NCBI RefSeq assembly: GCF_000012645.1 | Contig: NC_007577.1 | Location: 1,178,001-1,242,000, forward strand | DNA length: 64,000 nucleotides | Source: Prochlorococcus marinus str. MIT 9312 | GTDB lineage: Bacteria > Cyanobacteriota > Cyanobacteriia > PCC-6307 > Cyanobiaceae | Direction of reading: 5' to 3' | Shown here: positions 1 to 64,000 of the stretch, piece after piece | Layout of the letters: every line of letters begins with the position of its first letter | Numbering within the stretch: position 1 is the stretch's first letter | Position numbers and translations under genes: made by a program | Notes under the pieces: generated by a model | Told to the model about the DNA's origin: nothing | Databases searched by the model: none | What the model saw: the letters and a program-made list of their open reading frames with translations, nothing else

Positions 1-416
1 AATTGAGTAACTTCCATTCCGTCTAGCCATACTTCCCAACCCACTCCCCAAGCTCCAAGAGTTGGCGACTCCCAATTATCTTCAACAAATCTTATGTCAT
101 GATTTTTAGGTTCTATTCCAAGAGATTCCAGACATTTTAAATATTTTTCTTGAATCCCATCAGGGGAAGGCTTAATTATTACTTGATATTGAAAGTAATG
201 TTGAGCACGATTAGGATTATCTCCAAATCTTCCGTCTGTTGGTCTTCTACATGGCTCGGCATATGCAACCGACCAAGGTTCCGGTCCAATAGCCCTCAAA
301 AAGGTATGAGGATTCATTGTGCCAGCACCCTTTTCAGTATCGTAAGGCTGCATAATCAAACAACCTTCTTTAGACCAAAAATTATTTAGATTTTGAATTA
401 TATCCTGAAAAAACAT
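1..416 (-). CDS. glyQ: Glycyl-tRNA synthetase alpha subunit, N-terminal part
   Basis: This is the first 138 codons of GlyQ; the rest lies beyond the window's left edge. GlyQ is the catalytic subunit of the bacterial alpha2beta2 glycyl-tRNA synthetase and forms Gly-tRNA in the cytoplasm. The reading starts [14 protein letters not shown] and then shows hallmark family segments such as [39 protein letters not shown] and [12 protein letters not shown]. These match the N-terminal catalytic core of the family. The ATG at 416 is the natural start because the family begins with this hydrophobic helix. About 150 bases without a gene separate it from the next minus-strand gene. Confidence is high. Confidence 0.95.
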
Positions 417-570
417 CAATTTTTAAAAAGTGAAAAATTTAGATCAATGCCATTAAATATAATAACAAAGCTTAAAAACAAAAATATCTTCAACTCTAAG
501 TTCTGAAAAGTATTATCTAGTAAAAAGCTATAATTAAAATAAAATCCTTGATAAATACATAAATTAGAAA

Positions 571-960
571 TTAATTATGAAAAAAATCTAGTGGCAATGG
601 TCCAAAAGTACTAGATTCTTTATATTGCTGTTCATACTGACTGGTTAATAAAATCCCTTCACCAATACCAGTTTCAGATCTAATAAAAACATTCCCAGTT
701 TTTTGATTACCTTTTAAAAAAACACTTCCATCAGCATGAAGGGATTCTAAATTCACAAATTTAATTGAGGAATATCTTTCAGTAATTGATTTCAATGCTT
801 CAATAGCTTTAGTATCACTAGGTGCCATTATTCCTATTGTTAGCCAATCAGCATTAAAAATATTTGCTTCTAGTTCTTCTAATATTTTTTTTACTTGACT
901 ATTGCTTAATTGAGGAGCCGTTCTAAGACCGTTTAAATCAACTAACTTATTTATTTCCAT
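571..960 (-). CDS. DUF1824 family protein
   Basis: A 129-residue soluble protein that resembles the cyanobacteria-specific DUF1824 family, recalled from its length and the C-terminal GPLPLDFF motif. It has no signal peptide or membrane segment. The N-terminal third is helical (LSNSQVKKILEELEANI), followed by an alternating strand/helix pattern. The biochemical role is unknown. It lies on the minus strand downstream of the MIF-like gene with a 23-base gap, so the two may share a transcript. The family assignment is from memory of sequence style and has not been checked by profile search. Confidence 0.7.
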   Translation of the reverse strand: MEINKLVDLNGLRTAPQLSNSQVKKILEELEANIFNADWLTIGIMAPSDTKAIEALKSITERYSSIKFVNLESLHADGSVFLKGNQKTGNVFIRSETGIGEGILLTSQYEQQYKESSTFGPLPLDFFHN

Positions 961-983
961 TTAATTAATACCTAAAATAATAA

Positions 984-1316
984 TTAACCAAAGGTTCTTC
1001 CATTCCAAGCCCACATTGAAGCAGGCACATCCTCGAAAGAAATATAAATCTTATCTATTGGAATTCCTATTTTCTCATATACAAAATTAGATATTGGCTT
1101 TGCTATTTCTGAAGGAGTTAAAGAGCCTATTGACTTAATCTCTAAAAAACAACAAGGGCTTTCATCTTCGAAATACATATCAGAGTTATCATCTAATTTA
1201 GCCATAACAAATCTTTTTGATTTATTTGTTAAAGATGAAACCAATATTGAGATTTCTTCAAGTAATTTTTTCTTGTCCTCTATTTTGGCTGAAGTAGAAA
1301 CATTAATGTAAGGCAT
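984..1316 (-). CDS. MIF-like tautomerase
   Basis: A 110-residue member of the macrophage migration inhibitory factor/tautomerase superfamily. Proline 2 directly follows the start Met and would become the N-terminal catalytic base after Met removal. The C-terminus MWAWNGRTFG matches the MIF family ending (N-x-x-TF). Lys residues near 33-35 could help bind substrate. Family members tautomerise phenylpyruvate or similar enols as trimers; a Prochlorococcus MIF homologue has been studied, and its physiological role in cyanobacteria is unclear. A 56-codon ORF ends two bases upstream of its ATG, which suggests a shared transcript. Identification is confident; the substrate is inferred from the family. 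Confidence 0.88.
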   Translation of the reverse strand: MPYINVSTSAKIEDKKKLLEEISILVSSLTNKSKRFVMAKLDDNSDMYFEDESPCCFLEIKSIGSLTPSEIAKPISNFVYEKIGIPIDKIYISFEDVPASMWAWNGRTFG

Positions 1317-1318
1317 AT

Positions 1319-1489
1319 TTATGCAGCTAAATTATCTTTTTGAAAATCATTCTGTAGATTAAAAGTTTTATTTTTTAAAACTTTTTTTGATGAAAGATAT
1401 GCCATATCGTATTCACTTATTCCGTTTTTATATGGATTGAAAAGAGCATTTTTAGATCTACTTTTTTTGCTCTTTTTGAATTCAATCAT
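1319..1489 (-). CDS. Small basic protein, 56 aa, unknown
   Basis: An ATG-started ORF that begins MIEFKKSKKSRSKNALFNPY and ends KDNLAA. It is strongly basic at the N-terminus, with no cysteines and no membrane segment. Its stop codon lies two bases upstream of the MIF-like start, which is the spacing of translationally coupled genes and the main argument that it is real. I do not recognise a family. It could be a lineage-specific small protein, or a chance ORF in an AT-rich leader. Confidence 0.45.
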   Translation of the reverse strand: MIEFKKSKKSRSKNALFNPYKNGISEYDMAYLSSKKVLKNKTFNLQNDFQKDNLAA

Positions 1490-1644
1490 TTTTAACTAAA
1501 TTATTAATTAATAATTTAACTTTTTTTGAATAGATGTCTAGTTTTTTTAAAGATCTTTAATTAATTAAATGCAAAATACATTTCAAAAACACAATATTAA
1601 TATCTATTTACTAAATTTAAAGGGCGTCTTAAATAATTATCATT

Positions 1645-2283
1645 TTGGAAGTTTTAAATATTTATCAAAGAAGGAAACTGGATGAGAGCAATGATGAAGA
1701 ATTTTATTCTGACCCAAAATTTGTTTATCATTTAGATGCAAACTTCAGGCGATATCTATCATATGTTTATAAAAATGAAATTTCAGATTATTCAACAGTA
1801 CTCGACTTAATGTCCAGTTGGGATAGTTATTTACCTGAAGAGAAAAAATATAAAAAGGTTATCGGGCATGGCTTAAACAAACAAGAACTTGAGAAAAACA
1901 AAATTTTTGATACTTATTGGACACAAAATTTCAATTTGAATCAAAAAATTCCTCTAAATAACGAAAGTGTTGATTATTGTTTAATGGTCGCAGCTTGGCA
2001 ATATTTACAATATCCAGAAAATTTAACTAGAGAAATCGTTAGAATTTTGAGTAATCAGGGCAAGTTTATAATAGCTTTTTCAAATAGAGCATTTTGGCAT
2101 AAGGCGCCTAATATATGGACTACCTCTACTGAGGAAGAGAGAGTTAAATATGTAAGAAAAGTATTAATCACAAACGGATTTAATGAACCAAAAATTATTA
2201 AAAAATTTAATAAACCGGTCATTAATATCTTTAATTTTTTCAATAAAGATCCATTTTATTGCTTAATTGCGGCTAAAGAGTAA
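1645..2283 (+). CDS. SAM-dependent methyltransferase-like protein
   Basis: A 212-residue protein with the layout of a class I methyltransferase. A strand with an acidic end (YSTVLDLMSSWDSYLP, near residue 50) sits where motif I binds S-adenosylmethionine, though the usual glycine-rich loop is absent. The segment SVDYCLMVAAWQYLQYP then resembles motif IV, and REIVRILSNQGKFIIAFSNRAFW is typical of the strand following an ILKPGG-like turn. The substrate is unknown. Translation appears to start at TTG (1645); no in-frame ATG lies near the N-terminus. The neighbour upstream is divergent, so this gene has its own promoter in the AT-rich 1490-1644 gap. Confidence 0.7.
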   Translation: MEVLNIYQRRKLDESNDEEFYSDPKFVYHLDANFRRYLSYVYKNEISDYSTVLDLMSSWDSYLPEEKKYKKVIGHGLNKQELEKNKIFDTYWTQNFNLNQKIPLNNESVDYCLMVAAWQYLQYPENLTREIVRILSNQGKFIIAFSNRAFWHKAPNIWTTSTEEERVKYVRKVLITNGFNEPKIIKKFNKPVINIFNFFNKDPFYCLIAAKE

Positions 2284-2379
2284 ATAATACCCTTACTAAA
2301 TTTCAGACAAAGCTATTAATAAATTTTTATAGCCATAATCTTAAATTTTTACTAATATTGGATAGTTAAAATTAATAAT

Positions 2380-2625
2380 ATGGGCTCTAAAAGAGAGAAA
2401 TATCCTGAAAAATGTCCTTGGGATCTAGGTCCTAATCAGCATTTAGCAAAAGAACAAAACTGGACTTTAAGATTAGGTGAGGCAAACGTATGTTTTAGCA
2501 AAAATAAACTAGACAATAATTATTTCCATGTAATTAGTAATGAAAATGAAGAACAAATTTTAGCCTTCAGAGCGAGACTCCTTTATCAAAAACTACTTGA
2601 TAAAGGATTTAGATTGGTTGAATAA
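2380..2625 (+). CDS. Conserved hypothetical protein, 81 aa
   Basis: An 81-residue acidic-to-neutral soluble protein that starts MGSKREKYPEKCPWDLGPNQ and ends with a helical segment (EEQILAFRARLLYQKLLDKG). It has two cysteines (in EKCPWD and NVCFS) that are not arranged as a metal knuckle. I do not recognise the family. The clear ATG and the codon pattern match its neighbours and favour a real gene. It converges on the DUF3386 gene, with only six bases between the two stop codons, so its transcript probably reads into the other gene's antisense strand. Confidence 0.65.
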   Translation: MGSKREKYPEKCPWDLGPNQHLAKEQNWTLRLGEANVCFSKNKLDNNYFHVISNENEEQILAFRARLLYQKLLDKGFRLVE

Positions 2626-2631
2626 AAAAAC

Positions 2632-3288
2632 TTATTTCAATAAACTTAAATCCTCGAAAACAAACTTTTGTGTTTCTTCTTCTTGATTTTGGTTTAAGTA
2701 TTTTATTGTTCTCGAATTTAAGATCCAATAATCCTCCTCTTCACCTATATTTATAAATTCATCCTCATATTCTAATTTTTGTGATTTTGCCATAAGTGTA
2801 TCTGGATCAATTGACTGACTACTGTATTTTTTACTAAGGGAACCTATACCTGTATGTAAGAATTCTTCAACAAAAATTTCAATTATTGTTCCATGAATTT
2901 TTCTATAGACCATATTAATACAGTCATTTTTAACTCTATACCTATCACCTTGATTCTTTCCTGAAACACTCATTTCAATCCCACTTAAAGTATTTTTGAG
3001 TAAATTAAAATTATTATCTGAATGAACAGATTCGAATTCTCTCTTTACCCTGTGTATGCATACTTCAAATAACTGAGAGGCAATACTTTTAACAATTTTC
3101 TCATCTTCTATTTTTTGAATATTTGGTTTAAAGTCCTTACCTAATACGAAGTTACCTTTAAAAATATTATTATTACGCAAAAAAATACATTTACCTTGGT
3201 ACCCATTAAAATCATTCTTCCAGGTGTACCTATTTTCATAAGCCTTTCGAAAAATCTCCTTACAATTAATTTGTCTTGAATTCTCCAT
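2632..3288 (-). CDS. DUF3386 family protein
   Basis: A 218-residue soluble protein resembling the cyanobacterial DUF3386 family. The recognisable signature is at the N-terminus (KEIFRKAYENRYTW, residues 10-23), where family members carry an ARELF-x-AAYENRYTW-like motif, followed by a beta-rich region. A charged segment (GEEEDYW) and a C-terminal strand follow. It has no signal peptide, lipobox or membrane span. The function is unknown. It lies downstream of the Pcb gene on the same strand, but a hairpin terminator at 3321-3352 separates them, so it is probably transcribed independently. Confidence 0.7.
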   Translation of the reverse strand: MENSRQINCKEIFRKAYENRYTWKNDFNGYQGKCIFLRNNNIFKGNFVLGKDFKPNIQKIEDEKIVKSIASQLFEVCIHRVKREFESVHSDNNFNLLKNTLSGIEMSVSGKNQGDRYRVKNDCINMVYRKIHGTIIEIFVEEFLHTGIGSLSKKYSSQSIDPDTLMAKSQKLEYEDEFINIGEEEDYWILNSRTIKYLNQNQEEETQKFVFEDLSLLK

Positions 3289-3320
3289 TAAATTTTTAAT
3301 AAGTGAAATAATTCTACAAA

Positions 3321-3352
3321 AAAAAACCTCCCTACTAGAGGAGAGGTTTTTT
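3321..3352 (-). terminator. Rho-independent terminator after the Pcb antenna gene
   Basis: AAAAAACCTC at 3321-3330 pairs perfectly with GAGGTTTTTT at 3343-3352 around a 12-base loop that contains a smaller CCT/AGG pairing. On the minus strand it follows the Pcb stop codon (3364) by about 12 bases and ends in a T-run, so it should end the Pcb transcript. The A/T symmetry means it could act on both strands. Confidence 0.8.
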
Positions 3353-3363
3353 ATCAGATTGAA

Positions 3364-4422
3364 CTATTTTTGTGTAATTTTTGCGTTTTCCATATTGTCA
3401 AAAGCTTGACCAATTTTCTTAAAGTCAAACCCCATAGCTCTTAGAGCATGCCATAAATGACCTTGCAAGAAAAAGAATCCCAAATAGAAATGAGCATTTG
3501 CAAGCCAAGCTCTTGCACTATATACGCCAGAACCTAAGTCAACTGTGTCCGTAAAATAAGGAGCGAACTCAAATTGAAGCTTTAATGGCTCTCCATATAA
3601 ATCAACTGGGTATATTGTTGTGTTTGAAGCACACCAGAATGCCGCGACAAAGGCCATATAGGAAACGCCTACTACTGAGTAAGACAAAATAGCTTCAGCA
3701 CCTAGTAACCCTTTACCTTTAAATTCTGTATATTCTCCAAATTGCTTAGTAAAAATGTGGAAAATTCCGCCAATTATTTCTAAAAAGGCTAGAAATGCAT
3801 GACCTCCCAGAACATCTTCTAGACTATCTATTTTTAAAAAATCAAATTGATGATTCCAAATAGCAGCAATATCCAAGTTGTAAATTACTTGTCTTGTTGA
3901 ACCAATTGCAGGGTCATAGATCCCATGCCATTTAGCCCATTCCACGAACCAAATAGCTCCTATACCTAAGAAGATTAGATGATGGCCAAGAATGAAAGTT
4001 AATTTATCTGGATCATCCCATTCAAAATCGAATTTTCTTGGCTTACTGGTTTCAGAATAATCTGCAAGATCCCCGGCAAATTTGGTGGAATGTAATAATC
4101 CTCCAGCACCCAATACAGCAGAAAAAATTAGATGCAATGTGCAAATTACAACAATTCCATATGTTTCAGTAATAACTCCATTTTCAATACCACCTATCCC
4201 AAGACCTGCGAGGTGAGGTAAACAAATTAATTTTTGAGCACCCATTGGAATACTGGCATCGTAACGAGCTAATTCAAATAATCCAAAAGCACCTGCCCAA
4301 AACATCATAAGTCCTGCATGAGCAGCGTGAGAAGCTATGAATTTACCTGAACGGCCAACAACACCAGAATTTCCTGCGTACCAGTCATAGGTGACATCAG
4401 ATTTTCCGTAAGTTTGTAACAC
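3364..4422 (-). CDS. pcb: Pcb/IsiA-family chlorophyll-binding antenna protein
   Basis: A 352-residue thylakoid protein of the CP43-like Pcb/IsiA family, which binds (divinyl) chlorophylls and feeds energy to the photosystems. The N-terminus (MLQTYG...TYDWYAGN) and the segment with CASNTTIYPVDLYG and FAPYFTDT are diagnostic. Six membrane spans can be seen, with His pairs suited to chlorophyll ligation (SHAAHAG, LGHHLIF, HFYLGFFFLQGHLWHALRA). The start is GTG at 4422. The 145-base gap from the flavodoxin gene upstream holds no obvious terminator, so isiB and pcb may form an iron-stress operon, as with isiAB in other cyanobacteria. It differs from the standard PcbA N-terminus I remember (MQTYGNPDVTYGWWAGN), so it may be a secondary, stress-type Pcb. 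That subtype is inferred. Confidence 0.93.
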   Translation of the reverse strand: MLQTYGKSDVTYDWYAGNSGVVGRSGKFIASHAAHAGLMMFWAGAFGLFELARYDASIPMGAQKLICLPHLAGLGIGGIENGVITETYGIVVICTLHLIFSAVLGAGGLLHSTKFAGDLADYSETSKPRKFDFEWDDPDKLTFILGHHLIFLGIGAIWFVEWAKWHGIYDPAIGSTRQVIYNLDIAAIWNHQFDFLKIDSLEDVLGGHAFLAFLEIIGGIFHIFTKQFGEYTEFKGKGLLGAEAILSYSVVGVSYMAFVAAFWCASNTTIYPVDLYGEPLKLQFEFAPYFTDTVDLGSGVYSARAWLANAHFYLGFFFLQGHLWHALRAMGFDFKKIGQAFDNMENAKITQK

Positions 4423-4567
4423 TTGATTTAAATAAACAGCATGTTGAGCATATTGCTTATCAGTATGGGTTTTTACATGTTCTTTACAGATTTAATTACT
4501 TATGTAAAAAAAACATATTATGAAAGAACAAATGTTACAAATTGGGAAAGTAAATATCTTTGAAAGC

Positions 4568-5092
4568 TTACGCCAATGAAGGGATTTCGTCCTTAAGCTG
4601 AGAAGCCCATGTTTCAAGACGTGTATCGGTTAAATCAGATTCACTATCCTCATCAAGAGGTAATCCACAAAAGCTTTCTCCAATGATACTTTTAGATTCA
4701 TCAAACGTATAAGAAGATTTATCTACGTAACCGACCATTTCGGCACCTGCTTTAGCGAAGTAGCTGTGAAGTTCTTCCATGGCATCACAATAGTTTTCTG
4801 TGTAGGTAGAAGAATCTCCTAAACCAAAAATTGCAACCTTTTTTCCTGATAAACTTAGTTCACCAATATCCTCCAGAATTGAATCCCATGCAGTTCCTGA
4901 TCTTTCTTCATCAGCCCCAGTGTTCCAAGTAGGTATCCCGCAGATAATTCCATCAAGACCTTCGAATTCTGAAAGATCATCAACATCAGATACATCTTTA
5001 GGTGCTTCTGCCGAAGAAATAAAGTTATGAAGACGATCAGCTACGTCTTCAGTTTTTCCAGTTGTAGTTGCGTAATAAATTCCTACAGTCAT
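4568..5092 (-). CDS. isiB: Long-chain flavodoxin
   Basis: A 174-residue flavodoxin, which replaces ferredoxin as the soluble electron carrier from photosystem I when iron is scarce. The FMN phosphate loop TTTGKT (residues 9-14) follows the first strand. An aromatic-rich loop with PTWNTGADEERSG and the GDSSTYTENYCDAM segment flank the flavin. The insertion in the last strand and the 170-aa length place it in the long-chain class. The protein is very acidic, as expected for a carrier that docks with photosystem I. It lies upstream of the Pcb gene on the same strand and is divergent from the peroxiredoxin-like gene across a 142-base AT-rich gap. I saw no convincing Fur box in that gap. Confidence 0.96.
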   Translation of the reverse strand: MTVGIYYATTTGKTEDVADRLHNFISSAEAPKDVSDVDDLSEFEGLDGIICGIPTWNTGADEERSGTAWDSILEDIGELSLSGKKVAIFGLGDSSTYTENYCDAMEELHSYFAKAGAEMVGYVDKSSYTFDESKSIIGESFCGLPLDEDSESDLTDTRLETWASQLKDEIPSLA

Positions 5093-5234
5093 AACTTCAA
5101 AATGTTTACCTTAAAATAATAAAATCTAAAAACGTTAAATTAATTTCTTTAAAAACTTTTTCATGTAAAATTTTATACTTTTTAAGGTAAGAAAATTTTT
5201 TTTGAAAATAATTTATAAACACATTTAAAACATC

Positions 5235-5969
5235 GTGACTGACAAATTTCAAAATGATATCAATAATCTTATTGAAGAATTTAACTTTAATGGAAATAAA
5301 AATTTCAAATTAATTGTTTTATTTGGATTATTGGGAGATTTTGATACCTTTGAATATGCAATAAATTTGAAAAATTTTATCGATAATCATCAAGATCAAA
5401 AAATAGATATTTTTGCCATTGCTATTGGCAACCAAAATGGGAAAGAAAAATTCTGTAACTTTACTGGCTTTCGAGAAGCAAATTTAAAAGTCGTCTCCGA
5501 TAACCAAATCCATAATAATCTAAAAGTCTCCAGAGGATTAGATATAGGTTTAGGAGGCTGGATCAATATGCTGTTGATGTTATCCGGAATAAATTCTTTT
5601 AAAACACTCAAAGAAGTTTTTAGAGGTTATACAGGAGACCGTAAGGCAAAGCAAATATATTCAGAATTTGACAAAATTGACGTTTTACAATTTCTTAACT
5701 TCTCAGGTAATTCTTTTAAACAGGTTTTCGGGAATGGTTATTTAAGACCATTTGAACTCGCAACGTTCAGATTAAATAATATGAATGAAATCATCAAAAA
5801 TTGGGGTGATTATATTCTTCATGAAAGATACCTTCCTCAAAGAGGTGCTTCTTTTTTATTGAATGATAAAAATCAAATTGTTTATAAGTTTTTTTCTAGT
5901 GATGTGCTTGGATATTCATCAAACATGAGGGATCCATTAGGATTTTTATCTGATTTAATTAAAGAATAG
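5235..5969 (+). CDS. Peroxiredoxin-like (AhpC/TSA-fold) protein without CxxC
   Basis: A 244-residue protein with the pattern of the AhpC/TSA-like (PRXL2/AAED1-type) thioredoxin-fold family. It has a first strand (FKLIVLFGLLGDF), a second strand ending IFAIAIGNQNGKEKFCNFTGF, and a C-terminal RGASFLLNDKNQIVYKF strand typical of the fold. The CPFC-type active-site motif expected after the first strand is replaced by GDFDTFEY, so the usual peroxidatic cysteine is missing; only Cys in GKEKFC remains. Similar cysteine-less versions are, as I remember, common in cyanobacteria. Redox activity is therefore doubtful. The start is GTG at 5235. It is divergent from isiB, so the two may share regulatory DNA. 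Confidence 0.6.
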   Translation: MTDKFQNDINNLIEEFNFNGNKNFKLIVLFGLLGDFDTFEYAINLKNFIDNHQDQKIDIFAIAIGNQNGKEKFCNFTGFREANLKVVSDNQIHNNLKVSRGLDIGLGGWINMLLMLSGINSFKTLKEVFRGYTGDRKAKQIYSEFDKIDVLQFLNFSGNSFKQVFGNGYLRPFELATFRLNNMNEIIKNWGDYILHERYLPQRGASFLLNDKNQIVYKFFSSDVLGYSSNMRDPLGFLSDLIKE

Positions 5970-5986
5970 TTTTTTAAAACCTTTTT

Positions 5987-6274
5987 ATGAATGTTGACAT
6001 ATTTGGATATTTTGCAGCGGTTTTAACAACAGCTGCATTTCTACCTCAATTAATAAAGACTTTAAAATCAAAAAAGGCAGATGATGTCTCTTTGACAACC
6101 TTAATAATGTTTATTGTAGGAGTTATTTCTTGGATTATTTACGGTTATAAAATTTCTTCTATCCCAATATTGATAGCTAATTTAATTACCCTAATCTTAA
6201 ATCTCTTAATATTAATCTCAAAAATATATTTTTCAAAAACTCAAGTGATAAATAATTACTCTAATAAATATTAA
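5987..6274 (+). CDS. SemiSWEET/PQ-loop membrane protein
   Basis: A 95-residue integral membrane protein with three hydrophobic helices and the PQ-loop hallmark (FLPQLIKTLKSKKADDVSL) between the first and second. This is the single triple-helix unit of bacterial SemiSWEETs, which dimerise to move sugars or other small solutes across the inner membrane. The second helix WIIYGYKI matches the usual W-x-x-YG motif. It starts 17 bases after the peroxiredoxin-like gene's stop on the same strand and is probably cotranscribed with it. The substrate is unknown. Confidence 0.85.
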   Translation: MNVDIFGYFAAVLTTAAFLPQLIKTLKSKKADDVSLTTLIMFIVGVISWIIYGYKISSIPILIANLITLILNLLILISKIYFSKTQVINNYSNKY

Positions 6275-6327
6275 ATTTTAAAAATAATACTGAAATCTTA
6301 ATTATTATAGAGCTAAATTTTTTAATC

Positions 6328-6552
6328 TTGAAAACTTCAAAATGCTGGGTATGGTTTAAAGGTAGCCTTAACAATGGGGGTTATTGGAAAGAAGGTTTTA
6401 CATGTACTTTTGATGAGAAACCTGGGGTTTTAATAGAAAGTCCTGCATACGTAACTTGTAGAGTTCCTAATTGGAGAGTTTTGACTAAAGAACCAGAAGA
6501 TTTATATAAATCTCCTTTAATTCCTGATCAAGCAATATGGAAAATCATTTAA
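6328..6552 (+). CDS. Conserved hypothetical protein, 74 aa
   Basis: A 74-residue soluble protein starting MKTSKCWVWFKGSLNNGGYW at a TTG codon, rich in Trp (five) and Pro, and ending DQAIWKII. The composition (W-x-F, GFTCTFDEKPGVLIESP, VPNWRV) suggests a compact beta domain. I do not recognise a family. It is on the same strand as the SemiSWEET gene, 53 bases downstream. The consistent non-random composition supports a real gene. Confidence 0.6.
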   Translation: MKTSKCWVWFKGSLNNGGYWKEGFTCTFDEKPGVLIESPAYVTCRVPNWRVLTKEPEDLYKSPLIPDQAIWKII

Positions 6553-6609
6553 ATTATCTATATACAATAAATTTTTTTTGAATGCTCCACGGCAAGTTAA
6601 TATTGCTTT

Positions 6610-7542
6610 ATTAAATATTTAATTAATACCATCTTCTCTCTTTTTATAAATATTATACCTTTCTTAATTTTTGGATTTTTTCTTGGAAAAAAGAACCCAA
6701 AGATATCTGAATATATTGCAAGACCCCTAATAAAATTTGGCATTCCATTTAGTGTAATGGGTCTTTTATTAAAAGAGGGTATAGATATAAACCTTATTAA
6801 AAGTGCATTCTTAGCATTCTCCATAATTGGATTTTTAATAGTTTTAATAAATATATTCCCAATATTTAAAAAAAGGCTTCCAAATGCTACTTTGCAGCTT
6901 GCAGGCCTAATAGGTAATACATCATTTCTCGGAATACCAATTGCAATAGCACTTCTCCCTACAAAAACGATAAACTTTACCATTGGATATGACTTAGGAA
7001 CAACACTATTCGCTTGGCTATTTGGGCCTTTTTTACTTCAAGAAATCTCGAAGAGCAACAATATCCCAAATTTCAAAAGATTATTAAATGCATTAATAAA
7101 TAATCCTGCCTCTAAAGGGATCATTGGAGTACTATTGGCCTACCTTTTCCAAATAAATGAACTATTAGGAAATTACCTTTGGATACCAGCAAGAATAGTA
7201 ATTGCATTGGCAATAATTATTGTTGGAACAAAACTTGGATTAATAACAAATCAAAAGGGTAAGATTTTTGATTTTAATAAAGAAATTAGATTTTCAATCT
7301 TACTTAAATTATTTATTCTTCCTTTTATTATTTTTCTAATAAGTAAATTTTTAAATTTTAACTTCTATCAATCATCAGCTGTAATCCTTCAAGCAGGGAC
7401 CCCAGCTGCAATATCAAATCTTTTAATGGCAGAGGCTTATTGCGTAAACCAGAAGATTGCTTCAAAAATTCTTTTTACTTCCACTTTGATTTCAATAGCT
7501 ACAATTCCTCTTTTAACAATTTTTATAAATGCATTTAGATAA
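6610..7542 (+). CDS. AEC-family permease (auxin efflux carrier-like)
   Basis: A membrane transporter of the AEC/auxin efflux carrier family with about ten hydrophobic helices. The recognisable internal parts are NATLQLAGLIGNTSFLGIPIA and the C-terminal ILQAGTPAAISNLLMA. Substrates of bacterial members are often organic acids or are unknown. The first in-frame ATG (6757) would give 261 residues and cut off the first helix. Coding-like sequence continues upstream (IFSLFINIIPFLIFGFFLG) to a stop at 6598. The start given here is an ATT at 6610, which yields 310 residues, close to the usual family length. A frameshift from an out-of-frame ATG at 6582 is the alternative. The family call is firm; the 5' end is uncertain. 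Confidence 0.75.
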   Translation: MKYLINTIFSLFINIIPFLIFGFFLGKKNPKISEYIARPLIKFGIPFSVMGLLLKEGIDINLIKSAFLAFSIIGFLIVLINIFPIFKKRLPNATLQLAGLIGNTSFLGIPIAIALLPTKTINFTIGYDLGTTLFAWLFGPFLLQEISKSNNIPNFKRLLNALINNPASKGIIGVLLAYLFQINELLGNYLWIPARIVIALAIIIVGTKLGLITNQKGKIFDFNKEIRFSILLKLFILPFIIFLISKFLNFNFYQSSAVILQAGTPAAISNLLMAEAYCVNQKIASKILFTSTLISIATIPLLTIFINAFR

Positions 7543-7629
7543 AAAACTTAGAAAGGCCTTAAAAGCATGAATAATGAATATTGTAAAGAAAATATCCAGA
7601 TAACTACATAATGTCTTAAGATTTAGGTT

Positions 7630-7881
7630 ATGAAGTCAGCAAGCCCTGAAAATGAATATATCCCATTAGATCTCAGGATTTGTGTAAGGAGAGATACTCT
7701 AAGGCTAATCTCAGAGATGGCGGAAGATATGGGAATAAGCATTAATGAAGTTTTTAGTTTTTTAGCTGAAGATTCTGTCATCGACCTCGAATTACTCGAA
7801 GATTTGAATGAAATTCAAATTCCCAGTAAGTGTAGCCTTGATGACCTAAAAAACGCTCTTCTTAAAAAAAGACTTTGTTAA
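7630..7881 (+). CDS. Small protein with possible ribbon-helix-helix fold
   Basis: An 83-residue protein whose first half (LDLRICVRRDTLRLISEMAEDMGISINEV is the region, residues 14-42) follows a strand then helix-turn-helix pattern like CopG-type ribbon-helix-helix DNA-binding proteins. An acidic Leu-rich segment (DLELLEDLNEI) follows. This is a weak structural resemblance only. It ends with a four-base overlap with the convergent ArnT-like gene's stop. The ATG at 7630 is the clear start. Confidence 0.55.
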   Translation: MKSASPENEYIPLDLRICVRRDTLRLISEMAEDMGISINEVFSFLAEDSVIDLELLEDLNEIQIPSKCSLDDLKNALLKKRLC

Positions 7882-9683
7882 AATTTTTCAACTTTTCTAT
7901 TTTCCCAGTCAGATTTATAACCACTATTCACTAAAAGTTCCGAATACTTATTTAAATCACTTTTCTGAATTCGCCATAAATTATAAATCCCATATTCGCC
8001 CAATTTTTGATGATTAATATTTGACCAATGATCTTGGCTCGAAGAATATTCATCAATCACGACCAAAAAAGATTTGTATTCATAATCAGGTTGATCCTCA
8101 TAATTTTTTCTCCTATCAGTATTTAGCCTTTCTGAAAGATTAATTAATCCTTCTTTAGTATTTGGTTCATAAAAAACTATTTGTCTCGAATAATAATGTA
8201 AAGAGGGTTTTCTTATCCCGATCATTGCTAAAGTTTCCTTCCTTTCACGAATATCTGAAATTAATTTTGAGATATTCCTCAAAGGTAATTGCCTAGAAGT
8301 ATCCGCTAATTTTCTAATTGGCGACATCAAAAAAGATTGCCCAATTAAAAGTAATATTTGAAGATAAAGAAAAATATTTTTGGATTTTAAAGAAAATAAA
8401 ATTATTGCAAGAAGTGTAAATGAAGAAAAGAACAATTTAGCTTTAAAAATTATCCCAAAGCTTATAAGTTCTGATGCAAGATTTGGCATTTCAGGATCAT
8501 TTATTAAACTTAACCAAATATTTGATAAAAAGAATGCTATTGATACTCCAAACAAAATTAAAATATTCAACATCCATAAAGATACATAACTTTTATTTGA
8601 TTTTTTTAAGTTTATAAAGCTGTTACTAATTAAGATTGCCGCTGCTGGAATTGCTGGCAACCAATAGCTTGGTAGTTTCGTAGCAGAAATACTAAAAAAG
8701 ATTAAAACTGATATTAACCAACATAAAGAATATGTATAAAGAGTTTCAGTGACATTGCAACTTTCTTTTGAACTTTTCAAGAAATCCTTAAAGGCTTGCA
8801 ATATCCCATGATATAAAAAGGGAGTGAATGGTAATGAAGCCAATATCATTATGTAAAGAAAAAACCAGAATGGTTCTGCATGATTATTTACAACTGAGGT
8901 ATATCTTTGAAAATTATGATAACCAAAAAAATTGTCCCAAAAAGGTTTGCCCTCTTTTATGAGTTCTAAAATGTACCATGGAACACTTATTAGTATTGTT
9001 ATTAAAAAACCTTTCCTAGGATTTATCTTGCAGAGCAACGTTTTCCAATCCTTCTGAATAAATAAGAAAGATGTAATAGTCAATGTTGCCAAAACAAATG
9101 CAATAGGTCCTTTTGTCAAAATTGCAAACCCTAAAAATAACCATGCTGAAATGCATTGATCATTATTTTCACTTGCCATTCTTCTCCAAAACAAAAGCAG
9201 GCTAATACCTAAAGTTCCAGTTAAAAGAGCATCACTCACAGCAGTTCTACTCCAGATAATTATTAATGGAGACAAAGCAAAGCCTAATGATGCAACTATT
9301 GGAGTGAGGAATTGCCTATCACCCTTTTGTGGCCAACAAAACAACGTATCTCCAATCATCAACATTAAAAATAATGATCCCAAAGCTGAGGGGAGTCTTG
9401 CTGAGATTGTCCCAAAACTATCCCAAATCTCGTTTTTTGGTAATGAGTAAAAAAAACCCATTAGCCAATATATTAGTGGAGGCTTATCAAAACGTGCCAT
9501 TCCATTGACTTTTGGCGTTAACCAATCCCCAGATTCACTCATTGCCCGTGCAGCAGCCGCAAATAAAGGAGGAGTTTCATCCACTAGTCCTGTAGTGCCC
9601 AAACCTAAGATAAATATAATGATCCCACAAACTAAAACTATCGATAAGGTTATAAGCCTTTTTTTTGAGTTAAGAAGAATCAT
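7878..9683 (-). CDS. ArnT-like (PMT_2) lipid-linked sugar transferase
   Basis: A 601-residue polytopic membrane protein of the ArnT/PMT glycosyltransferase class (GT-C fold). These enzymes move a sugar from a polyprenyl-phosphate carrier onto lipid A, protein or another acceptor on the periplasmic side. The first helix is followed by the acidic DE pair (D35, E36) in GLVDETPPLFAAAARAM, the catalytic loop of the class, and then ARFDKPPLIYWLMG, another class signature. About ten more helices and a C-terminal soluble domain follow. It is first in no obvious operon, but lies 15 bases beyond the GT4 gene on the same strand; both probably modify envelope glycans. Confidence 0.85.
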   Translation of the reverse strand: MILLNSKKRLITLSIVLVCGIIIFILGLGTTGLVDETPPLFAAAARAMSESGDWLTPKVNGMARFDKPPLIYWLMGFFYSLPKNEIWDSFGTISARLPSALGSLFLMLMIGDTLFCWPQKGDRQFLTPIVASLGFALSPLIIIWSRTAVSDALLTGTLGISLLLFWRRMASENNDQCISAWLFLGFAILTKGPIAFVLATLTITSFLFIQKDWKTLLCKINPRKGFLITILISVPWYILELIKEGKPFWDNFFGYHNFQRYTSVVNNHAEPFWFFLYIMILASLPFTPFLYHGILQAFKDFLKSSKESCNVTETLYTYSLCWLISVLIFFSISATKLPSYWLPAIPAAAILISNSFINLKKSNKSYVSLWMLNILILFGVSIAFFLSNIWLSLINDPEMPNLASELISFGIIFKAKLFFSSFTLLAIILFSLKSKNIFLYLQILLLIGQSFLMSPIRKLADTSRQLPLRNISKLISDIRERKETLAMIGIRKPSLHYYSRQIVFYEPNTKEGLINLSERLNTDRRKNYEDQPDYEYKSFLVVIDEYSSSQDHWSNINHQKLGEYGIYNLWRIQKSDLNKYSELLVNSGYKSDWENRKVEKF

Positions 9684-9698
9684 TTAAAATTATTTATT

Positions 9699-10775
9699 TT
9701 ATTTATATTCGTGCATTACCTTATTAAGCCAGTTCACAACCTTGTTAGCAAATATATCTGTGGAGGCATTTTTTTCTACCCATTCTCTACATTTATTACG
9801 CTTTATTTTTTCAATAATCTCTACATAAGAAAGCATATTTGTTTTATCATCAGGATCAGCAAGATACCCTATTTGCCCATGCTTAATAATTTCACTAGGG
9901 CCTCCCCTTTTATAAGCTATGACTGGCACCCCACAGGCTAAAGCTTCAACAACTACGTTCCCATATGCTTCATTCCATTTCGGAGTATTTAGCAAAACCC
10001 TACACTTACCAAGTTCTTTTTGCAATTCATTGGTTGATACAAAACCCATCCAATCTATAATTCCTTGAGGAAAAGATTGTTCTATCTTTGAAGCATAAGT
10101 CTCATCTTCTATAACTCCCCAAACTTTTAGTTTTTCGCCAAGTTCATTTGCGATATAAACAGCATCCTCTAAACCTTTCTCGGGTGCCACTCTGCCAATC
10201 CAAGCCAAGGGTCCCTTCACTGAATCTTGAAAAGTATAATTATCCAATTTAAAACCATTGCCAATAATTGTTGGATTGTTAATGAAAGGATAATCATTAG
10301 CTTGTATTTTGGAATGGAAAGCAAAATTTTGTGGACGTTTAGCATATACTTTTGAGATTAAATTACTTATTACCGAACTTTCAGAGCCCATACTAATTAT
10401 GTGCGCAATGGGCATCTCTACATTTAAAGTCATCCAAATAGGCAACCAATCATAAGACATGTTCAACAATACATCTGCTTTTTTTGCTATTTCCAATCCC
10501 TTTTCTAGCATTCCTGCTAGAAGTGAATTGTCTGGGATGATTACAGGAGAATTATAATTTTGATGCTGCCAACTAATTTGATCTTCACCTTCTACAAAAT
10601 ATAATTTTGCTTTTTCATTAATTGCATTTAATTTAGAATTTTTAGGAGCTATCACCTCTACCGAATGACCTAAAGAAAGCAATCCTGATACCAAAGAATT
10701 TAAAGTTAATTCAACTCCTCCACCTTTTCCACTTCCAATGAAGCCTATTGGAGTACTAATCAAAACTATTCGCAT
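9699..10775 (-). CDS. Glycosyltransferase family 4 protein
   Basis: A 358-residue GT-B-fold glycosyltransferase. The N-terminal domain starts MRIVLISTPIGFIGSGKGGG, with the Gly-rich acceptor loop. The C-terminal nucleotide-sugar domain opens with LAWIGRVAPEKGLEDAV and carries the GT4 E-x7-E motif in NEAYGNVVVEALACGVPVI. It probably transfers a sugar from an NDP-sugar to a growing glycan or lipid in the cytoplasm; the substrate cannot be read from sequence. It lies between the EamA transporter and the ArnT-like gene, all on the minus strand with short gaps, suggesting one transcript. Confidence 0.88.
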   Translation of the reverse strand: MRIVLISTPIGFIGSGKGGGVELTLNSLVSGLLSLGHSVEVIAPKNSKLNAINEKAKLYFVEGEDQISWQHQNYNSPVIIPDNSLLAGMLEKGLEIAKKADVLLNMSYDWLPIWMTLNVEMPIAHIISMGSESSVISNLISKVYAKRPQNFAFHSKIQANDYPFINNPTIIGNGFKLDNYTFQDSVKGPLAWIGRVAPEKGLEDAVYIANELGEKLKVWGVIEDETYASKIEQSFPQGIIDWMGFVSTNELQKELGKCRVLLNTPKWNEAYGNVVVEALACGVPVIAYKRGGPSEIIKHGQIGYLADPDDKTNMLSYVEIIEKIKRNKCREWVEKNASTDIFANKVVNWLNKVMHEYK

Positions 10776-10803
10776 TATTAGACTTTTTATACCAAGAACC
10801 TAT

Positions 10804-11745
10804 TTAAATATTAGTGTCTGTGAATTTATTTTCCCATAAAAGCCTTCTCTGGCTAACAAAAAATACCGAGATAAGCACAAAAACTACTCCTATCCATTGA
10901 ACAATAGTAAGTCTTTCATCTAACCAAACACCTCCACTGAGAAGAGCGAATACAGGAGTTAAAAAAGCAAGAGTACTAAATCCAGTTATTTCTTTATTGT
11001 TAGCAAAGTAAAAAAACAATCCATAAGCTATTGCTCCTCCAAAGATACTTGCAAATGACATGAGTCCCCATTCAAATATTGACCAATTAGGGATTATTTG
11101 AAAATTTGATTGTAAGCAATGCCTAATAATTAAGGGCACACTACCGAAAACCATGTGCCATCCTGTAACAGCAACTGGATCACTTTTAGTACAGGTGAAT
11201 CTAATTAAAATTGTTCCTAGTGCCATAGCTAGCGAAGCTGCGAGCATCCAGATCTCTCCAAAGTTAAAAGCCACATCAGTCATGGCCTTATTAGACATTA
11301 ACCACCAATTTCCTAGAAGTTCTTGCGGAACACCTAAGAATACTATTCCTCCCAGGCCAAAAAGTAAGCCTAACCACCCTATTGGATTAATTAAATTTCC
11401 AAAAATTGCCCTTGCTAAAATAGCTACCAAAAGGGGCTGAGAATCAATCAATACAGAGCCTAGACCTGCTCCAGTTTTTTCAATGCCATAAGTTAAAAAT
11501 AACTGAAAAAAAGTAGCGTCGACAATTGTAAAAACAAAAAACCACTTCAAATCGCATTTATAAATTTTCAAATCTCTTTTAAACAAATATGTTGTAATTA
11601 GAACAAGAATCCCTGCAGGAAGTAATCTTAAAGAAGCAACAAACTCGGGTCCAGCACTAGATACCAAGGGGGTCATAGCTGCCATTGAAGTCCCCCAAAG
11701 TGCAAAAGGGAGTAACATTAAAAACCAATTTAGGATTGAATTCAT
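10804..11745 (-). CDS. EamA/DMT-family transporter
   Basis: A 313-residue membrane protein with ten hydrophobic helices in two EamA halves. The first half starts WFLMLLPFALWGTSMAAMTPL and includes SLRLLPAGILVLI. The second has ALGTILIRFTCTKSDPVAVTGWHMVFGSVPL, with the typical end of a pair SFASIFGGAIAYGLFFYF and GGVWLDERLTIVQWIGVVFVLISV. The family moves metabolites such as amino acids and nucleotide sugars across the inner membrane; the substrate is unknown. It is probably the first gene of the minus-strand trio ending with the ArnT-like gene, and is divergent from sppA across about 50 bases. Confidence 0.9.
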   Translation of the reverse strand: MNSILNWFLMLLPFALWGTSMAAMTPLVSSAGPEFVASLRLLPAGILVLITTYLFKRDLKIYKCDLKWFFVFTIVDATFFQLFLTYGIEKTGAGLGSVLIDSQPLLVAILARAIFGNLINPIGWLGLLFGLGGIVFLGVPQELLGNWWLMSNKAMTDVAFNFGEIWMLAASLAMALGTILIRFTCTKSDPVAVTGWHMVFGSVPLIIRHCLQSNFQIIPNWSIFEWGLMSFASIFGGAIAYGLFFYFANNKEITGFSTLAFLTPVFALLSGGVWLDERLTIVQWIGVVFVLISVFFVSQRRLLWENKFTDTNI

Positions 11746-11797
11746 TAAGTCTGCTGATAATCTTTTTAAAGTAGTTTTATGTATTTACCTTAAAAGA

Positions 11798-12607
11798 ATG
11801 ATTTGGCCTTTTAGACGAAAGTCAAAAAAAAGAATGGCTCGTATTTTAATTGATGAGCCTATTACAAGTTCAACAAGAGTTTCTGTTCTTAAAGCTCTTA
11901 AACAAATTGAGGATAGAGAATTTCCTGCTTTAATCGTGAGAATTGATTCGCCAGGGGGTACTGTAGGAGATAGCCAAGAAATATACTCTGCTATTAAAAG
12001 ACTAAAAGATAAAGGTTGTAAAGTCATAGCTAGTTTTGGGAATATATCTGCATCTGGAGGAGTTTACATTGGTGTTGCATCTGACAAAATAGTTGCAAAT
12101 CCAGGCACGATTACAGGATCTATTGGAGTGATTATAAGGGGAAATAATTTATCTGAATTGTTAGATAAAGTTGGCATAAAATTTGAGACTGTTAAAAGCG
12201 GCGTATTTAAAGATATACTTTCTCCAGATAAACCTTTAAGTGAGGAAGGTAGAAGACTGCTTCAAGGTCTAATAGATGAAAGCTACAAACAATTTACTGA
12301 AGCTGTTGCTGAAGGAAGAAATTTACCCGTTGAAGAAGTAAGAAAATTTTCCGATGGAAGAATTTTTACTGGAACCCAAGCAAAAGAATTAGGACTTGTT
12401 GATGAAATTGGAGATGAATTTGTTGCCAGGGAAGTTGCCGCAAAAATGGTCAATATTGATCCTAAATTGCAGCCTTTAACATTTGGGAAGAAAAAAAAGA
12501 AAATACTTGGATTAATTCCTGGAAGTAAAGTTATTGAAAGAGTTATCAATTATATTTTCTTTGAGATTGATTCATCTAATAAAATACTTTGGTTATACAA
12601 GCCTTAA
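11798..12607 (+). CDS. sppA: Signal peptide peptidase SppA, short form
   Basis: A 269-residue serine protease of the S49 family, which clears cleaved signal peptides and membrane fragments. The Ser/Lys dyad is visible: Ser86 in ISASGGVYIG and Lys133 in VKSGVFKDI. Neighbouring IDSPGGTVGDSQEIYSAI and the GTITGSIGV oxyanion-side loop are also conserved. This is the short, single-domain type, and it lacks a clear N-terminal membrane anchor, starting instead with a basic segment (WPFRRKSKKRM). It may bind the membrane peripherally, or through the C-terminal hydrophobic stretch. aroH follows after 18 bases on the same strand. Confidence 0.93.
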   Translation: MIWPFRRKSKKRMARILIDEPITSSTRVSVLKALKQIEDREFPALIVRIDSPGGTVGDSQEIYSAIKRLKDKGCKVIASFGNISASGGVYIGVASDKIVANPGTITGSIGVIIRGNNLSELLDKVGIKFETVKSGVFKDILSPDKPLSEEGRRLLQGLIDESYKQFTEAVAEGRNLPVEEVRKFSDGRIFTGTQAKELGLVDEIGDEFVAREVAAKMVNIDPKLQPLTFGKKKKKILGLIPGSKVIERVINYIFFEIDSSNKILWLYKP

Positions 12608-12625
12608 ATTAATAGTTATAAAAAA

Positions 12626-12997
12626 ATGAAAGATGATTATAAAATTACATTTATTCGAGGAGCTACAACAGCATCTGGTAATTCTATTGAAGAAATTGAA
12701 GATGCAGTAGTTGAGTTAATAGATGAATTAATTTCACGCAATAGTCTTATTAAGTCGAACTTATTATGCATTACATTCACCGCGACAAAAGATTTGGATG
12801 CATGTTTCCCTGCTTCAATTGCAAGAAAATGTAATGGACTAGATTCAGTAGCCTTTTTAGACTGCCAACAAATGCATGTATCAAATGATATAGATTTTTG
12901 TATCAGAATATTGGCTCAAGTTTTATTGTCGCCAAATAATCCCGTAAAGCATCCCTATTTAAGAGGTGCTGCAAAATTAAGGACAGATAGATGTTAA
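12626..12997 (+). CDS. aroH: Chorismate mutase, AroH type
   Basis: A 123-residue chorismate mutase of the trimeric AroH fold, which converts chorismate to prephenate for Phe and Tyr synthesis. It aligns along its length with B. subtilis AroH: FIRGATT (Arg11 for Arg7), TKDLDACFPASIAR, CIRIL (Arg94 for Arg90), and PYLRGAAKLRTD (Tyr111 for Tyr108). The position of catalytic Glu78 is Gln82 here (CQQMHV). I remember QQM at this site in other cyanobacterial AroH proteins, so it is probably a lineage feature rather than a defect. It follows sppA closely and may be cotranscribed. Confidence 0.93.
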   Translation: MKDDYKITFIRGATTASGNSIEEIEDAVVELIDELISRNSLIKSNLLCITFTATKDLDACFPASIARKCNGLDSVAFLDCQQMHVSNDIDFCIRILAQVLLSPNNPVKHPYLRGAAKLRTDRC

Positions 12998-13067
12998 CCT
13001 TAGTAAAACAATTTTCCCTTCTTAAATTGGGATTGCCCTAATTAAGCCTGTAAAAATTTTTTCCTCT

Positions 13068-13649
13068 ATGTTAAAAAAAACAAAGAAGCTTCCTTTAAGT
13101 TTTAGAATTTTAAGATTTTTTCTTATTCCTGCAATTTTAGTTTCAATTCCATCCTTTAATAAGATCCAAGATGCTAAAGCAGGATTGGAGTTCCAATGGG
13201 AGCAAGACAGTGGTTACAAAAGATTAAAGTGGTTTCAAAAAGAAAATAAAAGAAATTTTAGAAATACAATTTATTTTTTCTTGAGGCCATATGACAGGAG
13301 AACTGATTATTTAAAAATAAATTTAACCAATCCTAAACCCTTTAAAGCAAAACTGAAAAAAGAAAAAATTAGTCTTTGCAAGGTAAGAATAGGCGGTTTT
13401 GAGGATCGAACTAAATGTTTAGAAAATGTTCCAGCCGATATTGAAATTAATTCCGATAAAAAATCATCCTTACATTCAATAAACATTTACCCTTATAGTC
13501 CAATTCCATCTAATAAAGACAGTTATGCGGTTGTTTTAAAAGTTACTAATCCAAAGAGACAAGGGCTATATCAATTCCACTCTTATGGGCAACCTAAAGG
13601 GAAATCGGTTTCAAGTTATTTAGGAAGCTGGACTATAGTGATCGATTAA
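13068..13649 (+). CDS. DUF2808 family exported protein
   Basis: A 193-residue secreted or periplasmic protein. The N-terminus has a basic start, a hydrophobic stretch (LRFFLIPAILVSIPSF) and an Ala-Lys-Ala signal-peptidase site (residues about 36-38). The mature part is beta-rich with an R-x-D segment (FFLRPYDRRTDYLKI) and the C-terminal GLYQFHSYG...YLGSWTI ending typical of DUF2808, a family mainly from cyanobacteria. Two cysteines (LCKVRIG, KCLENV) could form a disulfide outside the cytoplasm. Function unknown. rpmH begins 30 bases downstream. Confidence 0.8.
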   Translation: MLKKTKKLPLSFRILRFFLIPAILVSIPSFNKIQDAKAGLEFQWEQDSGYKRLKWFQKENKRNFRNTIYFFLRPYDRRTDYLKINLTNPKPFKAKLKKEKISLCKVRIGGFEDRTKCLENVPADIEINSDKKSSLHSINIYPYSPIPSNKDSYAVVLKVTNPKRQGLYQFHSYGQPKGKSVSSYLGSWTIVID

Positions 13650-13679
13650 ATGATAAATTAATTATGGATAATTAAAAAA

Positions 13680-13817
13680 ATGACTAAAAGAACTTTTGGC
13701 GGAACTTCAAGAAAAAGAAAACGTGTATCCGGTTTTAGAGTAAGAATGCGTTCTCATACTGGTAGAAGAGTTATTAAAAGCAGAAGACAAAAAGGTAGAG
13801 AAAGAATAGCTGTCTAA
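13680..13817 (+). CDS. rpmH: 50S ribosomal protein L34
   Basis: A 45-residue, extremely basic protein. [20 protein letters not shown] and the following [19 protein letters not shown] are the L34 signature, with the cyanobacterial GGT replacement for the usual QPS segment. It stabilises 23S rRNA near the exit tunnel. Its place ahead of rnpA, a PH-domain gene and yidC is the conserved bacterial rpmH-rnpA-yidC order. The rnpA start lies 12 bases beyond its stop. Confidence 0.97.
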
Positions 13818-13829
13818 CCTAAAATTCAA

Positions 13830-14216
13830 ATGGCCTTACCTAAAGATATGCGATTGAAAGGTCATAGGACTTTTAATTATATTCATAAAAATTCCATAAA
13901 ATATCATGGGAAATTAATGACTTTTAAAGTAGCAAGATCAAATCCAGAAATCCTCTTATCCCATAATCACACAAATGCCTCAAACAATTTCAGGGCTGCA
14001 ATAGCTATCAGTAAAAAAGTTTCTAAAAAAGCTGTAGATAGAAATAAAATAAGGAGAATACTGCAAGAGTGGTTAATAACAAATATCCCGAAAATTAATA
14101 GCCACAAACCTTATTGGTTACTTGTTAACCTTAAATTTGGAGATTTCTGCAATGATAAAAATAAACTTTTGGAGGAATTTCAAAACTTAATGTTCAAATC
14201 TCGACTAATCAAATGA
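13830..14216 (+). CDS. rnpA: Ribonuclease P protein component
   Basis: A 128-residue basic protein that binds the RNase P RNA and helps remove tRNA 5' leaders. The starting MRLKGHRTFNYIHKNS (with MALPKD before it) and the RNR-like helix region (SKKVSKKAVDRNKIRRILQEWL) are the family hallmarks. The stop overlaps the next gene's start by four bases, indicating translational coupling. Gene order with rpmH upstream is as in most bacteria. Confidence 0.96.
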   Translation: MALPKDMRLKGHRTFNYIHKNSIKYHGKLMTFKVARSNPEILLSHNHTNASNNFRAAIAISKKVSKKAVDRNKIRRILQEWLITNIPKINSHKPYWLLVNLKFGDFCNDKNKLLEEFQNLMFKSRLIK

Positions 14217-14626
14217 TTAACATGAACGAAGAAACATTTTACGAAGGTGGTCCTGCAAAAAGTGATTTAATAATAAATCTACTTGCAGGCGTAACTCTTC
14301 TTGGTTTGCCATTTACCTTTGCCGCAATAGTTAGAGCATTGTGGTTGAGATATAAAATTACAAACAAAAGGATTACAATTGATGGTGGTTGGTTTGGTAA
14401 AAACAAAACACAAGTTTCATTAAGTAATATTGAAGAAATAAGATCTATTCCAAGGGGATTCGGTTCATATGGTGATATGGTTCTTATTCTTAATGACGGA
14501 TCAAAGGTTGAAATGAAATCATTACCTTTGTTCAGAGAAAAGCAAAAATTTATTGAGAAAAATTTGAATAAAAAAACACAAATCCCAAATCTAAACGAGG
14601 TTGAAGGATTTGCTACTAAATCCTAA
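14213..14626 (+). CDS. PH domain-containing membrane protein
   Basis: A 137-residue protein with one or two hydrophobic helices near the N-terminus (LIINLLAGVTLLGLPFTFAAIVRALWLRY is the region, about residues 18-46). It is followed by a bacterial PH-like domain (bPH_2 type: YKITNKRITIDGG, SLSNIEEIRSIP, GDMVLILNDGSKVEM). It is regularly found between rnpA and yidC in cyanobacteria, which suggests a link to membrane insertion or assembly, though no function is known. The first residues MINM may be bypassed by a start at the ATG four codons in. Confidence 0.85.
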   Translation: MINMNEETFYEGGPAKSDLIINLLAGVTLLGLPFTFAAIVRALWLRYKITNKRITIDGGWFGKNKTQVSLSNIEEIRSIPRGFGSYGDMVLILNDGSKVEMKSLPLFREKQKFIEKNLNKKTQIPNLNEVEGFATKS

Positions 14627-14698
14627 ATAAATTAATTACAAAAACCTTTTTTTCCTGTAAAATAAAATGTCTAGTAAAATTACACTTTCTTTAATATC

Positions 14699-15841
14699 GT
14701 GATAGGGTTCATTTCTGAAAAACTACTTATCCCGATTCTAGATTTTTTCTACGGCTTAGTTCCTAGTTATGGTTTAGCGATTGTTGCATTAACAGTTGTG
14801 ATTAGAATTGCACTTTTCCCTTTAAGCGCTGGGTCCATTAGAAGCGCAAGAAGGATGAAAATTGCACAACCAGTAATGAAAACAAGGCAAGCAGAAATAA
14901 AATCTAAGTTCTCAGGTGATCCAAAGAAACAGCAAGAAGAATTAGGAAAACTAATGAATGAGTTTGGCAGTCCTCTTGCGGGTTGCCTTCCATTGATTGT
15001 ACAAATGCCTATCCTATTTGCATTGTTTGCAACCCTAAGGGGATCACCATTTGCTGATGTTCCCTACAACATAAATCTTAAAGTCGTTCCTCAAGATCAA
15101 ATTGCGGCTATTGATCCAAAACCTTATAAATCCCCAAGACACTCTATTTTTATTACAGAAAAATCACATTTTCCTGTAATCGCTACCATTCCAAATGGAA
15201 CTAAATTAGGGACAGAAGAATCAATAAAAATAAATTTACAAACAACAAATGGTAATAGCTATTCAGAAGTTTTATCCAAATACGATAATGGATCAAAATT
15301 TCTCCCTTCTTGGAAGGTATCAAAAGGATCAGAAAATATAAAAGTTTCCCAAGATGGAACAGTAACTGCGATTAAGCCAGGGGATGCAACAATAGAAGCG
15401 AAGATCCCTGGTCTAGCTGCAAAAAGTGGTTTTCTTTTTATTAAAGCTCTCGGTCAGGTTGGTTTTTATGTCGATGGGGCTATTAATTGGGATATTGCTA
15501 CACTAGTTGGTGCTTTTGGATTAACTCTACTTCTATCTCAAGTTTTGTCTAGTCAGGGGATGCCTGCTAACCCACAGCAATCAACAGCTAACAAAATCAC
15601 ACCAATCATGATTACTGGAATGTTCCTGTTTTTCCCACTACCAGCAGGAGTATTACTATATATGGTTGTCGCAAATATATTTCAGGCATTTCAGACCTTT
15701 CTTCTTAATAAAGAGACTCTTCCAGAGAATCTACAGAAAATTCTGGATCAGCAATTATTGGCAAAAGATGAAGTAATAACAACTTCTGCTTCAACCATCT
15801 CAGAGAAAAGACTGCCTTTTGAACCAAACAGTAAAAAATAG
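14699..15841 (+). CDS. yidC: Membrane protein insertase YidC/Oxa1, with a periplasmic/lumenal insertion
   Basis: A 380-residue YidC/Oxa1/Alb3-family insertase that folds and inserts thylakoid and plasma membrane proteins, including photosystem subunits. Residues 12-60 have the first conserved helix with the groove Arg ([20 protein letters not shown]), residues 91-116 the second helix ([16 protein letters not shown]), and residues about 262-335 the last three helices ([21 protein letters not shown]). Between the second and third conserved helices lies an insert of about 130 residues. Its second half ([32 protein letters not shown], about 204-235) looks like a bacterial Ig-like BIG2 domain. Start is GTG at 14699; no ATG lies upstream in frame. 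Confidence 0.95.
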
Positions 15842-15856
15842 TTTTAATTTTAAATA

Positions 15857-17323
15857 ATGAATTCTTGGTGTAGAAATTTAGAATTACTTATAAAATCAAG
15901 GGCTTCATTAATTTGGATAAGGACTAAAGAAGAGGAAAGATTAGAAAAGCTAGTTAATTTTTCTTGTGAAAGATTAAATATAAAAAGATTTGTTTGCTGG
16001 GATTGTGTTAGCGGTATTAAAGGATTAATAAATGAAGAAGGGAAATTTTCTAACAATCCGTTAGGAGTGCTTAATTGGCTTAAAGAACAAAGTTCTGAGG
16101 TTTCAACAGTTTTATTAGTTAAAGATTTTCATAAATTTTATGATGATCCATCTATTAATAGAACTATTAAAGAACTATCTTCAGCGCTTAAGGAAACCAG
16201 TCATAATTTAATTATTAGTTCTCATCTATTTCCATCGTCTGAAGAACTGGATGAATTAATGACAATAATAAGCTTACCTTTACCTGATCAAAAAGAATTG
16301 AAAAATCTAATAAAAAAAATTGCTATTAATACTAATTCAAATCTTGAGGAAGAAGACTTAAATGAACTTTCTATAGCTTCAAGTGGATTAACCGAAATAA
16401 AAGTAAAGCAAGTCACTGCTAAGGCTCTTGCTCAAAGAGGAAAAATTAGTAAAGAGGATATTAAAGATATTCTTGAAGAGAAAAAACAAGTTATCGCAAG
16501 AAGTGAAATTTTAGAATTTTTTGAAGCCAAATCAAGTCAAGATGATATTGGTGGTTTAAATGTTTTAAAAGTTTGGCTTAAACAAAGATATAGGGCCTTT
16601 TCAAAAGAAGCAAGAGATTATGGACTACCTATTCCCAAGGGGGTATTACTTGTTGGAGCACAAGGAACAGGGAAATCGCTTACTGCAAAATCAATTTCCA
16701 ATAGTTGGTCGATGCCGCTTCTTAGGTTAGATGTGGGGAGACTATTTTCTAGCCTAGTTGGTTCAAGCGAGGCAAGGACAAGAGAAACAATATCAAGAGC
16801 TGAGGCCATGTCACCTTGTATCCTTTGGATCGATGAAATTGATAAGGGCTTTGGTGGCGATGCTAGAAGTGATGGAGGGACAAGTCAAAGGGTTTTGGCA
16901 AGCTTGCTAACCTGGATGGCTGAAAAAGAATCCGCAGTATTTGTAATTGCCACCGCTAATGCTATAGACAAGCTTCCTGCTGAATTATTAAGGAAAGGTA
17001 GATTTGATGAAATATTTTTTCTTGATTTGCCAAATTCTGAAGAAAGATTAAGCATTCTAGATTTGCACTTAAAAAAAAGAAGACCAAGTTACAGTTTCCC
17101 TCTTACTACCATCATCGACAGAACAGATGGATTTTCAGGCGCAGAACTTGAACAAGCAGTAATAGAGGGGATGCACATTTCATTCTCAGACAATAGAGAG
17201 CTTATGGAGAAAGATTTAGTAAAGGCAGTTTCTGAATTGGTTCCCTTATCGAGAACAGCTAAAGAGCAAATTGATTTACTAAAAGAATGGTCATCTACAG
17301 GGCGGGCTCGTTCTGCATCTTAA
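15857..17323 (+). CDS. Ycf46-type AAA ATPase
   Basis: A 488-residue protein of the Ycf46 family, found in cyanobacteria and algal plastids. The N-terminal half is a helical, degenerate P-loop-like domain with repeated Asp-Phe and Ser-Ser-His-Leu features. The C-terminal AAA module has Walker A GAQGTGKS (residues 267-274), Walker B ILWIDEID (about 322-329), sensor 1 ATAN and arginine finger LLRKGRFDEIF. Ycf46 has been linked to carbon and bicarbonate use in Synechocystis, but its substrate is unknown. It follows yidC by 15 bases on the same strand and is probably part of the same transcript. Confidence 0.92.
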   Translation: MNSWCRNLELLIKSRASLIWIRTKEEERLEKLVNFSCERLNIKRFVCWDCVSGIKGLINEEGKFSNNPLGVLNWLKEQSSEVSTVLLVKDFHKFYDDPSINRTIKELSSALKETSHNLIISSHLFPSSEELDELMTIISLPLPDQKELKNLIKKIAINTNSNLEEEDLNELSIASSGLTEIKVKQVTAKALAQRGKISKEDIKDILEEKKQVIARSEILEFFEAKSSQDDIGGLNVLKVWLKQRYRAFSKEARDYGLPIPKGVLLVGAQGTGKSLTAKSISNSWSMPLLRLDVGRLFSSLVGSSEARTRETISRAEAMSPCILWIDEIDKGFGGDARSDGGTSQRVLASLLTWMAEKESAVFVIATANAIDKLPAELLRKGRFDEIFFLDLPNSEERLSILDLHLKKRRPSYSFPLTTIIDRTDGFSGAELEQAVIEGMHISFSDNRELMEKDLVKAVSELVPLSRTAKEQIDLLKEWSSTGRARSAS

Positions 17324-17447
17324 TTAGAATTTAATTCATTAAAAATTTTGCATAAGTTAGGAATCATTAATTTAGTTAATTTTTCATCAAAAATCCCAAA
17401 TAATGAATCGAGATTAACTATCTTTATTAATGTATAAAAAAAAAAGA

Positions 17448-18725
17448 GTGTTAGACCAAAAATTAATAAGAGAAAATCCAACGTCTGTTGAAGAGAATTT
17501 ATCCTTAAGAGGAAAAGTTTACAAAATATCCCACATTCACGAATTAACAGTTAAAAAAAAAGAAATTGATATAGAAATATCGAGCCTTCAATCCGAGAGT
17601 AAAAAATTAAGCAAATTAATCGGTCAAGTAATTGCAAAATCACAAAACACTAATTCACAAGAACTAAATGATTTAAAAAAAAGAGGAAACGAATACAGAA
17701 TCAAAATTTCTGAACTTGAAGAGAAACAAAGAATATTAGATAAACAAGTAGATGATGAGATTTATAATTTGCCAAATTTCTCTAGCAAAGAAGCACCTAT
17801 TGGGAAAGATGAAAGTGATAATGTACAAATAAAAACTTGGGGAGACACTCTTATAAGGGAGAATATTAAATCACACTGGGAAATAGGAGAAAGTCTTAAT
17901 ATTTTTGACTCCGTAAAATCAACAAAAATATCAAAAAGTCGTTTTATCACTCTTATTGGTAATGGCGCCAAATTAGAGAGGGCATTGATTAATTTCATGC
18001 TCGATATTCATACTAAAAATGGTTATTTAGAGTTAATGCCTCCAGCTTTAGTAAATTCAGAAAGTCTTAGGGGATCTGGACAATTACCTAAATTTTCAAA
18101 TGAAAGTTTTAAATGTTCTAATGATGATTTATGGCTTTCTCCAACAGCCGAAGTTCCACTCACTGCTTTTCATAGAAATGAAATTATTGATCCTAAGCAG
18201 TTACCTATTAAGTATGTTGCATATAGTCCATGTTTCAGAAGAGAAGCTGGTAGTTATGGTAGGGATACTAAGGGCTTAATACGACTTCATCAATTTAATA
18301 AGGTTGAGCTTTATTGGTTTTGTGATCCAAGTAAATCTTTAGAAGCTCATAAAAAGATTACTTCTGATGCAGAAAGCATTTTAAAAAAGCTCAATTTACC
18401 ATACAGATTAGTAGATATTTGTACTGGAGACTTAGGCTTTTCTTCTAGTAGAACTTTTGATCTTGAAGTCTGGCTGCCCAGTAGTAAATGTTATAGAGAA
18501 ATTTCAAGTTGCAGTAATTGTCTAGACTTTCAAGCACGTAGATCATCAATAAGATCAAAAATTAATAAAAAAAATACATATTTGCACACTTTAAATGGTA
18601 GTGGGCTTGCTATTGGAAGAACAATGGCCGCGATTCTTGAGAATGGCCAACAAAAAGATGGTAGCGTTAAAATTCCAGATGCTCTTGTTCCATATTTTGG
18701 ATCAAATTATTTAAAAACTGCTTAA
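17448..18725 (+). CDS. serS: Seryl-tRNA synthetase
   Basis: A class II synthetase that charges tRNA-Ser. The N-terminal long coiled coil ([20 protein letters not shown] onward, about residues 30-100) recognises the tRNA-Ser variable arm. Motif 2 ([24 protein letters not shown] region) and motif 3 ([14 protein letters not shown]) form the active site. I place the start at GTG 17448, which gives [18 protein letters not shown], the usual family N-terminus, and 425 residues. An ATG six codons upstream (17430) would add MYKKKR, which has no family counterpart. rseP begins nine bases after its stop. Confidence 0.96.
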
Positions 18726-18734
18726 TATAAAAAA

Positions 18735-19814
18735 ATGAATGTTTTAACCTCAATAACAGTTCTTGGATTTCTCATTTTTTTTCATGAGATGGGCCATTTT
18801 CTTGCAGCAATTTTACAAGGAATTTATGTTGATGGATTTTCAATTGGCTTTGGGCCCTCAATAATTCAAAAAAAATATAAAGATATCACCTATTCATTTA
18901 GAGCCTTTCCTTTAGGGGGCTTTGTTTCCTTCCCTGATGAAGAATTAAATAATATTGACCCTAAAGATCCAAATCTTTTAAAAAATAGGCCAATAATTCA
19001 AAGAGTTATTGTAATTTCCTCTGGAGTATTCGCGAACTTAATTCTTGCTTACTCAATTTTAATCATAAATGTAACTACTGCAGGAATTCCTTATGATCCT
19101 GAACCAGGCATTCTAGTATTAGCTACACAGCCTGAGAAGGCTGCTTCTATAGCTGGCTTAGAGCCTGGAGATAAAATTTTAAAAATAGAAAAAACTTTCT
19201 TAGGAATTGGTGATCAAGCTGTTTCCAATTTAGTAAAAGAGATACAGAATTCATCGGAGAACCCTATTGCGATAACAATTGAGAGAAATGGAGCTTTTAA
19301 AGATTTAACTTTGATACCAAAAAATGTTGAAGGGAAAGGCACAATAGGTGCTCAATTGCAGCCTAATGTAAGAAAAGAAACTAAAAAAACAAAAAACGTT
19401 TTTGTACTTTTTAAATATGTTAATAATGAGTTTTCATCACTTTTGGTAAAAACAATTCAAGGTTATAAAGGGTTAATAACAAATTTCTCTTCAACAGCTC
19501 AACAACTAAGTGGACCGGTCAAAATCGTCGAAATTGGCGCCCAATTATCGCAACAAGGTGGGACAGGGATTTTATTATTTGCGGCTTTAATTTCTATTAA
19601 TTTAGCAGTACTCAATTCTTTGCCTTTACCACTATTAGATGGAGGACAACTTGTTTTCACATTAATTGAAGGGTTTAGGGGTAAACCAGTCCCAGTAAAG
19701 GTTCAAATGGTTGTTACTCAGTCCAGTTTTTTTCTTCTAGTTGGTTTAAGTGTTTTGCTTATTATTAGAGATACTAGTCAGCTTTTAATCGTACAAAGAT
19801 TTTTCAACCAATGA
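18735..19814 (+). CDS. rseP: Site-2 intramembrane metalloprotease RseP/RasP family
   Basis: A 359-residue zinc protease that cleaves membrane-spanning regulators within the bilayer. The first helix holds the zinc motif HEMGH (residues 17-21), and a C-terminal helix holds the third ligand in PLPLLDGGQL. A single PDZ domain lies between (about residues 115-195, AASIAGLEPGDKILKIE). Four hydrophobic helices are seen. It follows serS closely, as in other cyanobacteria, where the anti-sigma target is not established. Confidence in the family is very high; the physiological substrate is unknown. Confidence 0.94.
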   Translation: MNVLTSITVLGFLIFFHEMGHFLAAILQGIYVDGFSIGFGPSIIQKKYKDITYSFRAFPLGGFVSFPDEELNNIDPKDPNLLKNRPIIQRVIVISSGVFANLILAYSILIINVTTAGIPYDPEPGILVLATQPEKAASIAGLEPGDKILKIEKTFLGIGDQAVSNLVKEIQNSSENPIAITIERNGAFKDLTLIPKNVEGKGTIGAQLQPNVRKETKKTKNVFVLFKYVNNEFSSLLVKTIQGYKGLITNFSSTAQQLSGPVKIVEIGAQLSQQGGTGILLFAALISINLAVLNSLPLPLLDGGQLVFTLIEGFRGKPVPVKVQMVVTQSSFFLLVGLSVLLIIRDTSQLLIVQRFFNQ

Positions 19815-19874
19815 ATAATTTTAAAAATTGTTAGATAAGCTGTTAATATATTAAATAGTTTAAAATTCTGATAG

Positions 19875-20177
19875 ATGGCGAAAAAGTCCATGATTGCGAG
19901 AGATGTCAAACGCAAAAAACTTGTGAAGAAATATGCTGCAAAAAGGAAATCATTATTAGATGAATTCAATGCAGCAAAAGATCCAATGGAAAGATTAGAA
20001 ATACATAGAAAGATTCAAGCTCTGCCAAGAAACTCTGCTCCAAATAGAGTTAGAAATAGATGTTGGGCAACAGGTAAACCTAGAGGAGTTTATAGAGATT
20101 TTGGTCTTTGCAGAAATCAGTTAAGGCAAAGAGCTCATAACGGCGAACTGCCTGGGGTAGTTAAATCAAGCTGGTAG
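19875..20177 (+). CDS. rpsN: 30S ribosomal protein S14
   Basis: A 100-residue basic protein of the long, zinc-free S14 type. The N-terminus [17 protein letters not shown] and the C-terminal [27 protein letters not shown] are diagnostic. It has two cysteines, not the four of the zinc form. It packs against 16S rRNA in the head of the 30S subunit. It stands alone, not in the S10 operon, as is usual in cyanobacteria. A 174-base leader to pnp follows. Confidence 0.97.
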
Positions 20178-20248
20178 TATAAATTATTTACTTAAATATT
20201 GTTTTTTCTTCAGAAAAAATTTTAATTAAATAAATTAATAAATCAATT

Positions 20249-20308
20249 TAGGGACAATTTTTTAAAATTTTTATAGCTTATCTAAATAATTTACTCAATA
20301 TGTCCCTA
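20249..20308 (+). promoter_or_regulatory. Inverted repeat in the pnp leader
   Basis: TAGGGACA at 20249-20256 is an exact reverse complement of TGTCCCTA at 20301-20308, 44 bases apart, in the 174-base gap before pnp. As RNA it could form an eight-pair stem enclosing an AU-rich loop that ends 43 bases before the start codon. In E. coli, PNPase controls its own mRNA through a leader stem cut by RNase III; a similar role here is inference. It could also be the terminator region of rpsN or a protein-binding palindrome. Confidence 0.4.
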
Positions 20309-20351
20309 TAAAATGTAAGAATAAATTATGTATAGATTTATAATTTAAAAA

Positions 20352-22517
20352 GTGGAAGGACAAAATAAGTCGATCACGTTTGACGGACGAGAGATACGAC
20401 TAACTACAGGACTATATGCTCCTCAAGCAAATGGATCAGTAATGATTGAGTGTGGGGACACCTCGTTATTAGTTACAGCAACAAAAACGACTAAGAAAGA
20501 GGTTGCAGACTTTCTACCTCTTATATGCGACTATGAGGAAAAACTTTATGCTGCAGGGAGGATTCCAGGTGGTTTTATGAGGAGAGAGGGTCGCCCTCCA
20601 GAAAGAGCGACTTTAATTTCAAGGTTGATTGATAGGCCAATGAGGCCGCTTTTCCCTTCATGGATGCGAGACGAGATACAAATAGTTGCTTCATGCCTTT
20701 CTTTAGATGAAAGGGTTCCAGCAGATGTTTTAGCTGTTACTGGAGCTTCAATAGCAACTTTACTTGGAGAGATACCATTTCATGGGCCAATGGCAGCTGT
20801 TAGAGTTGGGCTCATAGGAGATGATTTCATCTTAAATCCAAGCTATAGAGAGATAGAGAAAGGAGATTTAGACATTGTTGTTGCAGGATCACCTGACGGC
20901 ATTGTTATGATTGAAGCAGGTGCTAACCAATTATCAGAGCAAGATACTATTGAAGCTATAGATTTTGGTTATGAGTCAGTAACTGAACTAATTAAATCTC
21001 AAGTAGATTTACTAAAAGATTTAGGTATAAAACAGGTTAAGTCATCGGCTCCCGAAGAAGATAATACATTGCCCTCTTATTTAGAGAAGAATTGTACAAA
21101 GGGAATTGAGTTGGTTTTAAAGAAATTTGACCAGTCTAAAGATGAGAGAGATCTTGAACTCGAAAAAATAAAAGTTGATACTCAAGCTAAAATTGAATCT
21201 TTGAAAGATGATAACGAATTAAAAGTTCTTCTTTCAGAGAATGATAAGTTGTTAAGTTCCGACTTCAAAAAACTTACAAAGAAATTAATGAGGTCCCAAA
21301 TCATTAATGATGGCAAACGAGTTGATGGCCGTGAATTAGATGAAGTGAGAAAAATTTCAGCATCTGCTGGGATACTTCCAAAAAGGGTTCATGGTTCAGC
21401 CTTATTTCAAAGAGGGTTGACTCAAGTCTTATCAACGACAACTTTGGGAACGCCAAGTGACGCACAGGAAATGGACGACCTTAATCCAAGCACTGAAAAA
21501 ACTTATCTGCATCACTATAATTTCCCACCTTTTTCAGTTGGGGAAACCAGACCCATGAGAACCCCTGGCAGAAGAGAGATTGGCCATGGAGCTTTAGCAG
21601 AGAGAGCGATAATTCCTGTTCTTCCGGGGAAAGAAACATTCCCATATGTATTAAGGGTTGTTAGCGAAGTTTTAAGTTCGAACGGATCAACTTCCATGGG
21701 TTCTGTATGTGGAAGTACACTTTCGTTATTAGATGCAGGAGTTCCTTTAAAAGCCCTTGTCAGTGGTACTGCTATGGGTTTAATCAAAGAAGGGAAGGAG
21801 ATCAGAATTCTCACGGATATTCAAGGGATCGAGGACTTTCTTGGGGACATGGACTTTAAAGTTGCTGGTACAGAAAAGGGGATAACAGCATTACAAATGG
21901 ATATGAAAATTACAGGTTTGTCCGTTTCCGTTATTTCTGATGCAATCAAAAAAGCTCGTCCTGCAAGATTACACATCTTAGAAAAAATGCAAGAGGCAAT
22001 AGATAAACCTCAAGAATCCTTATCTCCCCACGCACCAAGACTTTTAAGCTTTAGGATTGATCCAGAGCTCATTGGGACAGTCATTGGACCTGGTGGAAGA
22101 ACCATTAAAGGAATTACCGAAAGAACAAATACAAAAATCGATATTGAAGATGGGGGAATTGTAACCATCGCATCACATGATGGCGCTGCGGCTGAAGAAG
22201 CGCAGAAGATAATAGAAGGATTAACTAGAAAAGTCCACGAAGGTGAAATTTTCACTGGAGTTGTCACTCGAATAATTCCGATTGGAGCATTTGTTGAAAT
22301 TCTCCCTGGTAAGGAGGGAATGGTTCATATATCCCAATTATCTGAAGCGAGAGTTGAAAGGGTGGAAGATGTTGTAAGACAAGGTGATGAAGTAACTGTA
22401 AGGGTTCGTGAAATTGATAGCAGAGGTAGGATCAATCTTACTTTGAGGGGAGTTTCACAAAATAGTGGGATGTCTTATCCTGAGCCAACACCTACGCCAG
22501 TAGCACCTTTAAACTAA
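20352..22517 (+). CDS. pnp: Polynucleotide phosphorylase
   Basis: A 721-residue 3'-5' exoribonuclease that degrades RNA with phosphate and can add heteropolymeric tails in cyanobacteria. Two RNase PH domains can be seen (residues about 1-150 and 325-540, with the active-site [14 protein letters not shown] in the second). A KH domain ([22 protein letters not shown], about 563-585) and an S1 domain ([20 protein letters not shown], about 630-650) follow. The start is GTG at 20352 with sequence [15 protein letters not shown]. The stop lies four bases from the convergent cysQ stop, so no room remains for a terminator between them. Confidence 0.97.
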
Positions 22518-22521
22518 TTTC

Positions 22522-23418
22522 CTAAGGATAAATTTTATATTCCTCAATAATTTCTTTTACTTGCGAGCAGATTCTTTTATGATTCTTCTTGTTATTAGAG
22601 GCAATTATAATACCTGAATGCTTAAGATCAGTACTACCATAAACCAAATCCTCATTATCAATATTTGTTATTGATCCCCCAGCCGCTTTTAAAATAGCTT
22701 CTGGTGCAGCAAAATCCCAATCTTTTGGCGCACTTTTGCCTGGCAAACTCAATGCAATATAAATATCACTATCTCCTCTAATAATTGAAGCAACTTTGCA
22801 ACCAATACTACCCATTACAATAGTTTTCTTAAAATTAATCTTTTCAATTAAATCCTTTAATTTTTCATTCCTGTGGTTCTTACTGGTAACTATGGTCATA
22901 TCTTTGAGAATATCTGTTTCAGACAAATTTTGTTTTCGAATACTTCCATCTCTTTTCTCACACCAAAGTTTTTCTGCATAAGAAATCCATAATTCATCTT
23001 TTTCGGGGATAAGCACAACCCCAATAAATGGCCTTCTTTTATAGTTCAAGGCTAAATGCATAGCATAATTTTGTGTTCCTTGAATAAAATCTTTAGTTCC
23101 GTCTAGAGGATCAAGAACCCAAAGCCAGTCAACATTATTAAAATAATTGGATTCTATTTTGAAATTTTCTTCGCTCAAGATCTCCCAATTAGTATCTTGA
23201 TATTTTTGATTTATTCTGTTAATAATTAATTCGTTTACTTCTAAATCAGCTAATGTTACAGGGTCATTATTATTTTTATTCTTAAGAATTTCATTTTTTT
23301 GCTCTAATTTTTTAATAATATTGGCATAGTACAACAAGATATCTGCAGCTTCCCAACTCAAACTCTTCAGATTATCTATTAGATTATTAATTTCTACTCC
23401 GAAAGGTAATTTAATCAC
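22522..23418 (-). CDS. cysQ: 3'(2'),5'-bisphosphate nucleotidase CysQ-like (inositol monophosphatase family)
   Basis: A 298-residue metal-dependent phosphatase. Motif EEN..VDWLWVLDPLDGTKDFIQG (about residues 98-122) holds the metal-binding DPLDGT core, and WDFAAPEAILKAAGGSITN is the second motif. CysQ hydrolyses PAP left over from sulfate reduction; the family also includes inositol monophosphatases, so the substrate is inferred. A hydrophobic segment is absent. The GTG start at 23418 sits three bases from the divergent rsmI ATG, leaving almost no promoter room, so an internal start is possible. It converges on pnp. Confidence 0.85.
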   Translation of the reverse strand: MIKLPFGVEINNLIDNLKSLSWEAADILLYYANIIKKLEQKNEILKNKNNNDPVTLADLEVNELIINRINQKYQDTNWEILSEENFKIESNYFNNVDWLWVLDPLDGTKDFIQGTQNYAMHLALNYKRRPFIGVVLIPEKDELWISYAEKLWCEKRDGSIRKQNLSETDILKDMTIVTSKNHRNEKLKDLIEKINFKKTIVMGSIGCKVASIIRGDSDIYIALSLPGKSAPKDWDFAAPEAILKAAGGSITNIDNEDLVYGSTDLKHSGIIIASNNKKNHKRICSQVKEIIEEYKIYP

Positions 23419-23421
23419 TTA

Positions 23422-24285
23422 ATGCAAAATATTTCCCTATTATCTCATAGAAAAGAAGAACCTGAGGAAGGAATTTTATATTTAGTTGGTACGCCAATTG
23501 GGAATTTAAATGATATCTCCCCTAGAGCAATTAATATTCTTGCTAATGTCTCTTTAATTGCTTGCGAAGACACGAGACAAACCAGAAAAATAATGAATAA
23601 ATTTAGTATTTCTAATAATTTAGTAAGCTTTAATAAGGAAAATTCTTTAAAAAGAATTCCTAAGTTAATTAACGATCTAAAAGCAGGCAAGTCAATTGCG
23701 CTTGTAAGTGATGCGGGAATGCCAGGAATTTGTGATCCCGGAGAAAAGATAGTTAGTCAAGCCAAATCTCAAGGATATGATGTTATTTGTATCCCAGGTG
23801 CTTGTGCCGCAATAACAGCTCTCGTATCAAGTGGAATGCCATCTTCTAAATTTATATTCGAAGGTTTTCTTCCTAAAAAAAAAGTTGATAGAGACAAAAT
23901 TCTTTTTGAAATTAGTAAGAATGAGAAAACAACAATAGTTTATGAATCACCCCATCGTCTTAAGAAATTGTTGAGAGAATTATTAGATTTCTGTGGGGGT
24001 GAAAGAGAAATTGTTGTAGCAAGAGAATTAACTAAAAAATTTGAAGAACATGTGGGCAATAATATTGATAGTACAATAGAATTTTTTAAAGATAAAGAAG
24101 TGATTGGGGAAATAACAATAGTAATAAAAGGTATTCAAAAAGAGAAAAATGAAGAAATTAATAAGTCAGATTTAAAAAAGGATCTTAATGAATTAACTAA
24201 TGCAGGTTTAAGTTTAACCGCGGCTTCAAAGTATTTAGCAAAAAAATATGGCATCAAAAAAAGCATAATTTATAATTTAAATTAG
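23422..24285 (+). CDS. rsmI: 16S rRNA 2'-O-ribose C1402 methyltransferase
   Basis: A 287-residue SAM-dependent methyltransferase of the tetrapyrrole-methylase fold, which modifies C1402 in the 16S decoding centre. Signatures are GILYLVGTPIGNLNDISPRA (residues 19-38 region), ACEDTRQT, ALVSDAGMPGICDPG and the IPGACAAITALVSSG loop. The short helical C-terminus fits the family. It is divergent from cysQ with a three-base gap between start codons. A small DUF1049-type gene follows after 20 bases and may be cotranscribed. Confidence 0.96.
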   Translation: MQNISLLSHRKEEPEEGILYLVGTPIGNLNDISPRAINILANVSLIACEDTRQTRKIMNKFSISNNLVSFNKENSLKRIPKLINDLKAGKSIALVSDAGMPGICDPGEKIVSQAKSQGYDVICIPGACAAITALVSSGMPSSKFIFEGFLPKKKVDRDKILFEISKNEKTTIVYESPHRLKKLLRELLDFCGGEREIVVARELTKKFEEHVGNNIDSTIEFFKDKEVIGEITIVIKGIQKEKNEEINKSDLKKDLNELTNAGLSLTAASKYLAKKYGIKKSIIYNLN

Positions 24286-24305
24286 AGTTTAAAAAAGTTA
24301 AATTT

Positions 24306-24527
24306 ATGTCAGTTATATTAAAAAAAATAGTTTTTGCAACTACTTTCAATTCTTGTTTATTCCTATTATTGATGATTGGGATACAAAATAGCTCCAACAA
24401 AAGTAAAGTTAATTTTTTAATAAATGAGACTGTTAAATTACCAATAAGTTTTATTATTGGTTCGAGTTTTATTAGCGGTTCTATAATAGGAAGTCTTTTT
24501 AATATGAATTTAACAAATAAAAGTTAA
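24306..24527 (+). CDS. LapA-domain (DUF1049)-like small membrane protein
   Basis: A 73-residue protein with two hydrophobic helices (VFATTFNSCLFLLLMIGIQN, and LPISFIIGSSFISGSIIGSLF) linked by a short strand, KVNFLINETVK. This helix, QNS..VNFL.., LP-helix pattern is that of the LapA/DUF1049 family, which is linked in E. coli to LPS assembly. The family call is from pattern only. It follows rsmI by 20 bases on the same strand and converges on the HTH gene with only four bases between stops. Confidence 0.6.
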   Translation: MSVILKKIVFATTFNSCLFLLLMIGIQNSSNKSKVNFLINETVKLPISFIIGSSFISGSIIGSLFNMNLTNKS

Positions 24528-24531
24528 TAAC

Positions 24532-25215
24532 TTAAAGAGCTATAAGTTTTTCAGCACTCACAATCCTCGATATTCCTCTTGAAATTAGTATAGGAGAGAC
24601 GATTCTAAATACATCTGCATTAGGCACCTTAATAACTTTTTGTTCCTTACTACATGCTCTTTTTGCTAACTTTAAATCAAAATATATTTCTATCGTTTTT
24701 CTCTGTAAGTCTTCATTTGGGAGGAATTCCCATTCCGGATAATCTTTCAATAATTTTATTTCTAATTCAATATTTTTATCAACAATCATATAAACAGTTT
24801 TAGGAAAATCAATTTCTTGTATAGGGATAGAAGACAACTCTTTTCGAGGTACATTATCTATTTCGAAATTCAAAGGAGAAATTTCTATAAATTCATTTCT
24901 GGAAAAAATATTATTCTCAGATTGATTAGAATCCAAAATTAAATCATCACTAAATTCATTTTTAGAACTCTTCTTTGACAATTCAAAATCATTTTTTTTC
25001 TTTTTATCCTTTTCTAAAAGAGTATTTAATTGATCAGCATTTGTATTTATTTCAACTAATTCTTTATACATTACTTCCCCAAGCTTTTTCTTCAAGTTTC
25101 TAGTTATAGTTAATGATGTACAATTAAAATCTTCAGATAAAGCTTCAATAGTTTTACCATTTTTAAAATATTCAGCTATTTCACTTTTTTGTTTTTCTGT
25201 AAGTCTTTTAGCCAA
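24532..25215 (-). CDS. HTH protein, cyanobacterial, function unknown
   Basis: A 227-residue protein. The N-terminal 45 residues form a helix-turn-helix-like unit (LTEKQKSEIAEYFKNGKTIE, then LSEDFNCTSLTITRNLKKKL). A charged, low-complexity linker rich in Ser/Glu/Asn/Asp (about 60-120) separates it from a conserved-looking C-terminal domain (EWEFLPNEDLQRKTIEIYFD, then KVPNADVFRIVSPILISRGI). The layout suggests a DNA-binding or assembly regulator. I do not recognise a named family. Its promoter must lie in the gene-poor 25216-25665 stretch. Confidence 0.65.
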   Translation of the reverse strand: MAKRLTEKQKSEIAEYFKNGKTIEALSEDFNCTSLTITRNLKKKLGEVMYKELVEINTNADQLNTLLEKDKKKKNDFELSKKSSKNEFSDDLILDSNQSENNIFSRNEFIEISPLNFEIDNVPRKELSSIPIQEIDFPKTVYMIVDKNIELEIKLLKDYPEWEFLPNEDLQRKTIEIYFDLKLAKRACSKEQKVIKVPNADVFRIVSPILISRGISRIVSAEKLIAL

Positions 25216-25550
25216 ATTTTATTTCTTGTTATCTCTACAAATTTTACAATAATTTAGAAGAAAAAATAGATATCATTATAAAAAAATAATTTATAAAGAA
25301 GATAACGAATTCTTTGGTCTCAAATACTTAATAAACGTTCAATGTATTTCCTAAAATTAAATCTAAAATTTACTTTAATAAAAAAAAATAACATCCAATA
25401 GAAGATTAAAGTTTCAGTTTTATAAAATTATGGGATTAGATCATTAGATTTGTAAACGGATCAGGGAGGTGAAATAAATTTTTAAGTAAAAATAATTTCA
25501 TACATAATATTGTAGTGTTTCTTTTTGGTAATTTACTTGTTGTGTGTGCT

Positions 25551-25654
25551 GGGCTGTTTTAAGATAGGTAGGTTATTTGGTTTTTTTATCCAGAGAAAAG
25601 TCAAAAAGGTGATATACATCTCTATGAACTTTTTGTTCTGCGACTAACAAGCCC
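25551..25654 (+). ncRNA. Possible structured RNA upstream of tRNA-Arg (strand uncertain)
   Basis: This lies within the 450-base gene-free stretch 25216-25665, where no ORF over about 20 codons stands out. GGGCTGTT (25551-25558) can pair with AACAAGCCC (25646-25654, one bulged A). Directly inside, AGTC (25599-25602) pairs with GACT (25642-25645), and AAAAAG (25603-25608) pairs with CTTTTT (25629-25634). Nested stems stacked on one another are unusual for AT-rich spacer. I recognise no known family: it does not match SRP RNA, tmRNA, 6S or RNase P motifs. The plus strand is assumed because the tRNA follows. It may instead be an unstructured promoter region of the tRNA. Bases 25216-25550 hold nothing I can identify. 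Confidence 0.3.
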
Positions 25655-25665
25655 AAAAACCTCTA

Positions 25666-25739
<74 letters not shown>

Positions 25740-25773
25740 TAAAGTGTTAAAAGATTTTGACTATAGAAATAAA

Positions 25774-27078
25774 ATGTTAACTAATAATTTTCTTAAATAT
25801 GCAAAAAAAAATTATCTGAATATTGGTAAATATTCTTTTCTTATAGGAGTATTCCTTTTACCCACTGCATTCGTAATATCTGCGTTATTTTTACTATTTT
25901 CTTTAGTTTTATCTTTTTCCAAAAGTAAACTTTGTTTTTTAAAAGATAAATTGAATTTATTAGTAATCATTGCGATAGGAATGATCCTATTTAGTTCACT
26001 TATAAATAATACAATTTTAATTCCTAGGGTGCTTCCAAATTTAGATAATTCATTTGTATTGCTAAATTTATTCAATTGGATTCCTCCTTTATTAGGCTTT
26101 ATTGGATTCCAAAGCTATGTAAAAACTGAAGATGATAGATTAATTTTTTCTAAATATTTATTATCTGGAACAGTTCCATTTATAGTAAGTTGTCTTTTTC
26201 AACTATTCTTTGACTTACATGGACCTTTTCAAATTTTTAATGGTTTAATTATATGGTTTCAAAAGCCTCTCGAAGTTACTGGAGGGGTTTCAGGATTATT
26301 TAGTAATAGAAATTATGCAGGTATTTGGCTTTCAATAAATCTTCCATTTGGAATATACCTCATAAAGAAAAATATAAAATATAAAATTAAAAGTCTTTCC
26401 ATTCTATTCATCACTTTTCTGATTAGCTATTTAATAATCAATACAAATTCTAAAAATGCTCTGCTCAGTATGATTTCAACCATAATAGTTTTCTTTGGAA
26501 TAAAGACTTTTTTTATATTTTCAATTGGTATAATTTTCTTTTTTGTCATTCTTAACTTACTGCCAACACTAAATATATTAGAGTTCATACCTGAAACATT
26601 TTTAAGAATTAAAAGATTCACATTCTTCATTAATACACCAAGATTAGTAATTTTCAGATCAGCTTTGAATTTTATATTTCAAAGACCTTTTTTAGGTTGG
26701 GGATCAGGAACATTCGCTTTAATTTATCTAGCAAAAGACAATATGTGGAATCCACCTTTTGTATTTCATAAATTTCAACATACTCATAATTTATTTTTGG
26801 AGATGGCTTTTAATTTTGGCATCCCAATTTCAATATTATTAACTTCAATAGCTTTTTATATTTTTTATAAATCTCTTAAAGTGTTTTACTCTAATGATAA
26901 AAAAGATGATTATCAAAATCTAAATAAAGCATGGATTTCAGCAGGTATAGTTATTTTCTTAATCCATTTAAGTGATATGACTTTTTATGATGGTAGAGTC
27001 AGTATGTTGATTTGCATCTTATTCTCTGGCTTAAGGTGTATTTCATTAACAAAAAATAATCTGAAAATTTGTAATTAA
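25774..27078 (+). CDS. O-antigen ligase/polymerase (Wzy/WaaL-like) membrane protein
   Basis: A 434-residue polytopic protein of about eleven hydrophobic helices. The segment [16 protein letters not shown]... followed by [21 protein letters not shown] is the periplasmic Wzy_C/WaaL signature (NRPFLGWG-x-GTF and HTHNLFLE), the catalytic loop of O-antigen ligases and polymerases. It would join a lipid-linked glycan to lipid A or polymerise repeat units in the periplasm; the two roles cannot be told apart here. The ATG at 25774 is chosen; an upstream in-frame ATG falls inside the tRNA gene and is rejected. It is the first island gene, 34 bases after the tRNA. Confidence 0.82.
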
Positions 27079-27095
27079 GAAACTGGTGCATTTTT

Positions 27096-27719
27096 ATGCT
27101 TAATAATTTCTGGAGGAATCATAAAAAGAATATTCATCCAAGTGTAATAATAGAAGAATCAGCAATAATAGACAAAGGTGCCACAATAGGAGCAAATACT
27201 AAAATATGGCATTGGGTCCATATCTGTTCAGAAGCCAAGATAGGTAAAAACTGTTCTCTCGGTCAAAATGTTTTTATAGCTAATAAGGTAAACATAGGTG
27301 ACAATGTCAAAGTTCAAAATAACGTTTCTATTTATGATGATGTAACGCTTCAAAGTAATGTATTTTGCGGCCCTAGTGTAGTTTTCACGAACGTTAAAAA
27401 CCCTAGATCAAAGATAAGAAGAAAAAACGAATATAAAAAAACATTAGTAATGAATGGTGCCTCCTTAGGTGCAAACTGTACAATAATATGTGGGGTTTCA
27501 ATTGGTAAGCATGCTTTTGTAGCTGCTGGAGCAGTAGTTACTAAGGATATTAAATCATATGCATTGGTTAAAGGAATTCCTGCAAGACAAGTTGGGTGGA
27601 TTAGTGAATTTGGTGATAACATACCTCTTCCTTTAGAGGGAGAGGCTTCATGGACATGTCAAAAAATGAATATTAAATATTCTTTGAAACAATCAGAAAT
27701 TTTTGCTGAGAAGATATAG
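27096..27719 (+). CDS. wbpD: WbpD-like sugar N-acetyltransferase (left-handed beta helix)
   Basis: A 207-residue hexapeptide-repeat acetyltransferase. Repeats such as [30 protein letters not shown] and [16 protein letters not shown] form the left-handed beta helix. The segment [13 protein letters not shown], with its conserved His, and PARQVGW at the end are WbpD/WlbB traits. WbpD acetylates the 3-amino group of UDP-GlcNAc(3NH2)A in making UDP-GlcNAc3NAcA. Nearby wbpA- and wbpB-like genes and a DegT aminotransferase would complete that pathway. It overlaps the upstream part of the wbpA reading frame, but wbpA's likely ATG lies 43 bases beyond its stop. Confidence 0.87.
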
Positions 27720-27762
27720 TAGATTAATTTATTGGAATAGCCAAAAATCTTTATTGGATATT

Positions 27763-29088
27763 ATGACTTCGGATAAGAGAGAATTAATAAATAATTTCAA
27801 GGAAAATTTATGCAAAAAAGATAAAAGTATTGCGATAGTAGGTCTTGGATATGTCGGTTTGCCTTTGGCGCTTACTTTTGCCGAAAAAAACTTTTCTGTT
27901 ATTGGAATAGATATTGACAAAAAAAAAGTTGCCAAGTTGAGAAATAAAGAGAGCTATCTTAGACATATCAACAATTCAAGGATCTCTGAAGTCATTCAAA
28001 ATAGCAAATTTAAACCAACATCAGATTTCTCAGAAGCAGAGAAATGTATAGCTATTATTTTATGCGTACCTACACCTTTAAATAAAAATAGAGAGCCAGA
28101 CTTACAGTACATAACCACAACATTAAATTCTTTAAAAAAATATTTCCAAAAAGGTCAGCTATTAAGTTTAGAAAGTACTACTTATCCTGGGACGACTGAA
28201 GAAGTATTAAAACCATTAATTGAATCTTCTGGTTTTAAAATTGGGAATAATTTCTTCCTTGTATATTCACCAGAGAGAGAAGATCCTGGGAATAAAGACT
28301 ATTCAACGGGATCTATACCTAAAATCATCGGAGGTATTACCCCAATTTGCAGAGAAATAGGAATTGAATTATACTCCAAAATAATTGAAAGACTTGTACC
28401 AGTTTCCTCAACACGAGCTGCTGAAATAACAAAGTTATTAGAAAATATTCATAGAGCTGTAAATATTGGACTTATGAATGAGTTAAAAATCCTGTCCGAT
28501 AAAATGAATATTGATTTATATGAAATAATAGATGCCGCAGCAACAAAACCCTTTGGTTTTACTCCTTATTATCCAGGCCCTGGTTTAGGTGGACACTGTA
28601 TACCAATTGATCCATTTTATTTAACTTGGAAGGCTAGAGAATATGGTATGAATACAAAATTCATTGAATTAGCGGGTGAAATTAATGCTTCAATGCCTCA
28701 ATATGTAATAGAAAAGATTTTTAATTTACTCAATAATAGAAGTAAATCAATAAAAAACAGTAAGATTCTTGTCCTTGGATTATCTTATAAAAAAAATATA
28801 GATGACATTAGAGAATCTCCATCCTTAGATATTATTTATGAACTTTTAAAAAGAGGCGCAGTAGTTAAATATAACGATCCATACATCCCAAAATTGCCAA
28901 AAGTCAGAAAATATAATTTAGAAATCGAGCATTGCAAAATAACAGCAGATCTTTTAAGTTCCTTCGATTGCGTTTTACTACTAACTGATCATGATGATTT
29001 CCCTTATGAATTAATTAAAAAACATAGCAATTTAATTATTGATACTAGAGGAAGATTTACTCTTTCAGAAAATATTTTTAGAGCTTAA
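27763..29088 (+). CDS. wbpA: UDP-N-acetylglucosamine 6-dehydrogenase (WbpA-like)
   Basis: A 441-residue UDP-sugar dehydrogenase of the UDP-GlcNAc/WecC class. The Rossmann motif IAIVGLGYVGLPLALTFAEK is near residue 25. The catalytic Cys lies in GPGLGGHCIPIDPFYLTWKA, a version typical of UDP-HexNAc dehydrogenases; UDP-glucose enzymes have G-SCF-KD. The central LLENIHRAVNIGLMNEL helix and C-terminal NAD domain follow. It makes UDP-GlcNAc uronate from UDP-GlcNAc and would feed WbpB. I chose ATG 27763 over an upstream in-frame start at 27703, since that overlaps wbpD and adds no family-like residues. Confidence 0.9.
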   Translation: MTSDKRELINNFKENLCKKDKSIAIVGLGYVGLPLALTFAEKNFSVIGIDIDKKKVAKLRNKESYLRHINNSRISEVIQNSKFKPTSDFSEAEKCIAIILCVPTPLNKNREPDLQYITTTLNSLKKYFQKGQLLSLESTTYPGTTEEVLKPLIESSGFKIGNNFFLVYSPEREDPGNKDYSTGSIPKIIGGITPICREIGIELYSKIIERLVPVSSTRAAEITKLLENIHRAVNIGLMNELKILSDKMNIDLYEIIDAAATKPFGFTPYYPGPGLGGHCIPIDPFYLTWKAREYGMNTKFIELAGEINASMPQYVIEKIFNLLNNRSKSIKNSKILVLGLSYKKNIDDIRESPSLDIIYELLKRGAVVKYNDPYIPKLPKVRKYNLEIEHCKITADLLSSFDCVLLLTDHDDFPYELIKKHSNLIIDTRGRFTLSENIFRA

Positions 29089-29100
29089 GTTTATTTGACT

Positions 29101-30192
29101 ATGAAAGATATAATTCCCAGAAAAATCAACATAGCTATTATTGGATGTGGAAGAATTTGCAAAAAACATATTCTGGCAATTATTAGTGAAAAAGAAAGAT
29201 GTGAACTTGTTGCAATTTGCGATAATAATGAAAAAAAGATTGAAAATATATCGGATTTTTATAATAGTCAATTAAAAGAGAGAAATTTTCCATCAAAAAA
29301 TTTAATTAAATTTAATGTTTATGAGGAACTAATAAAGGCAAAATTAAATAACAAAATTGATATTGATTTAATTGTCTTAGCAACCCCAAGTGGTTTACAT
29401 CCTATACAAACAAAGATTGCAGCAAAATCAGGAATAAATGTTTGTACAGAAAAGCCAATGGCATTAAATCTTTCTGATGCAAAAGAAATGATAAAAGTAT
29501 GCAAAGAGGCAAATGTAAGGCTCTTTGTTATTAAACAAAATAGACTAAATCCAACATTACAAATTTTAAAAAAGAAAGTAGAGGAAAATAAATTTGGGAA
29601 TATAGGAATAGTCGATATAAACGTTTTTTGGCAGCGACCCCAATCATACTATGATCAGGATGAATGGAGAGGAACCAAAGATCTTGATGGAGGGGCCCTA
29701 CTTAATCAGGCTAGTCACTATGTTGATTTATTAGAGTGGATTATTGGACCTTTGGATGGCTTATATGCAAATGTATCAACTATAAGTAGAGATATAGAAG
29801 TTGAAGATACTGCAGTTATTCAGTTGAAATGGAAAAATGGTGCACTAGGATCAATGTCAGTAACGATGATAACTTATCCAAAAAATATTGAAGGATCAAT
29901 TACAATAATTGGTGATAAAGGAAGTGCAAAAGTTGGGGGGATAGCAGTAAATGAATTTGAATATTCTTTTTTTGAAGATGATAGTAACGCGTGTTTAGAA
30001 AAATATAACTACAAAACAGAATCTGTTTACGGTTTTGGACATAACTTTTATTATCAAAATATGATTGATAATCTAATGAGTAATACTAAGCCTATATGTG
30101 ATGGAGAAAGCGGCTTATCAAGCATAAAAATAATTAATGCAGCTTACAAATCTGCCAAAGAACAGAGATTTATAAAATTATCATCTATCTAA
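29101..30192 (+). CDS. wbpB: Gfo/Idh/MocA oxidoreductase, WbpB-like
   Basis: A 363-residue NAD(P)-dependent oxidoreductase. The Rossmann motif IAIIGCGRICKKHILAI is near the N-terminus. The signature VLATPSGLHPIQTKIAAKSG, NVCTEKPMAL and the QNRLNPTL segment match WbpB/WlbA, which oxidise C3 of UDP-GlcNAcA before transamination. The C-terminal mixed-sheet domain, WQRPQSYYDQDEWRGTKDLDGGALLNQASHYVDLLEWI, holds the active-site residues (a region, about 185-225). It directly follows wbpA (12 bases). A TTG start at 29095 is possible; ATG 29101 is more likely. Confidence 0.88.
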   Translation: MKDIIPRKINIAIIGCGRICKKHILAIISEKERCELVAICDNNEKKIENISDFYNSQLKERNFPSKNLIKFNVYEELIKAKLNNKIDIDLIVLATPSGLHPIQTKIAAKSGINVCTEKPMALNLSDAKEMIKVCKEANVRLFVIKQNRLNPTLQILKKKVEENKFGNIGIVDINVFWQRPQSYYDQDEWRGTKDLDGGALLNQASHYVDLLEWIIGPLDGLYANVSTISRDIEVEDTAVIQLKWKNGALGSMSVTMITYPKNIEGSITIIGDKGSAKVGGIAVNEFEYSFFEDDSNACLEKYNYKTESVYGFGHNFYYQNMIDNLMSNTKPICDGESGLSSIKIINAAYKSAKEQRFIKLSSI

Positions 30193-30195
30193 TTT

Positions 30196-31452
30196 ATGAA
30201 AATTTGGATTTTGCAGACTGGAGAATTCCTACAAACAGATGGTGAAAATGTTAGGCCAATGAGGGCTATTAATCTTTCTGAATATTTTCTTAAAAGAGGA
30301 CATTCAGTAAAACTTTTAAGCTCTGACTTTAGCCACCAAATGAAATTACATAGATATAAAAATTTAACAGTGAAAAAATTAAGCGATAATTTTCAAATAA
30401 CTCTTATCCCCTCCCCTGGCTATAAATCAAATATAAGTTTTCAAAGACTTTTAGATCATTTTATTCTTGGCATAAATACGTTTAAATATCTTTTTAAAAT
30501 TAGACCTGAAAACTATCCTGACTTTGTTTTTATAGGTTACCCTCCCATTGAAACAACTTTCTTTTTATCAATTTGGTTGAAATCAAAAAAAATACCATTT
30601 TGCGTTGATATAAAAGATCAATGGCCTCATATATTTCTTCAAAAATCAATGGGATTAAAAAGACAAATTATCAAATTAATATTGACTCCATATTTTTATG
30701 CCGCAAAATTTTCTTTAAAAAACGCAAATTTCATAACTGCAATAACTCCCAATTTTTTAAATTGGTCTGAAAATTTTTCTAAAAATTTCAATAAAAACAA
30801 TCGGGTCTTGTATTTAGTTCCCAACATAAAGGAAATTTCACAATTAAAATTAGAAGAAAGTTTACTTTGGTGGAAAAAGCAAATTGGGATAGATATAAAA
30901 AAGAAAAATAAAATAATTTTTGCTGGTAATATCAACAACGCCTATGATTTCAATGATCTTATTTCAGCAACGTTATCCCCTAAATTAGAGGATTGTGAAT
31001 TTGAAATATTAATATGCGGAGATGGAGAATGCATTAGCTTTTTAAAAGAAAAGTTAAAAGAAAAAAGTAATATTTTCTTTCCTGGATGGGTTGACTTAAA
31101 TCAATTGACAGCAATAAAAAAACTATCAATTGCTACTTTAGCTCCATATAGAAACACACCCGACTTTCAAATGAGTATCCCAAATAAGGTGATTGATAGC
31201 TTATCTTTTGGGCTTCCTATTATTACTTCACTAAAAGGCGAATTAGAAAATATAATCAAAAAATATAATGTTGGATATTTTTGCGATAAAAATTCTAAAT
31301 GGGAAGATCAAATCTTCTCATGTATAAATGATCCTATTAAAAGAGATTCATTATCTTATAATTCTAGAAAACTTTATGAAGAAAAATTCACTTCTGATAA
31401 TGTGTATGGAGAATTTATTAAATTTATCGAACAAAACTACAAGTCTTTATAA
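30196..31452 (+). CDS. Glycosyltransferase family 4 protein (WbuB-like)
   Basis: A 418-residue GT-B glycosyltransferase. The N-terminus MKIWILQTGEFLQTDGENVRPMRAINLSEYFLKRGHSVKLL is typical of WbuB/WbpY-type enzymes, with the acceptor domain reaching residue about 200 and helices that may touch the membrane (KRQIIKLILTPYFYAAKF). The donor domain starts KIIFAGNINNAYDFNDL and carries the Glu of the GT4 motif near MSIPNKVIDSLSFGLPIITS. It starts three bases after wbpB's stop and is probably cotranscribed. Sugar specificity unknown. Confidence 0.85.
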   Translation: MKIWILQTGEFLQTDGENVRPMRAINLSEYFLKRGHSVKLLSSDFSHQMKLHRYKNLTVKKLSDNFQITLIPSPGYKSNISFQRLLDHFILGINTFKYLFKIRPENYPDFVFIGYPPIETTFFLSIWLKSKKIPFCVDIKDQWPHIFLQKSMGLKRQIIKLILTPYFYAAKFSLKNANFITAITPNFLNWSENFSKNFNKNNRVLYLVPNIKEISQLKLEESLLWWKKQIGIDIKKKNKIIFAGNINNAYDFNDLISATLSPKLEDCEFEILICGDGECISFLKEKLKEKSNIFFPGWVDLNQLTAIKKLSIATLAPYRNTPDFQMSIPNKVIDSLSFGLPIITSLKGELENIIKKYNVGYFCDKNSKWEDQIFSCINDPIKRDSLSYNSRKLYEEKFTSDNVYGEFIKFIEQNYKSL

Positions 31453-31542
31453 GAGCAAAGAATAATAAAAGCAAGGCAATTATTATGAATAGTGCAGATT
31501 TTTAGTTTATGATTAAATAAATTTGGATGCGTTTATAAATAT

Positions 31543-32586
31543 ATGAAAGATTCCAATAGTAAAGAAATAGATTCCATAACATCTGAAAAGGAAATTAATA
31601 TCGATAATTTCTCTAGAGATGAATTATTGGAAATGCTTTCAAAAATGATATTAATAAGAAATGCAGAATATAAAATTGCCAAAGGACGAGAATTTGGATT
31701 AGTTGGTGGTCCTGTACATTTAGGGGTTGGTCAAGAAGCTATACCAGTAGGTATCTCTCAATATTTAAATAATCAGGATAAAGTATTTGGGGCCCATAGA
31801 TCTCATTCTCATATACTTTCCTTAGGTATAGATCTTAAATCATTCTTTTCTGAAATACTTGCAAAATCCTCAGGAATATCAAAGGGGATGGGTGGTTCAA
31901 TGCATCTTTTTGGAGGTTCAGTAGGTTTTTGTGGATCTGTACCAATAGTTGGAGGAACAGTTCCTCTTGCCGTTGGAACGGCTTTAGCTAGTAAGTTAAA
32001 AGAAGAAAAAGTTGTATCTATTTCTTATTTAGGCGATGGCGCAATAGAAGAAGGCATAGTTCACGAAAGTTTAAATTTTGCAAGAATTAATAATTGTCCC
32101 GTTATTTTTGTAGTCGAAAATAACTTATTCTCAAGTCATTTAAATATAAAGTTGAGGCAGCCCAAAAAGTTAACGTATAGATTTGCGAAAGCAAATGATA
32201 TTGAGTCAAAAGTATTAGATGGAAACAACTTAACTTCTATTTGCAAAACGGGCAAAGAATTTATTAGAAGATGTAGAGATGGGGAGGGGCCATTTTTCAT
32301 AGAAGCACTTACATATAGATGGTTTGGTCATGTCGATTGGAGAGAAGATATTGATGTTGGAATAAATAGATCTGCAGATGATTTAAAATATTGGAAGAAA
32401 AGAGATCCAATTTTAAGGTTAAAAAAATCACTTTTAAAAGAAAATTATTTTGGAGAGAATCATTTGATAAACTTAGAGAAAGATATTCAGAAAGATATAG
32501 ATAACGCATGGGTCGATGCTTTAGGAGAATCTTCCCCAGAATGGAACGAATCCCTAGATTATGTTTTTAAAAGCAATTACAAATGA
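31543..32586 (+). CDS. Thiamine-diphosphate E1 alpha-like subunit
   Basis: A 347-residue protein with the E1 alpha fold of 2-oxoacid dehydrogenases. The thiamine-diphosphate motif starts GDGAIEEGIVHESLNFA and ends VIFVVENNLFSSH, matching the G-D-G, then N-N pattern. The upstream segment HLGVGQEAIPVGISQYL and KGMGGSMHLF are typical. It overlaps the E1 beta gene by four bases, so the two make a heterotetramer. No E2 or E3 gene lies near, and the pair is embedded in polysaccharide genes. It may transfer a two-carbon unit to a sugar, as proposed for AviB2/AviB3 in avilamycin synthesis. That role is inferred. Confidence 0.87.
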   Translation: MKDSNSKEIDSITSEKEINIDNFSRDELLEMLSKMILIRNAEYKIAKGREFGLVGGPVHLGVGQEAIPVGISQYLNNQDKVFGAHRSHSHILSLGIDLKSFFSEILAKSSGISKGMGGSMHLFGGSVGFCGSVPIVGGTVPLAVGTALASKLKEEKVVSISYLGDGAIEEGIVHESLNFARINNCPVIFVVENNLFSSHLNIKLRQPKKLTYRFAKANDIESKVLDGNNLTSICKTGKEFIRRCRDGEGPFFIEALTYRWFGHVDWREDIDVGINRSADDLKYWKKRDPILRLKKSLLKENYFGENHLINLEKDIQKDIDNAWVDALGESSPEWNESLDYVFKSNYK

Positions 32587-33572
32587 AAAAGTTTACATAT
32601 AGCACTGCAATTCTAGATGCATATAATTTTTTATTAAAAAATTATCCTGAAGTATTCGTAATTGGACAAGGTTTATGGAGTCCTTGGTATGTGGGTAATA
32701 CTATGAAAGATCTAGATAAAAATTTTGGAAAAAAAAGAATTATCGATACTCCAGTATCAGAAGCTGCGGTAACAGGGGCCGCCGTTGGAGCCTCACTTAA
32801 TGAAATGAAGCCAATAGTTGTTCATCCAAGAATGGATTTTATGATGTACGCAATGGATCCAATAATTAATCAAGCTGCAAAATGGTCTTATATGTTTGGC
32901 GGGCAATCAAGTCCATCTATTACTATAAGAGGAATAATAAATAGAGGAGGAGAACAAGGGGCACAACACTCACAAGCCTTACATTCTTTGTTCGCACACA
33001 TACCAGGTTTAAAAGTAGTCTTGCCATCATCAGTGGCTGATGCTAGAGATCTTTTAATAGCCTCTGTTTTAGCTGATCAACCAGTAATTTATATAGATGA
33101 CAGATGGCTTTACGATCAAGAAGATCAACTCCCTGAAGCGAAAGAAATCAACCTAGAAAGTATAAATCCTTGTATTTTGCGAGAAGGCAATTCAATAACA
33201 TTAGTTGGATGTAGTTACTCAACATTTTTACTTAAACAAATAACTAAGAAATTAATTAAAAATAAAATTAATCCTGAAATCATTGATATGAGAATAATTA
33301 ATCCTTTTCATAGTGAATTAATTACTAATTCAGTCAAGAAAACTGGCCGTTTATTTGTGCTGGATGGAGGATGGGGACCTTGTGGTATATCATCTGAGAT
33401 AATTTCTTCCGCTGTCGAGAATGTCGAACCTAAATTTTTCAAATCCAAACCTGCGAGGTTAACTCTACCTTTTACACCCGCACCAACAAGCAAAGTTTTG
33501 GAAAAAGAATACTATCCAAATGAGAAAAAAATATTAAATAAAATTTTTAAAATTTTTGAAAATAATTTATAA
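32583..33572 (+). CDS. Thiamine-diphosphate E1 beta-like subunit
   Basis: A 329-residue E1 beta-like protein partner of the preceding gene. It shows the transketolase pyrimidine domain (DTPVSEAAVTGAAVGASLNEMKPIVVHPRMDFM region, about 59-90) with the Glu that activates thiamine, the GGEQGAQHSQALHSLFAHIPGLKVVLPSSV segment of the beta subunit, and the C-terminal transketolase domain (LVGCSYSTFLL). The gene overlaps its partner's stop (ATGA) and ends eight bases before the aminotransferase. Gene position argues for a sugar-pathway enzyme and not for pyruvate dehydrogenase of central metabolism. Confidence 0.87.
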   Translation: MKKFTYSTAILDAYNFLLKNYPEVFVIGQGLWSPWYVGNTMKDLDKNFGKKRIIDTPVSEAAVTGAAVGASLNEMKPIVVHPRMDFMMYAMDPIINQAAKWSYMFGGQSSPSITIRGIINRGGEQGAQHSQALHSLFAHIPGLKVVLPSSVADARDLLIASVLADQPVIYIDDRWLYDQEDQLPEAKEINLESINPCILREGNSITLVGCSYSTFLLKQITKKLIKNKINPEIIDMRIINPFHSELITNSVKKTGRLFVLDGGWGPCGISSEIISSAVENVEPKFFKSKPARLTLPFTPAPTSKVLEKEYYPNEKKILNKIFKIFENNL

Positions 33573-33580
33573 TTATTTCT

Positions 33581-34684
33581 ATGAAAATTCCATTCTTCGA
33601 TTACCCAAGACTTTTTTTAGATAAAAAAGATGAATATATGAATATCTTCTCAGATGTAGCTTCAAGAGGGGCTTTTATTATGCAGGATGACGTAGATATT
33701 TTCGAAAAAAATTTATCAATCTTTTCATCTTCAAAATATGCAATTGGAGTAGGTAATGCTACCGATGGTCTTGAAATTTCATGGATGGCATTAAATTTAA
33801 GACAAGGTGATGAAGTTATTTGTTGTTCCCATACTATGTTGGCAACTGCATCTGCAATTAAAGTAGCAGGGGGAATTCCAATTCCAGTAGAGATAGGAGA
33901 TGATAATTTAATAGATCCCGATGCAGTTGAAAACGCAATCACATCACGTACTGTTGGGATAATGCCCACACAGCTAAATGGGCGCACATGTGATATGGAA
34001 AGGATTATGCAAATAGCTAATAAATATAAACTTTATGTTGTTGAAGATGCAGCTCAAGCCTTAGGATCAAAATTCAAGGGGAAAAATGCCGGGACATTTG
34101 GACACTCATCAGCTATAAGTTTTTTCCCTGCAAAAGTTCTTGGTTGTTTTGGCGATGCAGGTGCCATATTATGCCAAGATGAAACAATTTTTGATAGAGC
34201 CTATCAACTTCATGATCATGGTAGAGATAAGAATGGTAATGTTAAATCATGGGGTAGAAATAGTAGAATTGATAACTTACAAGCAGCAATATTAAATTTT
34301 AATCTAAAGTCTTATGAAAAAGTAATTGAAAGAAGAAGAGAAATAGCATCTAAATACTTCTCTAAACTTTCGATTTTAGAAGAATTAAAATTACCAGAAT
34401 CCCCATTTAATAATTCTGATCATTATGATGTTTATCAAAATTATGAGATAGTTGCAAAAAGAAGAGATGAGTTACAGAAATATCTTAGAGATTATGGCAT
34501 TGGAACATTAGTACAGTGGGGTGGGAAAGCTATTCATCAATGGGAGCATCTTGGTTTCAATTTACATTTACCCAAATCAGAAGCATTTTTTAAAGAATGT
34601 ATAATGATTCCAATGAACATGTTTATTACTAACGAAGATATAGATTATATATGTCAAAAAATTATTGAATTTTATCGAAAATGA
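33581..34684 (+). CDS. DegT/DnrJ/EryC1 sugar aminotransferase
   Basis: A 367-residue PLP aminotransferase. The PLP Lys lies in ISFFPAKVLGCFGDAGAI, the aspartate in VVEDAAQALGSKFKGKNAGTFG, and the N-terminal substrate loop in GVGNATDGLEISWMAL. Such enzymes aminate keto-sugars bound to UDP, dTDP or GDP. Similarity to WbpE (EDAAQ, SFFPSKPLGCYGDGGAI in that family) makes UDP-3-keto-GlcNAcA the likeliest substrate, completing the WbpABED route. Because it adjoins the E1 alpha/beta pair, it could instead aminate a product of that pair. It overlaps the next gene by four bases. Confidence 0.88.
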   Translation: MKIPFFDYPRLFLDKKDEYMNIFSDVASRGAFIMQDDVDIFEKNLSIFSSSKYAIGVGNATDGLEISWMALNLRQGDEVICCSHTMLATASAIKVAGGIPIPVEIGDDNLIDPDAVENAITSRTVGIMPTQLNGRTCDMERIMQIANKYKLYVVEDAAQALGSKFKGKNAGTFGHSSAISFFPAKVLGCFGDAGAILCQDETIFDRAYQLHDHGRDKNGNVKSWGRNSRIDNLQAAILNFNLKSYEKVIERRREIASKYFSKLSILEELKLPESPFNNSDHYDVYQNYEIVAKRRDELQKYLRDYGIGTLVQWGGKAIHQWEHLGFNLHLPKSEAFFKECIMIPMNMFITNEDIDYICQKIIEFYRK

Positions 34685-35412
34685 AAAGGGTTTTCGATCT
34701 CATATTTTCATTTTTAGGCCTTATTCTCCTCTTTCCGATAATCATAATTGCTTGTTTTGGTATTTATTTACAGGATCAACATACACCATTTTACATTGCA
34801 AAAAGAACTGGCAAAAATAATAAAAACTTTAATATGATAAAACTTAGATCAATGATAGTAAATGCTGAGAAAAATAAAGTAGATAGTACATCGAGTAATG
34901 ATCCTAGAATAACTAAAATAGGTAGGTTTATAAGAAAGTTAAAATTGGATGAACTTTCTCAACTCTTTAATGTTTTTATTGGGGAAATGAGCTTAGTAGG
35001 TCCTAGACCAAATGTTAAAAGAGAGACTGATCTATATACGAAAGTTGAAAAAAATCTTTTAAGAGTTAAACCTGGCATTACTGATTTTGCCTCAATTATC
35101 TTTTCAGATGAATCGGAAATTTTGAAAAATGTTGATGATCCTGATATTTCTTATAACCAACTTATTAGACCATGGAAAAGTAGATTAGGTCTTTTTTATA
35201 TAAAAAAACAATCAATACAGCTAGATATTTTGATTATTATTTTTACAATTTTAAGTTTTTTCTCAAGAGAATTTTCTCTTATCTTAATTAATAAAACTCT
35301 GTTAAAACTTGATGCTCCAAAAGATTTATGTAAGTTATCACTTAGAAAAGATAAACTTAAACCTACACCTCCTCCAGGTTCTAATGAAATCGTTGTTACA
35401 AGAGAAACCTGA
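34681..35412 (+). CDS. PglC-type initiating sugar-phosphate transferase
   Basis: A 243-residue polyprenyl-phosphate glycosyl-1-phosphate transferase of the small, monotopic PglC class. It has a single re-entrant hydrophobic segment (FDLIFSFLGLILLFPIIIIACFGIYL region) and then the catalytic core with KRTGKNNKNFNMIKLRSM, GRFIRKLKLDELSQLFNVFIGEMSLVGPRP (the DE dyad and PRP motif). It places the first sugar phosphate on undecaprenyl phosphate to start a repeat unit. Its start overlaps the aminotransferase stop. The UDP-sugar made by the WbpABED and WbpM steps is a plausible donor. Confidence 0.9.
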   Translation: MKRVFDLIFSFLGLILLFPIIIIACFGIYLQDQHTPFYIAKRTGKNNKNFNMIKLRSMIVNAEKNKVDSTSSNDPRITKIGRFIRKLKLDELSQLFNVFIGEMSLVGPRPNVKRETDLYTKVEKNLLRVKPGITDFASIIFSDESEILKNVDDPDISYNQLIRPWKSRLGLFYIKKQSIQLDILIIIFTILSFFSREFSLILINKTLLKLDAPKDLCKLSLRKDKLKPTPPPGSNEIVVTRET

Positions 35413-35419
35413 ATAATTA

Positions 35420-37327
35420 ATGGAATTTTTAAAGAAAATTATAAAAAGACTTAGGTTAGATTCTTTACTTATTCCTAGTATTGATTTTCTTTTAATATAT
35501 TTTGCTTGCCAACTAGGAATACGTTATAGAAATATTTCTTATGAAATTATAAGATCAGATTTAAGAGGCTTCCCCGATGATTACGCATGGATATTATGGA
35601 TTGCACCATTTTTGGGGGTTTTCATATTCTCTTTATCAAACCAATACAAATCATTATTTGGTTTATTTACAACAAAGAACATATATAAATTATTTTGGTA
35701 TTCTTTATTTTTTCTAATAATTTTAGCTTTTATTGGACAAATATTTTTATTTAAAATCCCAGATTTTAAAGCTTGGATTGTATTATATTTCATTGTTGTT
35801 TCTGCTACTTCATTTTCACGTTTTATATATAAGGATACTTTTCAAAAAAGAATTTCTTTAAAATCTAAAAATGCAAAATCTATTGCCATATATGGAGCTG
35901 GCGGAGCAGGTAGGCAACTTCAGGCCTCCTTGAGAATATCTAACCTATATAACGTCAGTTTCTTTATAGATGACGACTCAAGTTATTGGTACAGAGAAAT
36001 CAATGGAATTAAAATATTTCCTCCTGAATGTTTAAAAGATAAAGTAAAAAATATTGATCAGATTTTTTTAGCAATTCCATCACTTCCTCCAAAAAAAAGA
36101 AAGAAAATTCTAAATTCATTACAGAAATTTAATATCAAAATCTCTTCCATACCATCAATAAAAGAAATAACAAAGCAGAAATCAATAATAGATTCTTTAA
36201 AACCAATTGATGTTGAGGATTTACTTGAGAGAGATGCTGTAGATCCTTACATTCATCTACTATCAAAAGACATTAAAGGAGCAATAATTTGCATTACTGG
36301 AGCAGGAGGTTCTATAGGCGGCGAATTAACAAGGCAAATAATCGAATTAAATCCAAAGAAAATAATCTTGCTGGACAATTGTGAATCAAATCTTTACCAA
36401 ATAACATCAGCGGTTGAAGGCTTGAATTTTCGTAGCATAAAAATAACACCGGCCTTAGGCGATTGTTGTAATTTAGAATTTCTAAAGAACCTATTCAGAA
36501 AAGAAAAAGTTGATATTGTTTTTCATGCAGCAGCATATAAGCATGTTCCATTGGTAGAAATAAATCCCATAAATAGTATAAATAATAATGTTTTTTCTAC
36601 CCTCAATATATGTATTGCCTCAAAGAAACTTTCTTTAAAAAAGGTTTTGATGATCTCATCAGATAAAGCTGTAAGACCTACAAATATAATGGGCGCATCT
36701 AAAAGACTTTCTGAAATTATTGTTCAAGCATTTGCTCATGATGCTGAAAAAAATTCGCTTAATAAAAAAGAAAAAAAAACATGCTTCTCCATGGTTAGAT
36801 TTGGAAATGTTCTTAGTTCATCAGGATCAGCAGTTCCACTTTTTATTAAGCAAATTTCCTCTGGGGGTCCAGTAACTCTTACTCATCCTCAAATAACGCG
36901 TTACTTTATGACGATTAAGGAAGCCTCACAATTAGTTATTCAATCTTCAGCCATGGCTCAAGGAGGAGAGGTATTCCTATTAGATATGGGTAAATCTATA
37001 TGTATAAAAGATCTTGTTATTAAATTAATTAAATTGAGTGGACTACAATTGAGAGATGATTCAAATCCTAATGGCGATATAGAAATTAAGATTACTGGAT
37101 TGAGACCTGGTGAAAAATTATATGAAGAATTACTAATTGATGCTCAGGCAGAAAAGACAGACCATCCTTTAATATTTAGAGCGAAAGAAAAATTTATTCC
37201 AATGGATGAAATTATCCCAAAATTAGAAAATTTAAAAAAATTGATTAACGAAAGAAATAAAGATCAAATTTTAAAAACCCTGAATGAATTAGTTAAAGAA
37301 TGGCAAAATCAAAATGAATTAAACTAG
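35420..37327 (+). CDS. Membrane-bound nucleotide-sugar 4,6-dehydratase/epimerase (WbpM/CapD-like)
   Basis: A 635-residue protein with four N-terminal hydrophobic helices (first about 130 residues), a CoA-binding-like Rossmann domain (IAIYGAGGAGRQLQASL), and a C-terminal SDR domain (ITGAGGSIGGELTRQI, with HAAAYKHVPLVEINP and SSDKAVRPTNIMGASKRLSE). The SDR has Met at the place of the usual catalytic Tyr, as in the WbpM/CapD large dehydratases. These remove water from UDP-GlcNAc to form UDP-4-keto-6-deoxy sugars. Its stop overlaps the convergent glycosyltransferase by nine bases. It may share the transcript with the initiating transferase seven bases upstream. Confidence 0.92.
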   Translation: MEFLKKIIKRLRLDSLLIPSIDFLLIYFACQLGIRYRNISYEIIRSDLRGFPDDYAWILWIAPFLGVFIFSLSNQYKSLFGLFTTKNIYKLFWYSLFFLIILAFIGQIFLFKIPDFKAWIVLYFIVVSATSFSRFIYKDTFQKRISLKSKNAKSIAIYGAGGAGRQLQASLRISNLYNVSFFIDDDSSYWYREINGIKIFPPECLKDKVKNIDQIFLAIPSLPPKKRKKILNSLQKFNIKISSIPSIKEITKQKSIIDSLKPIDVEDLLERDAVDPYIHLLSKDIKGAIICITGAGGSIGGELTRQIIELNPKKIILLDNCESNLYQITSAVEGLNFRSIKITPALGDCCNLEFLKNLFRKEKVDIVFHAAAYKHVPLVEINPINSINNNVFSTLNICIASKKLSLKKVLMISSDKAVRPTNIMGASKRLSEIIVQAFAHDAEKNSLNKKEKKTCFSMVRFGNVLSSSGSAVPLFIKQISSGGPVTLTHPQITRYFMTIKEASQLVIQSSAMAQGGEVFLLDMGKSICIKDLVIKLIKLSGLQLRDDSNPNGDIEIKITGLRPGEKLYEELLIDAQAEKTDHPLIFRAKEKFIPMDEIIPKLENLKKLINERNKDQILKTLNELVKEWQNQNELN

Positions 37328-38392
37328 ATCCATCAGCTTACCCATTTTCTTCATTTCATTACTAATATCATTTCTTTCTAATATTGTTTCTCTAGCCCTA
37401 ATTCCAATTTTTTTCCATAAATGTTTTCTATCTATAGCTTTAATAATTGTATTATATAAGCTTTTTGAACATCCAGTTTTAAATAAGAAGCCATTATAAC
37501 CATTAGAAATCCATAATTTATTTTCTCCACTATCGGAGACTATTACAATTTTTTGACAAGCCATAGCTTCAGCTATGCTTGAAGCTATCCCAGCATCAGA
37601 TAAAGAAGTAGAGATAAACAAATCATGCTTATTTAGGAGTTCAGGTAAAGTCTCATAATCATATTTTCCTATAAATCTAACTTTTTTTATTAATCCTAAA
37701 TCATTAGACTTTTTGATTAACTTTTCAGTTTGAGATCCATAACCAGCAATAGTTAGTGCGAAATCTATATTATTATTTTTTAAATTTTTTGATGTATTTA
37801 TTAAAGTCTCCAAATTATAAATTTGTTCATGATTTCTTGTTGAAATGATATTTATTGATTTCTCATCTATATAATTAGATATTGATCCAACAAAAAAAGA
37901 AGAATCAATTCCAAAATTAATTATTTTTGGATTAGCTATAGGAGAGATTTTCGAAATAAGTTTGGATATATGTATTGCATCACAGGTAATTAAACTAGCC
38001 TTGAAAAAAATAAATTTCATTATTAAAGTATTTATAAACTTTCTAGAGCCAAAAATAATATCTGAACCCCAAGGAGTAACAATGAAAGGAATATTAAATA
38101 AAATTGGTATTATTGCGAAGATTCCATATGTTCCTACTGAATGTATATGAATTAGATCAAAATTGTTTTTTTTCTGAAGTTTTCTAATCTTAAAAATACA
38201 TTTTATAATTCTAATTAATCTAAATTTGTTTTTACCAGATATAGAAAAAATACTAATTTCATTATTAATTTCGTATTGAAATTTCTCATAAGAAAACCAG
38301 AAGTAATTATTATTAGGATAAAGAGATTTAATTTTTTCAATCCATTTTTTACTATGAATTGAATTCCCTGGTGCTAAATATAGAATCTTCAT
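37319..38392 (-). CDS. Glycosyltransferase family 4 protein
   Basis: A 357-residue GT-B glycosyltransferase. The N-terminus MKILYLAPGNSIHSKKWIEKIK and IVTPWGSDIIFGSR belong to the acceptor half. The donor half begins NIISTRNHEQIYNLETLI and carries SDAGIASSIAEAMACQKIVIVSDSGE, the GT4 nucleotide-binding loop. It is the likely downstream partner of the flippase on the minus strand (gap 25 bases). The sugar transferred is unknown. Confidence 0.87.
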   Translation of the reverse strand: MKILYLAPGNSIHSKKWIEKIKSLYPNNNYFWFSYEKFQYEINNEISIFSISGKNKFRLIRIIKCIFKIRKLQKKNNFDLIHIHSVGTYGIFAIIPILFNIPFIVTPWGSDIIFGSRKFINTLIMKFIFFKASLITCDAIHISKLISKISPIANPKIINFGIDSSFFVGSISNYIDEKSINIISTRNHEQIYNLETLINTSKNLKNNNIDFALTIAGYGSQTEKLIKKSNDLGLIKKVRFIGKYDYETLPELLNKHDLFISTSLSDAGIASSIAEAMACQKIVIVSDSGENKLWISNGYNGFLFKTGCSKSLYNTIIKAIDRKHLWKKIGIRARETILERNDISNEMKKMGKLMDLV

Positions 38393-38417
38393 TAAAACTT
38401 ATTTGTAATGGCATCTA

Positions 38418-39737
38418 TTAGCCAATATTCTCTTTAAATATTTTAAAGTTTCTTTGATTGGCTTGCAAATAATTGCAAAATGCATAAATACAAAATGATA
38501 GAATTGCAAAATGAATAGAAAAATTATCAACTAAAAAAATTATAAAAAGTAAGCCTAAAGAAAGAATTGATGAGAGTATTTCAATTTTAACAATATTAAT
38601 ATTATCAGTTAAAGCAAAAGCAAATGGTTGTGATAATTGATAAGCACCTAAAAATCCGTAAGCTAAAAAAGCCATAAAAAGATCAATAGAGCTAATTGTG
38701 AATGGATAAAAATTCAAATTATTTTTAAATACTAATTTTAATAATATTAAAATAAAAGGGATTAGTATTGATAAATAGATAAGATTTAAAGATAATTTTC
38801 TAGTTTTTTGATAAGCTATTTTTTTTTCATTTATTGCCTTATTACTTATATATGGATAGAAAGTAAATCCAACAAATGCTGTTAAAGATAATAGAGTTGC
38901 TCCTGCTGAAATAGCTAAAGAAAGCTGCCCTACTCCATCTAATCCCATATTTGAAAGTGTAATACTTCTAAGAAGGAAAAAGAATAATGAAGCTGTTAAG
39001 GTTGCGAAAACAGACTTTCTTGAAAGTGAAAACAGACTCTGCAAATAAGGCTTGGGACTAAAAAATAAACTTAAATTTAAATTTTTTCTTATTAAGAAAA
39101 TAATTTTAAAACTATAATATCTATATAAAAATAAAATGATAGTTATACATGAAATGATAAATGTTATCGAATATAAATTTATTATTAGATTAATATCATT
39201 TTTTATAATGCCTACAAATGCAAAAATACGTGGCAAGATTCTTAGAATTAAAATATAGTTTGCAAAACTAAAATTCTTTATACTTCTATATGTATAAAGA
39301 ACAAATTCTAATAATAATTCCGAGAATCCTATAATTAGAATCAATATAAAAATATTTAAATTCAAAACATTATTGAATAAAATATTTGATACGAAGTCCT
39401 TAAAAAAAAGTAAAAATATAGAAATAATTAGTCCAGTTAATAATATAAATAAAGCTGACTTAAAAATAAATTCATATTTTTCCTCTGAATTATTTATTCT
39501 TGGAACTATAGCTATGATTCCATTAGGTATATTGAAGCCTACTAAAGAGGTAAAAAGAGATACCGAAAACATTACCTGAGACCAAAAGCCAATATCTTTA
39601 TAAGAGAGAATGCTTGCCATTAATGCTGTCATTAAAAAACTTATAATTTTTTCAATTATTAATAGGGATCTACTTATTAGCGTCTTATTAAAATAAGAAT
39701 TAAATATAAAATTATTATTTCTAAGATTTTCTTTCAT
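38418..39737 (-). CDS. wzx: Polysaccharide flippase (Wzx, MOP superfamily)
   Basis: A 439-residue membrane protein with about twelve hydrophobic helices, with the Wzx/RfbX style of polar residues between them (NIPNGIIAIVPRINNSEEKY, SRKSVFATLTASLFF). It probably flips the lipid-linked repeat unit to the periplasmic face. No other flippase is in the window. A 110-base AT-rich divergent gap separates it from the methyltransferase gene. The family fits by topology and composition, not by a short diagnostic motif. Confidence 0.82.
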   Translation of the reverse strand: MKENLRNNNFIFNSYFNKTLISRSLLIIEKIISFLMTALMASILSYKDIGFWSQVMFSVSLFTSLVGFNIPNGIIAIVPRINNSEEKYEFIFKSALFILLTGLIISIFLLFFKDFVSNILFNNVLNLNIFILILIIGFSELLLEFVLYTYRSIKNFSFANYILILRILPRIFAFVGIIKNDINLIINLYSITFIISCITIILFLYRYYSFKIIFLIRKNLNLSLFFSPKPYLQSLFSLSRKSVFATLTASLFFFLLRSITLSNMGLDGVGQLSLAISAGATLLSLTAFVGFTFYPYISNKAINEKKIAYQKTRKLSLNLIYLSILIPFILILLKLVFKNNLNFYPFTISSIDLFMAFLAYGFLGAYQLSQPFAFALTDNINIVKIEILSSILSLGLLFIIFLVDNFSIHFAILSFCIYAFCNYLQANQRNFKIFKENIG

Positions 39738-39847
39738 AAGATAAATTTGACTATTTATTTTTATTTATTTGTAAATATAGAAATTGCATTTACTTTAATC
39801 TTATCTGAGATTATCTTAAAATCTATAAAAAGAATTTTAATTTACAA

Positions 39848-40498
39848 GTGTTAAAACAATTTAAGAATTTAATTATAAATCAAAAGTTTTATTGGATATT
39901 AAGACATTTAATAAAGCCAAATATTTGGTCAACTTACTATAGAGATTCGCCATCCAAAAGAAGAGATTTTTACTCTAAATTCATTCAGCAATATAACCTC
40001 AAAGCTATTTTTGAATTTGGTTGTGCAAGTGGGCCTAATTTATTTAGTATGGATAAAAATGTCCCTTGGAATTTATCCTATTTTGGATACGATATAAGTT
40101 CAAAAGCAATAAAGTTTGCAAAAAAAAAGTCACAAAAAGATTCCTATTTTTTTACTTCAAAAATCAGTCCAAAACTAATTAATTCAAAGCTAGATAATTG
40201 GAAAATTAAAAAATTTGATTTAGGAATATATGATCGAGTTTTATATCTTCTAAGTGAAAATGAAATAAAAAAACATTTTGAAAATTATAAAGATTACATG
40301 AGGTATTTAATTATTGACGACTTCCATAATTCAGAAACTACAGAAAAAAATGATGCATATTTTTCAAAGAATTATGAAATAATTTTATTAGAATTTGGCT
40401 TTAATTTAAAGAAAAACGAACCTTCAGAACATATTATTGGAAATGATGAATTTTTTATAAGAAATGCAAGAAGATTAATATTTGAAAAAGAGAAATAA
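39848..40498 (+). CDS. Small SAM-dependent methyltransferase
   Basis: A 216-residue methyltransferase. The SAM-binding motif I is AIFEFGCASGPNLFSM (about residues 54-69), followed by SYFGYDISSKAIKFAKKKS with the acidic residue (motif II) and FDLGIYDRVLYLL (motif IV). Substrate likely a sugar or glycan residue, given the locus. The GTG start at 39848 gives a hydrophobic-basic N-terminus; no other start is near. It stands apart from its neighbours by 55 bases. Confidence 0.82.
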   Translation: MLKQFKNLIINQKFYWILRHLIKPNIWSTYYRDSPSKRRDFYSKFIQQYNLKAIFEFGCASGPNLFSMDKNVPWNLSYFGYDISSKAIKFAKKKSQKDSYFFTSKISPKLINSKLDNWKIKKFDLGIYDRVLYLLSENEIKKHFENYKDYMRYLIIDDFHNSETTEKNDAYFSKNYEIILLEFGFNLKKNEPSEHIIGNDEFFIRNARRLIFEKEK

Positions 40499-40553
40499 TT
40501 TTTATAACTTTAGAAACTAGGAATAATTTTTCGTAAAGTATTATTATTTTAAA

Positions 40554-41945
40554 ATGATAGAATTTATTAATATGAATTTTAATTTATCTAACAAAAAAAC
40601 CATATTAATTATAGGTTTTCCATGGCCTTATTCATATGGAGGTCATAGAACTACAAAATTATGCAGGGAACTTTCCAAAAACTACAATGTTATCTGCTTA
40701 AGTAGACCGCTATTTAGATATCTCGATAAATTAAGCTTAGAACCTTTTAAGATATATCAAACCAAGGGTCCTACTACAATTTATGATCCAATTAGATTTA
40801 CTTTCAGTATATTATCAAAATTAATAAAAAAGAAAAAGAATAAATTATTTATAGATTCAGGACTAGTAAATCAGATTAACGAAAATAATAATTTCCATCC
40901 TTTAATTAAATTATTTATTAGATTTTCTTTAAAAATAAAATTTTATTTTGAAAATTTTATTGCTATCCCAGATGATCATTGGCCTTGGATAATTTCTGCG
41001 CGCCCACTAACAAAACATTTATGTCAAAGATATAATCCATTCCTTATTATAAGCTCTTATCCTGTTTCTTCTCATTTAATAGCAGCAGAAATCAAGAAAT
41101 CCAATCCAGAAATTAAATGGATTGCAGAATTTCCTGATTTATGGAGTCAAAATCATATTTATCCATATATGAAATTGAGACAAAATATTGATAAGATTCT
41201 AGAAAAAAAAGTATTAAAAAAATCAGATAAAATAATAACTTGTCAGCCTGGATGGGCAAAAGTATTAGAAAATCTCCATGATCCAAAAATTGAATACATT
41301 CCTCATTGTACGGATCTAGAAATGCATAATGAAAAGAGAAAAAAAATCACTAAAAATAAAATTTTTATTATTAGGTATCTTGGTACTTTATATAAACAAC
41401 AAATACCCTATCTCAGATTGTTCATGAATTCATTTGAGCAATTTATTGAAAATATTGAAGCAAACAAAATAGAGGAAATTAAAGTAAGTGTTGAATTTAT
41501 TGGAACTAGCTCAAGCGATCTAGAAAATCTTATAAAAAGAAATAAATATAGCTCGTATTTTAAAGTATTACCAAAAGTTTCTTATGAAGAATCATTAAAC
41601 CTTATGCATAGTGCAAAACTTTTATTTCTACCTTTATATGTTCATAATAATAAGTTAGTTAATTGGTTTTCTTCAAAAATAATCGAATATATTGGATCTA
41701 AGAATCAGTGTTTAATAATTGGAGAGCAATGTGAAGACTTCAAATTACTAATAAATAATTATCCTTTACTAAATACTGAAGAGAAATGTCTAGAAACTCT
41801 ACTAAAGTCATACAATAATTACTCAGAAACTGAAAATGAATTATCTATTGGAAAAAAAATTGATATTGAGCAATTCTCAATTAAAACTATGTCAAAAAGG
41901 TTTCTTAATTTGAAAACTAATCTCTTAGAAGAATCGCAAAGATAA
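40554..41945 (+). CDS. Glycosyltransferase-like protein (GT4 type)
   Basis: A 463-residue protein with a GT-B layout. TILIIGFPWPYSYGGHRTTKLCRELSKNYNVICLS is the acceptor-domain start with the Gly-rich loop (a region, residues about 17-51). The donor domain begins IIRYLGTLYKQQIPYL and contains MHSAKLLFLPLYVHNNKLVNWFSSKIIEYIGSKNQCLII, where the Lys and Glu stand in for the GT4 nucleotide-binding motif. It is more divergent than the other GT4 proteins here. The donor and acceptor are unknown. Confidence 0.78.
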   Translation: MIEFINMNFNLSNKKTILIIGFPWPYSYGGHRTTKLCRELSKNYNVICLSRPLFRYLDKLSLEPFKIYQTKGPTTIYDPIRFTFSILSKLIKKKKNKLFIDSGLVNQINENNNFHPLIKLFIRFSLKIKFYFENFIAIPDDHWPWIISARPLTKHLCQRYNPFLIISSYPVSSHLIAAEIKKSNPEIKWIAEFPDLWSQNHIYPYMKLRQNIDKILEKKVLKKSDKIITCQPGWAKVLENLHDPKIEYIPHCTDLEMHNEKRKKITKNKIFIIRYLGTLYKQQIPYLRLFMNSFEQFIENIEANKIEEIKVSVEFIGTSSSDLENLIKRNKYSSYFKVLPKVSYEESLNLMHSAKLLFLPLYVHNNKLVNWFSSKIIEYIGSKNQCLIIGEQCEDFKLLINNYPLLNTEEKCLETLLKSYNNYSETENELSIGKKIDIEQFSIKTMSKRFLNLKTNLLEESQR

Positions 41946-42025
41946 TTTTATAGATTTAATAATAAGAAAAGAATTAAGAAAATTGCCAATAATCATATAA
42001 TCTTTTATAAAGAAGATTTTCCAAA

Positions 42026-43573
42026 TTGAATATAGAAAATACAAAGAGCAAACTTAAATATTTACTTTTTCTTCCATTACTTATTTATTTTGGGAAAAGA
42101 AGCCTTATTGCCTATGATGAAGGATTTTACGCTTTGCAAGCAAGATGGATAATTGAAAAATCTAATTGGATTGGTCCAATGTGGTGGGATGAAGTGACTT
42201 CAGATAGGACAATTGGAATTCAGTTTTTAATTGCCATATCAAAGAAATTATTTGGAGATTCAATATTTGTAATTTACATCCCAATTATTTTTGCTGCTAT
42301 TTTAATGATTTATTGTACTTATCAATTACATAAAGAATTAATAAAAGATAAAAATCCAATTTATTCAGCATTTATTTTATCCACAACATTTCTATGGATA
42401 AATTATGCACATATGGCTACTCAAGATATCGTTTTTTCATCATTAGTATCATTAGGCTTAGTATCTACAATAAAAGCCTATAAAACTAATAATAAAAATC
42501 AAATATTAATCTCAGGATCTTGGATAGGTCTCGCATTTATGATGAAGACATATTTAACAGCTATACCTTTATTAGGACTATTTCCTTTTTTAATTAGATC
42601 AAAATTAATTTATAAAAGGAATTTCTGGGTCGGTACTATTTTGGGATTCATGCCTTTTTTGTTATGGAGTTATAAATACATCCTTTTATACAGCTTTTCA
42701 ACTTATAGTGGTCTTTTTGAAAAATTAATTTTTCTCTCTAAGAATAATCATTTTACTAATCCTTTCTATTATTATTTATGGAACTTATCAATTAATATTT
42801 TTCCATGGACAATTCCTTCTTTTGTTGGGTTATTTAAAGCATCAAGAGTTAATATAATTTCAAGGTATTTTTTATTCTATTACCCGATTTTTATTTTAGT
42901 CTTACTTAGTTTATTCTCTACTAAAACACCTTATTATCCTATACAGATTCTATCCTTAATATCTATAAATACATATATTGGAATTAAATGCTTTATTGAA
43001 AATAATAATAAAAATATTATCTTTTATCTTGAGAAAATCAACTTCCTTATTATTCCTATATTAACTATTGCATTTATCCTAATTATAAATTTTTCAGAAA
43101 TAATATCTCTAGATAATAGAACTAAACCTTTTATTTTTATAGGAGCAGGGTTATTTAGTTTGATATGGATAACATATAATCTCCTCAAAAATAAAAAAAG
43201 AAAATTAAATTTCGCAATTATAGGACCTTATCTTTTGATTTTATTTCTAGTACAATCTGGTCTCATAACAGATAAATCAAAAGAATTAAGAATTGCAATT
43301 GAAAATTTAGTTAAAAATGAAAACCTATCAAACATATCAATTGAAATCATAAAACCTGAATTTAATGATGATGAAGTATTATCCAAAATAATAAAAATAA
43401 TGGTTAAAACACCCAAGATTGGGAAAAGAAGATTAGATAATTTAAGTGTATTGAGCGGGGACAGTTATGCTTGGACAACAAAAGATTTTAATAAAAATAT
43501 TAAACTAAAAAAATACCAAATTGTAAATGAAGACAAAGTATTCTATCCCTGGAAATTAATTTATAAGAAATGA
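42026..43573 (+). CDS. ArnT-like (PMT_2) membrane glycosyltransferase
   Basis: A 515-residue GT-C-fold protein with eleven or so hydrophobic helices. The first helix is followed by YDEGFYALQARWII, with the Asp-Glu catalytic pair of this class, then the periplasmic loop MWWDEVTSDRTIGIQFLIA. It would use a polyprenyl-phosphate sugar to decorate a glycan, lipid A or protein outside the cytoplasm. It starts at TTG (42026). A tiny ORF overlaps its stop. A second ArnT-like gene is at 7878-9683; the two differ and are not a recent duplication. Confidence 0.83.
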   Translation: MNIENTKSKLKYLLFLPLLIYFGKRSLIAYDEGFYALQARWIIEKSNWIGPMWWDEVTSDRTIGIQFLIAISKKLFGDSIFVIYIPIIFAAILMIYCTYQLHKELIKDKNPIYSAFILSTTFLWINYAHMATQDIVFSSLVSLGLVSTIKAYKTNNKNQILISGSWIGLAFMMKTYLTAIPLLGLFPFLIRSKLIYKRNFWVGTILGFMPFLLWSYKYILLYSFSTYSGLFEKLIFLSKNNHFTNPFYYYLWNLSINIFPWTIPSFVGLFKASRVNIISRYFLFYYPIFILVLLSLFSTKTPYYPIQILSLISINTYIGIKCFIENNNKNIIFYLEKINFLIIPILTIAFILIINFSEIISLDNRTKPFIFIGAGLFSLIWITYNLLKNKKRKLNFAIIGPYLLILFLVQSGLITDKSKELRIAIENLVKNENLSNISIEIIKPEFNDDEVLSKIIKIMVKTPKIGKRRLDNLSVLSGDSYAWTTKDFNKNIKLKKYQIVNEDKVFYPWKLIYKK

Positions 43574-43677
43574 TTCCATTTTTAAAAAATCTGAAAGATA
43601 AAATTAAGAAATTCGTTTTTAAAAGTAAACCTTTTTTGAAAAAAATTATTATGAGTAATATCTTGTTGATAAGATAA
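43570..43677 (+). CDS. Possible 35-aa basic peptide
   Basis: An ATG overlapping the previous stop (ATGA) opens a 35-residue, Lys-rich frame (MIPFLKNLKDKIKKFVFKSK, then PFLKKIIMSNILLIR). Overlap of start and stop codons is typical of coupled genes. The amphipathic, basic composition resembles the cationic tails of several island glycosyltransferases, so it may be a detached tail of the previous protein or a chance frame. I have no family for it. Confidence 0.25.
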   Translation: MIPFLKNLKDKIKKFVFKSKPFLKKIIMSNILLIR

Positions 43678-43699
43678 GACAAATTTGAAATCAAATTTA

Positions 43700-45124
43700 A
43701 TGACATTTGAAATTAAAAATATATGTTGTATTGGAGCAGGATATGTTGGTGGGCCTACAATGTCTGTTTTGGCAGATAAATGTCCAGAAATTCAAATTAA
43801 TGTAGTGGATCTCAATGTATCGAGGATAGAGGAATGGAACTCTGATGATTTATCTAAATTACCAATATATGAACCTGGATTAAAAGAAATAGTTAAGAGA
43901 TGTAGAGGTAAAAACTTGCATTTCACATCTGAAGTTTATGAAAACATCTCAATTGCAGATATGATTTTTATTTCTGTTAATACTCCTACTAAGACTAAAG
44001 GAATTGGAGCAGGACAAGCTAGTGATACCAAATGGGTTGAAGCATGTGCCAGAGATGTTGCAAAATTTGCTAAGGGTTATACTATCGTAGTCGAAAAAAG
44101 CACCTTACCTGTTAGAACCGCAGAAGTTATCAAGACAATTCTTGAAGCATCTGAATCATCTAAGGGCAGAAATAATTCAGAGCCTGTAACTTTTGATGTT
44201 TTATCTAACCCAGAATTCCTTGCTGAGGGTACTGCTATCAAGGATCTAGAATTTCCTGATAGAGTTTTAATTGGCGGAGACAATCAAAAAGCTATTAATA
44301 CTTTGAGTGCAATCTATAGAAAATGGGTCCCAAGCAAAAAAATATTACATACCAATATATGGAGTAGTGAATTAGCTAAATTAACTGCGAACGCTTTTTT
44401 AGCTCAACGAATAAGTTCTATTAACTCCATAAGTGCTTTATGTGAAGCGACTGGAGCTGATATCAGAGAAGTTTCTAGAGCGATAGGATCTGATAGCAGA
44501 ATTGGATCCAAATTTCTAGAATCTGGACCAGGTTTTGGTGGAAGTTGTTTCAAAAAAGATATATTAAATCTAGTATATTTATCGAACTACTTCGGACTAC
44601 CTGAAGTTGCAAGATTTTGGGAGGAGGTTGTTAATATTAATATATGGAATCAACATAGAATATCACAGTTAGTTGTTAAGAAATTATTTGGAACTGTATC
44701 AGGCAAAAAAATATGTATTTTAGGTTTTGCATTTAAACCAAATACAAACGACACAAGAGAATCATCATCTATACAAATTTGTAAAGATTTGATTGAAGAA
44801 GGCGCAGAGCTTTTTATTCATGACCCTAAAGTTACCCCTAAACAAATATCAAAAGATTTAGGTATGGAACAATCTAAAAAGGATAAAATTTATAATGGAG
44901 AAGGTAGATGGTTTTTTATAGATGATATTGATTCTGAATTTGTAAATGCAGATGCTGTAGTAATCCTTACTGAATGGGATGATTATATGAAAATTAATTG
45001 GGCTTCCGCAGCATTTTTGATGAGAAAACCTGCCTGGATTTTTGACGTAAGATCGATAGTGAATCCAAAAGAAATAATTAAAAATGACTTTAATTTATGG
45101 AGGATAGGGGATGGAACTCTTTAA
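43700..45124 (+). CDS. ugd: UDP-glucose 6-dehydrogenase
   Basis: A 474-residue UDP-sugar dehydrogenase of the long, eukaryote-like class. The Rossmann motif ICCIGAGYVGGPTMSVLADKCP opens the protein. The catalytic Cys lies in SGPGFGGSCFKKDILNLVYL, typical of UDP-glucose enzymes. The C-terminal NAD/UDP domain has ILGFAFKPNTNDTRESSS. It makes UDP-glucuronate, a substrate of the epimerase at 45581-46648. I chose ATG 43700; TTG at 43685 would add five residues. It has no visible terminator before the decayed gmd fragment. Confidence 0.94.
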   Translation: MTFEIKNICCIGAGYVGGPTMSVLADKCPEIQINVVDLNVSRIEEWNSDDLSKLPIYEPGLKEIVKRCRGKNLHFTSEVYENISIADMIFISVNTPTKTKGIGAGQASDTKWVEACARDVAKFAKGYTIVVEKSTLPVRTAEVIKTILEASESSKGRNNSEPVTFDVLSNPEFLAEGTAIKDLEFPDRVLIGGDNQKAINTLSAIYRKWVPSKKILHTNIWSSELAKLTANAFLAQRISSINSISALCEATGADIREVSRAIGSDSRIGSKFLESGPGFGGSCFKKDILNLVYLSNYFGLPEVARFWEEVVNINIWNQHRISQLVVKKLFGTVSGKKICILGFAFKPNTNDTRESSSIQICKDLIEEGAELFIHDPKVTPKQISKDLGMEQSKKDKIYNGEGRWFFIDDIDSEFVNADAVVILTEWDDYMKINWASAAFLMRKPAWIFDVRSIVNPKEIIKNDFNLWRIGDGTL

Positions 45125-45248
45125 GAATTTGATATCAAAAAATTCTTGAATAATATATTTTTAAAGTTATGCAGAAGAAAATTATATAATTTTCTAAAAG
45201 TAAAATTTATTTAAGTGATTAAGAAAAAAGTTTTATTTAATTAAGATT

Positions 45249-45503
45249 ATTACAGGGCAAGTTCGATGTTATCTTGCTTAATTATTATTGAATCAAGTAT
45301 ATGAAGTTCATGGGATCAGATAAGGAAAAGAAGTTTTAATACCTCAAGAATAGATTATTTATATCAGAATCCTCGAATTAAATAGAAGATTTATGCTTCA
45401 TTATGGTGATTTAAGAAAGTACTAATTTAATTCACCTCATTAAAGAGGTTAAACCTAATATGATTTACAATTTGGAGCAAAAAGTCATTTAGCAGTTAGT
45501 TTT
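45249..45503 (+). pseudogene. Decayed fragment of a second gmd gene (GDP-mannose 4,6-dehydratase)
   Basis: This is part of the 456-base stretch 45125-45580 without an intact gene. On the plus strand, frame-hopping translation gives ITGQ (45249-45260), LLLNQVYEVHGIR, NTSRIDYLYQNP, MLHYGDL, STNLIHLIKEVKP, IYNL and SHLAVSF, in the same order and spacing as the intact Gmd N-terminus (about 255 bases for 87 codons). Several frameshifts and in-frame stops break it. The intact gmd at 49408-50511 is on the other strand. Codon changes outside these blocks suggest it has decayed for some time. The rest of the stretch shows nothing I can assign. Confidence 0.85.
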
Positions 45504-45580
45504 TTTTAAACGGTCTAGAAAAACCATATATTTGTTAAAAATTTAAACTTATTCACCTGATCAACTTTGAATCTTTAAAG

Positions 45581-46648
45581 TCAATTTTTAGAGGGTTTTC
45601 TATAGTAATCAGACTTAAAATAATCTTTATACCACTTTGCGAAAAGATGAATACCTTTATTAAAAGACGTACTTGGATGGTAATTTATCCATTCACTTAG
45701 TTTTGTTATATCGGCGAAGGTTGATTTAACATCGCCAGGTTGCATAGGTCTCATTTTTTTTATAGCACTAATACCTAATTCATCCTCTAATTTTTCAATA
45801 AAGCTCATGAGATTAATTGGATTATTACTTCCTACATTGAAAATCCTATGAGGAGCGAAAGAAGTTGATGGTTCTGGTCGATGGTCATAAAAGCTTTTAT
45901 TTGAGATTGGTTTTTTCAAACAACATTTATAAATAGCCTCCACGATATCAGATATAAATGTAAAGTCTCTTGACATATCTCCATTATTAAAAACATTTAT
46001 GGGTTTTCTATTTAAAATAGAATCCGCAAAAATCATTGGAGCCATATCTGGTCTTCCATAAGGTCCATAAACTGTAAAAAATCTTAAACCTGTTGAAGGA
46101 ATTTTAAAAAGATGACTATAAGAATGTGCCAACATTTCATTAGATTTTTTTGTTGCTGCATATAAGCTCAAAGGATGATCTACACTATGATCTTCACTGT
46201 AAGGCATTATTATATTTCCACCATAGACAGAACTACTAGATGCATATATTAAATGTTCAACATTAAAGTTTCTACAACCTTCTAATATATTTAGGAAACC
46301 TAAAAGGTTACTTTCTAAATAAGTATCAGGATTTTCTAAGGAATACCTTACTCCCGCTTGGGCGGCCAAATTAACCACTAAATGGGGATTATATTTTTCA
46401 AAAATTTCATTTACTTTATTTTTATCCTTTAAATCTACTTTTAAAAAATGCCATAACCTATTTTCATCTTTTTGATTAAGAATTTCAATTCTTCTTTTTT
46501 TTAAGGCTGGATTGTAATAAGAGTTCAAATTATCGATACCGATGATATTTATTTCCCCTTCTTTTAACAATCTTTCGGCAAGAGCATAACCGATAAAACC
46601 TGCTGCGCCAGTAACAAGAATATTTTTACCTCTTAAATTCATAAGCAT
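45581..46648 (-). CDS. NAD-dependent epimerase, UDP-glucuronate 4-epimerase-like
   Basis: A 355-residue short-chain epimerase. GAAGFIGYALAERLLKEGEI binds NAD. YASSSSVYGG and YAATKKSNEMLAHSYSHLF hold the Ser-Tyr-Lys triad. YYNPALKKRR near residue 42 and SRDFTFISDIVEAI near residue 228 are features of the UDP-glucuronate/CapI epimerases. With ugd it would make UDP-galacturonate. An internal ATG two residues later (MNLRGKNILV) may be the true start. It is last of the minus-strand nucleotide-sugar block and faces the gmd remnant. Confidence 0.86.
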   Translation of the reverse strand: MLMNLRGKNILVTGAAGFIGYALAERLLKEGEINIIGIDNLNSYYNPALKKRRIEILNQKDENRLWHFLKVDLKDKNKVNEIFEKYNPHLVVNLAAQAGVRYSLENPDTYLESNLLGFLNILEGCRNFNVEHLIYASSSSVYGGNIIMPYSEDHSVDHPLSLYAATKKSNEMLAHSYSHLFKIPSTGLRFFTVYGPYGRPDMAPMIFADSILNRKPINVFNNGDMSRDFTFISDIVEAIYKCCLKKPISNKSFYDHRPEPSTSFAPHRIFNVGSNNPINLMSFIEKLEDELGISAIKKMRPMQPGDVKSTFADITKLSEWINYHPSTSFNKGIHLFAKWYKDYFKSDYYRKPSKN

Positions 46649-46752
46649 TAAATGTTTATTAATAGGTAATTTATAAATTCTTTTACTATAACTTAGAGTT
46701 AATAAAATAAAAATTTTTTTTAAAAAATTAATTTAAAAAAAATTAAAAATAT

Positions 46753-48183
46753 TTATCTTCCATAATTATCTTTAAATCTATAAATATCATCTTCACCTAA
46801 ATAAGATCCACTTTGCACTTCAATTAGAATTAAATCTAATTTACCAGGATTTGAAAGACGATGTTTAGAACCGAGAGGAATATATACACTTTCATTCTCC
46901 GACAATAATTTTTTACTTTCATCAATCTGAACCAAAGCAGTGCCTTTTACAACAATCCAATGCTCAGAACGATGATGATGCATCTGTAATGAAAGTGAAG
47001 ATCCTGGATTGACAGTTATTTTCTTAACCTGCCACCTTTTATCTTGCGCAATAGAAATATAGTTTCCCCAAGGCCTATAAGCTTGTTTATGTGATTTAGC
47101 CTCTTGATATCCATTTTCATTTAATGATTTAACTATAGATTTAATTTTTTGTGAATCTGATTTTGTTGAAACTAAAATTGAATCACTAGTCTCAATTATT
47201 ATTAAATCTTCAACTCCCAAACAAGCAATAATTCTATTTTCGCTCCTAACATAACAATTTTTTATATTATTACTGATCACTTTACCACTTATGAAATTTC
47301 CATTTTTATCTTTTTCCTCATTTTCCCACAACGCCTGCCAACTGCCTATATCACTCCAGCCTGCACTTAATGGCAGAACACTTCCAAAAGAAGTTTTTTC
47401 CATAATTGCATTATCAATAGATATTTCTTGACATTTTGAGAAATAATTTTCATTTAATCTGAGAAAATCCAAATCAGATTCTGCAAATTCTAATGATTTA
47501 TGACAAGACTCTAATATCTTTGGCGCATACTTAGTAAATTCACCAATAATATTACTTGCTTTAAACATAAACATTCCACTATTCCAAGAAAAGTGTTTAT
47601 CTAAAATTAATTTTCTTGCTAATTTAATATCAGGTTTCTCTATAAATCTAATTATTGAAGAAGACTTTATGTCAGTTGTAAGTTTTTCAGCCGATTCAAT
47701 ATAACCAAAACCTGTTTCTGGGGAAGTTGGAATTATTCCAAAAGTTACTAATTTTCCTTTACAAGCAACTTCATAACCTTGTTTAACAACTTCGACATAT
47801 TTATCAACATTTTGAATAGAGTGATCAGCAGCTAAGACAAACAAAATTGAATCTTTCAAATCATTTTTTGATCTAATAGCTCCAACAGCCACTGCAGGTG
47901 CGGTATTTTTCGCTTCAGGCTCAAGAATAATTGACTTTGGTTTAACATTTATTTCCCTTAATTGCTCAGCTACAATAAATCTATGCTTCTCATTACAGAT
48001 TAAAATTGGTGATTCTATATTTTTCAGCTTTTTGAGTCTTAAAATTGTATTCTGTAAAAGAGATTGATTATTATTACCAACTAATTTTAAAAATTGCTTA
48101 GGAAAACTTTCTCTTGATAATGGCCAAAGCCTTGATCCACTACCCCCACAAAGAATAACTGGTTGTAATTTTAATTTTTCCAT
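46753..48183 (-). CDS. manC: Mannose-1-phosphate guanylyltransferase/phosphomannose isomerase
   Basis: A 476-residue bifunctional type II PMI-GMP. The N-terminal nucleotidyltransferase has GGSGSRLWPLSRESFPKQFL and VLAADHSIQ plus FIEKPD. The C-terminal cupin isomerase has PWGNYISIAQDKRWQVKKI and QMHHHRSEHWIVV with its metal-binding His. It makes GDP-mannose from fructose-6-phosphate once a phosphomannomutase converts Man6P to Man1P; no mutase gene is in this window. GDP-mannose is the substrate for gmd upstream on the same strand. Confidence 0.96.
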   Translation of the reverse strand: MEKLKLQPVILCGGSGSRLWPLSRESFPKQFLKLVGNNNQSLLQNTILRLKKLKNIESPILICNEKHRFIVAEQLREINVKPKSIILEPEAKNTAPAVAVGAIRSKNDLKDSILFVLAADHSIQNVDKYVEVVKQGYEVACKGKLVTFGIIPTSPETGFGYIESAEKLTTDIKSSSIIRFIEKPDIKLARKLILDKHFSWNSGMFMFKASNIIGEFTKYAPKILESCHKSLEFAESDLDFLRLNENYFSKCQEISIDNAIMEKTSFGSVLPLSAGWSDIGSWQALWENEEKDKNGNFISGKVISNNIKNCYVRSENRIIACLGVEDLIIIETSDSILVSTKSDSQKIKSIVKSLNENGYQEAKSHKQAYRPWGNYISIAQDKRWQVKKITVNPGSSLSLQMHHHRSEHWIVVKGTALVQIDESKKLLSENESVYIPLGSKHRLSNPGKLDLILIEVQSGSYLGEDDIYRFKDNYGR

Positions 48184-48340
48184 TAAAAATAATATTAATA
48201 TCAGTAATTCTTTTTATTTCAAAATAACATAGTTTATCTTAAACAAACTTATTTGATCTTTAACAAGATAATTTTCCTTCATATTTTACTAAACTCAAAT
48301 AAACTAAAAAAAAACATTAAATAATAAACTTTTTTAAAAC

Positions 48341-49339
48341 TCATATTCTTAGAGTATTTGTCTTAAGTTCATTTTTAAAACCGATAATTGAATCTTTAAT
48401 ACCATCACTAAATTTAATCTTAGGTTCCCAACCCAAATTAATAATATTTGAAACATCAAGTTGCTTCCTAAACATTCCATCTGGCTTTGATTGGTCCCAG
48501 ATAATTTTTCCACAATAGCCTATTTCTTTTGCAATCAAATTAGCTAATTCTTTTATAGAAATATCATTCCCTGTTCCAACATTTAAAAAAGGGAGTGTTT
48601 GATTGCGAGAATCTTTTGGGGCTTCTGGAAGTGAAGGATGCCAATTTTTCAGAACAAAAACAACCGCTTCGGCTAAGTCATCAACATGTAAAAATTCTCT
48701 TCTAGGGTTACCAGTACCCCAACATGTTACTTCATTTAAATTATTTTCTTTCCCTTCATAAAATTTTCTTATTAAGGCAGGCAAAACATGAGAAGAAGAT
48801 AAATTATAATTATCGCCTGGACCATATAAATTTGTAGGCATTAAACTTATTGCATCAAATCCGTATTGCTTCCTAAGCGCCTGACATAATTTTATACCTG
48901 CAATTTTTGCTAGCGCGTACCATTCATTTGTGGGTTCTAATTCTCCCGTTAATAAATATTCTTCTTTAATTGGTTGGGTTGAAAATTTTGGATAAATACA
49001 ACTACTACCAAGAAAAAGTAATCTATTGACATTATTTAACCAAGAAGCCTCTATTAAGTTATTTTGAATTTTTAAGTTCTTTAGTAAAAAGTCAACAGGA
49101 TATTTATTATTTGCATTTATTCCACCAACTTTTGCGGCTGCGATTATCACAATATCTGGTTTGTAGTTTTCAAACCACTGTCTTACTTTATTTGCATCCT
49201 CTAGATTTAAGTCTTTTTTTGTGACTGTAATTATATTCTTGTAACCTAAATTATCTAACTTCCTAAATATTGCACTACCTACCATTCCTTTATGGCCTGC
49301 AATAAATACTTTTGAGTTTAATAGAAGATTTTTTTGCAA
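48341..49339 (-). CDS. fcl: GDP-L-fucose synthase
   Basis: A 332-residue bifunctional epimerase-reductase that turns GDP-4-keto-6-deoxymannose into GDP-L-fucose. FIAGHKGMVGSAIFRKL binds NADPH. AAKVGGINANNKYPVDFL, LGSSCIYPKFSTQPIKEEYL and WYALAKIAGIKLCQA (with the Tyr and Lys) are family hallmarks, as is MPTNLYGPGDNYNLSSSHVLPALI. The gene follows gmd by about 70 bases, the usual partner order. Confidence 0.97.
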   Translation of the reverse strand: MQKNLLLNSKVFIAGHKGMVGSAIFRKLDNLGYKNIITVTKKDLNLEDANKVRQWFENYKPDIVIIAAAKVGGINANNKYPVDFLLKNLKIQNNLIEASWLNNVNRLLFLGSSCIYPKFSTQPIKEEYLLTGELEPTNEWYALAKIAGIKLCQALRKQYGFDAISLMPTNLYGPGDNYNLSSSHVLPALIRKFYEGKENNLNEVTCWGTGNPRREFLHVDDLAEAVVFVLKNWHPSLPEAPKDSRNQTLPFLNVGTGNDISIKELANLIAKEIGYCGKIIWDQSKPDGMFRKQLDVSNIINLGWEPKIKFSDGIKDSIIGFKNELKTNTLRI

Positions 49340-49407
49340 AAGAATTTCTTGTATAAATTTATTTTAAATCAAAGTTAACATTTGTATTAATGCATAAGTA
49401 ACTTTTT

Positions 49408-50511
49408 TTAATTTACTAAGCCTTTGCATACCTCCAAATCATATTTGATCATTTCTTCAATCATTTCTTCAAGGCGGATTTTAGGTTCCCATCCTAATTC
49501 TTTTCTAGCTTTAGAGGAATCTCCTATTAAAGCTTCAACTTCAGCGGGGCGAAAATACCTTTTATCAATTCTTACAACAATTTCTCCTGTGTCTTTTCGT
49601 TTTCCAACTTCATTTAATCCTTCTCCTTCCCAAATTATTGCAGATGAATTTTCGTTCTTACTCCAACCTAGCTTTTGAGCTGCAATTTCTACAAATTGCC
49701 TAATGGATTCGCTTCTTCCAGTAGCAATTACAAAATCCTCTGGAGTATCTTGCTGTAACATTAACCATTGCATCTCGACGTAGTCTTTTGCGTGACCCCA
49801 ATCTCTTAATGAATCAAGATTACCTAAATAAATACAATCATCCAAACCACAATGTATCCTTGCTAAACCTCTAGTAATTTTTTTAGTTACGAAAGTCTCG
49901 CCTCTTCTAGGACTCTCATGATTGAATAAAATACCATTACAAGCAAATATTCCATAAGATTCCCTATAATTGACTGTTATCCAATAAGCATACATTTTGG
50001 CCACCCCATAAGGGCTCCTAGGATAAAAAGGTGTTTTTTCAGTTTGCGGAGTTTCCTGAACTTCACCATATAACTCACTAGTACTTGCTTGATAAATTTT
50101 TGTTTTATTTTCAAGTCCTAAAATTCTTATAGCTTCTAATATTCTTAATGTTCCTAATGCATCACAATTAGCCGTATATTCAGGTGTCTCAAAGCTTACT
50201 GCCACGTGACTTTGTGCCCCTAAATTGTAAATTTCATCCGGTTGAACATCTTGAATAATTCTTATCAAATTCGTAGAGTCTGTTAAATCACCATAATGAA
50301 GAATAAAATTTTGGTTTAATTCGTGAGGGTCTTGATAAAGATGATCGATTCTCGATGTATTCAGACTACTAGACCTTCTTTTAATCCCATGAACTTGATA
50401 TCCCTTATTAAGTAAAAATTCTGCAAGATAACTACCATCTTGGCCAGTAATTCCAGTAATTAATGCAATTTTTTTAATATTCTTGTCATTCATATCAGTG
50501 CTAAAGTTCAT
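49408..50511 (-). CDS. gmd: GDP-mannose 4,6-dehydratase
   Basis: A 367-residue dehydratase of the extended SDR family, the first committed step to GDP-L-fucose. [19 protein letters not shown] and [14 protein letters not shown] bind [24 protein letters not shown] and [12 protein letters not shown] hold the catalytic Thr/Ser, Glu, Tyr and Lys. NESP-like [17 protein letters not shown] follows. The start at 50511 gives a short extension before the fold; a later ATG at residue 7 is also possible. An inactive partial copy lies at 45249-45503. Confidence 0.97.
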
Positions 50512-50712
50512 AGAAAAAATTTGATTAGGTATATTTGTTTACCTTTGCATAAATCCAAAGATAAACTTATTTATTTTTTATTCTATTTAAGTAGGAACAT
50601 AAGAAATAACCTTATTAACGTAATAAAAGAATTCAATCAAAAATCTTAATATATACCCTATAAAAAAGGAACTCTAAATTGACTTTTTTAAATATAAATT
50701 AATTCTTATAAA

Positions 50713-51771
50713 TCAATTTTTAAAGTTACTTTTATACCATCTCCATCCATCTTTACACATTTCATTTATTGACTTTTTTGGGTACCAATTCATAATCTTT
50801 TTTGCCTTAGTGTTATCAGCAAAACATACCCCTACATCTCCTTTCCTAGGTTGTTCATATTCATAAAATATTTTACATTTATTCACTTCCTGAAAAATAG
50901 ATAATAATTCAAGTACACTTGTACCTTTACCAGTCCCTAAATTAAAAGCATTTATTTCAGGATCATGAGACAGAAGATGATTGTAAGAACAAATGTGTCC
51001 TTCAACTAAATCCATAATATGAATATAATCCCTGATACAAGTACCATCTTTTGTAGGCCAATCATTACCATAAATTTTAAACGCATTGTTCTCCCTAATC
51101 GCAACTTCACAAATTTTTGGAAAAATATTTGTTGATTCTTCTAAAGGTGATTCTCCAATTAATCCGCTAGGGTGTGAGCCTATTGGATTAAAGTATCGCA
51201 ATAAGATAATCCTCCAAGAATTTGGTTTACTGTTGAAAACATCTATTAGAAACTTTTCAATTGTAGCTTTTGTATTCCCATAAGGATTTATTGGTTCAAT
51301 CCTTTCAAATTCTTTAATAGGACTTATTGAATTTTTTCCATATACTGAAGCACTACTACTAAAAATAAAATTGAAGCAACTATAACTATTCATTACCCTA
51401 ATCAAATTAATTGTTCCTAAGAGGTTTGTTTCCCAATATTCCATTGGGAAATTAATAGATTCATTTACTGACTTTTTCCCAGCGAAATGAATTACACCAC
51501 CAATTGGTTTTGAATTCAAAAGTGCATCTGAAAATACATTTTCTATATTTTTTATATTCCGAATATCACCTTTATAAAATTTAAATATATTCTTAAAACC
51601 TTTTGAATTAAGTGATTTACTATATTCCTTAATTATTTCAAGTGTCTTTTCAGAACTATTTATTAATGAATCTAGAACATATACGTTATATCCTCTTTCA
51701 AGTAATGTAAAGCAGGTGTGGATCCCTATATAACCAATACCACCAGTCACTAAAACATTATTACTTGACAT
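50713..51771 (-). CDS. galE: UDP-glucose 4-epimerase
   Basis: A 352-residue GalE that interconverts UDP-glucose and UDP-galactose. NVLVTGGIGYIGIHTCFTLL binds NAD, FSSSASVYGK and NPYGNTKATIEKFL hold the Ser-Tyr-Lys triad, and LRYFNPIGSHPSGLIGE plus DGTCIRDYIHIMDLVEGH are GalE-specific. An unusual Ile replaces the Ala of GGAGYIGSH. It is the first gene of the minus-strand sugar-supply block and divergent from the phosphatase-like gene over 270 AT-rich bases that show a short hairpin (51801-51832) but no clear promoter. Confidence 0.95.
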   Translation of the reverse strand: MSSNNVLVTGGIGYIGIHTCFTLLERGYNVYVLDSLINSSEKTLEIIKEYSKSLNSKGFKNIFKFYKGDIRNIKNIENVFSDALLNSKPIGGVIHFAGKKSVNESINFPMEYWETNLLGTINLIRVMNSYSCFNFIFSSSASVYGKNSISPIKEFERIEPINPYGNTKATIEKFLIDVFNSKPNSWRIILLRYFNPIGSHPSGLIGESPLEESTNIFPKICEVAIRENNAFKIYGNDWPTKDGTCIRDYIHIMDLVEGHICSYNHLLSHDPEINAFNLGTGKGTSVLELLSIFQEVNKCKIFYEYEQPRKGDVGVCFADNTKAKKIMNWYPKKSINEMCKDGWRWYKSNFKN

Positions 51772-52041
51772 TGATAAGAATTTAATTTTTCTTCTCTTTA
51801 AAAAACTTTAGCTTAAATGTAAAGAAGTTTTTAACTAATTGATTAAATATTTCGAGATTTAAATACTAAAATAAGTTTTAACTAAAAATATATTATTTGA
51901 TTAGATTATTTTGTTCGATTTAAATTTTTAATATTTTTGTTTCTTTTTTTTCTACATTTAATTTAAAATAAGGCTAAGTTCTTTTTAGAATTAAAAACTT
52001 TTTTTTAATTTAAATTTTAATATTTTTACTAAGTCTTAAAT

Positions 52042-53412
52042 ATGAGAACCAATTTACAGAAATTAATTATTTATGAATTAAATGAAGTGCCAATAAAGGT
52101 TCTTAAAAAATACATAAAAATTTTTCCTCATTCAAATTTTGCATATATTTGCAAAAAAGGGGTTCTCAAAAATACTTACACTACAGATGATGGAGAATTA
52201 CACCCTTGGAGTACTTGGCCAACAGTTCACAGAGGAGTTAATAATAAAATTCATAATATCAGATTTATAAATCAAAATTTAAATAGTGCAAAAAAATGGC
52301 CTCCAATTTGGGAAGTCCTAATCGAAAATGAAAAATCAATAGGTATTTTTGGTTCGTTACAATCATATCCGCCCATTAAAAATAGATTTGTATCTTTTTA
52401 TTTACCTGATACTTTTGCTCCAGATATAGATGCTTATCCAAAAGTTCTAGAAATATTCCAAGATTTTAATTTAAGTTTAACTGAGAAAAATAAAGCCATC
52501 TCAAGAACTATCTCTTCTAAAGAAATATATAAGTTTCTGAAATTAATTGTTTTAGGAACATTTAGATTTAAAACAATACTAAAAGTTTTTAATCAAGTCA
52601 TTTATGAAATTTTTGATAAAAGAAATAAAACCCTGAGATCCCTTCTTCAACCTATTTTAGGTTTCGATATTTATATAAAGATGCTTGAAAAGAAGAAACC
52701 TGAATTCAGTACTTTTTTTACTAATCATGTGGCAGGCATAATGCATAGATATTGGCGATATACATTCCCAGAGGATTTCGGAGATAAAATAAATAATGAT
52801 AATTTCCACTTGGAATCAATTAATAAAGCTATGCATATTGCAGATAATCAAATTGGGGAATTAATTAAATTTAGTAAGTCTCACAATTACGATTTATGGA
52901 TCTTAAGTAGCATGGGTCAAGAAGCAATAAAAAGGGAAGATGATTTTCCTGAGATTTATGTTGGAAGTATTGGGAAAATTATTAAAGCTATTGGCCTAAA
53001 TCAAAAACACTATCAATTATTACCTGCCATGCAACCTGATTTATGTATTAATTGTAAAGATAAAAAATCCAAAACAAAACTTTTGGAAAATTTAAAACAA
53101 ATAAAAGATAAAAATGGAAAATTGATTTTTATACCTAGATATGTCAACGATGGAAATTCTATAAATATTTCTATCAAACACTCTTATCATGCATTTAAAA
53201 CAAAAAAGTTTTTTATAAAAGGTGAAACTTTTACAGCAAAAGATTTAGACATAGAGTTCGTTAAAAGAGATATAGGAACTGGTTACCATTGTAGAGAAGG
53301 AATTTTTATTTGTTACGGTAAAAAAAGTAATGATATATTTAAATCATATGGTTCAAAAAATATTAATACAAAAGATTTCTTTAATAAGGTAAAGAGATAT
53401 TTTGAAATTTAA
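52042..53412 (+). CDS. Alkaline-phosphatase-fold (phosphodiesterase-like) protein
   Basis: A 456-residue protein that looks like a distant member of the nucleotide pyrophosphatase/phosphodiesterase branch of the alkaline phosphatase superfamily. WSTWPTVHRGVN (about residues 53-64) matches the T-x-H-G nucleophile loop. FFTNHVAGIMHRYWRYTFP and the late YHCREGIFICYG correspond to later conserved blocks. Metal-binding positions look altered: YELNEVP replaces the usual aspartate, and LWILSSMGQEAI stands where S-D-H-G is expected. It may have lost hydrolase activity or changed metals. It might transfer phospho-groups to a glycan. The 3' end overlaps the convergent WecA-like gene by 32 bases. Confidence 0.55.
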   Translation: MRTNLQKLIIYELNEVPIKVLKKYIKIFPHSNFAYICKKGVLKNTYTTDDGELHPWSTWPTVHRGVNNKIHNIRFINQNLNSAKKWPPIWEVLIENEKSIGIFGSLQSYPPIKNRFVSFYLPDTFAPDIDAYPKVLEIFQDFNLSLTEKNKAISRTISSKEIYKFLKLIVLGTFRFKTILKVFNQVIYEIFDKRNKTLRSLLQPILGFDIYIKMLEKKKPEFSTFFTNHVAGIMHRYWRYTFPEDFGDKINNDNFHLESINKAMHIADNQIGELIKFSKSHNYDLWILSSMGQEAIKREDDFPEIYVGSIGKIIKAIGLNQKHYQLLPAMQPDLCINCKDKKSKTKLLENLKQIKDKNGKLIFIPRYVNDGNSINISIKHSYHAFKTKKFFIKGETFTAKDLDIEFVKRDIGTGYHCREGIFICYGKKSNDIFKSYGSKNINTKDFFNKVKRYFEI

Positions 53413-54370
53413 AATTAATTACTATATTTAAAAATGACATTAATATAGAAATAAAAAAAATAATATATAAGCATTTTTTCTGATTCATTCCACTATCAAC
53501 CAAAAGGTAATGTAAGTGATTTCTATCTGGAAAGAAAGGTGATTTTCGATTCAATATTCTTACTATTATTACTCTTAACATATCAATCAATGGCCATAAT
53601 AATAAGCTTGTAATCAAAAAGGGATTTACTATACCTGGACTTTTCCCACATGTTAATACTGATATAGATAAATAGAAACCTAGTAGATATGAGCCCCCAT
53701 CACCAGTCATTATTTTTGCTGGATATTTATTAAATTTCAAAAATCCCAGACATGCAGAAAACATTATTATTGATACTAATGCGTCTATGAAATTATTATT
53801 CAAATAATTTATTACAAAGAAAGTAAATGAATAAATACATGTTAAACCTATTAACAAGCCATCCATACCATCAATCCAATTGATGGCGTTTATTACCGCG
53901 ACAATCCAAAAAACTGTAAACAAATAAGAAATAAAATTAGAATCAATATTAAAAAAATTATCTAAGTTAGTGAAGTAAAAATATAAACCCTTAATCTTCA
54001 CCAATTGAAACCATGCAATTGTAGAAATAAAAAATTGTAAAATTAATCTAAAAAAAGGTGATATAGATTTCAAATCATCTACAAATCCTAAAATGAATAT
54101 AGAGAGAAAACATACAAAAATAAATAAAATATAGCTTTGATTTTGTATATAGATTTGACTCTTATCAAATAAAAATAGGATTGAAAAACTTATTGTTAAA
54201 GAAAAGAAAATACCTAATCCTCCTATCCTAGGTATAGGAGAATAATGTTTCTTTCTATAATTAGGCTCATCAAATATCTTTCTATTCTTAGCAAAATTTA
54301 TAATTTTTGGTGTTATTAAATATGAACTTATAAAAGTAAAAATTACTAGCAGAAGATAAAAGAAATTCAT
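53381..54370 (-). CDS. WecA/MraY-like polyprenyl-phosphate HexNAc-1-phosphate transferase
   Basis: A 329-residue polytopic initiating transferase with about ten hydrophobic helices. Diagnostic segments are IPRIGGLGIFFSL, the Mg-binding GFVDDLKSISPFFR loop, INWIDGMDGLL (N-x-x-D-x-x-D-G-L) and MTGDGGSYLLGF. It transfers GlcNAc-1-phosphate or a related sugar-phosphate to undecaprenyl phosphate. With the PglC-type enzyme at 34681-35412 this is the second initiating transferase in the window. The GT4 gene two bases upstream is probably cotranscribed. Confidence 0.92.
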   Translation of the reverse strand: MNFFYLLLVIFTFISSYLITPKIINFAKNRKIFDEPNYRKKHYSPIPRIGGLGIFFSLTISFSILFLFDKSQIYIQNQSYILFIFVCFLSIFILGFVDDLKSISPFFRLILQFFISTIAWFQLVKIKGLYFYFTNLDNFFNIDSNFISYLFTVFWIVAVINAINWIDGMDGLLIGLTCIYSFTFFVINYLNNNFIDALVSIIMFSACLGFLKFNKYPAKIMTGDGGSYLLGFYLSISVLTCGKSPGIVNPFLITSLLLWPLIDMLRVIIVRILNRKSPFFPDRNHLHYLLVDSGMNQKKCLYIIFFISILMSFLNIVINFKFQNISLPY

Positions 54371-54372
54371 TA

Positions 54373-55548
54373 TTATTGAGAAAATATTTCTTCTAAATTA
54401 GTTCTCCATGTTGATATTTTAGTTATTTCTTCGGTATAAATTTTGCATCCATGCTTAATTTTATTATAAAGTTTTTCATCTTTAACTAACCTAATCACAG
54501 ATCCTGCCAAAGATGATGGAGATGAAGTAGAAGATACAATCCCATTAAAAAGATGAACGACATCAACATCCAAGCCTGGATTTGGTGAGACAATTGGAAT
54601 ACATTGATATGCCATAGACTCAAGGACAAATCTTGGATGACCTTCTCGAGCACTTGGGAACAAAAATATATGAGAATCTTTAAAAACTTCTTGGAAAGGT
54701 CTAGAAGATTTAAATTTAAGATCTTCAGTCTCAAGTTTTTTTATTTCATCAAGTGTTAAAGAAGAAGAATTTGAAGGGTCATGTTTGCCATATGCTGTAA
54801 TTGTATGTTTTATGCCCGCTAGATTCAAATAAAATGAAATTATTGGCAAGTCATTTACACCTTTTTCCAAAAGAAATCTTCCTATATAAACTATTTTCAG
54901 TTTCTCCAAAGGAGGCTTTATAATTTGCATATTATATATTTTGATTAGATTTTCCAGAAGAAGTCCTGATTCTCTTATTACATAAACTTTTCTAAAAGGT
55001 TTATAATCTTGAATCGTTTCTCTATCTTGAGTGTTTAAAACGAATACTTTATTTTTATTTAATTGGGAACTTAATTGCATTATTTTAATATAAACTCTAC
55101 CTATTAATCTTGATCTAAGGCTTTTCCTAATTCGTGATGGGCCGAATCCTGTTATAAAAAATCTATATACAAAATTTCTTTTATTTTTATAAATAAAAGA
55201 AAAGAAAAACAAGGCAATATTGATAGTAGCTGTATGAGATACAAAATAACATTTTCCATTTTGAGGTAACTTTCTTGATATATTTATAAACCAAAAAATA
55301 TTATTTATTAACGCCAAAGGAGAAGTACCTTTTTTTAAACAATAAAAGATATTCTTATCTGGAACTAATGATTTAAATTCAAGAAAATTATCTTCTTGAT
55401 ATTTCTCATGAGTTTTATCAGGTATAAGTACGTATAAATTTATATCTCTATCTTTTTTTAAAAGAGAACTAATTAACTGCAACTTATAATCTAAAATAAA
55501 ACTTAAAGAATTTGCAGATATTATTAAATTTTTCATTATAAAATTCAA
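54373..55548 (-). CDS. Glycosyltransferase family 4 protein
   Basis: A 391-residue GT-B glycosyltransferase. The donor domain starts KIVYIGRFLLEKGVNDLPII and contains FLFPSAREGHPRFVLESMAYQCIPIVSPNPGLDVDVV, including the GT4 Glu residues. The N-terminal half has an amphipathic segment (LAL INNIFWFINISRK region) that may touch the membrane. The gene ends two bases before the WecA-like gene, so it may transfer the second sugar onto that enzyme's product. Specificity is unknown. Confidence 0.87.
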   Translation of the reverse strand: MNFIMKNLIISANSLSFILDYKLQLISSLLKKDRDINLYVLIPDKTHEKYQEDNFLEFKSLVPDKNIFYCLKKGTSPLALINNIFWFINISRKLPQNGKCYFVSHTATINIALFFFSFIYKNKRNFVYRFFITGFGPSRIRKSLRSRLIGRVYIKIMQLSSQLNKNKVFVLNTQDRETIQDYKPFRKVYVIRESGLLLENLIKIYNMQIIKPPLEKLKIVYIGRFLLEKGVNDLPIISFYLNLAGIKHTITAYGKHDPSNSSSLTLDEIKKLETEDLKFKSSRPFQEVFKDSHIFLFPSAREGHPRFVLESMAYQCIPIVSPNPGLDVDVVHLFNGIVSSTSSPSSLAGSVIRLVKDEKLYNKIKHGCKIYTEEITKISTWRTNLEEIFSQ

Positions 55549-55667
55549 CTACTTTTTTATATTAGCCTAATAAGTTTTTTATTAAAAATTAAGTATTTAT
55601 ACAATTTATTTATTTTGACAATTATATTCTTTGTTAAATTTAAAATTATGAGTTGAATTTATATTTA

Positions 55668-56411
55668 ATGAGCATTTCTGAGGCTAGAGTTATAATTACA
55701 ACTTGTAATGAATATTCCGAATTATTAGAAACATTAATATATTCCTATAACAAACATTGGCCTGATAGAGAATGGCCCTTAACTATTGCTTCAGATTACC
55801 TAGATAATGGCCAAAAATTCAAAACAAATATTGATGTTTTTACACACAAAAACATTTACTGGTCAAATATATTAATAAATTGTCTAAAAAATTATAAGGA
55901 GGATATTATTCTTCTTGCATTAGATGACTTTATTTTGCAAGACAAAGTTAATAATCAACTCTTATACAGCTTAGTACTAAATATGAAAAGAAATGCAGAT
56001 ATAAATTATCTTAGATTAGTTCCAAGGCCAAAGCCTAAATATAAATCTATGGCTGTATTTTCAAAGCTTTCAGAAAAAGAACCTTATAGATTATCTCTTC
56101 AAGCTTCACTATGGCGAAAAAGCTTTTTAGTTGAATTATTAGTTTGTAATGAATCTCCTTGGCAATTTGAAATTGAAGGTAATAAAAGATCAAAAAAATA
56201 TTTAGGATTTTATAGTTCATCATTAGATTTATTTCCTTATAAGCATCATGTTATCCAAAGAGGCAAATGGTTCCCATGGAGCTTCTATAAACTTAAATTA
56301 AGAAATTACCCAATTAACTTAAGAAAAAGGAAAATTATGAATTTATTTGAATCATTTAAATGGTTATTACACAAAATACTTAGCAAAATAAAAGTTTTTA
56401 TAAATAGTTAA
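55668..56411 (+). CDS. Glycan-locus protein, glycosyltransferase-like
   Basis: A 247-residue soluble protein. ARVIITTCNEYSELLETLIYSYNKHWPDREWP at the start and DIILLALDDFILQDKVNNQLL (with Asp-Asp) resemble the GT-A family's donor loop and D-x-D motif. The C-terminus is basic (LRNYPINLRKRKIM) and may bind membrane. A family name is not evident to me, but similar proteins occur in capsule and O-antigen loci. ATG 55668 is chosen over a TTG at 55653. Its stop overlaps the next gene's start by one base. Confidence 0.6.
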   Translation: MSISEARVIITTCNEYSELLETLIYSYNKHWPDREWPLTIASDYLDNGQKFKTNIDVFTHKNIYWSNILINCLKNYKEDIILLALDDFILQDKVNNQLLYSLVLNMKRNADINYLRLVPRPKPKYKSMAVFSKLSEKEPYRLSLQASLWRKSFLVELLVCNESPWQFEIEGNKRSKKYLGFYSSSLDLFPYKHHVIQRGKWFPWSFYKLKLRNYPINLRKRKIMNLFESFKWLLHKILSKIKVFINS

Positions 56412-57592
56412 TGAATAAGCAAAACTTGTTAATATCCATATTTGTTATCTTACTAAGCTTAACAGATACAAACATTATTCCTTTATTTAGTATAAGTGAT
56501 TGCTGTATTCTATTTTTTTTAATAATAATTTTTTATAGAAAAGCATCAATTATTCCAAAGCAATCAATCATATTTACTTTTGTCGCAATAATTGGACTTT
56601 TCACTGGAATAATAAGTAACAATCCTATTCAATATAAATCCTTTTATGCATCAGTCTTCACAGCGAATTCAATAGGTTTATTTTCAAAAACTAATTATAA
56701 ATTTTCTAATAAAATTGATATTAATAAAGTTATAAATTACGTATTAATTATTCTTTCTTTTTTTACCATATTAGATTTTATAGCGATAATTCTTTTTAAA
56801 AATTCTCTTAATTTTTCATTACTTTATGGGATAGACCCAAAAACTTGGGCTGGATATACAGTTTCTGGTGAGGGGATAATAAGGCCGACCGGAATATATG
56901 CTGAGCCTGGTGACAACACTTCTATAATTGTAATTTTCTTATCATTAAAGTTATATTTTAATAATCAATTTAAAATCAAAGATTTATCTTCTAAAAATAT
57001 ACCTCTGTTACTAGGAATGTTTTCAATAATGATAAGCAGATCAAATCAAGGAACGCTCGCATTAGTTTTAATATTAATCTTTATGATTATTGAAAATCTA
57101 ATTAAAAATAAATTTTTTGTAAAGCTTTTTAAAAGATTTACTATAAGTTTTTATAGATTGAAGAAGAAAAATATTTTTTCTTCGTTAATCATTCTGACAA
57201 CTATTACCATCTCAATTTTATACACATTGCCAAGAGTAATCGGTATTTTCAATAGATTTGGAAGCATAGACTTTACAAGAGCTTTCACTATTGCTCAAGT
57301 TTTTAACCCTGAAAGAGGTCTTTTATCATTAATTCTTGGTACTAGTTTTGAAATACCAGATTTATTAATAAATTCATTAACGCAATTTATAAATCTTTTT
57401 TACCAATTTGGCATCCTTTCCTTTATTCTTTTCTATTTTATGTTTAAACCTGCAATAAAACATTCAGGCAGATTATTTTTATTCTTATTAATGGTTTTCT
57501 TAAGTAAGTTTAATATTTCTACAATACCTTTTTGGTTATCAATTTATTTTTGCGAAAAAGAATATAATAAAAAAATTTTAAATAAGACTTAA
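56411..57592 (+). CDS. Wzy-like polysaccharide polymerase
   Basis: A 393-residue membrane protein with ten or so hydrophobic helices and few polar stretches, the pattern of O-antigen polymerases. The large periplasmic loops hold RPTGIYAEPGDNTSIIVI, where Arg, Glu and Pro match those of Wzy-like proteins (R-x-x-G-x-F-x-E-P-G). The gene is coupled to the preceding one and sits among glycosyltransferase genes. It could polymerise repeat units or be a ligase. Together with the protein at 25774-27078 it is the second candidate in the window. Confidence 0.72.
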   Translation: MNKQNLLISIFVILLSLTDTNIIPLFSISDCCILFFLIIIFYRKASIIPKQSIIFTFVAIIGLFTGIISNNPIQYKSFYASVFTANSIGLFSKTNYKFSNKIDINKVINYVLIILSFFTILDFIAIILFKNSLNFSLLYGIDPKTWAGYTVSGEGIIRPTGIYAEPGDNTSIIVIFLSLKLYFNNQFKIKDLSSKNIPLLLGMFSIMISRSNQGTLALVLILIFMIIENLIKNKFFVKLFKRFTISFYRLKKKNIFSSLIILTTITISILYTLPRVIGIFNRFGSIDFTRAFTIAQVFNPERGLLSLILGTSFEIPDLLINSLTQFINLFYQFGILSFILFYFMFKPAIKHSGRLFLFLLMVFLSKFNISTIPFWLSIYFCEKEYNKKILNKT

Positions 57593-57652
57593 TATGATTT
57601 TCTTTGAAATTAAACTATTTACTATAATGAATTAATTCTATAAATCAATAAA

Positions 57653-58765
57653 TTGAGTAGAAGAATACTACATATTATTTATAGCTTAGAAAAAGCTGGC
57701 GCAGAAGAGACGCTAGCTAAATTAGTTATTAATGACCATATAAATAATCATAGAATTTTAACCTTAACAGGTGGAGATTATTATTTAACAAATCAAATTG
57801 AAAAGGAAAGTATAAAAGTTTATAGTTTAAATATAAAAAAAAATTTACTCCTATTCCCTCTTTATTTAATAAGATCATTAAAAATTATCAGAGAAGAAAA
57901 AGTTTCAATTATACATTCATGGATGTATGTTTCTGATGTTTTTTCTTCATTATTAGGTTTCATAGCAAATAAAGAAGTAATTTGGTGTGTACGAAATACT
58001 ACTTTGAGAATAGGTGGCAGCTCTTTATATTCAATTTTCTCAAGATTTATTCAAATACCTTTATCCTATATATCTCCTAATAAAATTATTTACTGCTCTT
58101 TATCTGCAAAATCACTTCATGAAAAAATGGGATTTAATAAAAGATTAAGTGTTCATATCCCAAATGGAATTAACACTGAATTATTTAAACCTATTAATAA
58201 AAGAATCCTAAATTATGGCAATTTAAGAATAGGTATGCCAGCAAGATTTGATGAGCAAAAAAATCATATCTTACTTTTAGAAACGATACATGAACTTATT
58301 AAAAACAAAATAAATCCAACTAATATAAAATTCATTCTTGCTGGGAGGGATGTTAATTATAATAACCTTAAAAATATATACAAAAAAGACTTAGATATCT
58401 TATTACCTTATATTGGCATTATGGGAGAAGTTAAAGACATGAATAAATTCTATAATTCAATAGATTTCTGCATAGTATGTTCTTCCTATGGAGAAGCTTT
58501 TCCAAATGTAATAGCAGAGGCAATGGCTACTGGAGCTCCATGTATATCTACTGATGTAGGAGATGCCAAATTAATTATTGGTGACACAGGTTTTATTGTA
58601 AATGGTTATGAGCCGATTAATTTATTTCAAACTCTCCTTTATATTTTAGGAATTACTTCTAATTTATTTAGTATTAAATCAAAAATGGCTAGAGTTAGAA
58701 TTAAAAATAACTTTTCACAAGAAAATATGATTAAAAAATACCAAGAGCTTTATTCCAAAATTTAA
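57653..58765 (+). CDS. Glycosyltransferase family 4 protein
   Basis: A 370-residue GT-B glycosyltransferase. It starts with RILHIIYSLEKAGAEETLAKLV, where the Gly-Ala-Glu loop is the acceptor-domain signature. The donor domain opens LRIGMPARFDEQKNHILLLE, and the GT4 motif lies in CSSYGEAFPNVIAEAMATGAPCISTDVGD. TTG at 57653 is the likely start; an ATG is lacking upstream. asnB begins three bases after its stop, so the genes form one transcript. The donor sugar is not deducible. Confidence 0.88.
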   Translation: MSRRILHIIYSLEKAGAEETLAKLVINDHINNHRILTLTGGDYYLTNQIEKESIKVYSLNIKKNLLLFPLYLIRSLKIIREEKVSIIHSWMYVSDVFSSLLGFIANKEVIWCVRNTTLRIGGSSLYSIFSRFIQIPLSYISPNKIIYCSLSAKSLHEKMGFNKRLSVHIPNGINTELFKPINKRILNYGNLRIGMPARFDEQKNHILLLETIHELIKNKINPTNIKFILAGRDVNYNNLKNIYKKDLDILLPYIGIMGEVKDMNKFYNSIDFCIVCSSYGEAFPNVIAEAMATGAPCISTDVGDAKLIIGDTGFIVNGYEPINLFQTLLYILGITSNLFSIKSKMARVRIKNNFSQENMIKKYQELYSKI

Positions 58766-58768
58766 ATC

Positions 58769-60637
58769 ATGTGTGGTATAACAGGAATTATCTCATTTCA
58801 AAGTAGTATAGATCCTCAAAATATTCACAATATGAATGAGACTCTCATGCATAGAGGGCCTGATCACAGAGACATATGGATTAATGAATATAGTACTGTT
58901 TTCCTTGGTCATACAAGATTATCCATATTAGATTTATCTGACAATGGGAATCAACCTTTTCATAGTAAAGATGGTAGATTTCACTTAACTTTTAACGGTG
59001 AAATATACAATTATAAAAATCTTAAAGATTATCTCAAAACAAATGGGATTTCAAATTTCAAAAGTAATTCAGATACAGAAGTATTAATTGAACTTATAGC
59101 TTTACGTGGAATAACAAATGCTTCAAAAATGCTTAATGGAATGTTTGCATTTGCAGTTTGGGACTCTTTAGAAAAAAAAATACATCTTGTAAGAGATAGA
59201 TTTGGTGAAAAACCATTATTTTATACTCTCCAAAAAGATACTTTATATTTTGGATCAGAAATTAAATCAATATTAAAAATACCTACAATATCAAAAATAA
59301 TTAATAAAGAAGCTTTGTCTCATTATCTGAGGTTTAACTACATTAAAAATCCATTAACAATATATAAAGATATTTATAAATTAGAGCCAGGCCACATTTT
59401 AAGCATTGATCAAAATATTACTTACAAAAAATACAGTTACAAAAATAAAAATAAAAAAACAATCAAATTAGCTAATCAAAAAGAAGCAGAAGATTTACTA
59501 CAAAATCAAATTATAAAAAGTTGTTTGTCAAGAACAATATCGGATGTTCCCATTGCTTGTTTTTTATCGGGAGGCATAGATTCTTCTTTAGTTACAAGTA
59601 TTATTCAAAGGAACTCAAAACAAAGAATTAAAACTTTCACTATCGGTTTTGATGATCAATCTATAGATGAATCTAATTATGCTGAAAAAATAGCAAATTT
59701 TTTGGGAACTGATCATACGACTATAAATATTGAAGAAAAAGAATTATTAAATAATATTGATTTACAAAGTGAGATTTATGGAGAACCGTTTGCAGATCAA
59801 TCATCCATTGCAACAAACATTCTATGTAAATATGCTTCAAGGGATGTCAAAGTATGTCTTAGTGGAGATGGCGGAGATGAAATGTTTATTGGGTACGATA
59901 GATACTACAAAGTAAACCAATTAAGGTTATTCCTAAAAGCAATAAAATTTTATAAAAAATTTAAAACAATTGATAGAATTTTGGAAGTTTTGATTCACAA
60001 GATTGAAAGTAATAAAAACTTTTCTATAAAGATTGACAAGATAATTAAATTAATCAGTCTATTATCAGATGCAAATGATGATAATATTTATGAAAAATTC
60101 AACTCATTATATAGAGATCAATATTTCCCATTAACTCCTCAGAATAATCAAAAACATTATATATATAAAGATTTAAAAAATATTCAAGAAATGTGTGAAT
60201 ATGATTTTGAAACTTATCTACCTGATTGTATTTTAACTAAAGTTGATAGAGCAAGTATGCATAATTCATTAGAAGTAAGGGCCCCTTTTCTTGACCATGA
60301 AATTCCTGAAATTATTGACTCTATTAATCCTACATATAAAAAAAAATTACTAAATAGAAAATTCATATTAAAAAAATTATTGAATAAATATCTTCCCAAA
60401 AATATATATGAAAGGCCAAAAAAAGGATTTAGCGCTCCTCTTAATAATTGGATAAAAGGTCCACTCAAAGAACTTACTTTAGATTATTTATCTATTGAAT
60501 CTTTAAAGAAACATAATTTATTAGATATTGATATTATTGAAAGAATCAAATATGAACATTATTCTGGGATAAGGTCTTGGCATAATCAAATATGGAACCT
60601 TTTGATTTTTCAACAATGGTATAATAAAAATTTTTAA
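58769..60637 (+). CDS. asnB: Asparagine synthase-like glutamine amidotransferase
   Basis: A 622-residue glutamine-hydrolysing amidotransferase. Cys2 of MCGITGIISF is the glutaminase nucleophile, followed by LMHRGPDHRDIW, LGHTRLSILDLS and LTFNGEIYNYKNL. The ATP-binding synthase domain has ACFLSGGIDSSLVTSII and LSGDGGDEMFIGYDRY. In envelope loci such proteins usually amidate uronic acids or sugar amino acids in place of making asparagine. With Ugd, WbpA and the uronate epimerase nearby, amidation of a uronic acid is the natural guess. It could also make free asparagine. Confidence 0.9.
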   Translation: MCGITGIISFQSSIDPQNIHNMNETLMHRGPDHRDIWINEYSTVFLGHTRLSILDLSDNGNQPFHSKDGRFHLTFNGEIYNYKNLKDYLKTNGISNFKSNSDTEVLIELIALRGITNASKMLNGMFAFAVWDSLEKKIHLVRDRFGEKPLFYTLQKDTLYFGSEIKSILKIPTISKIINKEALSHYLRFNYIKNPLTIYKDIYKLEPGHILSIDQNITYKKYSYKNKNKKTIKLANQKEAEDLLQNQIIKSCLSRTISDVPIACFLSGGIDSSLVTSIIQRNSKQRIKTFTIGFDDQSIDESNYAEKIANFLGTDHTTINIEEKELLNNIDLQSEIYGEPFADQSSIATNILCKYASRDVKVCLSGDGGDEMFIGYDRYYKVNQLRLFLKAIKFYKKFKTIDRILEVLIHKIESNKNFSIKIDKIIKLISLLSDANDDNIYEKFNSLYRDQYFPLTPQNNQKHYIYKDLKNIQEMCEYDFETYLPDCILTKVDRASMHNSLEVRAPFLDHEIPEIIDSINPTYKKKLLNRKFILKKLLNKYLPKNIYERPKKGFSAPLNNWIKGPLKELTLDYLSIESLKKHNLLDIDIIERIKYEHYSGIRSWHNQIWNLLIFQQWYNKNF

Positions 60638-60735
60638 ATTTATAAGTTCTAAACTATTTTTTATTATAAAAATTATTTAAAAACAAATTAAATATAGTTA
60701 CATTTAAGTAAATTCCAAACTCCAACATGGGTTAA

Positions 60736-60752
60736 TTACAATTAAATTGTAA
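60736..60752. repeat. 17-base palindrome before the methyltransferase gene
   Basis: TTACAATTAAATTGTAA is a perfect palindrome around a central A, lying 19 bases before the start of the kinase-methyltransferase gene in a 133-base gap. It could be an operator or part of a promoter. In AT-rich DNA such palindromes also occur by chance. Confidence 0.3.
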
Positions 60753-60770
60753 TAAATTATCAAGGCTTAA

Positions 60771-62066
60771 ATGGATATTAAATTAAAGGGAAAAGAACTT
60801 AATTTAAAATTAATATATAAAAATAAAAAAATTACATTCGACGAACTTTTCAATACGAAAAAAAGACAATTTAATTTTGAGCTAAATCTAAATGACAATT
60901 TCTATAAAGGTAAAGGTATTAGGGGAGATGATTCAATTTTTATACCATTCTCAAAAGAAATGGGAGTTAAAATTACTAAAGAAAAGCCTCAAAGAGATGA
61001 TTCTATTAAAGAGGCTTTGGAAATGACAACTCTTATAATGAAGAATAATATTGAGATATTTCCTAAAATATTTAGTACAGAATTAGTTGAGAATGAATCC
61101 AAAGAAACGTTTTTGATTACTTTTATGGAGAACATAATAAATAAGAATATTTTCAAAATTTTTCTTAAAAGATATAACTCAATAAAAAACTTTGTCCCCC
61201 TTAGAGATTTACCTTACTTAATTAAGAATCTAAATATTTATCCTTATTTTCTTGATAAATTCTATTATTTTATGGAGGAATATAACTTATTTCCTGAAGA
61301 CGAATGGTATAAAAAAACCAATCTTATAAATAATAAAATAGTTGACTTTTCTAGATTTAAAATCTTAAAAGAAAGATATCATTTCCCCTCAAATAAAAAA
61401 ACAAAAGCAGAATTATTAGAAGAATATTATAAACTTAAGAACATATTTGCCAAGAATTTTAACTCTGAATACATCCCTCAATGGAAAGGTAGCTTATATG
61501 AGGGATTTAAGTTCGATAATGGATTTATAATGGAAGGCTATAAATCTGATCATTATAGGTTTGACTGTTATAAAAAATTACCTTTTATACCTTTTAATAA
61601 AATAAAAAATAAGTCTGTACTAGATATTGGATCTAATCATGGTTTTTTTAGTTTTCAATCAATAATTCATGGTGCAAAAAATGTAGTTGCTATAGAACTT
61701 GATAGTAAGAATATTAAAGTTGCAGAGAAATTAAAAGAATTAATGAATATAAGAAATATAGAATTTATTAATCAAGACGTAACTAATTACTTATTTGAAA
61801 CCAATAATAATTTTGAATTGATTATTATGAATTCAGTATTACATCAAATTTATAAGAATTATAAAGGTGCGGATAATTTTCTAAAACAAATATCGAATAA
61901 ATGTAATTATTTTGTATTTGAAACACCAGTTAATCATCCTACAGTAAATATAAAGTTATCATCAATACATAAAAAGTTACGTAAATATTTTTCAACAGTT
62001 AGAGTACAAAATATTTACAAAGCTTATTCAGCTGGATACCGAGCTATTTATATTTGTTATAAGTAA
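60771..62066 (+). CDS. Kinase-like domain fused to a SAM methyltransferase
   Basis: A 431-residue two-part protein. The C-terminal third is a class I methyltransferase (SVLDIGSNHGFFSFQSIIHGAKNVVAIEL, about residues 282-310, then FELIIMNSVLHQIY). The N-terminal half has a protein-kinase or APH-like order: MGVKIT (Lys68, the beta-3 position), helix C around E81, hinge-like FLITFMENI (114-122), then EWYKKTNLINNKIVDFSRFK (178-197), which recalls the N-x(7)-D-F catalytic/metal loop. In WbdD a methyltransferase fused to a kinase ends O-antigen growth; the domain order here is reversed. The methyltransferase is firm; the kinase-like domain is a by-eye inference. Confidence 0.78.
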   Translation: MDIKLKGKELNLKLIYKNKKITFDELFNTKKRQFNFELNLNDNFYKGKGIRGDDSIFIPFSKEMGVKITKEKPQRDDSIKEALEMTTLIMKNNIEIFPKIFSTELVENESKETFLITFMENIINKNIFKIFLKRYNSIKNFVPLRDLPYLIKNLNIYPYFLDKFYYFMEEYNLFPEDEWYKKTNLINNKIVDFSRFKILKERYHFPSNKKTKAELLEEYYKLKNIFAKNFNSEYIPQWKGSLYEGFKFDNGFIMEGYKSDHYRFDCYKKLPFIPFNKIKNKSVLDIGSNHGFFSFQSIIHGAKNVVAIELDSKNIKVAEKLKELMNIRNIEFINQDVTNYLFETNNNFELIIMNSVLHQIYKNYKGADNFLKQISNKCNYFVFETPVNHPTVNIKLSSIHKKLRKYFSTVRVQNIYKAYSAGYRAIYICYK

Positions 62067-62987
62067 ATGGATTACAAAAATTACTTCCTAAATTGTAGAG
62101 AATCATATAAAAACAAAAAACCTTATCTTTCTTCATTTTATGAAAATCCAGTAAGGGTAATTCCTCATAATTTCTTTACTAAGGAAACGAAAGATTACTT
62201 ATTAGATTTGTCTAAAAATATCAAAAGAGAGTTTGATACAGGTAAACATAAATTAGGTAATATTAGTGGCATTAAAAACTTTTGGCCTTATGCATTACCT
62301 ATAAATAAAACTTGTGAACAATTAATCCCATATTTAGAAGAGACATTTTATGGTTGTAATCTATTTGTAGATAAAGTTTATATTTACAGAACCCAAAAAA
62401 TTGAAATAAAAAAAGATTCTTATCTTTGGCATCATGATAATAATCCAAATGAAATAATTAAAATAATAATTTATTTAAATGAGGTAAATCAATTTAATTC
62501 CCCATTTGAGTATTTAGCAGATGAAAATAATCGAGGAATGTTAGCAAAATGTACGAGACTAGGTCCAAATAATTGGGAGCCTGCTCCAAATGATGGAAGA
62601 CTTGAAGATGAAGTAAAAAATTTAATAAAATATAAAAATTGTTCGGGTAAAAAGTTAATTGGTAAGCAATTTACTGCTTGCGCCTTTTCAAATAACTCTA
62701 TTCATAGAGTTAACCCTATTATCAAAGGATACAGAGATGTTTTGAACATAAGAGTAAAACCTACAATTTCAAAACCTAGTATTTACTTAAGTAAAAAATG
62801 GACATCGAGTTTCGGAGTATCTGGAGCTGTAGATCCAGATCCTGAAAAAGATTGGCAATACTATAATAAAAAATCAAACTTAAGATTATTAAAGGAAATA
62901 TATTTAAATATTCTTCTAAAAAAATTAAAAAACAAAATTAAGATTATTAAAGGAAATATATTTAAATATTTTTTTAAAAATATTTAA
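62067..62987 (+). CDS. 2-oxoglutarate/Fe(II) oxygenase-like protein
   Basis: A 306-residue protein whose core looks like a double-stranded beta-helix dioxygenase. H122-H123-D124 in LWHHDNNP gives the H-x-D iron pair, H213 in NNSIHRVNP the distal His, and R223 or R229 in RDVLNIRVKP a likely 2-oxoglutarate anchor. Strand KIIIYLNEVNQFNSPFEYL fits the fold. It probably hydroxylates a sugar or lipid, but the substrate is unknown. The ATG immediately follows the methyltransferase stop. The last 35 residues are Lys-rich and lie over a near-tandem duplication that shifts the frame. Confidence 0.72.
   Translation: MDYKNYFLNCRESYKNKKPYLSSFYENPVRVIPHNFFTKETKDYLLDLSKNIKREFDTGKHKLGNISGIKNFWPYALPINKTCEQLIPYLEETFYGCNLFVDKVYIYRTQKIEIKKDSYLWHHDNNPNEIIKIIIYLNEVNQFNSPFEYLADENNRGMLAKCTRLGPNNWEPAPNDGRLEDEVKNLIKYKNCSGKKLIGKQFTACAFSNNSIHRVNPIIKGYRDVLNIRVKPTISKPSIYLSKKWTSSFGVSGAVDPDPEKDWQYYNKKSNLRLLKEIYLNILLKKLKNKIKIIKGNIFKYFFKNI
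62880..62970 (+). repeat. 58-base tandem duplication at the end of the oxygenase gene
   Basis: The same 33 bases occur at 62880-62912 and 62938-62970, offset by 58. The sequence after each copy is also similar (A/T-rich, with AAAAAAATT or AAAAATATT). Because 58 is not a multiple of three, the second copy is read in another frame, giving the two basic stretches LLKEIYLNIL and IIKGNIFKYF. The duplication therefore rebuilt the C-terminus. Confidence 0.8.
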
Positions 62988-63057
62988 AGAATAAGATTTT
63001 AAATTCTTAATTTACAAAAATCTATTTTAATATTGCAAAAGGTTTAATATTCATAAA

Positions 63058-64000
63058 ATGCCTAAAGTAGCTCTATGTATTTCTGGAAAGATAGGCAATG
63101 TTGCGGGAAAAACAAATTTCAATAAATCTGATACAAGAATTTTAAAAAAAGCTTATGAGCTATATAAACTTCACATTATAGATAAAAATGATGTTGACAT
63201 TTTTGTTCACTGTTGGGATGTAGAATTTGAACAGGAAATAAGAGAACTTTTTGCACCAAAAGGTTACATAATTGAAAAACAAAGAAAATTTAAAATTCCA
63301 AATTATGTAAAAGGGAGCGATAGACCTTGGAAAAGAAAAGAAGCAATGATAAGAAAACAAAGTCATTACAGTAAATGGTATTCAATTAAAGCTGTAAATG
63401 AACTAAGAAAGGATTATGAAATAAAGAATAAATTTAAATATGATTTTGTAATGACAACAAGATTTGATATTGCATTTATGAAAGATTTAATTTTTAAAGA
63501 TTTTGATAATCAATTTTTCTATGCTGCTAATTGGACTGCTTTTGTAGATAAAAATGGAGAGGATAGATTTAAAGGAGGTAAGGGCGACTTTTATGATCTC
63601 ATAAAAAGAAAAGATCCTGAACTTCAAAAGTTGAACAAAGTAAACTTAGGTTACCCTAATGATCAAAATGGTCTACTAGATTTTTGGTTTTTTACAAATT
63701 CTGAATATGCGAACAAATTTTTTGATTTATATGATCACTTAGATAATTATCTTAAGGAAGGAAATTGTCCACCGAGCAATGACAAAGCTAAAGTAATTTC
63801 TAATCATCAATTATCTCTATATCATTTGCAGAAATTAAACCTTATTACAAAATTAAAATTTGCCTTTGAACTTTATGATGATTTTCCACTAATAAGAAGA
63901 AAATACTTCGAAGAAAGAATGATTCAAAAGAATAATAAATCTAAATTATCAAATATTAAAAAATCAATAAAGTCTTTCTTAAAATTTCTATCAAGAAATT
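63058..64000 (+). CDS. Glycan-locus protein of unknown family, open at the window's right edge
   Basis: The frame from ATG 63058 runs to the window edge (314 codons). It begins MPKVALCISGKIGNVAGKTN, has DIFVHCWDVEFEQEI, and FKYDFVMTTRFDIAFMKDL, where R-F-D resembles the donor-binding motif of some glycosyltransferases of surface-glycan loci. A basic C-terminal segment (KSIKSFLKFLS) starts near the edge. The promoter is in the 70-base gap upstream. I would call it a probable glycosyltransferase, not a certain one. The end may be just past the window. Confidence 0.65.
   Translation, partial: MPKVALCISGKIGNVAGKTNFNKSDTRILKKAYELYKLHIIDKNDVDIFVHCWDVEFEQEIRELFAPKGYIIEKQRKFKIPNYVKGSDRPWKRKEAMIRKQSHYSKWYSIKAVNELRKDYEIKNKFKYDFVMTTRFDIAFMKDLIFKDFDNQFFYAANWTAFVDKNGEDRFKGGKGDFYDLIKRKDPELQKLNKVNLGYPNDQNGLLDFWFFTNSEYANKFFDLYDHLDNYLKEGNCPPSNDKAKVISNHQLSLYHLQKLNLITKLKFAFELYDDFPLIRRKYFEERMIQKNNKSKLSNIKKSIKSFLKFLSRN

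Follow-up and report, generated by a model that had tools for sequence, protein, structure and literature searches.

A putative sugar-modifying kinase-like and methyltransferase fusion of Prochlorococcus marinus with homologues in a conserved marine viral cassette

The gene at positions 60771-62066 of the window (the whole stretch of 64,000 nucleotides analysed here, from Prochlorococcus marinus str. MIT 9312) is a single open reading frame that begins with ATG, fills this span exactly and encodes 431 amino acids plus a stop codon; the following gene starts right after this stop, with its ATG at 62067. The source genome is a single contig of 1.71 Mb; GC content across the window is 24-36%, and a CP43/Pcb-type antenna gene lies at 3364-4422. 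The initial annotation had described a kinase-like region followed by a methyltransferase, and both halves were recovered by Foldseek and Pfam, with a predicted kinase-like fold N-terminally and a SAM methyltransferase C-terminally. The AlphaFold model of the full fusion has a pLDDT of 86 and a pTM of 0.86. The methyltransferase forms the C-terminal end of the protein, the longest predicted helix has 16 residues, and no hydrophobic 19-mer occurs in the protein sequence. The fusion gene, its parts and the two genes that follow it are:

60771..62066, plus strand: whole fusion gene (431 aa), with the kinase-like domain ahead of a class I SAM methyltransferase
60771..60896, plus strand: N-terminal extension of beta strands that precedes the kinase-like lobe, residues 1-42 (DSSP of the models; boundary placed from predicted strands)
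60897..61385, plus strand: kinase-like domain, residues 43-205, with G/D-rich loop GKGIRGDD, K67 strand, alpha-C 79-92, beta4-beta5, short C-lobe, N184 and D192
60969..60971, plus strand: K67 codon (beta3 Lys), invariant in the alignment
61305..61307, plus strand: W179 codon, invariant; in an ungapped KxxN register this residue falls where the HRD Asp would be
61320..61322, plus strand: N184 codon (catalytic-loop Asn equivalent), invariant
61344..61346, plus strand: D192 codon (DFG Asp equivalent), invariant
61386..61562, plus strand: linker, residues 206-264, in which W-K-G-x-[IL]-Y-[QE]-G is conserved (from the alignment), with a weak likeness to the NoeA linker
61563..62063, plus strand: class I SAM-dependent methyltransferase, residues 265-431, with motif I at 283-296, H358 and R424
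62067..62987, plus strand: 2OG-Fe(II)-oxygenase-like gene; H122-x-D124, the distal H213 and R223 are invariant in seven members, and the Pfam match is only weak (0.029)
63058..64000, plus strand: glycosyltransferase-like gene running past the window end, its function suggested by context; its family also occurs in viral cassettes, and it has no match in Pfam

That the methyltransferase is clear, as had been claimed, is borne out by a Methyltransf_31 match in Pfam over residues 279-388 (E 5e-11). Both class I motif I (VLDIGSNHGFFSFQ, residues 283-296) and a Rossmann-like fold are present, as indicated by Pfam and by the fold matches of the full model, the top ones of which are methyltransferases, CmoB and WbdD among them. 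For the methyltransferase part (METHYLTRANSFERASE), the best PDB match of the family profile is WbdD (E 3e-8), and HHalign of the methyltransferase against WbdD gave an E of 1.5e-12 over 106 columns at 27% identity. The WbdD sequence was taken from E. coli HS (P0003), and its catalytic residue numbers all agree with those of the published protein (PMC3482155). H358 and R424 align with the phosphate-binding H132 and R203 of WbdD; we dropped this pair as support for phosphate methylation because CmoB and kinase-free methyltransferases share the same Arg, so that the alignment is no proof of that activity.

Residues 1-205 matched nothing in Pfam and gave no useful match by sequence in the PDB, and neither database yielded a sequence-level match of the N-terminal half to any kinase; HHalign of the N-terminal profile against the WbdD kinase also detected no similarity. 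Modelled alone with AlphaFold (pLDDT 81, pTM 0.73), this half has strands, an alpha-C helix at residues 79-92, beta4-beta5 and a short helical C-lobe, so arranged that the predicted N-lobe sheet bears the beta3 Lys and is followed by alpha-C, a hinge and a C-lobe containing the Asn and a DFG-type Asp. Individual scores are weak (best Foldseek E 1.3e-3, TM 0.3-0.4). A kinase or APH-like fold, on which the initial annotation had staked its reading of this region, is nevertheless what structure prediction and Foldseek return, since the best 50 matches in the PDB are protein-kinase-fold proteins only; WbdD occupies ranks 5 and 7, and APH(2'') rank 26. A search of BFVD, a viral library, with the same model gave mostly giant-virus protein kinases. 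As a class, the predicted kinase-like fold has good support, with no single match strong.

To examine residues in this half we used an alignment of nine divergent homologous sequences, counting residues 1-226 and leaving out Met1. Fourteen of the 226 columns are invariant: D54, G65, K67, F97, P98, P175, W179, K181, N184, D192, F193, F196, R202 and Y203. K67, N184 and D192, the putative ATP/Mg-type residues of a kinase, are thus invariant in nine rows, and the same residues are found in a tenth homologue, from Azospirillum. The chance that three positions named in advance would all be invariant is about 2e-4. For the two named in the initial annotation it is about 4e-3, and these are conserved beyond chance; D192 had been numbered correctly, and the "Lys68" of GVKI is K67. 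The FLITFMENI and NLINNKIVDF blocks, to which attention had been drawn, both occur in the translation; the supposed hinge residue, Glu120, is not invariant. No alpha-C Glu is conserved in the alignment, and none could be assigned.

The catalytic loop of kinases reads D-x-K-x-x-N. In the fusion it reads W179-x-K181-x-x-N184, which in an ungapped register puts an invariant Trp at the position of the HRD Asp. An acidic residue lies within positions 176-178 in 10 of 10 sequences, one to three positions early, and none is at the canonical spacing. In two viral members the stretch from K181 to N184 is lengthened by an insert of 5 residues, and the spacing from N184 to D192 is 8 residues as compared to 13 in WbdD (N356, D369). 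Judging from the aligned sequences, the catalytic-loop Asp is missing or displaced in the fusion family. Because W179 stands where the HRD Asp would be and that Asp is not assignable, phosphoryl transfer by the N-terminal half is no more than plausible.

Full-length homologues of the fusion are present in eight IMG/VR marine viral contigs (33-40% identity) and on an Azospirillum thermophilum plasmid (WP_109334351.1, P0002; about 28% identity). The plasmid protein resembles the fusion in retaining the K, N and D residues and in having an acylneuraminate cytidylyltransferase in its cluster, and differs from it in its shorter N-terminal domain and its neighbours; it is annotated as a class I methyltransferase only. 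One viral contig (154.9 kb) encodes the T4 gp23 capsid and gp19 tail-tube proteins. These T4 capsid and tail-tube families were not found in the other seven contigs and may lie outside those fragments, and the viral label of those seven is that of IMG/VR itself. A second full-length copy was found neither in about 98-99 related genomes, nor among a further 385 genomes from the phylum, nor in 398 genomes of the order, and contig scans of genomes with the single fusion protein and with a two-row alignment gave no matches.

The viral copies lie in a shared genomic setting. The window and seven of the eight viral loci have the fusion and the oxygenase-like gene side by side; the eighth locus has a partial copy elsewhere. 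Common to the viral loci are two NeuB-type synthases (one with a cupin), a cytidylyltransferase, an MptE-like domain and glycosyltransferases, together with a nucleotidyltransferase-APH fusion, a protein that looks TIM-barrel-like by eye, a HAD protein and a cupin. The marine viral contigs L045, L046, L047, L048, L049, L050, L051 and L052 share the long NeuB/cytidylyltransferase/MptE-like/glycosyltransferase cassette, an indication that the viruses themselves may encode the synthesis of an acidic sugar. On the cyanobacterial chromosome, too, many cassette genes have homologues, which lie at most 17 kb downstream of the window. They comprise nucleotidyltransferase-APH, TIM-barrel-like, cupin, SnoaL-like, HAD, NeuB-cupin, cytidylyltransferase and glycosyltransferase-like genes. 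The same region of the host contains genes resembling those for a GDP-heptose pathway, an ABC exporter and sulfotransferases, the first and last of these assignments having been made by eye. In the literature that was searched, no description of this cassette was found, and the presence of full-length homologues within one conserved marine viral cassette is what is new here.

Taking the neighbourhood and the domains together, we tentatively favor a reading, which we rate as somewhat short of probable, in which the fusion is a cytoplasmic two-domain enzyme that modifies a sugar of a nonulosonate-type (NeuB/CMP-transferase) pathway for surface glycans, a pathway shared with marine viruses, its kinase-like half phosphorylating the same sugar that the other half methylates. 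The methyltransferase half would transfer a methyl group from SAM to the sugar, and the N-terminal half would bind ATP, most likely via K67, N184 and D192, and phosphorylate it. Together they may turn a presumed nonulosonate-type substrate into a methyl-phosphorylated sugar, and the oxygenase-like neighbor is likely to act on the same intermediate or on one next to it. Against a sugar kinase stand the weak fold matches, the HRD Asp that cannot be assigned, the unconserved alpha-C Glu and the 8-residue spacing of N184 and D192. Fusions of a kinase with a methyltransferase cap bacterial glycans with methyl-phosphate, and two methyltransferase-first kinds are proven; the family described here would be a further, sequence-distinct kind in which the kinase-like part comes first and which travels in a whole sugar-synthesis cassette in a cyanobacterium and on viral contigs. 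Its product, if known, would indicate which sugar the viruses make and whether the surface of the infected cell is altered, which bears on phage-host recognition in the ocean.

The same evidence leaves room for a serious rival that we consider doubtful, namely that the N-terminal half is a pseudokinase that holds a sugar or nucleotide without transferring a phosphoryl group, making the protein a plain sugar O-methyltransferase. The replaced or displaced HRD Asp, the lack of a conserved alpha-C Glu, the short C-lobe and the variable length of the K181-N184 loop are all consistent with a pseudokinase. K67, N184 and D192, however, would be expected to drift in a pseudokinase and stay invariant, and the acidic residue always present at 176-178 is a candidate base. 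An extended form of the sugar-modifier reading, in which the N-terminal half is an active kinase with a rebuilt loop (no HRD Asp, an invariant Trp) and the kinase-first fusion yields a methyl-phosphorylated nonulosonate-type sugar, the pathway being carried by marine T4-like phages and cyanobacteria and serving host-surface remodelling or virion decoration, is unlikely when taken as a whole.

The initial annotation held that a terminator of this reversed domain order would be new. The order itself is already that of the NoeA/Lani_1194 family, published in 2022 with about 2,000 homologues and linked to how secreted glycolipids or envelope glycans are decorated; Lcin_0519 represents another kinase-methyltransferase family (PMC9758233). 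NoeA on pSymA (L061:14285-15715, P0004; annotated noeA in other strains) has a kinase motif, LSDATAYN...FIDH, and then a methyltransferase. The fusion could be a divergent NoeA/Lani_1194 member that modifies a secreted glycolipid or envelope glycan, and the shared order of domains, together with HHalign matches of the methyltransferase plus preceding linker to NoeA (E 4e-8 to 6e-8), argues for such kinship. The kinase parts, in contrast, could not be aligned (E 0.5 over 16 columns in the wrong region, against a four-member NoeA profile), and 100 column shuffles included a few that scored as well as the linker alone, so that its likeness is only suggestive. NoeA also has a regular D-x4-N loop, which the fusion family lacks, and its usual partner is NoeB, of the sulfatase/alkaline-phosphatase fold, whereas the fusion adjoins a 2OG-oxygenase-like gene. 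We regard membership in the NoeA/Lani_1194 family as improbable, and on present sequence comparisons the fusion family is a new and distinct variant of the kinase-methyltransferase fusion. A 456-aa protein encoded at window positions 52042-53412 (plus strand) looks vaguely alkaline-phosphatase-like by eye and has one relative (36%) on a Sphingomonas plasmid; as an equivalent of NoeB it was rejected, having no match in Pfam or the PDB.

WbdD of E. coli O9/O9a likewise combines kinase-fold and SAM-methyltransferase domains in one protein, although in the order methyltransferase-kinase, within 708 aa, with a coiled-coil ruler, beside Wzm/Wzt and with D351/N356/D369 intact, where the fusion has equivalents of the N and D and W179 at the position of the Asp (ungapped). 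The Klebsiella O7 ORF6 terminator (PMC11231755) shares with the fusion a methyltransferase and a kinase domain missed by sequence search, and differs in its methyltransferase-first order, its APH/AmiN-like kinase with a demonstrated catalytic D441, its coiled coil and its ABC-transporter pathway. The fusion had been proposed as a glycan chain terminator of the WbdD type, capping the non-reducing end of the O-chain with methyl-phosphate and thereby setting chain length. We consider this very improbable: WbdD is the closest PDB entry to the methyltransferase profile and is among the N-terminal fold matches, but no helix is long enough for a coiled-coil ruler, and the viral copies are located in a sugar-synthesis cassette. 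No Wzt_C was found across the genome, whose only ABC2-membrane protein lies about 0.8 Mb from the fusion, and the cluster is of the Wzx/Wzy/Wzz type, with a Wzx-like gene at 38418-39737, a Wzy-like membrane protein at 56411-57592, initiating transferases and, about 32 kb downstream, a Wzz-domain protein; there is therefore no sign of the ABC-transporter pathway used by WbdD-type terminators.

Just beyond the window, the nucleotidyltransferase-APH-type kinase fusion of the host (1022-2602 of L057, minus strand, equivalent to window positions 64021-65601) has an intact HGDLHFEN motif. Its viral homologues are at L036:8430-10016 and L046:10763-12340, and a marine virus record derived from a SAG, MH319741, contains a nucleotidyltransferase-APH fusion with 37% identity. 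A conserved protein containing IGPMSKNIVD, without a Pfam match and perhaps a TIM-barrel enzyme of the cassette, is encoded at L036:10009-11004 and L057:3449-4468. Two genes at L057 18445-19930, sulfotransferase-like by eye and pointing to a sulfated surface glycan, lie near the NeuB-cupin and cytidylyltransferase-HAD genes, and they are resembled by genes in viral locus L035 (8431-10100).
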